Shown: piece by piece, positions 1 to 41,220 of the stretch
How positions within the stretch are numbered: the stretch's first letter is position 1
Layout: every line of letters starts with the position of its first letter
Source: Desulfosarcina cetonica JCM 12296
GTDB taxonomy: Bacteria; Desulfobacterota; Desulfobacteria; Desulfobacterales; Desulfosarcinaceae
Assembly (NCBI RefSeq): GCF_001311845.1
Contig: NZ_BBCC01000036.1
Coordinates: forward strand, 1 to 41,220
DNA: 41,220 bases
Direction: 5' to 3'
The notes under the pieces: generated by a model
Seen by the model: only the letters and a program-made list of their open reading frames with translations
Told to the model about the DNA's origin: nothing
Database searches by the model: none
Position numbers and translations under genes: made by a program

Positions 1-582
1 TCCGCGGCGGGAACTCACCCGACGACCGGGACGACGACATTGGTTTCCGGCTGGTTTGCCTCCCAGGTCAGTGAGCCAGGCAGCAGCGTAGCGTGGCGGC
101 ATTGATCCCGCAGACGCGGAGGGCCGTGCCGGAGCAGGCTCGTAGCCGTCGGAGGGGCAATGCCGTCATCGCGTAGCGGCCAGGCCGGAAAAGAGAAGAA
201 TGCGCCGCAGGCCGCGCACATTTTTAGCCTTTTTTATCGATCTGCAAAAAAACCTGACGCCTTTCCTTATTCTGTCAACCCCGCCGATCGGTACACCGGA
301 TCGGCGGATAGATCGGCTTCCAATCCCCCGCGAGACCTCGCAGCACCTTTAATCCCCTTGAATATTCAGCCCGATTCTTTCCTTCCATTTTTCCTGATGA
401 ATGTCTCACCCTTCGGATTTTGATCATTCTCGCAGAAAAGGCATGGGTCTTGCCGTAGTCAGTCGGTAAGGGCGACGCGCAGGTCAACCCTGTTGGCCGC
501 AACCTGTTCGTCAGATTGCGTGAGAAATGCGATTCGTGCGAGCCGCCTCGCGACTGCTGAACTCCCATTGCCGGATGCCGCC
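1..582. other. Leading intergenic region, no confident gene
   Basis: No open frame here shows a recognisable domain, a ribosome binding site or homology that I can name. Short frames exist on both strands (for example 15-221 minus and 160-423 plus), but their translations are rich in Pro, Arg and Ser with no hydrophobic pattern and look like chance frames in GC-rich DNA. The stretch contains T- and A-rich runs around 222-257 and a perfect 9-bp inverted repeat at 281-307. It presumably holds the promoter of the sensor kinase operon starting near 583. Confidence 0.5.
281..307. repeat. Inverted repeat, 9-bp perfect arms
   Basis: Arms 281-289 (ccgccgatc) and 299-307 (gatcggcgg) are exact reverse complements around a 9-base loop that can itself pair GG with CC. 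No T-run follows, so a classical intrinsic terminator is unlikely. It could be a terminator of a gene to the left of the window or an operator for the kinase operon; I cannot decide. Confidence 0.4.
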
Positions 583-2520
583 ATGTTCCACTCCATACGC
601 TTCAAACTGATCGCCAGCCTCATCGCCGTATCCCTGCTCGTCGGCTTGATTTCGATTCTCGTCGGCGGAAACCGTTTATATCAGTCGGTGCTCGACGAGG
701 CCCATAACCGCATCCGCCAAGATCTCAACGTCGCGCGGGTGATTTATGATGATCGGGTCGACACCATCCGCATGGCCATGGAAACCATCGCCTCCACGAC
801 GACCCTGAGCCAGGCGGCGATGGTTGCCGATCCTTCATCGGTCCCCCCGTCGGTCAATGCCTTGGCCAACCGTATCCATTTGGACTTTCTGGGGATTACC
901 GATATGGCGGGGCAGGTTTTTTTCCGTGCCGGCAACCCTGCACCGGAGAATCGCGTCATCAGCGAAAATCCCCTGGTTCGTTGGGTGGTCGAGCGGAACC
1001 AGCCCATTGCCGGAACCGTGGTCCTGAGCGATGCCCAGTTGCGCGCCGAGGATCCGGAATTGGCCGTTCAGGCCCGAAGCACCATGCATGCCTCTCCGTT
1101 GGTGCCTGGATCCAGCGACGGGCTGACCATCGGCGCGGCGGTCCCGATCGTCGCCGACGGCCGCAGGGTCGGTGTGCTCTACGGCGGCTGCCTGCTCAAT
1201 GGCGATACGGCAATCGTCGACAAGATCGGTGAGACGGTCTTCAAGAACGAGATCTACAAAGGGCGCCACGTGGGAACGGCGACGATCTTCCATAACGATC
1301 TCCGGGTCGCCACGAGCGTCAAGGATGCCGCCGGCAACCGCGCCCTGGGAACGCACGCTTCACCGGAGGTTGCCCGTCGCGTGCTGGGAGAAGGCAAACG
1401 CTGGACCGACCGTGCCATGGTGCTGGCCGACTGGTACATTACCGCCTATGAGCCGCTGGCCGATATCGCCGGCAACCGGGCGGGCATGCTTTACGTGGGC
1501 GTGCTGGAGAACAAGTACGCGGACATTCGCAATAAGGCCATCGCCATGTTCGCCGGCATTACCCTGGCCGGCGTGCTTTTCGCCATCGTGCTCAGCTGGC
1601 TGCTCACCGGGCGCATCATGCGGCCGGTGAGCTATCTCATCCGCGCCAGCGCGGAGATCTCCAGCGGCAACCTCCATCCGAACATCGGACCGATTTCCAG
1701 CGACGACATCGGCCAGCTGCAGAAGAAGTTCATGGTCATGGTGGAGGCCTTGCAGGAGCGGGAACGGATGCAGCGCAAGGAGAGTGAAACCCGCCTGATC
1801 CAGTCGGAGAAGCAGGCCAGCGTGGGTAAACTGGCCGCCGGCGTGGCCCATGAGATCAACAATCCGCTGACGGCCGTCCTGACCTTCACCCACTTGATCC
1901 TGCGCCGCACGGACCTGCCCGAGGACGTGCGCGACGATCTTGCGGTCGTGGCCGCCCAGACCGAACGGGTGCGCGGCATCGTCAAGAGCCTGCTCGACTT
2001 CTCCCGCCAGACCGAACTCACCCCCACGGCCATGGATGTGAACGTGCTGGTCGAGGACAGTATCCGGCTGATGGAGAACCAGGCCCTGATCAAAGGCATC
2101 GACCTGGTTTTCAAGCCCGACCCGACCCTGCCCATTCTGGTGCTCGACCGGAACCAGTGCCAGAGCGTGTTGATCAACATGATCCTCAACGCCTTCGACG
2201 CCATGGCGGCCGGCGGCCGGATCGAGATCACCACCCGCAATGCCGGCGAGGGGCCGAAAGGCGGTGTGGAAATCAGCATCGCCGACACGGGCAGCGGCAT
2301 CCTGCCCGATCACCTGGACAAGCTGTTCGATCCCTTTTTCACGACCAAGCCCGTGGGCAAGGGCACGGGATTGGGCTTGGCCGTATCGGCCGGCATCATT
2401 CAGCGCCATGGCGGGGTCATCACGGTCAAATCCAAACCCGGATCCGGCGCCACCTTTACCATCTGGCTGCCCCACCGTCCGCAGGATGGAGGGCAGGAAC
2501 TTCCGGAGGTCCAGTCATGA
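583..2520 (+). CDS. Membrane sensor histidine kinase (Cache-HAMP-HisKA-HATPase)
   Basis: A 645-residue inner-membrane kinase that senses a periplasmic signal and phosphorylates the receivers encoded downstream. In order: transmembrane helix at about residues 8-27; an extracytoplasmic Cache_3/single-Cache-like domain to about 325; a second transmembrane helix around 327-352; HAMP; HisKA with the H-box GVAHEINNPLTAV; and a HATPase with N-box NMILNAFDAM, G1 DTGSGI, F-box FFTTKPVG and G2 GTGLGLA. The frame is open upstream to a TTG at 493. I choose the ATG at 583 because the hydrophobic helix starts right after it, but neither start has a good Shine-Dalgarno. It overlaps the next regulator by 4 bp (ATGA), indicating translational coupling. 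No receiver is attached, so the partners are probably the two downstream receivers. The ligand is unknown; a small carboxylate is plausible for a Cache kinase beside an FNT channel, but this is inference. Confidence 0.9.
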   Translation: MFHSIRFKLIASLIAVSLLVGLISILVGGNRLYQSVLDEAHNRIRQDLNVARVIYDDRVDTIRMAMETIASTTTLSQAAMVADPSSVPPSVNALANRIHLDFLGITDMAGQVFFRAGNPAPENRVISENPLVRWVVERNQPIAGTVVLSDAQLRAEDPELAVQARSTMHASPLVPGSSDGLTIGAAVPIVADGRRVGVLYGGCLLNGDTAIVDKIGETVFKNEIYKGRHVGTATIFHNDLRVATSVKDAAGNRALGTHASPEVARRVLGEGKRWTDRAMVLADWYITAYEPLADIAGNRAGMLYVGVLENKYADIRNKAIAMFAGITLAGVLFAIVLSWLLTGRIMRPVSYLIRASAEISSGNLHPNIGPISSDDIGQLQKKFMVMVEALQERERMQRKESETRLIQSEKQASVGKLAAGVAHEINNPLTAVLTFTHLILRRTDLPEDVRDDLAVVAAQTERVRGIVKSLLDFSRQTELTPTAMDVNVLVEDSIRLMENQALIKGIDLVFKPDPTLPILVLDRNQCQSVLINMILNAFDAMAAGGRIEITTRNAGEGPKGGVEISIADTGSGILPDHLDKLFDPFFTTKPVGKGTGLGLAVSAGIIQRHGGVITVKSKPGSGATFTIWLPHRPQDGGQELPEVQS

Positions 2521-2888
2521 GAGTGTTGATTGTCGATGACGATGCCATCGTGATCCGAAGCTGCCGACGGGTCCTGGAGGCCGAGGGCATGGACGTCCAT
2601 ACGGCCAGCACGGTGGAGAAAGGAGAAGAAATGCTCGCCGATGGCGATTTCGACCTGATGCTGACCGACATCAAGATGCCCGGCCGGGACGGCTTTGAAA
2701 TGATCGCCCGGGCCCGCCGGATCCGGCCCGGGTTGCCGATCCTGATGATGAGCGGCTATTCGACCGCCGGGACCATCGCGGACGGCCGTCGCCTGGGGGC
2801 GGACCATTTTATCGCCAAACCCTTTACGCCGGACGAGCTCTTGCAGGCCGTGCGGCATACGATCGCGCAAGTTGATGAACCACGCTAA
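2517..2888 (+). CDS. Single-domain response regulator (CheY-like)
   Basis: A 123-residue stand-alone receiver. The acidic pocket is D7-D8-D9, the phospho-acceptor is D51 in LMLTDIKMP, the switch Ser lies in MMSGYS and the conserved Lys in FIAKPFTPDE. There is no output domain; the protein ends a few residues after helix alpha-5. The start ATG overlaps the kinase stop (ATGA), and the next gene begins 18 bp downstream. It can only act by protein-protein contact or as a phosphate relay or sink. Its context suggests it shares the upstream Cache kinase with the receiver fused to the FNT channel, for example as a competing phosphate sink. Identity as a receiver is certain; its target is not. Confidence 0.92.
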   Translation: MRVLIVDDDAIVIRSCRRVLEAEGMDVHTASTVEKGEEMLADGDFDLMLTDIKMPGRDGFEMIARARRIRPGLPILMMSGYSTAGTIADGRRLGADHFIAKPFTPDELLQAVRHTIAQVDEPR

Positions 2889-2906
2889 AACGGGAGGAAC
2901 AGGGAA

Positions 2907-4156
2907 ATGGCACAAACGATGTTGATCATAGACGACGATACGGCGGTACTGGCATCCTGCCAGCGCATTTTTACCGAGGAGGGCTTTGAGGTGACCACCA
3001 CCACGAATCCGTTGGACGGTCTCGACATGGCCCAAACCAAGGCCTACACGGTCATCCTCTGCGACTGGCATATGCCCGAGCTTGACGGCATGAACGTCGT
3101 CTCCCGGCTTCAGACCCAGGCGCCGGAATCGGCGGTGGTGATGATCAGCGGGTATCCGTCGGTGGACCGCGCCACCGAGGCCATGAAGCGCGGCGTGATG
3201 GACTACCTGCCCAAACCCTTCACGCCCGAGGAAATTTCCAAGGCCGTCAACAAGGCCATCTCGGCCAAACTGCTCCAGGAGAAGAAGACCATGGGGATGT
3301 TCGAGAAGTTCATGGAGAAGTTCCCCACCCAGAGCCTCGATGACAAGGGACCCAAAATCATCGCCGAAACCGTGGCCCAGACCGTGGGGGTCGCCAAGGC
3401 CACCTCCCCATGGCTCTCCCTGTTCGTCCTCGGCGTGATGGCCGGCGCCTATATCGGTTTCGGCGGCCTTTTTTCCGCGTCGGTGACCTTCGACATGCGC
3501 CCGCCCTGGGCATCGGACTGAAGAAGCTGGTCACCGGCGCCGCCTTCAGCCTCGGGCTCATGCTGGTGGTCATCGCCGGCGCGGAGCTGTTTACCGGCAA
3601 CAACCTCATGGTTTCCAGCGTGATCACCGGACGCACCACCTGGCGCAAGGTCCTGGCCAAATGGGGGCTGGTTTACGGCGCCAACTTCATCGGCTCGATT
3701 TTACTGGCGCTCCTGTTCTATGCGTCGGGGCTCTGGAAGACGGGCAACGGCGCCTTGGGGCTGGTCGCCTTGAAGACCGCCTACGCCAAGGTGCACCTTT
3801 CCACCGGCGAGGCCTTTGTACGGGCCATCGGCTGCAATTGGATGGTCTGCCTGGCGGTGTGGATGGCCCTGGCCTCGCGCCAGACGATCGGCAAGATCTT
3901 CGCGATCTTCTTTCCCATCATGGGATTCGTGGCCATCGGCTTCGAGCACTGCGTTGCCAATATGTACTTCATCCCGACGGGTATTTTTCTCAGCCGCTGG
4001 GCCGGGTTGAGTGCCACGGGACTCGACCTTTCGACGCTGACCTGGGGAGCCTTCGTGGTGAAGAATCTGATCCCCGTGACCGTCGGCAACATCATCGGCG
4101 GTGCCGTTTTCGTGGGCCTCGGCTACTGGGGCGCCTACCTCAGGCCTTCGCGATAG
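2907..4156 (+). CDS. Receiver domain fused to formate/nitrite transporter (FNT) channel; frameshift near 3497
   Basis: A predicted 416-residue fusion. Residues 1-120 are a CheY-type receiver (D9-D10-D11 pocket, phospho-acceptor D53 in VILCDWHMP, SGYPS switch, KPFTPEE lysine). A linker of about 40 residues leads without a stop into a complete FNT pore: first helix SLFVLGVMAGAYIGFGG, signature AGAELFTGNN, NWMVCLAVW, and GFEHCVANM with the central pore histidine. The frame breaks near 3496-3498: frame 0 reads SASVTFDM and stops at 3521, while frame 2 carries ALGIGLKKLVTG to the end. One added base (1251 nt) restores a continuous protein. A Shine-Dalgarno (gggagg, 2892-2897) precedes the ATG. An internal ATG at 3291 with an upstream aggag could in principle give a separate FNT, but nothing interrupts the fusion. 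FNT proteins are pentameric channels for formate, nitrite, hydrosulfide or lactate-like anions; the substrate cannot be read here. Confidence 0.85.
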
Positions 4157-4172
4157 ATCCGCCCAATCCGCC

Positions 4173-4206
4173 ATGGCCGTCTTCCCCGGCATGGGAAGAC
4201 GGCCAT
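4173..4206. terminator. Bidirectional hairpin between convergent genes
   Basis: Perfect 14-bp arms at 4173-4186 (atggccgtcttccc) and 4193-4206 (gggaagacggccat) enclose a 6-base loop. It sits between the stop of the FNT fusion (4156, plus) and the stop of the solute-binding protein (4234, minus). A pronounced T-run is absent, so strength is uncertain, but position and symmetry fit a shared terminator. Confidence 0.7.
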
Positions 4207-4233
4207 CCGTTGGATCGGCCATGCGATTCCCGA

Positions 4234-4969
4234 TTATCGGTAGGCCGCATGGATTTTCTCCAGTTCACCCCCATTGATCAATGCCTTCAGCGCCGTATCA
4301 AAGGCCGGTAGAATCGACGCATAGGCGGATGACTTGCCGATACACAGGTTGAGCGAGGTCGATTCCAATACGTTGGGCAGTTGAATCACGCTTTTCTCAT
4401 ATCCCAGCTTCTTGATATGATAACCGGTCGATATCGCGCCGCCGATGTAAACGTCGTATCGGTTTTGAGATATCAGAAACAAGGCTCGATCCAGCGTCGG
4501 AACCCAGGCCACCTGCCGCTTCCCAAGATTTTTTCGGGTCCAGCCGTTGCCGATGTAACTGACCGTCGTGAACCGCAGTAAATCGGAGACGGTTTTGACG
4601 GTTTCGATTTCCCGAACGCGGCTGTTTTCCGGGTTGCTGAACAGCGTCACGGTTACCGTTGACACCGGAACCCTGCCGATGTTCGTATACGCTTCGTGCC
4701 GGTGTGGGAACGGAAATAAAGGCATCCGCTTCGCCGGTTCTTACCATTGCCTGCGCCCTTTCCCATGGGTATCCCGTGTGACGGACCAAAAGACCCATTT
4801 GGGTACGGACGATCCGGTCGGTGACATCGATCAGAATGCCCTTCATGCAGCCATCTTCCCGATAGGAATAGGGCGCGAAGTCTTCAAAATAGACAAACTT
4901 CATCGGATCCTCGGCAAAGGCCGAGCCGGTAACGAGGAGAAAAACAAGCAACGCGCCTGAAAGTCGCAT
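4234..4969 (-). CDS. Periplasmic solute-binding protein, SBP_bac_3-like; frameshift near 4698
   Basis: A 244-residue exported protein of the amino-acid-binding (family 3) type. The N-terminus has a signal peptide (MRLSGALLVFLLVTGSAFA, cleavage probably after AFA), followed by the family pattern FVYFEDFAPYSYREDG and KGILIDVTDRIV. The frame changes near 4693-4708: the upstream part reads ADAFISVPT and the downstream part continues EAYTNIGRVPVSTVTVTLF to HAAYR at the C-terminus. Removing one base makes 735 nt, an exact reading frame. The Shine-Dalgarno is ggaggg just upstream of ATG 4969. No permease or ATPase gene is adjacent, so it may be an orphan binding protein used for sensing or a helper of a distant ABC transporter. 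It is divergent from chrA, with 224 bp between the starts. Confidence 0.75.
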
Positions 4970-5193
4970 CTATCCCTCCGAATCGATCATGACGAATCTG
5001 AAATATGTCGAACTTAGGATTCTGTATGCTGCCGATGGAATCGCTTGATCGATTTTCAGGACGAGGGTGACAATCGTTGTTTTGCGGAGAAGCCGGTTTC
5101 CATGCCGGTGGTGCTTTGATTCATCGGTTGATAAGCATTATCTTCGTTCAAAGACATGCAGAAATCAAGCACCTTCAAACGGGAAAAATAAAC

Positions 5194-6505
5194 ATGAGCC
5201 ATTCACCCCATAAGGGACCGATGTCAACGGCGTCCTTTCCGGAGGCGCTCAAATTCTGGACCAAGCTGGGCTTTATCAGCTTTGGCGGGCCGGCCGGACA
5301 GATCGCCATCATGCACCAGGAGGTGGTCGAACGCCGAGGCTGGCTGGGCGAGAATGCATTTTTGCGGGCGCTGAACTTCTGCATGCTGTTGCCCGGACCC
5401 GAGGCCCAGCAACTGGCCACCTACATCGGCTGGCGGCTGCATGGCACCTGGGGCGGAATTGCGGCCGGATCGCTGTTCGTGATTCCTTCGATATTCGTCA
5501 TGCTGCTGCTCAGCTACCTGGCCGCCGCCCATATCGATATCCCGGCCGTGGCGGCGGCCTTCTACGGCATTCAGCCGGTGGTGGTCGCCGTGGTCATCGA
5601 GGCGGTGCTGCGCATCGGTAAAAAGGCCCTTCGCCACCGCGTGCTCCATGCCTTTGCCACCGTGGCCTTTATCGCCATTTTTTCTTCAACATCCCCTTTC
5701 CCTATATCGTGGCCGCAGCCGCCGTCGCCGGCCTTCTCATGCAGCCTCGCCTGCCCCAGGTATTCTGCAAGGGACAATTCGACGCCAACACCCGTGAGTG
5801 CCGGGTCGAAGCAGAGGCGCGGCTGCCCAGCCGGTCCAAGCCGACGCTCGGCCATGTGGCCCGCGTTTTTTCACTTGCTTCGTGCTCTGGGCGGCGGTGG
5901 TGGGCGGCATTTGGATATGGCGGGGAAGCGAGGATACCGTGACCCAGGTGGGGCTGTTTTTTACCCAGGCCGCTTTCGTCACCTTTGGCGGGGCCTATGC
6001 CGTTTTGAGCTATATTACCGCCGTGGCCGTGTCCAGCGGGTGGTTGTCCACCGGGCAGATGCTCATCGGCCTGGGGTTGGCCGAGTCCACGCCCGGCCCG
6101 CTCATCATGGTGACCCAATATGTCGGCTTCCTGGCTGGCTGGCATCTGCCCGGCGGGCTCGATCCGTTGCTGGCCGGAGTCATCGGCGCTTTGGTGACCA
6201 CCTATGTGACTTTTTTACCGTGCTTCTTCTTCATTTTCGCCGGCGCACCCTTTATCGAGGCCATGGCCGGCAACCAGCGCATCCAGGCCGCGTTGACCGG
6301 CGTTACCGCGGCGGTGGTGGGGGTGATCCTCAATCTGGCCGTCTGGTTCGGCCATAATGTCGTTTGGCCCGCCAGCGGTGTGGATCCGTTCGCACTGGCG
6401 TCCATGGCCATTTCACTGGTGTTGCTGCAGCGATTCCATTTCCCCATCCAGTACCTGGTGCTGCTGGGCGCGGCGTCTGGCGTTGTCTGGCGGATGATGG
6501 CCTGA
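5194..6505 (+). CDS. chrA: Chromate transporter family protein (ChrA, long form); two homopolymer frameshifts
   Basis: A predicted 437-residue inner-membrane protein of the CHR family, long form with two homologous CHR halves. The first half shows FGGPAGQIAIMHQEVVE, RRGWL and LLPGPEAQQLATYIGWRLHG; the second shows FVTFGGAYAVLSYI, SSGWLS and GLAESTPGPLIMVTQYVGF. The frame breaks twice: at the T6 run at 5679-5684, and at the T6 run at 5866-5871. One extra T in each restores an unbroken protein (FIAIFFFNIPFPYIVAAAAV and VFFTCFVLWAAVVGG). The ATG at 5194 is chosen; ATG 5221, preceded by aaggga, is an equally plausible start. CHR proteins are classically chromate/sulfate antiporters, but in many anaerobes the physiological substrate is unproven. 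Its 3' end converges on the dCache kinase gene. Confidence 0.88.
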
Positions 6506-6550
6506 CGCCAGGATGCCATGCGCGGTTGGGGGAAGGACGGCACCGTGGTC

Positions 6551-6574
6551 CGTAACGGCCGATTTGCCGTTACG
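6551..6574. terminator. Bidirectional hairpin between chrA and the dCache kinase
   Basis: Perfect 9-bp arms at 6551-6559 (cgtaacggc) and 6566-6574 (gccgttacg) flank a 6-base loop in the 79-bp gap between two convergent stop codons. No strong T-run follows on either side. The location supports a terminator closing both the chrA transcript and the long minus-strand signalling run. Confidence 0.6.
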
Positions 6575-6584
6575 CATCCGGGAT

Positions 6585-9500
6585 TCAGGCCATTCCGCCG
6601 GCAAACTCCGTCTTGAGGACTTTCGCGAGGGTCTGCAGGGTGTAGGGCTTTTTCACATACGGTCCGGCACCCAGACGTTGGGCTTCCTTGATTGCCGCGG
6701 TCTCCGAGAAGCCACTGACGATGATCGCCTTCTGACCGGGGCGAATGCGGATGATCCGCCGGTAGGTTTCGAGTCCGTCGATGTGGGGCTCCATGATCAT
6801 GTCCAGGAGAACCATGTCAACCGGGTGCTTGTTCAGATAGGCGATCGCCGCCTCGCCATTTTCGACGCAGACGGCCTGGTACCCGAGCGTGCTGAGCATC
6901 TCGCGGGCGATTTCACGCTGGACCCGCACATCATCCACGACCAGCACGGTTTCCCCATGGCCCCGAAGGGATCCGATTTCCAGGGGTGCCTGATCGGCCG
7001 TCGGCACCTGGCGGGTGGCCGGCAGGTAAATTTCGAAGGTCGTCCCCCGGCCCGGCACACTATGCACTTCGATATAGCCCAGATGGTCCTTGACCGTTCC
7101 CCAGACCACGGCCATGCCCAGGCCGGTGCCGCTGCGGCCCATTTTCTTCTTGGTGTAGAAGGGCTCGAAGATGCGCTCCAAATCTTCCGGTGAAATGCCG
7201 ATGCCCGCATCGGCAACGCGCAGCACCGCATACTCCCCTTCCTGGACCGCTTCGTAGCCCTTGAGCGGCCGGTCCACATACCGGTTGGCCGTGGTGATCA
7301 GCATCTTACCGCCGTCCGGCATGGCCTCGGCGGCATTGGAGACCAGGTTCATGACCATTTTGGACAGATGCACCGGCGATCCCAGGCAGTTCAAAAGATT
7401 TTGATCCAAGTCGGTGTCGAAGTGAACCTGGGGGTGATGGTGCATCAGGTGCCGATGTTCCGGCGTGGTCAGGTAGGTGAGGACAATCTCGCTGAGATTG
7501 GTGACCTCCATGACCGGCACGCCCCGCCGGGCCAGCGTCAAGAGATCCTGAACGATGGCGCCGGCGCGCAGACCGGATTCCCGGATCGTCTGGATCGGTT
7601 TGCGCAGGGGATCGGCCGGACCCAGCTGCATCAGCAAAAGATCCGGATAGCCGACAATTCCGCTCAGGATGTTGTTCAGATCATGGGCCACGCCGCCCGC
7701 CAGGGTCCCCAAGGCTTCCATTTTTTCCGCGCGCTGCAGCTGTGCCATGAGCCGCAGTTTTTCTTCGGCGGCGTGTTTCTGTTCGCTGATGTCGATAGCC
7801 ATCTCGTAGCGTACCCGGCGACCGTCCGGCCACTGGATGGCCTTGTCGATGCATCGGTAAAAGCGGCCGTTGGACTGGTTTTCATGCTCCCAGATATGTA
7901 CCTGGCCCGACTTCTCACCGAAGATGATGCTGTTGGTGCAAAAAGGGCAGGGGGATTGACGGTTCTGCAGCACCTCGTAGCATTTCCCCTCCGACCAGAA
8001 TGGCCAAGTGCGTTTGATCGCTTCGTTGGCATACAACAGTTGATAGGTGTCCGGTGTGCTGATGTAAATCGGTTCGTCGATGCTGTCGAAGATGGACAGC
8101 AACTGACGGCGTTCGACATCGAGCATTTTTTCCACACGCCGGCGTTCGGCGATATCCACCTGCAGGCGGTCGTTGGTCAGGGTCAGCTGTTCGGTGCGTT
8201 CGGCGACCATTTGTTCCAGATGCGTCTGGTGTTCCTTGAGTTGTTCCTCGGCACGCCGAGCGCTGTTTTCCGCCTGGTTGGCATGCGCGACCTGCCGCTG
8301 GAGATCTTCATGCAGCTTCTTGAGGTCGTTCGCCATGGATGTGAAGTTGTCGGTGAGGCGGTCCAGTTCGACCACCGGGCTGGGCGGCATCTGGGTTTCG
8401 TACACACCGACGCCCAGCCGCTGAATGGCCGTGGACAATCCGCTGATGGGATCGGCGATGCGTCCCGACAGGTGGCGGGTGTTGGTCACCAGGTACAGGA
8501 AAAAGAGAATATAGAACAGGATCATGAAGCCGATGGCGGCGTATCCGATCAGACGGGCATACTGTTCCTGGTGGAGGATGGGATCCAGGATGGTTTTGCG
8601 ATCCGCAATCACCATGAGCTTCCAGCCGGTGGCCGCCACGGTTGTCTGGCAGACCAGATAGGTCTGGCCGCCAAGGGACAGTTCGATCGACCCGCTTTGG
8701 GTCTTCATCAGACCGGCAACCGGTTGGCGCACATCCGCCAGAATCGATGCGAGAAGATTGAATGTCTCCGGCTTGCCGGTGTCGTGTTCCACCTGGGTGT
8801 GGTAACGGAAGTCCGAAAGTTCACTCAGACCGAATATCTGCTCGACCTCCGGCGGCATGGCCATGATCGTCCCCTGGGCATCCACCAAAAAGGCGTGTGC
8901 GCCCCAGGGCAGTTGGAGGCCGAGCAGGTTGTCGATGAAGTTCTTGACGGTCACGTCGATGCCGGCGACCCCTTCGAGAAAATCATCCCGGTAAATCGGT
9001 ACGATGCACGACATCATCCAGCCCATGCCCATGGGATCCAGATAGGCTGCTGTCCAGACCGGTCCGCGGCCGGGATTGTGCGCCAAGTCGGCGAGATAGT
9101 AGAAATTGTATTTGGGGATGTTCATGCGGGCGGGCAACTGCGCGTACACGTTCTCGAAAAAGGGATAGTAGCGTGACATGGAGTCAAAGGTGTTGAGATA
9201 CACGGCGACGACGTTGGCGTCGGTGTCGGCGATGGCCTTGTAGAGCGGGTCGAGCCTTTCGCTGCGCAGGGCTTTGTCCGTTTCCCGGTCAGCGATCGGC
9301 GTCCGGCCGGAGTAGAAGAGGCTGCAGCCGCCGTTGTCAATTTGTTTATGATAGACGCCGTTGGGCGCAAAACCGAATGACGGCGGCGGGTCGGGCAGGG
9401 AAAACTGCTCCGGATGGTCGAAAAAACGGGTGGTTTCCTGCTGCAGAACCCGGGCCAACTGGGACACGCCCTGCAACTGGGTGCCCACAATACGCGCCTG

Positions 9501-9701
9501 ACTTTCGGTGATGCCTTGCAAATGGGACAGTCGGTCGACGCGCAGTGTACCGACGGACTTATCAAAGAGGTGGGTGTTCATCAGGAAATACAAGGCCAGG
9601 AGGGTGACTTCGATGACCAAAAGGGGCAGCAGGGCGGCCTTGAAGAATTCTCGTGAGATAAAGGTTTGCAGTGAGATGTTACGTTCGGGTGTCATTGCCA
9701 T
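6585..9701 (-). CDS. Hybrid sensor kinase: dCache-HAMP-PAS-HisKA-HATPase-receiver
   Basis: An intact 1038-residue membrane hybrid kinase. There is a transmembrane helix at about 22-43 and an extracytoplasmic double-Cache domain to about 385 (with GVAGIDVTVKNFIDNLL, typical of the membrane-distal module). The second helix lies around 388-412, then HAMP, a coiled coil to about 540, a PAS domain (SIFDSIDEPIYIS) carrying CX10CX2C (KCYEVLQNRQSPCPFC), HisKA with GVAHDLNNILSG, and HATPase (NLVSNAAEAM, GTGLGMAVVWG). A C-terminal receiver has phospho-acceptor D in VLLDMIM and KKPYTLQTL. The transmitter and receiver are close relatives of those in the kinases at 11105 and 15258. It starts 28 bp downstream of the flavoprotein gene and is last in the run before the hairpin at 6551-6574. 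The ligand is unknown. The PAS cysteines could bind metal or respond to redox (inference). Confidence 0.92.
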   Translation of the reverse strand: MAMTPERNISLQTFISREFFKAALLPLLVIEVTLLALYFLMNTHLFDKSVGTLRVDRLSHLQGITESQARIVGTQLQGVSQLARVLQQETTRFFDHPEQFSLPDPPPSFGFAPNGVYHKQIDNGGCSLFYSGRTPIADRETDKALRSERLDPLYKAIADTDANVVAVYLNTFDSMSRYYPFFENVYAQLPARMNIPKYNFYYLADLAHNPGRGPVWTAAYLDPMGMGWMMSCIVPIYRDDFLEGVAGIDVTVKNFIDNLLGLQLPWGAHAFLVDAQGTIMAMPPEVEQIFGLSELSDFRYHTQVEHDTGKPETFNLLASILADVRQPVAGLMKTQSGSIELSLGGQTYLVCQTTVAATGWKLMVIADRKTILDPILHQEQYARLIGYAAIGFMILFYILFFLYLVTNTRHLSGRIADPISGLSTAIQRLGVGVYETQMPPSPVVELDRLTDNFTSMANDLKKLHEDLQRQVAHANQAENSARRAEEQLKEHQTHLEQMVAERTEQLTLTNDRLQVDIAERRRVEKMLDVERRQLLSIFDSIDEPIYISTPDTYQLLYANEAIKRTWPFWSEGKCYEVLQNRQSPCPFCTNSIIFGEKSGQVHIWEHENQSNGRFYRCIDKAIQWPDGRRVRYEMAIDISEQKHAAEEKLRLMAQLQRAEKMEALGTLAGGVAHDLNNILSGIVGYPDLLLMQLGPADPLRKPIQTIRESGLRAGAIVQDLLTLARRGVPVMEVTNLSEIVLTYLTTPEHRHLMHHHPQVHFDTDLDQNLLNCLGSPVHLSKMVMNLVSNAAEAMPDGGKMLITTANRYVDRPLKGYEAVQEGEYAVLRVADAGIGISPEDLERIFEPFYTKKKMGRSGTGLGMAVVWGTVKDHLGYIEVHSVPGRGTTFEIYLPATRQVPTADQAPLEIGSLRGHGETVLVVDDVRVQREIAREMLSTLGYQAVCVENGEAAIAYLNKHPVDMVLLDMIMEPHIDGLETYRRIIRIRPGQKAIIVSGFSETAAIKEAQRLGAGPYVKKPYTLQTLAKVLKTEFAGGMA

Positions 9702-9729
9702 CCATCTGTACGCGATCGTCGCAGGCTCA

Positions 9730-11108
9730 TTAGCGGGTTTTCAGATATCGTCTAAAGGGCCGGATCATCTCATCTGTCATCCGCCCTTGAAGATGTCGGC
9801 GGAATGGGGCGAAACTTGACAGAAACAGCAAAAGGGCGTTTGTCAGGCGTGAGCGCCAGTGCCGCTGGGGAAAATCGAACCCGCCCAGGCGTCGGAATGT
9901 CCGGCAGTCGGCGCGAAAGGGAAATCGCAGCCGGCCCCAGATTTCATCGCGGAAAAGGATCCTGCCGGAATGGCCCAGGAAGGTCGACGAACCGATAAAA
10001 CCATGCTCGGCGCAGGCCACCAGGCGCTGGGCCAGGGCGTCCACCTGGTCGTCGATCGCACCTGAGAAGGTGGGCGCATCCGTGGCGATACCGGCCAGAT
10101 GGGCCTGCTGCATTTCAATATAGGCCTCCAGGATCTGCCGCAGGTTGGCGTTTTGGGTCAGCGGGCCGGAGATCAGCAGGCCGATCTGTTTGCCGCGCAG
10201 GGCGGGCACGTGACCCATGAAAAAGGACCGATCGAAAAACCGCTTCCAGCGTGCGGATAAATAGCGGTCGGTCACGGTCCCGGCCAGGATGAGAATATCC
10301 GCCTTCATGACGCGATCACGAAAGAGCTCCATGAAGGCGTCGTGGCCCTGGTAGACGCAGATGTTGGCATCGGCACAGCGCAGGCATCCCTGGCAGTCTC
10401 CCTGGGGACCCTCGGCGGATAGGTCGATGGTCTCTATGCCGCCTGAAAAACAGGTGCGCATGCGCTGAATCATTCTACCCAGGTTGGTGGCCGGGGAAAG
10501 TTCATCGGTGATCAAAAGGACCCGCCGGCCACCCGGGTCCACGGGATGGGGCTGCCCGCCGGCGCGTAGGTGCCGCCGGACCAGACCAACGGGGGAAATT
10601 GCCGGTGGGCCGGTCGCTGGCTGGCCATCTCGGTGAACATCAGCGCGGCGAAGGCCGCCAGGCGTTTGCGTTCCGGGGCCTTGAGCAAATCGTACATGTC
10701 CGCCGAATAGCAGCCCACATGGCGCATGGCCAGATCGTCGCAGATGGCGTGCAGATAGTTGTGGGCGGTGTGGTCGTAGAAGTGGATCGAGGTGGTCAGA
10801 ACGGCGGTGGGTTTTCCGTCAAAGACCGCAGCGGCGTTCTTCTCGAATACCAGCTCGATAAACCGTTTATAGCCCGCGGGGACGAGAAGATGGTAGACCG
10901 GCGTGGCCCAGAGGATGGCGTCGGCGGCCCGAATTTCGTCCATGACGGCATCGAAAGCGGCGACATCCCTTTCCAGGTGCCGGATGCGCCGGGAGATATG
11001 AATCGTCTTCAGCGTATGGGCGGGAAAGTGCTTTGCGATATAGGCCACATACTGCAGGGTCACGCTTTTGGCGCCTTTGGGGCTGCCGTTGAGGACGATG
11101 ACGTTCAT
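9730..11108 (-). CDS. Two-domain flavodoxin-like/iron-sulfur flavoprotein-type oxidoreductase; frameshift near 10543
   Basis: A predicted 459-residue cytoplasmic protein with two NAD(P)H-dependent FMN reductase-like domains in tandem. Domain 1 begins MNVIVLNGSPKGAKS (FMN phosphate loop GSPKG) and contains ADAILWATPVYHLLVPAGYK. Domain 2 begins RRVLLITDELSPATNLG, has KADILILAGTVTDRYLSARW and carries CX2CX2CX5C (CQGCLRCADANIC), the compact spacing seen in archaeal-type iron-sulfur flavoproteins (Isf) that bind a 4Fe-4S cluster. The frames meet near 10543; one added base gives 1380 nt and joins the halves as PIPVDPGGRRVL. Two overlapping genes remain an alternative. Its ATG overlaps the stop of the CHASE2 kinase (ATGA), so it is coupled to a sensor kinase, and a second kinase follows 28 bp on. 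Its role could be redox signalling or detoxification. Confidence 0.72.
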
Positions 11109-14031
11109 TGGCGATCCAGTTCCTGTCGCACGGCCAGGCCGATTTTTTCCAAGGTGTACGGCTTGCGCAGATACCCGCCGGCGCCCAATACCTGCATGGC
11201 CTTGACCCGATCGGAAGGGGCATAGCCACTGGCGATGATGGCGCGCTGCGCCGGGCGTATCTCGAGAATCTTTTGATACGTCGCAAGCCCATCCATGCCA
11301 GGTGGCATGACCATGTCGAGCACCAGAAGATCCACGCTTTGGGTGCGAAGATAATCCACGGCGGCCTCTCCGCTGTCTGCCGCGGTGACCCGATACCCCA
11401 GCTTGCCGAGCATGCGCACGGCAATGTCGCGCTGCTCCGGAACGTCATCGACGACGAGCAGGGTCTCGCAGCCGGTGTAATCCTGGAGCACGATCCGTTC
11501 CGCCGGCTTGCCGATCTCCTCGCGGGTGGCCGGCAGGTAGACATCGAAGCGGGTGCCGTCACCTTCACGACTGTGGATGTCCACGAATCCGCCATGGTCC
11601 TTGAGCGTGTTCCAGACAACGGTCATGCCCAGGCCGGACCCGCTGTGGCCCATGCGTTTCTTGCTGTAGAACGGTTCGAAGATGCGATGCAGATCCTCGG
11701 CGGCGATGCCGACCCCTTCGTCGACGATCTGCAAGATCACATACTCCCCCTCGACGATGCGTTCATACCGATCGACTTCCATGTCCAGATAGCGATTGAA
11801 GGTCGTCAGCGTGATGGTTCCGCCGGCTGGCATGGCCTCGACGGCGTTGCCCACCAGGTTCATGATCATTTTCAGGATGTGCAGATGGGATCCCCGGATG
11901 TTGATCAGGTCGTCGGCCAGTTCGGTGGTGATGCGGATGTCGGCGTGTTTTTCCAAAAGACGTTTGCATTCGGGGGTATCTAGGTAACTGCTCACGATGT
12001 GGTTCAGATTGATCACCAAGTGGTCCTTGACCCCGCGACGGGCGATCATCAAGAGATCCTGGACGATGTCCGCGGCCCGTTGACCGGAGCGCTGGATCGT
12101 TTCGATCTTGCTGCGCATGGGATTATCGGCGGCCAAGTCCAATAGCAGTAATTCCGGATAGCTGACCAGTCCGCTGAGGATATTGTTCAGGTCGTGGGCC
12201 ACGCCGGCGGCCAGGCTGCCGATGGCTCCATCTTTTTGGATCGTTCCAGCCGACGTTCAAGATGTTTGCGTTCGTCGATATCCTTGGCGATCCCCTGGGT
12301 CCCGGCAAACAACGGTTTGTCCGCCTGGGATGGGGTGTAGATCCCTTCGGCCGAGATGCTGAAATAACGACCGCCGCAGGCTTTGGCGTCGCCATCGAGG
12401 GAGAGCAGCAGGCGCAGCTCCATATCCCGTGTGGCGCGTGGGCCCGTGCGCCGTTCGTTGATGCGGAAGGCGGCTGCGGCTTTGTCCTCGGGATTCACCA
12501 GGTCGAGGATGTGACGACCGATCAGCGTCTCGGGGGCCTTTTGATACTTGGTGATCGCCGGGCTGATGAACGTGATCCGGCCGCTTTCGTCCAACCGGAA
12601 AACGATATCGGGGATCGTCTGAATGATGGCGTTGAGATGGCGTTCGTTGTTTTTGATCAACACCAGGGCATTGCGTAGCTGTTGGCTGGCCTTGCGCTGA
12701 CGTGTCCAGTACTTGAACAGCATCAAAAAAAGGCCGCCGGAAATGATCACCGCTGCGGGCAGAAGCGGCAGTACCAGGATCCGGCGGCTGATGAAGAGGA
12801 CATGTGTACCGATGCCCAATACCAGGAGGCCGGCTGCGCCGGTAAGGATCGTGGGCAGAAATTCGAGGCGGGCGATGCACAGGCCGTACAGTCCCGCGAC
12901 CAGCAGGGCCAGCAGGATTTCAGCGTACACGATCCCGGCATATCGGCGAATGGTGCTGCCCGACAGGATGGTCTCGACCGCCTGGGCATGCACGTCGACG
13001 GCGGTGACATGGCTGTCCTGAGGCGTTTGGTAGACGGGGGTCAAGCCAATGGCCGACAGCCCCACCAGGACGATCCGGCCCCGGACGGCCCGTGCGGAGA
13101 GCTGATCGGCCAGGACCTGGGTGGCCGGAAAGTGGTGCAGGCGCGGCTGGTTCTTGGTGAAATGGATCAGCAGATTGCCGTTCTCGTCGATGGGAATCGT
13201 ATGAGGGCCGAAAACCAGGCGGTTCTGTTCGCCCTGCCGCTGCCAGATCGTGAGCGGCTCATGCGGCTGGGTGGCCAGCAAGGCGGCCAGGGCCAGGTTC
13301 GGATAACAGGTGCCGTTATAGGTGATGATCAGGGGTAGCCGTCGCAACAGGCCGTCCCCATCGGGTTGCCCGTTCAAAAATCCGGCATAGGGCGCGTTGA
13401 CGGCCAACTGAGGGATGTTGCAGATGATACCCTTTGCCTCGTAGAAGTGGATACCGCCGACCTCAAGGGCGGGGTGCCGGATGTTGATGATTTCAAGGGC
13501 TGGCAGATGACATGCGCTTGACGGCGGCGCATGTCCGCCAAAGTCAAACCCATAGCCCAGGACAAACGGTCCCGTGGCCAGTGTGGCGGCCAGAACCGCA
13601 TCGTTGTCGGTCGGGCCGTCCGGCGTTTCTCTGACCATCACTTCCGATGCACATGCCGAGGTGCCGTTGGCGCCGCCAGGGCTGGCGGTGGGCCGTCCGG
13701 TGCGATCCGGTTCGGCCATGATGAAATCCAGGGCGATACTCTTGGCGCCCAGGGCCTTGAGTTTTTCCAGCAGGCAGGCCAGGCGGGTGCGCGGCCAGGG
13801 CCATTGCCCCCATGTGGCCAGCGACTGTTCGTCGATTTCCACCACGACGACCTGGTCGCTGATGGGAACATTCGGCGCCGTTGCCACAATGGCGTCGGTG
13901 AGTTTCAGTTCCAGGTGACCAATAAAAAAAGGATGGATGACGACCACGGCGGACCAGGCGAGGGCCAGGAGGAGCGCCAAGACGACCACCAGACGTGCCG
14001 AGGGGTCGAGGTTGTTTTTGGAGTTTCGCAT
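11105..14031 (-). CDS. Hybrid sensor kinase: CHASE2-3TM-PAS-HisKA-HATPase-receiver; frameshift near 12226
   Basis: A predicted 975-residue membrane protein. After an N-terminal helix (about 13-33), a large extracytoplasmic CHASE2 domain runs to about 350 (ISDQVVVVEIDEQSLATWG, PWPRTRLACLLEKL, AKSIALDFIMAEPD, RGRIVLVGLSAIG). Three closely spaced helices follow, as usual for CHASE2, then a PAS domain (IIQTIPDIVFRLDESGRIT), HisKA (VAHDLNNILSGL), HATPase (NLVGNAVEAM, GSGLGMTVVWN) and a receiver (D in LVLDMVMPPGMDG; RKPYTLEKIG). The break lies at the H-box: SKKMEPSAAW in one frame, MAHDLNNILSG in the next; one C near 12226 restores KKMEAIGSLAAGVAHDLNN and 2928 nt. It lies directly downstream of the OmpA-like and FecR genes and overlaps the flavoprotein start by 4 bp. 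The CHASE2 ligand is unknown; coupling with FecR suggests an envelope or surface cue. Confidence 0.9.
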
Positions 14032-14112
14032 AGGCGCCGTGCATTTGACCGGTACGATGATGTTTTTGCTCGGGTGGCCGTCCTTGCGGTGGGCCGTCGA
14101 CGGGTGTGCGGA

Positions 14113-14715
14113 TCAGCGGACCACCACTTCCACACGGCGGTTTTGGGCATTGGCGACGTTGTCGGCGGTTTTGATCAACAGGTTTTCCTCGCCATGGGAG
14201 GAAACGTCGATTATGTTGTCCGCAATGCCACTGTCCACCAGCAATTTCCGGACCGCCTGGGCGCGTCGCATGGAGAGGGCCACGTTGTAGGCTTCGTTGC
14301 CCACGGTATCGGTATGCCCGATCACGGAAACGCGTGTGGGCATACGTGCCGCAATGGCCGTGAGAATTTTGGGCAGGGCCTTCCGGGACACCGGCAAGAG
14401 CTGGTCCGAATCGGACTGAAAGTGCAGGATAAAGTGGACCGGTGGCGGCATTGGGGTGTTCACAACGGCGCCGAACAGCTTTTCGAGCTGTGCCGCGTCG
14501 ACCGTTGTCGGTGCGCTTGGCACCGTCTGATCGTCGCGGATCACGGTGGTTTGGTTGGCCTGATCGATGGCAATGCTGCCGGCGGCATTGGAAACGGTGA
14601 CTTGGCCGACGGCGCCATCCGGGTCGGGGACCAGGGCCACCACGGAGCGGTGACTGCAGGCCGCGACGAGCATCATGGCCGCCAGAACAATCCAAACGGA
14701 AGGATATCTGTGCAT
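14113..14715 (-). CDS. OmpA-family peptidoglycan-binding lipoprotein
   Basis: A 200-residue protein with a lipoprotein signal (MHRYPSVWIVLAAMMLVAAC, lipobox VAAC), so probably acylated and anchored in the outer membrane. A linker of about 75 residues leads to a C-terminal OmpA/MotB-like domain. This shows FILHFQSDSDQLLP, then the signature VSVIGHTDTVGNEAYN, LSMRRAQAVRKLL and the closing QNRRVEVVV, matching the peptidoglycan (diaminopimelate)-binding fold. The frame extends upstream to 14799, but the ATG at 14715 has an aaagga ribosome site and gives the clean signal peptide. It sits between the FecR-domain gene (80 bp upstream) and the CHASE2 kinase (81 bp downstream). It probably tethers an envelope complex sensed by that kinase (inference). 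Confidence 0.88.
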   Translation of the reverse strand: MHRYPSVWIVLAAMMLVAACSHRSVVALVPDPDGAVGQVTVSNAAGSIAIDQANQTTVIRDDQTVPSAPTTVDAAQLEKLFGAVVNTPMPPPVHFILHFQSDSDQLLPVSRKALPKILTAIAARMPTRVSVIGHTDTVGNEAYNVALSMRRAQAVRKLLVDSGIADNIIDVSSHGEENLLIKTADNVANAQNRRVEVVVR

Positions 14716-14795
14716 GGGATCACTTGTCCTTTCTTCTGTGATAAAACCGGATGGATCCACGCTTGGGATTACCCCCCAAACGCGCGGGGGTGGTT

Positions 14796-15239
14796 TCATT
14801 CGACTTTCATCAGTACATGGGTCCCGCGCACACCGATGGTGGCGGCGGGCATGACCAATTGTACCGATTCGGGCGCGAGCTTGGCGATCTGACCCGAAAT
14901 GAACGACATGGTGCCGCGGATCAGCTGGATGACCAGTGAGAGTTTTTTCCCCAAGGGCTCGAACAGGTAATCGTCAACGCTGATTTCGGTGCCCGGTCCC
15001 AAGGCGATCATGCTGTCATCGGAGAAGATCAGACCGACGAGGCCGTCACGGGCGGTGCGGACGATGTCGGCCTGTTCGATCTCCATGCCGGTGACCACGT
15101 TCAGGGTTTTGCCCTTGCGCGTAATGGTGGCTTCACCCTCTACGGTTTTGACCACACCCACGAAGGCGTGGGCGGCCGTTGAAAACATGCCGGCCAACAA
15201 AAACGCCAGACAGAGCCGTCGGAAAAGTATGATTTGCAT
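14796..15239 (-). CDS. FecR-domain periplasmic protein
   Basis: A 147-residue exported protein. It has a signal peptide (RRLCLAFLLAGMFSTAAHA) and then a FecR domain: VGVVKTVEGEATITRKGK, TGMEIEQADIVRTARDG, VGLIFSDDSMIALGPGTEI and the closing TIGVRGTHVLM, the characteristic FecR end motif. The short protein is only the extracytoplasmic FecR fold, with no N-terminal anti-sigma domain or membrane anchor, so it is not a classic sigma regulator. The strong ribosome site aggagg (15245-15250 on the complement) precedes ATG 15239. It lies 18 bp downstream of a hybrid kinase and upstream of an OmpA-like lipoprotein and a CHASE2 kinase. FecR folds are repeatedly found beside CHASE2 sensors, so a shared envelope-sensing role is likely. 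Confidence 0.88.
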   Translation of the reverse strand: MQIILFRRLCLAFLLAGMFSTAAHAFVGVVKTVEGEATITRKGKTLNVVTGMEIEQADIVRTARDGLVGLIFSDDSMIALGPGTEISVDDYLFEPLGKKLSLVIQLIRGTMSFISGQIAKLAPESVQLVMPAATIGVRGTHVLMKVE

Positions 15240-15257
15240 GCATGCCTCCTTTTGGGG

Positions 15258-17848
15258 TTAGCGATCCAGTTCGGCCCGAACGGCCAAACCGATCTTCTCA
15301 AGCGTATAGGGCTTTTTGATGTAACTGCCGGCGCCCAGCTGTTGGGCTTCGCGGACGCTTTCGGTTTCGGCATAACCGCTGGCGATGATCGCACGCTGGT
15401 TCGGAACCCGTTGGATGATCGCCTTGTAGGTATCCAGCCCGTTCATGCCACCGGGCATGATCATATCCAGGACCAAGAGGTCAAAGGTCCGCTCGGCAAT
15501 CATGGCCAGGGCCTCCTCCCCGCTGGCGGCCAGGTCCACGCCGTAGCCCAGCCGTTGCATCATCCGGCGCGTCAGGTCACGTTGTTCCGGGGAATCGTCG
15601 ACCACCAGGATCGATTCGCCCTTGCCCAGGTAGTCGTCGATATAAACGGAACCTGTATCCTCTTCCTGGGTGCGTGAACCGGGGAAGTAGAGCACGAAGG
15701 TCGTGCCGGCACCCTCCTCGGTGATGATGTCGATGAAGCCGCCATGGTCTTTGAGCGTTCCCCACACCACCGACATTCCTAACCCCGTGCCGCTGCGGCC
15801 CATGACTTTCTTGGTATAGAAGGGCTCGAAGATTTTTTCCAGGTCGGTGGCGGCGATGCCAATGCCCCTGTCCGCGACCTCCAGAATGGCATATTCCCCC
15901 TCGGGGATGATCTCGAAACCCGGATGAGGCGTGTCGATGTAGCCGTCCCGGGTGCGGATGGTGATCCGGCCGCCCGAGGGCATGGCATCGGCGGCGTTGG
16001 CCACCAGATTCATCAGGGTCTTGGAAATGTGGGTGGCCGATCCGAGGACGGTCAGGGTGCCGGGCCGAAGATCGGTCTGAACACTCAGCTGAGGCCGATC
16101 GCCCATGATCTTGCGGTATTCCGGGGAAGCGAGGAAATCGTTGACGATGCCCTCCAGCCGAACCACCTTTTTGGTACCCACATTGCGGCGGGCCAGGGTC
16201 AACAGATCCTGAACGATTTCGGCGGCCTTTTCACCCGATTTTTTGATCATCAGCAGGGGCTGGCGCAAGGGATGGTCCGTCGGAAGATCGAGCAGCAGGA
16301 GATCAGGGTAACTGACAATGCCGGAAAGAATGTTGTTCAGGTCGTGGGCCACGCCGCCGGCCAGGGTGCCTAGGGATTCGAGGCGCTTGGCATTGGCCAG
16401 GCGGTTTTCGAGATTTTTTTTCTCGGCCTCGGTTTTTTTGATCGCGGTGACGTCGTGAACGACGGTCATGGCTCGCTTGGGTTGGCCATTGTCTAAGAAG
16501 AACTTGAAATTCATGATCACCGAGAGAATTTCGCCATCTTTGCGTTTGAATTCAAGCCCCAGGGACGCCGCCTGACCGACGGGCGGCGCTTCCAAAAGAT
16601 GGCGGATTTTCAGCTGGCCGGCTTCGTCCAGCAGGACGAAAGGGTCGATGGCCAACAGTTCATTCTCGCTGTAACCGGTATATTGGCACATGACGTCGTT
16701 CACCGCAGTAAACCGCAGACAGGCCAGGTCGAGTTCGAAGATTCCGGCAGGGGCGAACTGAACCAGCTCTTTGTATTTTTCCTGGCTTTCCCTGAGTGCC
16801 AGCTCGTAGCGCATCCGCTCGGTAACATCCCGGGCGGCGGCTTGGATGCCCACTGGCCTGCCATCACTGTCCCGAACCAGACGATTGCGATACTCCAACG
16901 TCACTTCGCGTCCCGAACGGGTGGTCATGCGCATATACCCATCATCGAACCCCTGGGTGGTCACGCGGGAGAGGTAGTTCTTAAAATCGGCTTTATAGCG
17001 GTCGGGCAGAAAGCTGCGAATGTTGATCCCCTGAGTATCCTCGTGTTGCCAGCCGTACTCCTCCTTGAAAGGCAGGTTGGTCTCGATCAAGTTGCCTTCC
17101 AGGTCGTGGATGCAAAGCAGGTCCGATCCATTTTCGAACAAGTATCGGTATTTACGTTCGGAATCAACCAGCTGGGCGTTTTTCTGGGTCAGGCGCCGGT
17201 TGGCTTCGATCAGCTGGGCGACGGTTTGGCGATGGCTTTTACACCGGCGATAAAATCGCGTGAGAAAATTGCCCGAGAAGGGCGTCCAGGTAATGCGATA
17301 CCGGCACGCCGGACCGGATGCCGTGCGTTGGCGTTCCTCCACCTTGGCTTGGGGCAGCCCCATCCGGGTGGGCAGCGCGGCCAGCAGACCGCGGACATAG
17401 TCGCCATCGAATGGCGTCCGCTGGTGACCGTCATGGAAATGATCCGTGATAACGGCCCATCCGTTTCCGATTTCATGGATTTTGAGGGTGTCAATGGTCG
17501 TTGTGGATCGGCTGTAGGTGGATATTCGGGTATATGCCCATTTTGGATTGCCGAGTAACCGGGCGATCCATCCCCCCATCCCCAGGGCCTCGAAGGGGTC
17601 GGTGGCCAAGCCAGGTGATAGACGGCGTTTTTATCGTTCAGAAGGGCAATCATCCGGGCATAAAGGGTTTGCAGCAGGGCATGCGAAATCCAATGGGCCG
17701 GATCCATCAGGAAGGGTTCGTCCACGGGCAGCCCCACCAGCAGGTCGCCCAACCTGCCGTGGTTGTTTTCACGAATATGGATGAGTAGCGAGCGCGTAAT
17801 TCGGCAACTGATCTCCTTGGCCATGGTAGCGGGGGTGCTTTCGTCCAT
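15258..17848 (-). CDS. Soluble hybrid kinase: novel N-terminal sensor-PAS-PAS-HisKA-HATPase-receiver; frameshift near 17613
   Basis: A predicted 863-residue kinase with no transmembrane segment. Residues 1 to about 190 form a domain I cannot name with certainty. It starts with a helical part (RITRSLLIHIRENNHGRL), has YHLGLATDPFEALGMGGW across the frameshift, and ends with a C-rich YRITW strand resembling V4R/heme-NO-binding-like sensor modules. Two PAS domains follow (SERKYRYLFENGSDLLCIH; YKELVQFAPAGIFELDL), then HisKA (VAHDLNNILSGIVSYPDLL), HATPase (NLVANAADAM, GTGLGMSVVWG) and a receiver (D in LVLDMIMPGGMNG; KKPYTLEKIG). The indel near 17613 separates the first 79 residues; one added base gives 2592 nt. 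It opens the FecR/OmpA/CHASE2 group. No good Shine-Dalgarno marks ATG 17848; ATG 17824 is an alternative. Confidence 0.85.
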
Positions 17849-18027
17849 CGGTCCGTTGGCAAGCTATGGGTTGCAGGATACGGTTTGTCCGCTGGCGTCG
17901 TCCCGCCCTTTGCCCAAGAGGATTGTCACACGCCGCACTGGCGGGCGGAAGACGCATGCAGGCAGTCGTGGTGGTGTTTGCCCGAATGCTGAACTCCCTC
18001 CTGAATTATTCGGTTTTTAAGTGAAGT

Positions 18028-18456
18028 TCAAGCCTTGTTCTGCGATTGTGAACAATTTTGGTGCGGGATGGGGCCACCGGCCAGGTGCGCGGCAACCCGC
18101 GCCACCAGTCTGGCGATGTCGATGGGCTTGACCATGGTTTCCACCACGCCGATCTTTTCGGCGATATCCAGATAGGTCCGGGGATCGAGCTGGCCCCCGC
18201 CGGAAATGGCGATAATCGGCATTGCCGGTCGTTCTTTGCGCATTTCCAGGATGGTTTCGATGCCTTCCTTCTTCGGCATGATCAAGTCGGTGATGACCAG
18301 GTCCACGGGCGTTTGCCGGAACCGGCGCAGGGCCTGATGACCATCCGCAGCTTCCAGGGTGGCATAGCCGGACCGTCTGAGCGTGACATTGAGTAGCTTG
18401 CGGATCTGGGGATCGTCGTCAACGATCAGGATGATATATTGGCGGTGCGTTGTCAT
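18028..18456 (-). CDS. Single-domain response regulator
   Basis: A 142-residue receiver (ILIVDDDPQIRKLLNVTL pocket; phospho-acceptor D in LVITDLIMPKKEG; AISGGG switch; VKPIDIARLV lysine) with a short polar tail and no output domain. The start ATG overlaps the stop of the triple-PAS hybrid kinase by 4 bp, so the two are coupled. The kinase receiver may pass phosphate to this protein only through a histidine phosphotransferase encoded elsewhere, because no Hpt is visible here. It resembles the lone regulator at 36166 (same ISGG and KPID features and spacing). The 179-bp gap to the next gene at 17848 is one of the longer breaks in the run and may hold a promoter. Confidence 0.92.
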   Translation of the reverse strand: MTTHRQYIILIVDDDPQIRKLLNVTLRRSGYATLEAADGHQALRRFRQTPVDLVITDLIMPKKEGIETILEMRKERPAMPIIAISGGGQLDPRTYLDIAEKIGVVETMVKPIDIARLVARVAAHLAGGPIPHQNCSQSQNKA

Positions 18457-20766
18457 CGGGACAGGCTTTCAGCGGATTCCATCTTGACCCGCTCGCCGTC
18501 GAGGACGCGGCGGACCAGGGGGAGCATGTCATGGGTGGAAAAGGGCTTCATGATCAAGGCCCGGATACCTAACGCGGTGGCTGTGTCGGCGTCGATTTTT
18601 TTACTGTAGCCGGTACACAGGACGACCGGTATGTCCGGTCGAATGGCCAGCACCTCGGCGGCCAATCGGTCGCCGGTCAGATTGGGCATGGTCATATCGG
18701 TAAGTACCAGATCGAAGGCCTGGGGTTTGTTTTTGAACAGGTTCAGGGCCTCGATACTGCTGGTGCGAATCGTGACACGATAGCCTTACGTTCCAGCATC
18801 CTGGCGCCCACGCGGGCAATCACCAGCTCATCGTCAACGATCAGAATGTGCTCTGTCCCGCCCGGCAGATGTTCGGCCAAGGCGGGTTTCTCAGGAATGT
18901 CCGGGTTTTCGATACACGGCAGGAAAACCTTGAAGCAGCTGCCTTGACCGGGTGTGCTGGTCACCTGAATGTCGCCGCCATAACCACTGATGATACCGTG
19001 TACCACGGCCAGTCCCAAGCCTGTGCCTTCGCCGACATCCTTTGTGGTGAAATAGGGCTCGAAAATCGATCCCATCTCTTCGGCCGGGATCCCGCAACCG
19101 GTATCGGAGATGGCGAGTACCCCATACCGCCCGGCCTTGAGCGGATCCATGAGGCCCTCGATGCCGGCTTCCAGGAGAACGTCGCCGATGGTGATGGTCA
19201 GGTCACCGCCACGCGCTTCATGGCATGGACCGCATTGGTGCACAGGTTCATGCAAACCTGGTGAATCCGGGTGGGGTCGGCCAGCACGGTGACCTCACTT
19301 TCCACGGTCAGACGGATGGCGATGGTTGCGGGTACTGTTGCGCGCAAGAGTTTGGCCACTTCCCTGACAATACTGCCAAGGTTGAACGGTTCGGCGCGTT
19401 CCTCCGTCTGATGGGCGAATGCCAGGATCTGGTTGACCAGGTCGCGGGCGCGCATGCCCGAGATGCGGATTTCCTTGAGGTAATCCTCCAGGGGCGAGCC
19501 CTTCTCCACCTCGTCGAGGGCCAGTTCGGCAAAGCCGATCGTCGAGGTCAGGATGTTGTTGAAGTCGTGGGCAATGCCGCCGGCCAGGGTGCCGATGGCC
19601 TCCATTTTCTGGGATTGCCGCAGGCGGGTCTCGATTTCGATCTCCTTGCTGATATCCCGTTTGACCGCGACATAGTGGGTGATCTGCCCGCTTTCGGCGA
19701 TCACCGGGGAGATGGTCGCCTCCTCGGTGAAAAACTCCCCGTTTTTTCGTCGGTTGACGATGCGGCCGCTCCACACGCGGCCCTGGGTCAGCGTTTGCCA
19801 CATGGCGTGATAAAAGGCGTCGTCCTGCCGGCCGCTTTTGAGGATGCGTGAGCTTTTTCCCACGGCTTCGGCCCGGGAATAGCCGGTGGTGGTCTCGAAA
19901 CCCGGGTTGACATACTGGATGCATCCTTCCCGGTCCGTGATGACGATGGCCTCGGGACTTTGCGCGATGGCCGTGAAGAGCAAGGTGCGTTGCTCCTCGG
20001 CGGATACCTGGTCGGTGACATCCGTGGCCACGCCTAGCACGCAGCGCGGATGGCCGGGAAGACGGATGGGGATCGTGGCGGTGCGCAGCCAGTGCACCGT
20101 TCCGTCTTTTCGGATGAAGTTTTCCTTGGCGACGGTCAAGGGCTGCTGGCGGTCAAGGACCTCGGCGTCATGACGGCATAAAGATTGGACATCGGCGACG
20201 TGGAGGCCGGCCCGTTCGGCCAGTTCCATGTCCGTTCGGCCGACCATCTCCTTTTCCGGCATCCCGTAGAGATCGGCGATGGTTTGATTGGCCAGCAGGT
20301 AGGCCCCCCGGTGATCCTTCACAGAGACATAGTTGGGGCTGGCATTGAGGACGGTTTTCATGGTTTGTTCGCTCTGGCGCAGCTGCTTCTCGGCATTTTT
20401 ATGCGCGGTCAGGTCCCTGAAGATGGCGACGATTTCTCCGGTGCCGAGGCGGCAGACGTAGTTCTCCACCCACAACCGGATCTTTCCGTCCTTGTAGCGG
20501 GTGATCGGATGCTGCCGCGGATGGCCGGTGTGCCAGACGGATCGGAAGACATCCAACAGCCCCATTTGGACGATTCCCGGAAACACCGCCTGGACGCTGC
20601 GTCCCACCACTGCCGTGGCATTCACCTGAACCAGTCTGGCGCCTGCGGGATTGACGCCCTGGATAATGAAATCCGCACCGTTGTCGGATGCCCGGTAGAT
20701 GGCGACGCCATCATGCATGTTCATGAACAATTCCCGGAAGCGTTCTTCAACAACGATATCCTTCAT
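18453..20766 (-). CDS. Soluble hybrid kinase: PAS-PAS-PAS-HisKA-HATPase-receiver; frameshifts near 18785 and 19213
   Basis: A predicted 771-residue cytoplasmic hybrid kinase with three PAS domains (starting RFRELFMNMHDGVAIYR, MKTVLNASPNYVSVKDH and LLFTAIAQSPEAIVITD). The third is of the diguanylate-cyclase/NifL-like type, with NPGFETTTGYSRAEA. HisKA follows (GGIAHDFNNILTST), then a HATPase (NLCTNAVHAM, GTGLGLAVVHGII) and a receiver (ILIVDDELVIARVGARML; phospho-acceptor D in LVLTDMTMPN; MKPFSTHDM). Two missing bases split the gene: one near 19213 inside the HATPase (AVHAMKR joined to GGDLTITIG), one near 18785 in the receiver (a G run, giving LERKGYRVTIR). With both restored, 2316 nt read through. 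The ribosome site aggaa precedes ATG 20766. It is coupled to the regulator at 18028. Confidence 0.88.
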
Positions 20767-20853
20767 GGATTCCTCATGGACGCATCCCGCGGCGGATGGG
20801 GCAGGGTGAATTGGATTTTCATGGAGAAATGGATCCTCCCCATAGCCCAGGGG

Positions 20854-21360
20854 CTATTCTTCAATAACCAGATAGCCTTCCGCATCCCGTTCGACCCGCG
20901 TGATGCCCGGATGTTTTCTTTCCAGCGCCTTCAGGATGGCATCCCGGCTGCGAATTTTCTGCAGGAGACGATCTCGCTCGGTGGCCAGGTCGATGGCTTC
21001 CAGGGCGCGTTGGATCGTGATTTTGAGGTCGGTATCATCCCATGGCTTTTGAATGAATTTGTAAACCCCGGCCTCGTTGATCGCCTGGATGGCGACCTGC
21101 ATTTCCGCCTGACCGGTGAGCATGATCGTCAGGATGTGCGGGTAGCGTGTTTTGACGGTTCTCAGAAAATCCAGTCCGTTCATCCCGGGCATGTTGTAAT
21201 CGCTGATCACCAGACTGACTTCACGGGCTTCGAGCAGATTGAGCCCTTCCTCACCGCCGCCTGCGGTCATCAGGGTGTAGGGCGCCTTACGCAGGACGCG
21301 CTGGAAGGCTTTGAGAACGTGGGGTTCGTCATCCACCATCAGGATTGCGTGTTGGGCCAT
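20854..21360 (-). CDS. Response regulator with short C-terminal helical tail
   Basis: A 168-residue protein: receiver (ILMVDDEPHVLKAFQRVL; phospho-acceptor D in LVISDYNMPGMNG; IMLTGQ switch; IQKPWDDTDLKITI) followed by a helical tail ending in HPGITRVERDAEGYLVIEE. That tail motif recurs at the C-termini of other regulators in such bacteria as far as I recall, but its function is unknown to me. The KPW motif places it with receivers that pair with HD-GYP and HDOD outputs. ATG 21360 with an upstream aaagga is preferred over the 7-residue longer start at 21381. It follows the GspE-like ATPase gene by about 40 bp and closes the upstream cluster. Confidence 0.88.
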   Translation of the reverse strand: MAQHAILMVDDEPHVLKAFQRVLRKAPYTLMTAGGGEEGLNLLEAREVSLVISDYNMPGMNGLDFLRTVKTRYPHILTIMLTGQAEMQVAIQAINEAGVYKFIQKPWDDTDLKITIQRALEAIDLATERDRLLQKIRSRDAILKALERKHPGITRVERDAEGYLVIEE

Positions 21361-21400
21361 GTTCGATGGGTTCCTTTCCAAAAATGGCGAATTGCCACGG

Positions 21401-23843
21401 TTATGAGAAACATTGGGTTGGCGGTGGGTCTGCCTCGCCGTCGGCCTGGGTGGGGATGCCGCACTTGGGGCAATGGTGCCAGTCCCGGGCCAGCAGCTGG
21501 CAGCACTGCCGACAGCGTTTAATCAGTTCCTTGCCGCAATACGGACAGAAATGGTGACGTTGTTCCATCAGGCTATTGCAATGAACACAGGTGATTTGGG
21601 TTGTGTTTTGGGGTCCGAAGACGCGCAGAACTTCCTCACAGGTGGTGATTCCTTCGCTGATCTTTTGAAGGGCGTCGTCCAAGAGGGTGGTCATGCCGGT
21701 CAGTCGGGTGGCGTGCAGCAGTTCGGACTCCGCGGCCCCCTGGTGGATCATGCGCTTGATTTCGTTGTCGACCTGGAAAATTTCGTAAACACCGATGCGT
21801 CCCCGGTAGCCGCTGCCGTTGCAGTCGTCGCAGCCGGTGCCGCGAAAGGCGCTGAAATCCGGATCGATGATATTCAACGCCTGGCGGATTTCTTCATCCG
21901 GTTGATCAACCGTGCGGCAGGTCGGACAGATGCAGCGCACCAGCCGCTGGGCGATGATTCCGATCAGGCGTCGGAGATCACGTAGGACGCCAGCCCCATG
22001 TCCCTCAGGCGCGTGATGGCGGCGATGCTGGAATTGGTGTGCAGGGTCGACAGCACCAGGTGGCCGGTAAGGGCCGCGTTGAATGCCACCTCGGCGGTTT
22101 CGTGGTCCCGGATTTCACCGAGCATGATCACATTGGGATCCTGGCGCAGAATCGCCCGCAGCACGTTGGAAAAGGAGAGGCCGATCTTGTCGCGCACGTT
22201 CACCTGTTCGGCCATGTTCATGTAATACTCCACCGGGTCCTCGATGGTGGTGAAGTTCTTGGTGATCTTGGCGCCTTTGCGCAGCATGCCATACAGGGTC
22301 GTGGTTTTGCCGCTGCCGGTGGGACCGGTGGCCAGGAGGATGCCCTGGGGGCGTTCGATGAATCGGCTGACCGTCGTCAGGTCACGACCGCTGAAACCCA
22401 ACTCTTCGATCTCCCGGCTGGCCGCGTTCTTGTCCAGGATACGCAGGACCACCTTTTCACCGTTGATCGTGGGCAGGGTCGAGATGCGCATATCCACCAT
22501 GCGGGTCGAGGATTTGACCGTGATGCGGCCGTCCTGGGGCCGACGGCGTTCGGCGATGTCCAGGTCGCTCATGACCTTGATGCGTGAGACGATCGCCAGA
22601 AGCATATTCTGGGGGATGTGCAGTTTATCCACCAAAAGATCGTCGATGCGGTAGCGGACCATGACGAATTTGGTTTTGGGTTCGATGTGCACATCCGAGG
22701 CGCCATGCCGCAGGGCATCGGAAATGATCGCATTGACAATCCGGATGGCCGGTGGCTTGTCCTTGGCGCGCATCAGCTCCTCGATGTCGGAGGCTCGTCG
22801 GTCTCATCGAGGATGATTTCGATCTGTTCGGTCGGGTCGCTCAGATCGATCTCCGAAAGCGCGATTTCGAAGCTTTCCGCCTCTCCGTAGGTCTCCTTGA
22901 TTTTTTCGAGAATTTCCCGACGGCTGGCCACCACCGGTTGGATCGGCATGCCGGTGATGAAGGTCAGGTCATCGATCTTGTTCTGATCCGTGGGATCGGC
23001 CATGACCACGATGAGTTTCTGGTCGCTGCGCTTGAGCGGCATCAGGATGTTCTGCTCGCAGATTTCCCGGGGAACCAGTGCCGCCAGGGCTTCGGGAACA
23101 CTGAACTCGGCCGGCGACACCCGGTTGATGTCCGTGTGGTGTTCGATGGCGGCGATGATGGCCTTTTCGGACGCAGCACCGATATTCACCAGGATTTTGG
23201 GCAGGATGCCGCTGGATTTGGCCTGGATGGACAAAGCTTTTTCCAGCACCGCCCCGTCGATCAGGCCCGCCTTGACCAGGATGTTGCCCAATTGGCTGTG
23301 GTGTGTGTTGATGAACCGGCTGAGCCGCTTGAGCTCCTTTTGCTGATTTTCGGCCTGTTGTTTCAGGGATGTGTTTTCGCGAATCAGATCATACTGTTCG
23401 AGCGCCAGGCTCACGGTAAGGCGCAGGTCGTCGTCGTTCCAGGGCTTGGTGATGAATTTGTAAACGGCACCTTCATTGACGGCCCCCATGACCGCGTCGG
23501 TATCGGCGTAACCGGTCAGCATGATGCGGATGGTTTTGGGGTATTTGGCCTTGATCTGCTTGAGCAGTTCGGTCCCGGTCATGCCGGGCATGCGATGGTC
23601 GGAGATGATGACATGCACGGGCTGATGCTTGTCCAAAAGGGCCAGGGCCTCGGGTCCCGAACCGGCCGTGATGACTTCGTAGTTTTCGTGCCGGAAGATG
23701 CGGCGCATGGATTTGAGGACATTGATTTCGTCATCGACGAACAGGATCCGATAGGCCTGGGGCGCTTCCGACGGATCTGCCACAGCGGCCGTGGTATCCG
23801 TGGCGGTGCTGCTGTCCAGAAAAAGATTGGCAAATCGTGACAT
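21401..23843 (-). CDS. Receiver-MshEN-GspE/PilB ATPase with C-terminal zinc ribbons; frameshifts near 21968 and 22791
   Basis: A predicted 814-residue fusion. Receiver, residues about 30-150 (ILFVDDEINVLKSMRRIF; D in VIISDHRMPGMTG; TKPWNDDDLRL). Then an MshEN/T2SSE_N-like segment with QLGNILVKAGLIDGAVLEKA and ALSIQ, close to the c-di-GMP-binding pattern [R/N]LGxxL...L..AL..Q. Then a type II secretion/type IV pilus ATPase: Walker A GPTGSGKTTTLY, Asp box TIEDPVEY, Walker B VIMLGEIRDHETAE, His box LVLSTLHTNS, and the four-cysteine metal site CICPTC...GCDDC. The last ~60 residues add four CxxC pairs (CVHC, CPYC, CRQC, CPKC), that is, double zinc ribbons. One missing base at each indel restores 2445 nt. 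No pilin, GspF or secretin gene is nearby. It likely powers or regulates a remote pilus or secretion machine under phosphorylation control. Confidence 0.88.
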
Positions 23844-23854
23844 GGCTGTGGATG

Positions 23855-25251
23855 CTACTTTCCAAGGGTCGCCGGAGCGCTGCCGGGAATGGGCTCAGCG
23901 GTTGCCGAGACACCGTCGGTGACGGGAATCCGAATGGTGAACGTGCTGCCCCTGTCGGGCGCGCTTTCGACCCCAATGGTTCCGCCAAGGGATTTGACGC
24001 TGTTGTAGGCGTGGAAAAGCCCCAGGCCGGTGCCGTCACCGACCTCCCGGGTGGTGAAAAAGGGATCGAAGATGTTGGCTTGGTCGTCTTCGGCGATTCC
24101 GACCCCCGTATCCGTTACCGCGACCACCACATGATTGCCGTCTTCAGCGGTCCGGAGGGTGACGGATCCCTGGTGGCCGACGGCCTGGATGGCGTTTTTC
24201 AGAATATTGAAAAAGACGTAGTTGATTTCCCGCAAGTGGCAGGTGATTTCGGGAATGTCGCCATACTCACGATGCACGTTCACTCCCGGCTGCACGTGGC
24301 TGGACAGCATTGCCAGGGTGGTGTCCAGACAGGTGTTGAAATTGACGCTTTCGGTCCGTTCAATGCTGGGATGGGCAAAGTCTCTCAGGTTTTCGACGAT
24401 GATGTTGACCCGTTTGGCACCATCCAGGGATTCCTCGATCAGGCTTTGGGTGTCTTCGATGACGAAATCCAGATCCATTTCCCGGATCAGCTGGGTGATG
24501 GCCGTTAGCTGGGTTTTGATCTGGGACGCCGCCGCGGTACCCGTTTGACCGATGAGAAGATCGGCCAGTTTGCGATAACGGGTGATTAAAAGGACCAGCT
24601 CCGCCGTGCTGCCCTTGAGCGTGTTCAGGTTGCTGATGATAAATCCGATGGGGTTGTTGATTTCATGGGCCATGCCCGCTGCCAGTTGGCCGATGGCAGC
24701 CATTTTCTCCTGCTGGAACAGAACCAGTTGGGTGTTGCGGATCTCACGGGTCTTCTTCTCCACCTCGATCTCCAGATCCGTTGCCAACCGTCGGTAGCGT
24801 GCTTCTGAAAGGGCCAGCTGGTCGGCCTTTTCCTTGAGTGCGATGTAGGATTCGTTGACCACCTGACCATGCAGGCCGGCAGTCATGCGGTTGCGGTAGG
24901 TGAGATCCATGATTTGGACGATCCACCTGGCGGTGAATCGTGCCAACCGTTCCAGCCGTGTGATTTCGGCCGTGCTCTCCGCCGGCGCGGTGAGCCGCAG
25001 GCGGCCGATCACTTCCATTTCGTGGATCAGGTCAATCCGGACCGCAAGCGTCGGTTGGCCGTTTTTTTCCGTGTCGCGCCGTCGCCATCGGCAGGGTAGT
25101 AGACCTTGCCATCAGGATACAGGATCGAAGCCGCCGCCCGGCCATTGATGTCGGCCAGAAGCACCTTTGCCAAGGATAGCGGAAACAATTCGGCCAGGCT
25201 GTATTCGCGGTCGAATTCACCCATATCGATATGCTCATTCATGGTTGTCAT
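23855..25251 (-). CDS. Cytoplasmic histidine kinase coupled to the GTPase gene; frameshift in a T7 run at 25062-25068
   Basis: A predicted 465-residue soluble kinase. Residues 1 to about 110 are a small domain of unknown identity (AELFPLSLAKVLLADINGRA, then GQPTLAVRIDLIHEMEVIG and LARFTARWIVQIMDL). A coiled coil follows, with the H-box AIGQLAAGMAHEINNPIGF. Next comes the long helical insertion (SNLNTLKGSTAELVLL) seen in this HisKA subclass, then a HATPase (NILKNAIQAV, DTGVGIAEDD, GTGLGLFHAYN). The reading frame is restored by adding one A to a homopolymer on the coding strand. The start overlaps the stop of the MglA-like GTPase by 4 bp (ATGA), and the GspE-like gene follows 11 bp on. It is the only kinase of the long minus-strand run without its own receiver, so it may phosphorylate several of the free receivers around it. 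Confidence 0.87.
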
Positions 25252-25904
25252 GAAGTCACCGCCTTCGGCACCACCGCGGCAAAATGTTCGGGCAGGATAT
25301 CATGCCGCGCTTTCAGTTCGAAACGCCGATCGAGGTCAATGTAGACCGCTTCGATCAGACGCATGAAGGTCTCCAGAACGCCGTTACCGGTCAATGCCGA
25401 ACTGAACGTCACCGGCAGCCCCGTGGGTGCCCAGCGCTGCTGAATTTCCGCCTCGCTGATGATATCGGGGAGATCGCGCTTGTTGAATTGCACCACCAGG
25501 GGGAGCCGATCGAAATCGAGCCCGACACGAGCGGCGTTTTTCTCCAGGTTGTCGAAACTCTGGAAGTTGCTCATCGCCTGGCTGGTCTGCGAGTCGGCCA
25601 CGAAGACCACGCCGTCGGCCCGTGAAAGAACCGCCTTGCGGGTGGCGTCATGGGCAACCTGGCCGGGAACCGTGAAAAGTTTGAATTTGACCGTGAATCC
25701 TTGCCGGGTCCGGATCAGAAGCGGCAGCAGATCGAAAAAAAGAGTCCGGTCTCCCTTGGTTTCAAAGGTCATCAGCTCGCCGCAACGGCCGGTCTCCATC
25801 AGGTCGTGCAGACGCATGAGGTTGGTGGTCTTGCCACTCAAGGCCGGACCGTAATAGACGATTTTGACGATCAGTCTGCCGCTTTGCGGGATGAATTCGG
25901 CCAT
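25248..25904 (-). CDS. MglA-like small Ras-superfamily GTPase
   Basis: A 218-residue GTPase. P-loop YYGPALSGKTTNL (GxxxxGKT), switch II FTVPGQV in place of the usual DxxG (the MglA/SR-beta-like form TxPGQ), G4 NKRDLP, and a plausible G5 around SSALTGNG. The family member MglA of Myxococcus xanthus sets cell polarity and controls type IV pili and gliding. The C-terminal extension (FELKARHDILPEHFAAV) is not part of the core fold. ATG 25904 with an upstream ggaggg is chosen over the longer frame from 25940. No MglB/roadblock GAP gene is recognisable beside it; the coupled kinase N-terminus is a candidate partner. Overlap with the kinase and proximity to a PilB-like ATPase suggest pilus or motility control. 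Confidence 0.9.
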   Translation of the reverse strand: MAEFIPQSGRLIVKIVYYGPALSGKTTNLMRLHDLMETGRCGELMTFETKGDRTLFFDLLPLLIRTRQGFTVKFKLFTVPGQVAHDATRKAVLSRADGVVFVADSQTSQAMSNFQSFDNLEKNAARVGLDFDRLPLVVQFNKRDLPDIISEAEIQQRWAPTGLPVTFSSALTGNGVLETFMRLIEAVYIDLDRRFELKARHDILPEHFAAVVPKAVTS

Positions 25905-25918
25905 GGCTTTTGCCCTCC

Positions 25919-26758
25919 TCAACCCACGGGTGTATGACATACCGGGGAAAGGGCCATGATCACCCCTCGCCCTCGGTAGCGACCGGTAAGGGGAATAAGT
26001 TCCAGATCGAAGGCGCTGCCATCCTTGCTGCGGGCGGAGATGCTGCGCTTTTCAAGCGCTTGGAGGCATTCCCCCAGGCTGGTCTCGACACCGTCGTCAA
26101 AACTCTCCCCGATGCCGCTGCCAATGGCCGGACATCGATCCGACCCCATTTGCTGGCGGGCGGCCTTGTTGACCATGACGACCAGCATTTCCGAACTGAT
26201 GCCCAGAATCGGCAGCGGCAGCTCCTCGAGAATGGCATGGGATACCTGCAGGGCCTGGTTTTGGATTTTGAGCGAATGGGTCCGCTCCTGGACGATCGAT
26301 TCAAGGTTCTCGTTCATCTGCTTCAGTTCTTCATTTTGCTGGTAGAGTTGGTCGTGCAGGGCTTTGTTGGCCTGGATCAAATCGTATTGTTCCAGCGCCT
26401 GACGGATTTCCAACTTCAGGTTGTGGTCATTCCAGGGCTTCAGAAAAAATTTATAGATATGGCCTTCGTTGATCGCCTCGGTGATGGTGTCCACATCGGT
26501 GTAACCGGTGAGGATGATGCGCAGGATGTTGGGATAGCGTTCGCGGACCTGTTTGAGGAATTCCGTACCGTTCATTTCAGGCATGCGCTGGTCGGAGACC
26601 ACCACATGGACTTCATTTGCAGCCAGAATGTCGAGTCCTTCGCGGCCGCTGCTGCCGGTCAGCAGACGATAGTTTTCCTTGCGCAGAAGCCGTTTCAGGG
26701 CATTGAGGATATTCGGTTCGTCATCAATGCAGAGCACGGCGTGTGTGGGCGTTTGCAT
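25919..26758 (-). CDS. Response regulator: receiver-coiled coil-PAS-like
   Basis: A 279-residue protein. The receiver (VLCIDDEPNILNALKRLL; phospho-acceptor D in VVVSDQRMPEMNG; IILTGYTDVDT; LKPWNDHNLKLEI) is followed by a coiled coil (about 130-178). The C-terminal domain of about 100 residues begins AILEELPLPILGISSEMLVV and contains SISARSKDGSAFDLELIPL, which fits a PAS fold. There is no kinase or DNA-binding domain. It is placed between the HDOD gene and the GTPase gene with tight spacing, so probably belongs to one transcript. It may act as an adaptor that brings a sensed cue and a phosphorylation signal together for the GTPase or ATPase (inference). Confidence 0.87.
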   Translation of the reverse strand: MQTPTHAVLCIDDEPNILNALKRLLRKENYRLLTGSSGREGLDILAANEVHVVVSDQRMPEMNGTEFLKQVRERYPNILRIILTGYTDVDTITEAINEGHIYKFFLKPWNDHNLKLEIRQALEQYDLIQANKALHDQLYQQNEELKQMNENLESIVQERTHSLKIQNQALQVSHAILEELPLPILGISSEMLVVMVNKAARQQMGSDRCPAIGSGIGESFDDGVETSLGECLQALEKRSISARSKDGSAFDLELIPLTGRYRGRGVIMALSPVCHTPVG

Positions 26759-26764
26759 GGGATT

Positions 26765-27619
26765 TCAGCCTTGTTTGAAAAATTGGGTGGCATGATCGAT
26801 TTCGGACCTAAGGGCCGGAAACCACGCGGCGGAGTCTTTGAGCAGCGCCACCATGGGTGCTTTGATGGCCGGCGGCAGCGTGTCGGTATCCAACTGGTAA
26901 CCGACCCGACCCTCCATCAGGTTCACCAGGATATCGGCCACACGGACCAGACCGGCTACCGGTGGTGTATCCGCCCGATGGACCGCGTGGTGGTGGCCCT
27001 GAATCGACTTCTCCAGCATTTCCGGAAGCATCCAGCGCTTGGCGAGGTGGCTGCCGATGCGGGTGTGGGGCCAACTGTCCAGCGCTTGTTCCGCTGCGAA
27101 AAAGGTTATTCGGTCGGTCTGGATACGTTCCAGGATGGCGCTGAAGCGATCGGGGAAACTGTTGATCAACACCACCTTGCCGATGTCATGGACCAAACCG
27201 GCCGTAAACGCTTCTTCGGCCAAGGCCAGGCGGGTACGGTCGGCCAGGTGACGGCACATGACGGCGACGCCGATGGCATGAGACCAGAACGTGGTGATAT
27301 CGAAACCCTTAAACGCGTTTTTCAGCGTGAGGGCATCAATGACGCTGATGGTCACCACGGCACTTTGCACGGTGCCGTAGCCGAGCAGGGTGATGGCATG
27401 ACGCAGGCTACTGACCCGGTTCTTGAGCCCGAAGAAAGAGGAGTTGACCAGCCGCAGGATTCTCAGAACCATGGATGGATCACGTTCCAGAACCGTTACA
27501 AGCCGTTCGATGGGCGTCTCGATATCCTGCAGCATCCGGTTGATTTCCATGGCCACGGTGGGCAGGGTCGGCAGGTTGGTGAGGGCTTCCACCTTCCGTA
27601 TCATCTGCTCCCGGTTCAA
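26765..27619 (-). CDS. Stand-alone HDOD-domain protein (TTG start)
   Basis: A 284-residue HDOD protein (LPTLPTVAMEINRMLQD, ERDPSMVLRILRLVNSSFFG, LRHAITLLGYGTVQSAVVT, AGLVHDIGKVVLINSFP). HDOD is the HD-related, usually non-catalytic domain used as a signalling scaffold. Here the HDIGK stretch keeps an HD pair, so activity is not excluded. The start is TTG 27617-27619, supported by a consensus ggaggt five bases upstream; the next ATG is at 27604. It overlaps the corrected stop of the RR-HD-GYP gene (TTGA). It has no receiver of its own and lies between two receiver proteins, so it may be a shared output partner. Confidence 0.88.
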   Translation of the reverse strand: MNREQMIRKVEALTNLPTLPTVAMEINRMLQDIETPIERLVTVLERDPSMVLRILRLVNSSFFGLKNRVSSLRHAITLLGYGTVQSAVVTISVIDALTLKNAFKGFDITTFWSHAIGVAVMCRHLADRTRLALAEEAFTAGLVHDIGKVVLINSFPDRFSAILERIQTDRITFFAAEQALDSWPHTRIGSHLAKRWMLPEMLEKSIQGHHHAVHRADTPPVAGLVRVADILVNLMEGRVGYQLDTDTLPPAIKAPMVALLKDSAAWFPALRSEIDHATQFFKQG

Positions 27620-29048
27620 GGTCGACCTCCCTGCGGGGTATCCTCGCCGCCCTCCAGGGTGACCACCACCGCGTCAGCATCAAGCCCTGGTCGCCGAAGG
27701 TCAGAATGCTAGACAGGCTGTTGTCACTGATCACCGTGTCGCGTGTGAGAAGCAGGCGGCCGTCATTGAGCCGCAGGTCCTGGTTCAGGGTCATGCCCGC
27801 CTTCAGAAACCGGTAATCCAGGTGTTTGATCAGGCTTAGGGCGGCCTGGCTGCCGATGCAGTCCAAGAAGTGGCGTACCATGGCGCCATCGTAACGGATG
27901 TCGCTGTCTTGCAGGATGATCTTTTCGGCGATGGTTTGCCGCAGGCTGTCGTCCATGCGGAACTCGAGGTCATCTATAACCGCTTTGGGCAGATAGCGGC
28001 GGGCCGAACTGATCAAGGCATTGATCTCGTCGGGCCACAAATGACGGATCGTGCAATAGTCCGCGGCAATGGCCAGAATGCGGGCCCCCAGGGGAATCGC
28101 ATCCCCCTTGAGACCTTCGGGAAAACCCGATCCGTCGATGTTTTCATGGTGGCTGCGGATGAATTCACCGACCTCCTTGAGGCCCTCCACCGAAGAGAGC
28201 GAGAGGGCCGCGATGGCCGGATGTTGGCGGTAGGCGTCGAATTCGGCCTTGTTCATGGCACGCTCGTCCTTCCGTAACAGGCTTTCGGCCATGCCGAGCA
28301 ATCCGATGTCGTGGACCAACCCGGCCATCTCCACCCGATCCTGCTCGGCTTCGTCCAAACCGGCCGCCGCGGCGATCGCCCGGGCCAGTTGCGACGCCTC
28401 GCGCATGGTATGGCCCAGTGCGGGGTTGCTCGATTCCACCAGCGAAATCAACAGGCGAACGGTCTGCTTGAAGCTTTTCTCCAGGTTGACGTTGAGTGAC
28501 TGGAGCATCTTGTTCTGGTATTTGAGCGCCCAGGTGCGTTCGTTGACCTTGGCTTCCAGGTTGTGGTTGAGTTCGGCCAGTTCGGCATTCTGGCGTTGGG
28601 TCAGCTCGGTGAGACGAATGTTTTCCCGTCGCAGTTCCACCTGCAGGAGGGCATCGCGGACCAATACGAGAATGTCCGCATCGTTCCAGGGTTTGGTGAT
28701 GTAACGGTGAATTTTGCCCTTGTTGATGGCATCCACCACCGCGTCCATGTCCGAATAGCCGGTGAGCAGGAAGCGGATCGAATCGGGAGAGAGTGCGATG
28801 GATTGCTCCAGGAAACTGGCCCCGTTCATTCCCGGCATGCGCTGGTCGGAAATGATCAGCGATATGGGTGCCGCCTTCTGCTTGATCACCGCCAGGGCGT
28901 CTGAACCGCTCTGGGCCGTCAGGGTTTTGTATCCCTTTCGCCGGAAAAGGCGCTGCAGGGCACTCAGGATTGACGCTTCATCATCCACCAGAAGAAGTGT
29001 ATGGGTTTGTTTTAATTCCATGGGATCGTCATTTCCCAACTTGGTCAT
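27616..29048 (-). CDS. Response regulator with divergent HD-GYP domain; frameshift near 27676
   Basis: A predicted 477-residue protein: receiver (LLLVDDEASILSALQRLF; D in LIISDQRMPGMNG; FLLTGYSDMD; TKPWNDADILVLV), a coiled coil, then an HD-GYP-type domain. Key motifs are GLVHDIGLLGMAESLL and HHENIDGSGFPEGLKGD. The usual Lys of HDIGK is Leu and the GYP is GFP, so c-di-GMP phosphodiesterase activity is uncertain. A C-terminal region of about 140 residues ends LNQDLRLNDGRLLLTRDT, a pattern typical of the tails of such regulators. The raw frame runs on falsely into the next gene; one base near 27676 gives FGDQGLMLDAVVVTLEGG and a stop at 27616 (1434 nt). ATG 29048 lies 5 bp after the upstream kinase stop; ATG 29021 is an alternative. 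Confidence 0.85.
27625..27630 (-). promoter_or_regulatory. Ribosome binding site fixing the HDOD TTG start
   Basis: ggaggt on the minus strand lies five bases before TTG 27619. It overlaps the 3' end of the HD-GYP gene and argues for translational coupling and for the non-ATG start. Confidence 0.6.
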
Positions 29049-29053
29049 GGCTG

Positions 29054-30805
29054 TCAGGCAGAAGCGGTCATGGCCGGGTCCGGACTGCCGGCTTCACCTG
29101 GATCGGCATCGGCGGGCAACTGGATGATGAAGGTCGTGCCTTTGCCCTTGGTGCTCTTCACTTGGATGTCGCCATTGTGCTTTTTGATGATGTTGTACGC
29201 GATATTCATGCCCAGCCCGGTGCCCTTGCCCACGTCCTTGGTGGTGAAGAAAGGGTCGAAAATACGGGGCAGGTGCTCAGGTGAAATACCGCGGCCGGTG
29301 TCACTGATACGGACCTCCACCATCTGGTCCACCAGTTCCGTTTCAATTGTGATTTCGCCGGATTTCTCGATGGCTTGGGCCGCGTTGACCAGAATATTCA
29401 TGAAGACCTGGTTGAGTTGTTGGGGAAATCCGTACACCATTGGAAGATCGCCGAGGTCCTTGGTCACCGTGGCTTTGTATTTGATTTCATTGTAAACCAC
29501 GTTCAAGGTGGATTCCAATCCCTTGTTGATGTCCGTTTCGGTCATGCGATCCTCACCCGGGTGGGCGAAATGCTTCAGGTCCTCGACGATTTTTTTAATG
29601 CGCTCGGTGCCCTCCCGGCAATCGGTGATCAGTTCGTTGACATCCTGCTGGATGAATTCAATGTCGATCTCTTCCTCCGTGGTTTCCGCTTGGTCGACCA
29701 AGCTGAGAACGGCTTCCGGGAGGGCTTCGGACGGCATGGCCTTCAATGCCGCCTTAAGGGCCTGATACACCTGAATCAGACGCCCCAGTCTTCCTGATAA
29801 TCGCCGAGGGTCTTGATGTTGCTGCTCACAAAACCGGTGGGGTTGTTGATCTCGTGCGCTACACCGGCGGCCAATTGACCGATGGAGGCCATTTTTTCGG
29901 ATTGCAGCATCTGGGCCTGGGTTCGCTCCAGGTTTTTCAGGGTACTTTCCAGGGTCGCATTTTTTTTGATCAACTCACTGGAAATCTTTTTGAGCTTCTG
30001 GTTCAGACCGCGGATCTCCTCGTTGCGCTGGTGAGCGTCGGTGATGTCCCGGGAAACGATGGTGACGGTCTGCACCTTGCCGTCTTCGCTCATGACCGGG
30101 ATCAATGTTCGCTCTTTGATGACCTCCTGGTCGTCTGCATTGCGGAAACGGTCCAGGACCCTATTGGTACGACGGGTCTCAAAGGCTTCCTGTACCAGTT
30201 GCTGGAGGTTGCTGCGGTAAAATGTGTCGCCGGATTCTTCGATTAATTCGCAGCAGGGCTGACCCACGACTTCGGAGTAGGTCCCCCGCATGATTTTCAT
30301 GGCCGCCTTGTTGATGGAGTCCAGGTTGATGTTTTGATCAACGCTGATGATCTCCTCGGTGAGCGCATCGAAGACGGTCTGAAGCTTGGTGCGGCTCCGG
30401 ATCAGTTTTTTTTTGCAGGGCCTGGTGATTGTCTTCCAGCTGGATGATGCGTTTGCCCGTGTTCAGGCGGGCATTGAGCTCACGCAAGTCATAGGGCTTG
30501 GCCACATAGTCGTCGGCGCCGGCTTCGAACGTGGTCAGCACATCTTCCTTTCGGTCCTTGGCGGTCATGATGATGATATACGTGTAGACCGCCGTTTCGG
30601 TGTCGCGGATTTTCCGGCACAGGTCGATGCCGGATAATTCCGGCAGCATCCAGTCACTGATGACGATGCGTGGTTGATCCTGAACAAAACGTTCCCAGGC
30701 TTCGGCCCCGGTGCGCGCGGTGACGAGCTGGGCCTCGGTCTTGCTCAGATTCTTCTTCAGTAAGGCCAGGGAGACCGGATCATCTTCGACAATCATAATC
30801 TTCAT
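29054..30805 (-). CDS. Receiver-PAS-histidine kinase; frameshifts at 30406-30414 and near 29785
   Basis: A predicted 583-residue soluble protein: N-terminal receiver (IMIVEDDPVSLALLKKNL; D in IVISDWMLPELSG; IIMTAKDRKED; AKPYDLRELNARL), then PAS (TVFDALTEEIISVDQNINL), coiled coil, HisKA (IGQLAAGVAHEINNPTGFV) with a helical insertion, and HATPase (NILVNAAQAI, DTGRGI, GTGLGMNIAYNI). The first indel is one surplus A in a nine-base run on the coding strand, joining HQALQKK to LIRSRTKLQT. The second is a missing G in a G4 run, joining DYQEDWG to RLIQVYQAL. Net length is a whole number of codons. The ribosome site ggagg precedes ATG 30805. The N-terminal receiver suggests it is itself controlled by another kinase, making it a relay node. 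Confidence 0.87.
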
Positions 30806-30903
30806 GACGGACCTCCGTCTGCAAGTGGACTGCTCATGGTATTTCTTTTCGATTTTTTGGTGCCAAGGGTGCGACGTCCATAATAAATCGCGGATTGATG
30901 ATT

Positions 30904-32103
30904 TCAGGCATGCTCAACCGCCAGAGCCCGCCATTCGTTCAGGCGGGTGAGCATGCCCACCTCTTTCAGGTAAACCGTGTCAATGCCGTCAACCGGGCTG
31001 TCATCGGTGGTGTGGCCTTCTGGGTGATGGCTCAGGACGCTGGCCACATGAACGGCGCCCAGAACATCGAAGTCCATGCTAGGGCATTGGCTGGGACGGT
31101 GATGAAATGCCACGGCCTCCACAATGGGGTGGGGCAATCCCCATAAGGCGATCAGATAGGCGCCGATCAGGTTAGGGTGGATTCCCCGGATTTCCATTTC
31201 GGTGGCATGATGGCCCGCGTCGGTGTCCAGCAGGGCGGCGAGCCGCTCTCTATCCGTGGCCGGCAGATTGGCAACGAGGATCAGTTTTCCCAGGTCGTGC
31301 AGCAGGCCGGCCATGAAGGCATCGTCCACGGTTTTTTGGGCCATGCCCACGGAAAGCGCGATCTCACGGGCCAGGATGCCGGTCTGCATGCAATGCGCGT
31401 AAACGTTTTTCAAAACCGCATCCGGGATACCGCTCTTGTCGAACTGGGCGAAGATACCGATGGTCAGCACCAAGGCGCGGATGATATCCATCCCGAGGAA
31501 AACGGCGGCCTCTGCCGGACTCGCGACATGGCGGGCGATGCCGAAAAAGGCCGAGTTGACCAGCTGCAGGATCTTGACCGTCATGCCGATATCCTGGGCG
31601 ATGATCTCCCCCACGCGATGGATGGAGCATTCCGGATCATCGAGTGCCGCCATCACGCGGGTGTAGAGGTCGGGAAGTCCGGGCATGATGTCCATCCCCG
31701 CGATCTGACGTCGCAGGTCCGGATCGGCCAGCAGCTTGCTGAACGTGCAAGCACGCGCAATGACGGTCTTCAGGGTGTTCGTATCGCTGGGTTTGGCCAG
31801 ATACTGGTGCGCCAGACGGGTCGTCTGCATGATCGCCTGCGGATCGGCATGACCGGAAAGAACGATGCGTACCATATGTGGATAATCGGCCTTTACCCGT
31901 GACAAAAGGTCGATGCCGTCCATATCCGGCATGGAAAGATCGGAGATGATGATGTCGAACGGCGAGGCGGCCAATGCATCGAGCGCCTGGCGGCCGCCGC
32001 CGACGAAGGTCATCGTCCACTGGTGGCGCATGCTGCGGAAGAGCCGCTGCAGTCCTTTCTGGATTTTTTCTTCGTCATCGACAAAAAGGATTCTATGGTT
32101 CAT
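30904..32103 (-). CDS. Response regulator with HDOD output
   Basis: An intact 399-residue protein: receiver (ILFVDDEEKIQKGLQRLF; phospho-acceptor D in IIISDLSMPDMDG; IVLSGHADPQAI; AKPSDTNTLKTV) and an HDOD domain from about 140 (MPGLPDLYTRVMAALDD, IAQDIGMTVKILQLVNSAFF, AGLLHDLGKLILVANLP). The KPW of its relatives is KPS here. The start ATG overlaps the stop of the upstream receiver-PAS-kinase by 4 bp (ATGA), so kinase and HDOD effector are made together and are probable partners. HDOD regulators act on development, motility or chemotaxis in the few studied cases; the target here is unknown. Confidence 0.92.
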   Translation of the reverse strand: MNHRILFVDDEEKIQKGLQRLFRSMRHQWTMTFVGGGRQALDALAASPFDIIISDLSMPDMDGIDLLSRVKADYPHMVRIVLSGHADPQAIMQTTRLAHQYLAKPSDTNTLKTVIARACTFSKLLADPDLRRQIAGMDIMPGLPDLYTRVMAALDDPECSIHRVGEIIAQDIGMTVKILQLVNSAFFGIARHVASPAEAAVFLGMDIIRALVLTIGIFAQFDKSGIPDAVLKNVYAHCMQTGILAREIALSVGMAQKTVDDAFMAGLLHDLGKLILVANLPATDRERLAALLDTDAGHHATEMEIRGIHPNLIGAYLIALWGLPHPIVEAVAFHHRPSQCPSMDFDVLGAVHVASVLSHHPEGHTTDDSPVDGIDTVYLKEVGMLTRLNEWRALAVEHA

Positions 32104-34130
32104 TGGGCCTCTCCTTGATCGGCGACGACTTCCAGGGGAAGGGCGATGACGAAAGTCGTTCCCTGCCCTTCGGTGCTTTCGAAGTAAATGGTGCCCTGGT
32201 GTTTGTCGGCAATCACCGAATGCGCAATGGCCAGGCCCTGGCCGGTTCCCGTGCCCACGGGCTTGGTGGTGAAAAAAGGATCGAAGACGCGATCCTGGAT
32301 GGCCTTGGGGATACCGCCGCCGGTGTCGCTGAAGCGGATCTCCACCGTGTCGCCAGTTTGCCGGGTACTGATGCGAATGCGGCCTTTACCGGTTTTGCCG
32401 CCCTGGGTGACCTCCCCGATGGCATGGGCGGCATTGATTAAAAGATTCAGGAAGACCTGGTTGATTTCACCCGGCAGGCAGTTGACCATGGGTAAGTGAG
32501 GATTGAAATCGGTTTCGATGTCGGCCACATACTTCCATGCGTTGCGGGCTACGGTAATGGTGGTCTCAAGGGCTTTGTTCAACTCCACCGGCGATTTGCG
32601 ATCCGACCCCGGATGGGAGAATTGGCGCATGGCGGTGACGATCTGGCTGACGCGCTGAATTCCTTCCAGGGTTTGTTCAATGGCATTGGGGATCTCATCG
32701 GCCAGGTAAGACAGATCCGCCTGTTCGATGGCGGCCTCGGCCTCGGCAATGATCGACGCGTTGACCGCATCCGCTTTAGCCGCCGCCAGCAGTTCGCCGT
32801 AAGTCGTCAAGGCGGCACGCAAATCGGTGAAGGCATCTTCCAGGAAGGCCACGTTGTCGCCCACGTACTGGATCGGGGTGTTGATTTCGTGGGCGATACC
32901 CGCCGCCAGCTGGCCGATGGCTTCCAGTTTGCGGGCCTGTTGCATCTCCCGTTCCTGGATGATTTTGTCGGTAATATCTTCCACCAGCATGATGGCGGCC
33001 GTTACCCGATCGTTGACATCGTGGATGGGCGAGGCGACACGCCGAAGATGACGCTGCCGGGCGTGAATGGTGGTTGTGGAAATGGACTCGACGCGTTTGC
33101 CCTCTCGCATGGCCTGCATGGCGGGGCAGCGGTTGCAAGGGGTTTCTAATGCCGGGGTGTTGAAGAACCGATGGCAGATGGCGGTTCCGTCATCACGCGC
33201 CTCCGGAAACCATTTGGCCATCTGGGTATTCATCCACAGAATTTCCATTCGCGAGCCGATGACGGCCACACCGGTACCGATATCTTCAACGATTTGACGG
33301 AATTTTTCTTCCGAGAGGCGCAGTGCCTCCTCCGCGGCCTTGCGTTGGGTGATATCCATGAGGACGCCGACGAGCCCCGCCGTCCGACCCTGGAGATCGT
33401 GATAAACGGACTTGTTGAACAAGATCCGGTGCGGCTGATTCTGCTGATCGATCAAGGTGGCTTCATAGGACAGGGGGCCACTGGAATTGCGCAGGCGGCG
33501 GTCCGTATCAACGAAAACGGCTGATTGGTTGAGCGGCAGGATGTCGTCGATGGTCTTTCCGACGATGGTTTCCCTGGCGACACCCATAAGCGCCGTAAAG
33601 GCCGCATTGCATCCCTGAAAGCAGCCGTTGGTATCCTTGTAAAAAATGGGTGTGGGAATCGCGTCGATGATGTGTTGGTGAAAAACGCGTTGGTCGTTCA
33701 GGGATTCGGTGCGTTGCTCGACCAATGCTTCCAATTGCTTCAGATGAACGCGTTTTTCCTGTTCCAGATGCGTGCGTCGAAGGGTGTTGTCGACATTGAT
33801 CAGGAGGGCGTTGGCGGTGAACGGTTTGACCACATAGCCGTGCACGCCGATTTCCAGGGCATCTCTTGCCAAATTGGGGTCGTCGCTGGTGGAGACGATG
33901 ATAATGGCCGTTTCGGGACAGGTTGTCCTGACATCCCTGGCCATTGCCAATCCCGATCCGTCCGACAAGTTGACGTTGCAAAGCAAAAGATCAATGGCGG
34001 TTTCGTTCAGCAGACGGTAAGCGCTGGCGGTATCCCCGGCAATACGGCAGTTGTAACCACGGCCGCTCAGTGCCTTTTCGGAGAAGCTTGCCCCTTGGGA
34101 GTCGTCATCAACAATCAGAATGGTTTGCAT
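32100..34130 (-). CDS. Receiver-PAS-PAS-histidine kinase
   Basis: An intact 676-residue soluble protein: receiver (ILIVDDDSQGASFSEKAL; acceptor position in NVNLSDGSG; IIIVSTSDDPN; VKPFTANALL), coiled coil, PAS1 (IDAIPTPIFYKDTNGCFQG), PAS2 (FRQIVEDIGTGVAVIGSRM) with a CX12CX2C cluster (CHRFFNTPALETPCNRC), HisKA (IGQLAAGIAHEINTPIQYV) with helical insertion, and HATPase (NLLINAAHAI, DTGGGIP, GTGQGLAIAHSV). The receiver deserves a check: the stretch at beta-3 reads LLLCNVNLSDGSG, with Asn where the phospho-acceptor Asp is expected, so it may be a pseudo-receiver. The H-box has NTP for the common NNP. It overlaps the RR-HDOD start and follows the RR-HD-GYP gene by 155 bp. Confidence 0.9.
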   Translation of the reverse strand: MQTILIVDDDSQGASFSEKALSGRGYNCRIAGDTASAYRLLNETAIDLLLCNVNLSDGSGLAMARDVRTTCPETAIIIVSTSDDPNLARDALEIGVHGYVVKPFTANALLINVDNTLRRTHLEQEKRVHLKQLEALVEQRTESLNDQRVFHQHIIDAIPTPIFYKDTNGCFQGCNAAFTALMGVARETIVGKTIDDILPLNQSAVFVDTDRRLRNSSGPLSYEATLIDQQNQPHRILFNKSVYHDLQGRTAGLVGVLMDITQRKAAEEALRLSEEKFRQIVEDIGTGVAVIGSRMEILWMNTQMAKWFPEARDDGTAICHRFFNTPALETPCNRCPAMQAMREGKRVESISTTTIHARQRHLRRVASPIHDVNDRVTAAIMLVEDITDKIIQEREMQQARKLEAIGQLAAGIAHEINTPIQYVGDNVAFLEDAFTDLRAALTTYGELLAAAKADAVNASIIAEAEAAIEQADLSYLADEIPNAIEQTLEGIQRVSQIVTAMRQFSHPGSDRKSPVELNKALETTITVARNAWKYVADIETDFNPHLPMVNCLPGEINQVFLNLLINAAHAIGEVTQGGKTGKGRIRISTRQTGDTVEIRFSDTGGGIPKAIQDRVFDPFFTTKPVGTGTGQGLAIAHSVIADKHQGTIYFESTEGQGTTFVIALPLEVVADQGEAQ

Positions 34131-34285
34131 GGTCTTCTTATCTCTTTGCCGCGACCCGAATGCACCTTGGCTTTACATCGGGTTAACCGGATGGCCCGTA
34201 TCCGACGGTCTGTTTTCATGATGCGAAGCAACGGCTTTTAAATCGCCATCCATCATTTGCCTCATCGGTCATTTGACGGCGAACT

Positions 34286-35473
34286 TTACACAGATATACT
34301 CGTTGCTTTACGGCCGGTTGTATCCATGGGCCGACCGGTGGGAAGATCTTGTCGGTAGATAATTGGCCCGGCCAAGGGCGTTGACGCAAGGCTTGCCGGC
34401 CCTTCTTGGAAACGCGCTTTGATCTCCCGAATTTCATCCTGAATGGCAAAAAACGCCCTGACCACATCGGGATCGAAATGAATGCCGTTGCCCTCGATGA
34501 TGATGCGATGGGCCGTTTCGATGTTGAATGCTTCCTTATAGGGCCGTTTCGATGTCAGTGCATCGAAGACATCGGCCAGGGCGACAATTCTTCCCACCAA
34601 GGGAATCCGGCGGCCTTTCAGACCGTTGGGGTAGCCGCTGCCATCCCATTTTTCGTGGTGGGTCAGCGCGATAACTTCGCCCAGACGGACAAAGCCGATC
34701 GACGAGCCCCTGAGAATGGCGGCGCCGATGGTGGTATGGGTTTTCATGGTCTGCCATTCGGTGTCGCTGAGAGGCCCCTCTTTCAGCAGGATGCGATCGG
34801 GAATGCCGATTTTGCCGATGTCATGCATCGGTGCCGCATAGAGGATGGTTTCGACGGTTTTCTGCTTGAGGCCCATCCGACGCGCAATGGCTGCCGCATA
34901 GTGGCTCATGCGCTGAATGTGGGCACCGGTTTCGTTGTCACGATATTCGGAGGCGGTGGTGAGCCGCCAGATGACTTCCAGGGAAGCATCTTTCAACCGC
35001 TCCAATGCCAGGGCGAGTTGTGCCGAAGTGAGTGAGATCGTATGGTGGTAGTACTGCTGGTCGCTATGCATCTGGTCCAACACGCGCTTACGGTTCAGAT
35101 GGTATTGGACGCGGGCGATGATTTCCGATGGATCGGCGGTTTTGGAGATGAAGTCGTCGGCGTATTCGCCCAAGGCCCGCGGCAGAATGTCCATGCCGCT
35201 GAGACCGCTGAGAATGATGATCGGAACATGCCGCATCTGTTCGACGACCTTAATCTTCTCGGCAACTTCAAAACCGTCCATGTGCGGCATGGAAAGGTCC
35301 AGCAGAACCAGATCCGGCGTCACCCGCTCAAGGTCGGCGAGTGCCTTCGGACCACTGTCGGCGAAGCAGCAGGCGTAGGGCTGGTGCCGGAAGATGCGGG
35401 CAACCATGCGGTGAATCGATGGATCATCATCGATCACCAGAATTGTCGCAGGATCATTGTTTGTACAGTTCAT
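34286..35473 (-). CDS. Response regulator with HD-GYP c-di-GMP phosphodiesterase domain
   Basis: A 395-residue protein: receiver (ILVIDDDPSIHRMVARIF; phospho-acceptor D in LVLLDLSMPHMDG; IILSGLSG; ISKTADPSEI), then an HD-GYP domain with full motifs: AAPMHDIGKIGIPDRILLK, HHEKWDGSGYPNGLKG and ALADVFDALTSKRPYK. HD-GYP enzymes hydrolyse c-di-GMP to GMP or pGpG at a two- or three-metal site; all expected His and Asp residues are visible, so activity is likely. The receiver has KT in place of the usual KP. ATG 35473 is preferred; the frame is open to 35566, but that part overlaps the upstream regulator. The real overlap with the upstream gene is 20 bp. Confidence 0.9.
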   Translation of the reverse strand: MNCTNNDPATILVIDDDPSIHRMVARIFRHQPYACCFADSGPKALADLERVTPDLVLLDLSMPHMDGFEVAEKIKVVEQMRHVPIIILSGLSGMDILPRALGEYADDFISKTADPSEIIARVQYHLNRKRVLDQMHSDQQYYHHTISLTSAQLALALERLKDASLEVIWRLTTASEYRDNETGAHIQRMSHYAAAIARRMGLKQKTVETILYAAPMHDIGKIGIPDRILLKEGPLSDTEWQTMKTHTTIGAAILRGSSIGFVRLGEVIALTHHEKWDGSGYPNGLKGRRIPLVGRIVALADVFDALTSKRPYKEAFNIETAHRIIIEGNGIHFDPDVVRAFFAIQDEIREIKARFQEGPASLASTPLAGPIIYRQDLPTGRPMDTTGRKATSISV

Positions 35474-35939
35474 ACATGCCTTGATCGGCTGAAGACAGAA
35501 GAACTTGATGGCTGCCGGGGCAAAGAATTGGATACACGGCTTTGGGCATGGTGCCGTGCGAGCCACGGATGGTTCGAAAGCCGCGTGACAATGGCTTCAT
35601 TTCGTCATCCCATGGCTTTTGGATATAGCTGAAGACATGCCCTCTGTTGATCGCCTCAACGGCCGATTGAAGGTTGGCGTGTCCGGTCAATACCATCCTG
35701 ATGGCATCCGGTTGTGCGGACTTTGTTTTTATCAGAAAATCGATGCCGTTCATTTCCGGCATCCTGAGATCGGAAATAATCACCGCCGGCTGCATCGCTT
35801 TGATGGCATCGAGTGCCCGCAGGGGGGAATCATAGTTCACCAACGCAACCGGCTCATGGCGCAACAGCCGTTTGATGGCCTTCAAGTTGGTCGCTTCATC
35901 GTCAACATAAAGCACAATGTCTTTGGGGGGCGCATCCAT
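35454..35939 (-). CDS. Single-domain response regulator with aberrant C-terminus
   Basis: A 161-residue receiver protein (IVLYVDDEATNLKAIKRLL; phospho-acceptor D in VIISDLRMPEMNG; MVLTGHANLQSA; IQKPWDDE). Immediately after KPWDDE the amphipathic alpha-5 seen in its paralogs (such as DLRLTVSLALEQY) is missing and replaced by a Gly/Pro/Cys-rich tail (MKPLSRGFRTIRGSHGTMPK onwards), so the domain looks truncated or recombined. The end overlaps the HD-GYP regulator start by 20 bp. A possible ribosome site (aaagga) precedes ATG 35939. A TATAAC-like hexamer on the minus strand at 35956-35961 could be a -10 element, but no matching -35 is seen. Confidence 0.8.
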   Translation of the reverse strand: MDAPPKDIVLYVDDEATNLKAIKRLLRHEPVALVNYDSPLRALDAIKAMQPAVIISDLRMPEMNGIDFLIKTKSAQPDAIRMVLTGHANLQSAVEAINRGHVFSYIQKPWDDEMKPLSRGFRTIRGSHGTMPKAVYPILCPGSHQVLLSSADQGMYELYKQ

Positions 35940-36165
35940 TTACCACAATCCTTTGGTTATAGGATTTTGTCAAAAATCACGGGATTGTGTAGAGCAATCA
36001 GCATGCCAGTTGTCAGGATGGGGTTGAAGCGGTGGAAATGGCCCCATTCCATTGCCGTGGTCGCCGACATATGTCAATTTGACCGATGCGGACAATCAAT
36101 TTGGGATATCGGAACATGGGTGCACGCCGATGATGGTCTGACTGGAAGCTTCCCGTCCGTCGGGG
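35940..36165. other. Intergenic gap inside the minus-strand run
   Basis: 226 bases between two regulators on the minus strand, no gene recognised. It is a candidate promoter region for the cluster from 35939 down to 20854 because it is the longest break upstream of it. Only a lone TATAAC-like hexamer (35956-35961, minus) and a few short palindromes (for example ggaagcttcc at 36144-36153) are visible. Confidence 0.4.
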
Positions 36166-36534
36166 TCAACCGTTCAAAAGCTGCCGGACCATGGCGACGA
36201 ATTGTTCCCGATCGATCGGTTTGGGGATAATCCGGTCGGCACCGATTCGCTGGGCTTCTTCAAGATAAGCGTCCGACGTCAATACCAGACCTCCCGAAAT
36301 AGCCACCACCTTGGCGTGGCAATCATTTTTCTTCAGCTCCGCAATTGTTGTGAGGCCGTCTTGTTGCGGCATGATGATATCGATGACGACGAGATCAATG
36401 GTTTGGGTTTGGATATGTTCCATGCACTCGATACCATTTTTCGCCTCGATAACCGTTATGCCTTCCCTCTGGAGCGTTTTACAAAGGAGTTTGCGGATTC
36501 CTGGGTCGTCATCGACAATCAGTACTGTGCTCAT
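36166..36534 (-). CDS. Single-domain response regulator
   Basis: A 122-residue stand-alone receiver (VLIVDDDPGIRKLLCKTL; phospho-acceptor D in LVVIDIIMPQQDG; AISGGLVL; PKPIDREQFVAMV). There is no output domain. It resembles the regulator at 18028 in the first helix, the ISGG switch region and the KPID ending, which suggests a paralogous pair near the two ends of the signalling run. A g-rich ribosome site (aggggg) lies upstream on the minus strand, next to a TTCATA triplicate (36550-36568). It is divergent from cstA with 416 bp between the starts, so it may be transcribed separately from the cluster downstream. Confidence 0.92.
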   Translation of the reverse strand: MSTVLIVDDDPGIRKLLCKTLQREGITVIEAKNGIECMEHIQTQTIDLVVIDIIMPQQDGLTTIAELKKNDCHAKVVAISGGLVLTSDAYLEEAQRIGADRIIPKPIDREQFVAMVRQLLNG

Positions 36535-36619
36535 GGGCTATACCCCCTATTCATATTCATAATTCATAAATGTTCGTGTTGTTGAAATCCATATGGGGTG
36601 ATCATTCCATTGGCAGCGA

Positions 36620-36656
36620 CGAAGTGGGTGAAATGGCGGCGGCGAAGTGGGTGAAA
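36620..36656. repeat. Direct repeat pair, 14 bases, 23-base period
   Basis: cgaagtgggtgaaa at 36620-36633 recurs exactly at 36643-36656, each preceded by a gcg/ggc-rich context. Two copies at a helical-turn-like spacing upstream of cstA could be a tandem operator, or a chance duplication. Confidence 0.5.
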
Positions 36657-36938
36657 ACGGATTTCAGCGAGCTGGCTTAATTTACACCTCCGATGAAACC
36701 TTTGACAAGGAATTGTTCTCGGGCGGGAGAGATTGCCGCATGCTTGGCGACAGCGACGCGTCTGACGTCAAGCACGGGAACACCTGGGCCGGTGGGTCGT
36801 TGCCGATCACAGTCGATTCGGCGGTTTACAGGATGAGAAAAAAGGGGTAGGTAAAATGTCCCATGAATGGCCTGTAGGCCGTTTCCCACATATTCCAGGT
36901 CCATCGCACGGGGCTGGAACCGGCTTTCCAACATGAAC

Positions 36939-36945
36939 AAGGAGG
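36939..36945 (+). promoter_or_regulatory. Ribosome binding site fixing the cstA start
   Basis: aaggagg ends five bases before ATG 36951. The in-frame ATG at 36933 lies upstream of this site and has no such motif, so 36951 is the likely start. Confidence 0.7.
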
Positions 36946-36950
36946 AAGTG

Positions 36951-38695
36951 ATGGAAGCGCTGCTGATCATGATCGTGGCATTTGTCGGCTATATCATGAT
37001 GTATCGGATTTACGGACATTACATCGGCGGAAAAATCTTCAAACTGTCGGCTGCCGCCGTCGTGCCGTCCGTGACGATGGAGGACGGCATTGACTATGTG
37101 CCCACCAAGAAGGAAATTATTTTCGGCCATCATTTTACATCGATTGCGGGAACGGGGCCCATCGTCGGCCCGGCCATTGCCATCATTTGGGGATGGCTGC
37201 CGGCACTGATATGGGTGTTCGTGGGCAGCGTGGTGATGGGTGCCGTGCACGATTTTGGCGCGCTGATCATCTCCATGCGTAATCAGGGCAAGTCCATCTC
37301 CGATTTCACGGCCAAATACGTCAACAGCCGTACCCGTTTCCTTTTTTTCCTGATCGTGTTCCTGGAGCTGTGGATCGTGATTGCCGTGTTCGGCCTGGTG
37401 ATCGCCATCATCTTTGCCATGTATCCCCAGTCGGTGATGGCCGTGTGGGTCGAGGTGCCGATTGCCATGATTTTGGGATATCTGGTCTACCGCAAGAACA
37501 AAAGCGTGATCGGCCTTTCCCTATGGGCGGTGCTGGTCATGTATGCCTTCGTTTTCCTGGGCCCCTACCTGCCGATCAAGATGCCCACCGTTTTGGGGAT
37601 CCCGGCCACCGGGGTGTGGACGATCATTCTTCTGGCCTATGGTTTCATCGCCTCGGTCCTGCCCGTGACGGCGCTCTTGCAACCGCGCGATTTCATCAAC
37701 TCCCATCAGCTGGTCATCGCCATGGGCTGATGATCCTGGGCGTTTTGGGGGCGGCCTTTGGCGGGCATCTGGAGATGGTTGCTCCGGCCGTCCAGCTCAC
37801 GCCGGAAAAGGCGCCCTCCATGTGGCCGTTTCTCTTCATCACGATTGCCTGCGGGGCCATCTCCGGCTTTCACGCCCTGGTCTCGTCGGGGACCTCGGCC
37901 AAGCAGGTCCGCAGTGAGCATGATGCCTTGTTCGTCGGCTATGGATCGATGCTCATGGAAGGTGCCCTGGCCACCCTGGTGATCGTGGCCGTGGCCGCCG
38001 GTATCGGCATGGGCTACACCACCAAGGCCGGCGAGACCTTGACCGGCGTGGCCGCCTGGACGACCCATTATTCGTCATGGGCGGCGGCGGCCGGCCTGGG
38101 GTCCAAGATTTCGGCCTTTGTGGATGGGGCGGCCAACATGATTAACACCCTGGGAATTCCCAAGCAGTTCACCCTGGCGATCATGGCGGTTTTCGTGGCC
38201 TCCTTTGCCGGCACCACCCTGGACACGGCCACGCGTATTCAACGTTATGTTCTCAGTGAACTGTTCATCAGCTTCAAACTTGATTTTCTCACGGGAAAAT
38301 ACACGGCCACCGCCATTGCCGTGGGCAGCGCGATGATCCTGGCTTTCGCCACGGGTGCCAGCGGAAAGGGCGCGCTCAAACTTTGGCCGCTTTTCGGGGC
38401 GGTCAACCAGACGCTGGCGGCCCTGGCCCTGATTATCATCACCGTCTATCTCAAAACCCAGGGCGGGGTGAAATGGCTGGTGGCCGGCATCCCCGCCATC
38501 TTCATGTCGGTGATGACCCTCTGGGCGGCCGTATTGAACCAGTTGCAGTTCAACAACGCCCACAACCTGCTGCTGGAAACGATCAATGCGATCATCATCG
38601 CCATCGCCGCCTGGATTCTTCTCGAAGGCATCATCAAGTTCTTCAGCACCGAGGGCGATTCCGATCAACCCATCGAAACCGCTCCGGTGCTTTGA
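36951..38695 (+). CDS. cstA: CstA-family peptide/pyruvate transporter; frameshift near 37726
   Basis: A predicted 581-residue polytopic inner-membrane protein of the carbon-starvation CstA family (members import peptides or pyruvate). Seen: MEALLIMIVAFVGYIMMYRI, the family-typical FGHHFTSIAGTGPIVGPAIA and WGWLPALIWVFVGSVVMGAV, HDFGALIISMRNQGKS, ISGFHALVSSGTSAKQV, FVASFAGTTLDTATRIQRYV and LWPLFGAVNQTLAALAL. More than twelve hydrophobic helices are apparent. The frame breaks at the G3 run 37724-37726: frame 0 ends HQLVIAMG, the other continues LMILGVLGAAFGG. One added base gives 1746 nt. Three small coupled genes follow 87 bp downstream. In E. coli such carriers are induced by a kinase/regulator pair; here the nearest candidate is the divergent receiver at 36166, which lacks a DNA-binding domain, so direct control is not implied. 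Confidence 0.93.
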
Positions 38696-38782
38696 TACCC
38701 GGCCCATGGCCGGTCTGCCGTCGCCTGCCGGGCATGCGCGGCAGATCACCATGGGCGGACGCTCATCGGAAACGGGAAGACC

Positions 38783-39217
38783 ATGCAGATCAGACTGCGG
38801 AAATTCTATTTTCGGATATTGCTTCCGCCGGTGGCCGGTCTGGCAGTACTGCTGGCTCTTCGCGCGGGGCATCTGATCCAACCGGTTGATCTCGATCGGG
38901 GACGGCAGCTGGCCCCTTGGCTGTTTTTGTTGGCGATCGTTCTGGCCGTGGCGGCGCCGGTCTATTTGCGGGCCAGCTTTGCCCATCGGATGCGCAAGGC
39001 GCATCAAACGCCATCGAGCGATTTTTATGGCTTCCAGCGGCGGCTGATCGGCATATCCCTGGCCAGTGTGTATCTCCTGCCCGTGATTGGTCTGGTCCAA
39101 CTGTCGCAGTTTTACCAGAGTGGGGTTGTTTTGGCGGCCCTGTACGCCATTTACTACCAATATCCATCCCTGCGCCGGCTGGCCTTTGACCGGCGCCTGT
39201 TCCGGGTGCTTCCATGA
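38783..39217 (+). CDS. Small membrane protein, unknown function
   Basis: A 144-residue protein with three to four predicted membrane helices (about 12-31, 43-63, 86-107 and 112-128) and Arg-rich ends (MQIRLRKFYF; RRLAFDRRLFRVLP), consistent with a cytoplasmic N- and C-terminus. I do not recognise the family. A ggga-type ribosome site precedes ATG 38783. It lies 87 bp downstream of cstA, and its stop overlaps the next gene's start by 4 bp (ATGA). The tight coupling to the small protein and the ArsA-like ATPase suggests a membrane partner of that ATPase (inference). Confidence 0.75.
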   Translation: MQIRLRKFYFRILLPPVAGLAVLLALRAGHLIQPVDLDRGRQLAPWLFLLAIVLAVAAPVYLRASFAHRMRKAHQTPSSDFYGFQRRLIGISLASVYLLPVIGLVQLSQFYQSGVVLAALYAIYYQYPSLRRLAFDRRLFRVLP

Positions 39218-39504
39218 GATCGACCCTCCAACGTTTGAAGGATAAGATGGCGGAACTGTGGCACGTGGCCGACCAGGTCGCCCGTGGCCAGGCGGTGGAG
39301 ACCCTCGAACATGAGGTCGGTGAACTGAACCATATCTTCGCCCTCTTGGTTCTGGGCGTTTTTGTGGGTTTGCCTGCGCCGCCGGTGCAGCTCACCCTGG
39401 AGCTGATGCCCGAGATGGAGACCGAATTGCAGCTGATGCTCGACAAGGTGACGGCCGCCCATGACCCGCTGGGGGAGTTGTTCTCCGTATTGGGCATTGA
39501 TTGA
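39214..39504 (+). CDS. Small soluble protein coupled to an ArsA-like ATPase
   Basis: A 96-residue acidic, mostly helical protein. An amphipathic N-terminal helix (LQRLKDKMAELWHVADQVA) is followed by a hydrophobic segment (HIFALLVLGVFVGLPAPPVQ) and an acidic tail (LELMPEMETELQLMLDKV). The layout recalls small proteins annotated near ArsA-type ATPases under the name cory-CC-star, but the terminal Cys pair that name implies is absent, so I do not assign it. It overlaps the upstream gene by 4 bp and the ATPase start by 1 bp, which makes a real coding gene likely despite its size. Confidence 0.68.
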   Translation: MRSTLQRLKDKMAELWHVADQVARGQAVETLEHEVGELNHIFALLVLGVFVGLPAPPVQLTLELMPEMETELQLMLDKVTAAHDPLGELFSVLGID

Positions 39505-40429
39505 TGAGATCCAGCCACACCGTATCTCCTATCATTCACTTCTTCGTCGGTAAGGGCGGTGTCGGCAAATCGACCACATCGGCCCTTACGGCATTGCATT
39601 TGGCCCGTTGCGGTTGTCCCACTCTGCTGGTTTCCATGGATCCGGCCCATAATCAGTGCGACCTTTTCGAAAGTACGTTTTCCGAGAAACCCCGCTGCAT
39701 CACCGACGGGCTGTGGGTCAAGGAGGTTGATGCCGACTTCTGGATCACGCGTTATCTCAAGGAAACCCAGGCCCAAATCCGCCGGACCTACATCTATGAG
39801 AGTGCTTTCAATCTGCAGAAGCATTTCAAGGTGATTCGATTTTCTCCCGGCCTTGAAGAGTATGCTCTTTTGCTGGCCTTTGAAAATGTGCTCTCACAGG
39901 CCACGGACAAGCACGCCCTTGTTTTCGATATGGCCCCGACGGCGCTTTCCCTGCGGTTTTTTCGCTTCCCGGGGTTTCGTTGACCTGGCTGGACGAACTG
40001 CTCCGTCTGCGCGATCTGATCTGCCGCAAAAAAGAAATCGTATCGAAAATCCGCCTGGGCAAGATAACCTTGGAGCAGGATCGCGTGAAACAGAAACTGG
40101 GCAGCCTGCATGCGCGGCACGAGGCGTTGCGGGCGCGTTTTTTGGACAGCCAAACCCACGTTCATTTGGTGATGAACAGTGACCGGTTGTCCCTTGCCGA
40201 GGCGCTGCGCATCCGCGGACGGCTGACGGATATGGACATCGCCATCGACAAGGTGGTGGTCAACAAGGTGAGGCCCGGGAGCGACATCAATGCTATCGAA
40301 AGGTCCTTTGCGGCGGAGCACCTGTCAACGTTGCCGCTGGCCGACGGTGATCTTGTGGGGATGGCAGCCCTCAAGGCCTATCTGGACGCCCATGGGGAGG
40401 TGTTTGCGCATTTCAGGCCGAGCGGGTGA
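39504..40429 (+). CDS. ArsA/Get3-like ATPase; frameshift at 39971-39974
   Basis: A predicted 308-residue P-loop ATPase of the SIMIBI/ArsA class. It has a deviant Walker A FFVGKGGVGKSTTSALTAL, switch I SMDPAHNQCDLF and switch II DMAPTALSLRF (the usual form is DTAPTGHTLR, so the TGH is changed). The frame breaks at the G4 run 39971-39974: one added G joins FFRFPG to VSLTWLDELLRLRD. The C-terminal half contains the expected helical region and VNKVRPG. It is a single-ATPase form like Get3 rather than the duplicated arsenite pump ArsA, and no arsB/arsR is adjacent. A role in membrane-protein or metal handling with the two small upstream proteins is possible. It ends 17 bp inside the convergent truD 3' end. 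Confidence 0.85.
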
Positions 40430-41220
40430 ATTCACGCATCACGGTGGTGGCATAGGCGCCGGACGGCAACGTGAAGGCGAATTGAAGCCCGTCGTCCACC
40501 GGGGCGATCTCAAGATCGGTCAGCTCCAGGATGGCCTCCCGGCGCGATCCGGGTGCCGAAAGGGTTTGAAATCCGCCAGGGCCAGGCCGAAACGGTCGAG
40601 CAGGGCCATTTCCCGCTCGCCGGCTGCCGCCTGGGCGGGCTTCATCTTGAAACCGTAAATCGGGCCGGTGTAGGTGATCTCGCCTCTATCGAAGCGTTCG
40701 GTGTCCACGTCGAGGTCTTCCACGCAGAACATGCCGCCCGTGTCGGTCTTCTTCACGATGTCGCCGTTCAACAGCCGCCGGTAGTTGCCGTTTTCCATGC
40801 GCAGGCGCAGCCAGATGTTGAACAGGGCCGATTGTACCGCCGAAATCAGGAAGGCATCCTTGCGGCCTTTGCGGCCGGGAGAAAAGAGGGCGAGCCCGTC
40901 CTGAATGTTGCGCATGCCGTGACCGAAACGCTGGGGACCGTAGAAGTTCGGCACCCCGGTCGCTTTCAGCCGCTGGGCAATGGCCTGGGCGCGGGGCAGG
41001 GCATCGGCGCAGGGTGCGCTGACCACGATGGTGAAATGGTTGGACGCCACATGGCCGGTCTTGATCTTGTTGCGATGGCGCTGCATGTCGAGAATCTCGA
41101 AGGGCAACTCGGCCAGGGCCTTTTGAACGGTGTCCAACGGCGCTTTTACCCCGCAGCGGAAAGAGAGGGTTTGCACGACCACGGCGGTGCGGTCCTTGCG
41201 GCCGCCCCAACCCACGTCGG
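40413..41220 (-). CDS. truD: tRNA pseudouridine(13) synthase TruD, partial at window edge; frameshift near 40560
   Basis: The C-terminal ~270 residues of TruD, which converts U13 of tRNA(Glu) and some others to pseudouridine. Visible motifs: GRKDRTAVVVQTLSF, with the catalytic Asp in KDR; the NFYGPQRFGHGMRNIQDG motif; and DAFLISAVQSALFNIWL. The frame is broken near 40559-40561 (an A3 run on the plus strand). Adding one base turns the false end HPDRAGRPSWS into SAPGSRREAILELTDLEIA and continues through LPSGAYATTVMREFTRSA to a stop at 40413. The gene continues beyond 41220, so its start is not seen. Its 3' end overlaps the ArsA-like gene by 17 bp in the opposite direction. Confidence 0.93.

Follow-up and report, generated by a model that had tools for sequence, protein, structure and literature searches.

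Can the receiver of a two-component system be built into the same polypeptide as a membrane channel, and, if so, what would such a protein do? The question is raised by a locus near the start of a 41,220-nucleotide stretch of DNA from Desulfosarcina cetonica (the whole stretch analysed, termed the 'window' below), where an open reading frame at 2907-3521 on the forward strand encodes 204 amino acids that comprise a receiver, a linker and the start of a formate/nitrite channel of the FNT family, all in one frame. The Response_reg profile (PF00072) covers residues 6-115 of this protein (E 1e-27), with the acceptor aspartate D53 lying within the motif ILCDWHMP, and the start of the Form_Nir_trans profile (PF01226, profile positions 5-46) covers residues 155-197 (E 2.6e-7, a match of 30.7 bits that by itself falls below the 34.6-bit cut-off). 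The remainder of the channel is found in a different forward frame, at 3410-4156, where profile positions 49-239 are matched with an E value of 2.3e-71 (240.4 bits); the pore threonine (codon 3593-3595) and the pore histidine (codon 3947-3949) are both encoded in this second frame. No DNA-binding output domain was found by Pfam in the first reading frame, which yielded PF00072, PF01226 and a sub-cut-off YqeY match only. The features of the locus are as follows.

493 to 2520, forward strand: sensor histidine kinase with sCache_3_3, HAMP, HisKA and HATPase_c domains (Pfam), counted from the first possible start, so that the true start may be further in
2517 to 2888, forward strand: stand-alone single-domain response regulator (PF00072, Pfam E 9.1e-29), its start overlapping the kinase stop
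2907 to 3251, forward strand: receiver domain of the fusion (PF00072), acceptor D53 at 3063-3065, beginning 18 bases past the single-domain regulator
3252 to 3317, forward strand: linker (alignments; model of the relative L056)
3318 to 3500, forward strand: N-terminal cytoplasmic helix and first membrane helix of the FNT, in the frame of the receiver (PF01226; FocA alignment)
3490 to 3500, forward strand: frame break, an indel on the scale of one base that splits the FNT (reading frames; relatives uninterrupted)
3500 to 4156, forward strand: rest of the FNT pore in the other forward frame, with a C-terminal YLR (PF01226; FocA alignment)

The Pfam matches and the coordinates of the reading frames thus bear out the preliminary description of this locus, which had claimed that a complete receiver with D53 runs in frame into an FNT; the frame break on the scale of one base that it placed at 3490-3500 is there as well, the FNT frame changing near 3498-3500. 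The receiver-FNT fusion is real, and its uninterrupted form is found in many other genomes. Within the taxonomic family, 12 of 30 genomes contain an FNT match, and in eight of them receiver and channel form an uninterrupted frame; the other four are the window genome itself (split), two with stand-alone FNTs and one with fragments only. In a sample of the order, 64 of 291 genomes have an FNT match and 16 an uninterrupted fusion, three of which are also among the family's eight. Fifteen of these 16 sequences were read, and the last (G039) is counted on a full match to residues 1-184 and a frame of 425 amino acids; long frames in G299, G046 and G042 lie outside the count (the matches of the latter two being below the cut-off), and locus L033, missed by the motif regular expression, was counted through its match to a model that spans the receiver and the first channel helix. 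At E 1e-35 or better, that model is matched by 33 of 395 genomes in a sample of the phylum, 11 of them (the window genome included) over its whole length, and in the phylum to which the genome of locus L087 belongs the whole model is matched by six of 247 genomes, in one case in a frame of only 216 amino acids.

The family and order draws together gave 20 full-length fusions that were read, of 412-427 amino acids. When 84,980 genomes of named species were scanned with two short exact patterns, 77 loci were obtained, a number that is therefore a lower bound; of these, 43 are full fusions of 410-427 amino acids (L044-L088 minus L071 and L075, a set that overlaps with the 20). Six further loci (L071 and L089, L090, L091, L092, L093) match without a full-length frame and L075 is cut by a contig end; the remaining loci comprise 11 with a sister fusion described below (ten intact, and L102, which looks broken), a receiver frame of 147 amino acids (L105) and 15 weaker receiver matches (L106-L120). 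The hosts of the 43 fusions are isolates and metagenome-assembled genomes (MAGs) of Desulfobacterota, together with MAGs labelled Spirochaetota (here including Spirochaetes, Spirochaetales and Spirochaetaceae), Acidobacteria and Candidatus Latescibacterota, labels that for MAGs can be wrong. A viral collection returned one locus, with a 31% match over residues 84-138.

Two trivial origins of the architecture can be set aside. Chance in-frame read-through is ruled out by the conservation of the fusion across many genomes, and the joining of separate genes by assembly error is ruled out by its occurrence in two complete chromosomes, those of Desulfosarcina alkanivorans (L056) and Desulfosediminicola flagellatus (L045). 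It is also present in three chromosome-level MAG records (L057, L067 and L087). The possibility that homologs always encode the two parts as separate genes likewise fell away, the homologs that were read being fused. In five of seven hand-picked genomes the fusion is the sole FNT match, while G683 carries an extra fragment and G680 (Spirochaetaceae) a second FNT. This second FNT (L194, 2041-3255) has C-terminal CBS domains and is flanked on either side by a receiver-like gene, the upstream one of which was profiled. FNT fragments were also seen in two genomes at loci L014/L016 and L015/L196: in G013 instead of an intact gene, and in G012 besides one.

Conservation within the fusions extends to both halves. 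In all 43 intact fusions the receiver residues D5, D6, D49 and K99 (L056 numbering) are invariant; position 77 is serine in 41 and threonine in two, and the residue three before the lysine, which we take to be the aromatic-switch position, is tyrosine in 33 and phenylalanine in ten. The PF00072 domain thus comes with the acidic pair, acceptor aspartate, serine or threonine, and lysine of a response regulator, and the fused receiver is, judged by its residues, phosphorylatable. In the channel, the threonine and histidine equivalent to FocA T91 and H209 are invariant in the same 43 proteins, and both are present in the window. FocA K26, F75, L79, K156, F202, N213 and N262, residues with roles in FocA, are kept in each of seven fused relatives aligned with FocA, as well as at those of the positions that the window pieces reach. 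The C-terminal Y-L-R/K motif is likewise kept (Y in 42, L in 43 and R or K in 38 of 43; YLR in the window). The mean share of the majority residue is 0.75 in the receiver, 0.67 in the linker, 0.83 in the FNT N-terminal helix and 0.80 in the membrane part.

A related receiver is found on a second output. In ten loci (L094-L101, L103 and L104), a protein of 329-331 amino acids joins to a NuoE-like domain a receiver that is 52-58% identical to that of the FNT fusion used as query, the similarity extending to query residues 143-159. The one member profiled (P0001, from L097) contains a thioredoxin-like [2Fe-2S] domain of the NuoE type (PF01257), the others being assigned by length and sequence; NuoG-, sulfide-dehydrogenase-, GltD- and NuoF-like genes follow. 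In CP070704 (L195), both fusions occur in a single 11-kb cluster of nine genes on one strand, which runs from the receiver-NuoE fusion (3511-4512) through NuoG-like, sulfide/dihydroorotate dehydrogenase-like, GltD-like and NuoF-like genes to a Cache kinase, a single-domain regulator, a 224-amino-acid regulator of the 208-amino-acid class described below and, last, the receiver-FNT fusion, the receiver-NuoE protein and both stand-alone regulators having been placed by sequence similarity alone.

Trees were built for both halves of the protein. In the FNT tree, 44 fused rows, including the C-terminal piece from the window, fall on one side of a branch (support 65/67, and 68% of 200 bootstrap trees), in an analysis with few outgroups, with long E. 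coli branches flagged, and without three of the 16 stand-alone loci (L038, L039 and L043), which the motif filter did not find. The tree is consistent with a single origin of the fusion, which is weakly supported. In the receiver tree (a quick method with 121 columns and many forks unresolved, using at most 15 stand-alone regulators per class plus the single-domain one of the window, and omitting rows that lacked the motif or were too short), the receiver-NuoE proteins form one group (97) and the receiver-FNT proteins need two changes, so that the former branch within or beside the latter. The single-domain regulator of the window falls among its single-domain counterparts from related loci.

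One cluster of kinases (c1; members from L044 and L057 were profiled), Cache-type as in the window, is found upstream of the fusion in 38 of 47 loci, and together with a second cluster (c7, assigned without profiling) in 40 of 47. Four of the seven loci without either have less than 1.4 kb of upstream DNA; in L058, L069 and L083 no such kinase was found in 3-6 kb of upstream DNA. Of the 40 kinase-bearing loci, 33 also have one to three separate upstream receiver genes on the same strand. A cluster of sigma-54-type regulators (c3, profiled through its L061 member) lies within about 5-6 kb in four of the 47 loci (L050, L061, L067 and L088), and a transcriptional arm is therefore possible. The neighbourhood survey is partial and rests on profiles of a minority of the neighbouring genes. 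A class of 208-amino-acid regulators also occurs beside the fusion (L055 5266-5892, L060 32-658, L080 5352-5978 and L087 5274-5900); in these the receiver is followed by a conserved C-terminal segment of some 90 residues, ending near WLE.RL.AE.W, for which the one member profiled (from L055) gave no Pfam match and no known output domain.

As for what passes through the pore, the channel is probably one for formate. The intact relative L056 passes the general FNT model TIGR00790 (252.3 bits, cut-off 232.3) and scores 228.7 bits against the FocA equivalog TIGR04060, under its cut-off of 290.1, and it is therefore described here as FocA-like rather than filed as FocA. Its predicted structure matches FocA (3kcu_A) with an E value of 4.1e-13 and a TM score of 0.84 by target length. 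The Y-L-R/K ending has been described for FocA-like or formate FNTs (excerpts of PMC5572259). A formate dehydrogenase alpha subunit (TIGR01591, above cut-off) is encoded no more than about 2.5 kb from the fusion in three of 47 loci (L087, L079 and L076), all labelled Spirochaet-, with NuoE- and NuoF-like genes lying between the two in L087; genes of a MobA-like cluster occur in L060, L079 and L087 (the L079 member was profiled).

That the pore carries some other small anion (bicarbonate, acetate, hydrosulfide or nitrite), the control by the receiver being unchanged, is a doubtful reading, though one for which several observations can be cited. LciA (9v2a), a bicarbonate FNT, comes second to FocA, and close behind it, when matches are ranked by sequence and fold. 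Several of the named hosts belong to sulfate-reducing genera, a point in favour of another substrate. In L057 the fusion is followed by an acetyltransferase and an acetyl-CoA synthetase-type enzyme, whose clusters (c14 and c15) recur in L052, and in L044 by a partial phosphate acetyltransferase match; moreover, a hydrosulfide FNT is known (PMC5572259, as excerpted). Against this stand the FocA-like Y-L-R/K end, the formate dehydrogenase neighbours, and the ranking itself, in which FocA entries come first, well ahead of NirC and HSC. As a separate observation, the genes past the fusion in L057 (7582-11682) include a PAS kinase after the two enzymes just named, and may represent an acetate-related layer of control.

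The reading that we favour, to which we assign a probability of about 0.6, is that the protein is a response regulator in a single chain, with an FNT channel as its output domain, by means of which a kinase sets formate flux directly. The cytoplasm is the side of the membrane on which kinases act. FocA has its termini there (excerpts of PMC5572259), and its N-terminal helix is bound by PflB, an interaction that presumably gates the pore and permits a T91-H209 bond (PMC11841067, as excerpted). By alignment with FocA, the fusions keep this N-terminal helix, with the receiver placed ahead of it. A monomer model of L056 (mean pLDDT 76.6, pTM 0.56) comprises the receiver, a long helix leaving it (103-133), a shorter one at 148-156 and the helices of the FNT; the linker, probably helical, extends the last helix of the receiver in this model. 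With pLDDT values under 50 over residues 125-162, the placement of the receiver relative to the pore is of low confidence.

In line with the preliminary description, the architecture suggests that the channel may be opened or closed by the kinase itself, with no change in gene expression in between. In the sequence of events proposed, a signal from outside the cell, which may be formate or another small organic acid, would be sensed by the upstream Cache histidine kinase, which would phosphorylate D53. The channel being expected to form a pentamer, as many as five receivers could be modified in this way. The packing of the receivers would then change and with it, by way of the linker, the channel's N-terminal helix, such that formate flux would be raised or lowered fast, without transcription. 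An sCache-domain chemoreceptor for formate is known (PMC8698456). The pentamer, phosphorylation by the adjoining kinase, gating and its direction, and formate as the substrate are all steps that we infer. That one kinase may act on both transport and a redox enzyme is hinted at most strongly by the CP070704 cluster, which holds both fusions, and we put forward only tentatively, as an unlikely extension, that one membrane kinase sets a formate channel and an NAD(P)H-linked electron-transfer complex with a NuoE-like subunit post-translationally by way of sister receivers.

Signalling might instead run in the reverse direction, the channel acting as a sensor or membrane anchor. The fused receiver would then take up or return phosphate according to the state of the channel, signalling would be tuned by anion flux, and stand-alone receivers would give the output. 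The separate upstream receiver genes in most kinase-bearing loci and the occasional sigma-54-type regulator would fit such a circuit, as would the precedent of CbrA and CrbS, which join transport-like domains to signalling (excerpts of PMC8871633 and PMC5436829). In those proteins, however, the transporter-like domain sits on a kinase and not on a lone accepting receiver, while the receiver here adjoins the equivalent of the FocA gate helix, and the one 208-amino-acid regulator profiled is without a known output domain; we consider the reverse direction improbable.

Nor do we think it likely that the receiver is a docking module, whose phosphorylation recruits formate dehydrogenase or another enzyme in a PflB-like manner while leaving the gate itself unmoved. 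PflB does control FocA from the N-terminal helix (PMC11841067, as excerpted), and the occurrence of a similar receiver on NuoE-like subunits, with both fusions in the CP070704 cluster, would accord with such recruitment, but formate dehydrogenase lies near the fusion at three of 47 loci only.

There remains the split in the window copy. Per 300 kb, the window assembly contains 81 frame switches in which the two frames are each open for at least 80 nucleotides, and the complete relative G012 contains 22, an excess of 3.7 times in a crude scan (of the initial 20 kb from each of 15 G000 contigs and of 15 spaced stretches of G012) that also counts ordinary overlapping genes and of which only the ratio is used. 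Comparisons of the window pieces with L048, L056 and L004 gave dN/dS values of 0.05-0.13 in the receiver and linker and in the FNT past the break, and of 0.01-0.07 for a 60-codon piece, values that point to purifying selection on either side of the break but are rough, dS (0.8-3.1) being near or beyond saturation. Low dN/dS on both sides, with the excess of frame switches, makes it most likely that the split arose either from an error in sequencing or assembly or from a mutation of very recent date. Six of the 50 loci L044-L093 are broken, one is cut by a contig end and the rest are whole. A programmed frameshift is not favoured, intact relatives needing none. Decay of the window copy into a pseudogene, which would leave no working fusion in the D. 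cetonica genome, is a remote prospect, to which the break near 3500 and the FNT fragments in two genomes of the same genus (G012 and G013) lend something, and against which stand the single break seen, the low dN/dS on either side of it and the commonness of such breaks in this assembly. Elsewhere in the window, two chromate-transporter matches in two frames at 5077-6505 switch near 5679, maybe another assembly frame break, and a solute-binding-protein-like gene at 4234-4969 on the reverse strand seemingly spans two overlapping frames, one with a borderline SBP_bac_3 match and the other with none.

If phosphorylation does gate the pore, the fusion would be a response regulator with a membrane channel as its output. 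It would also bring a genetic switch, built into the protein itself, to bear on FNT gating, a question still open. Formate exchange, which is important in syntrophy and sulfate reduction, would then be set by a sensor kinase without awaiting gene expression; and if the sister fusion answers to the same kinase, the result would be a two-component circuit whose outputs are a channel and a redox enzyme, with no transcription factor.

The preliminary description knew of no characterised example, which agrees with the open-licence literature: among the matches listed, no description of a receiver-FNT protein was found. Outputs of the formate or FNT type are also absent from the excerpted portions of two signalling censuses, PMC1183210 (which omits other output domains) and PMC5847659. 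The architecture may well be visible in domain-architecture databases, which lie outside the literature covered. The nearest published relatives found are the transporter-kinase fusions of the CbrA/CrbS type, sensor kinases with an SLC5 transporter-like domain, which likewise combine such a domain with two-component parts (PMC8871633 and PMC5436829, as excerpted), CrbS having a receiver as well; there, the transporter-like domain forms the input side of a kinase, whereas the fusion joins a channel to an accepting receiver and has no kinase domain. MetOD3, a membrane-anchored output domain of response regulators that is restricted to methanogens, resembles the fusion in pairing a receiver with a membrane-bound output region, for which the excerpted text names no channel family (PMC5847659). 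With FocA of E. coli, and the FNT family at large, the fusion shares the fold, the pore residues, the N-terminal cytoplasmic helix and the Y-L-R/K end; FocA, however, is without a receiver and is controlled by the binding of PflB (excerpts of PMC11841067), whereas the fusion carries a receiver of its own. The receiver-NuoE-like protein has a related receiver and linker start, with a [2Fe-2S] domain rather than a channel as its output. Finally, CheB, PleD and RpfG are response regulators with enzymatic output domains, in which the receiver directly controls an output that does not bind DNA, as is proposed here; their outputs are enzymes, whereas that of the fusion is a membrane channel.
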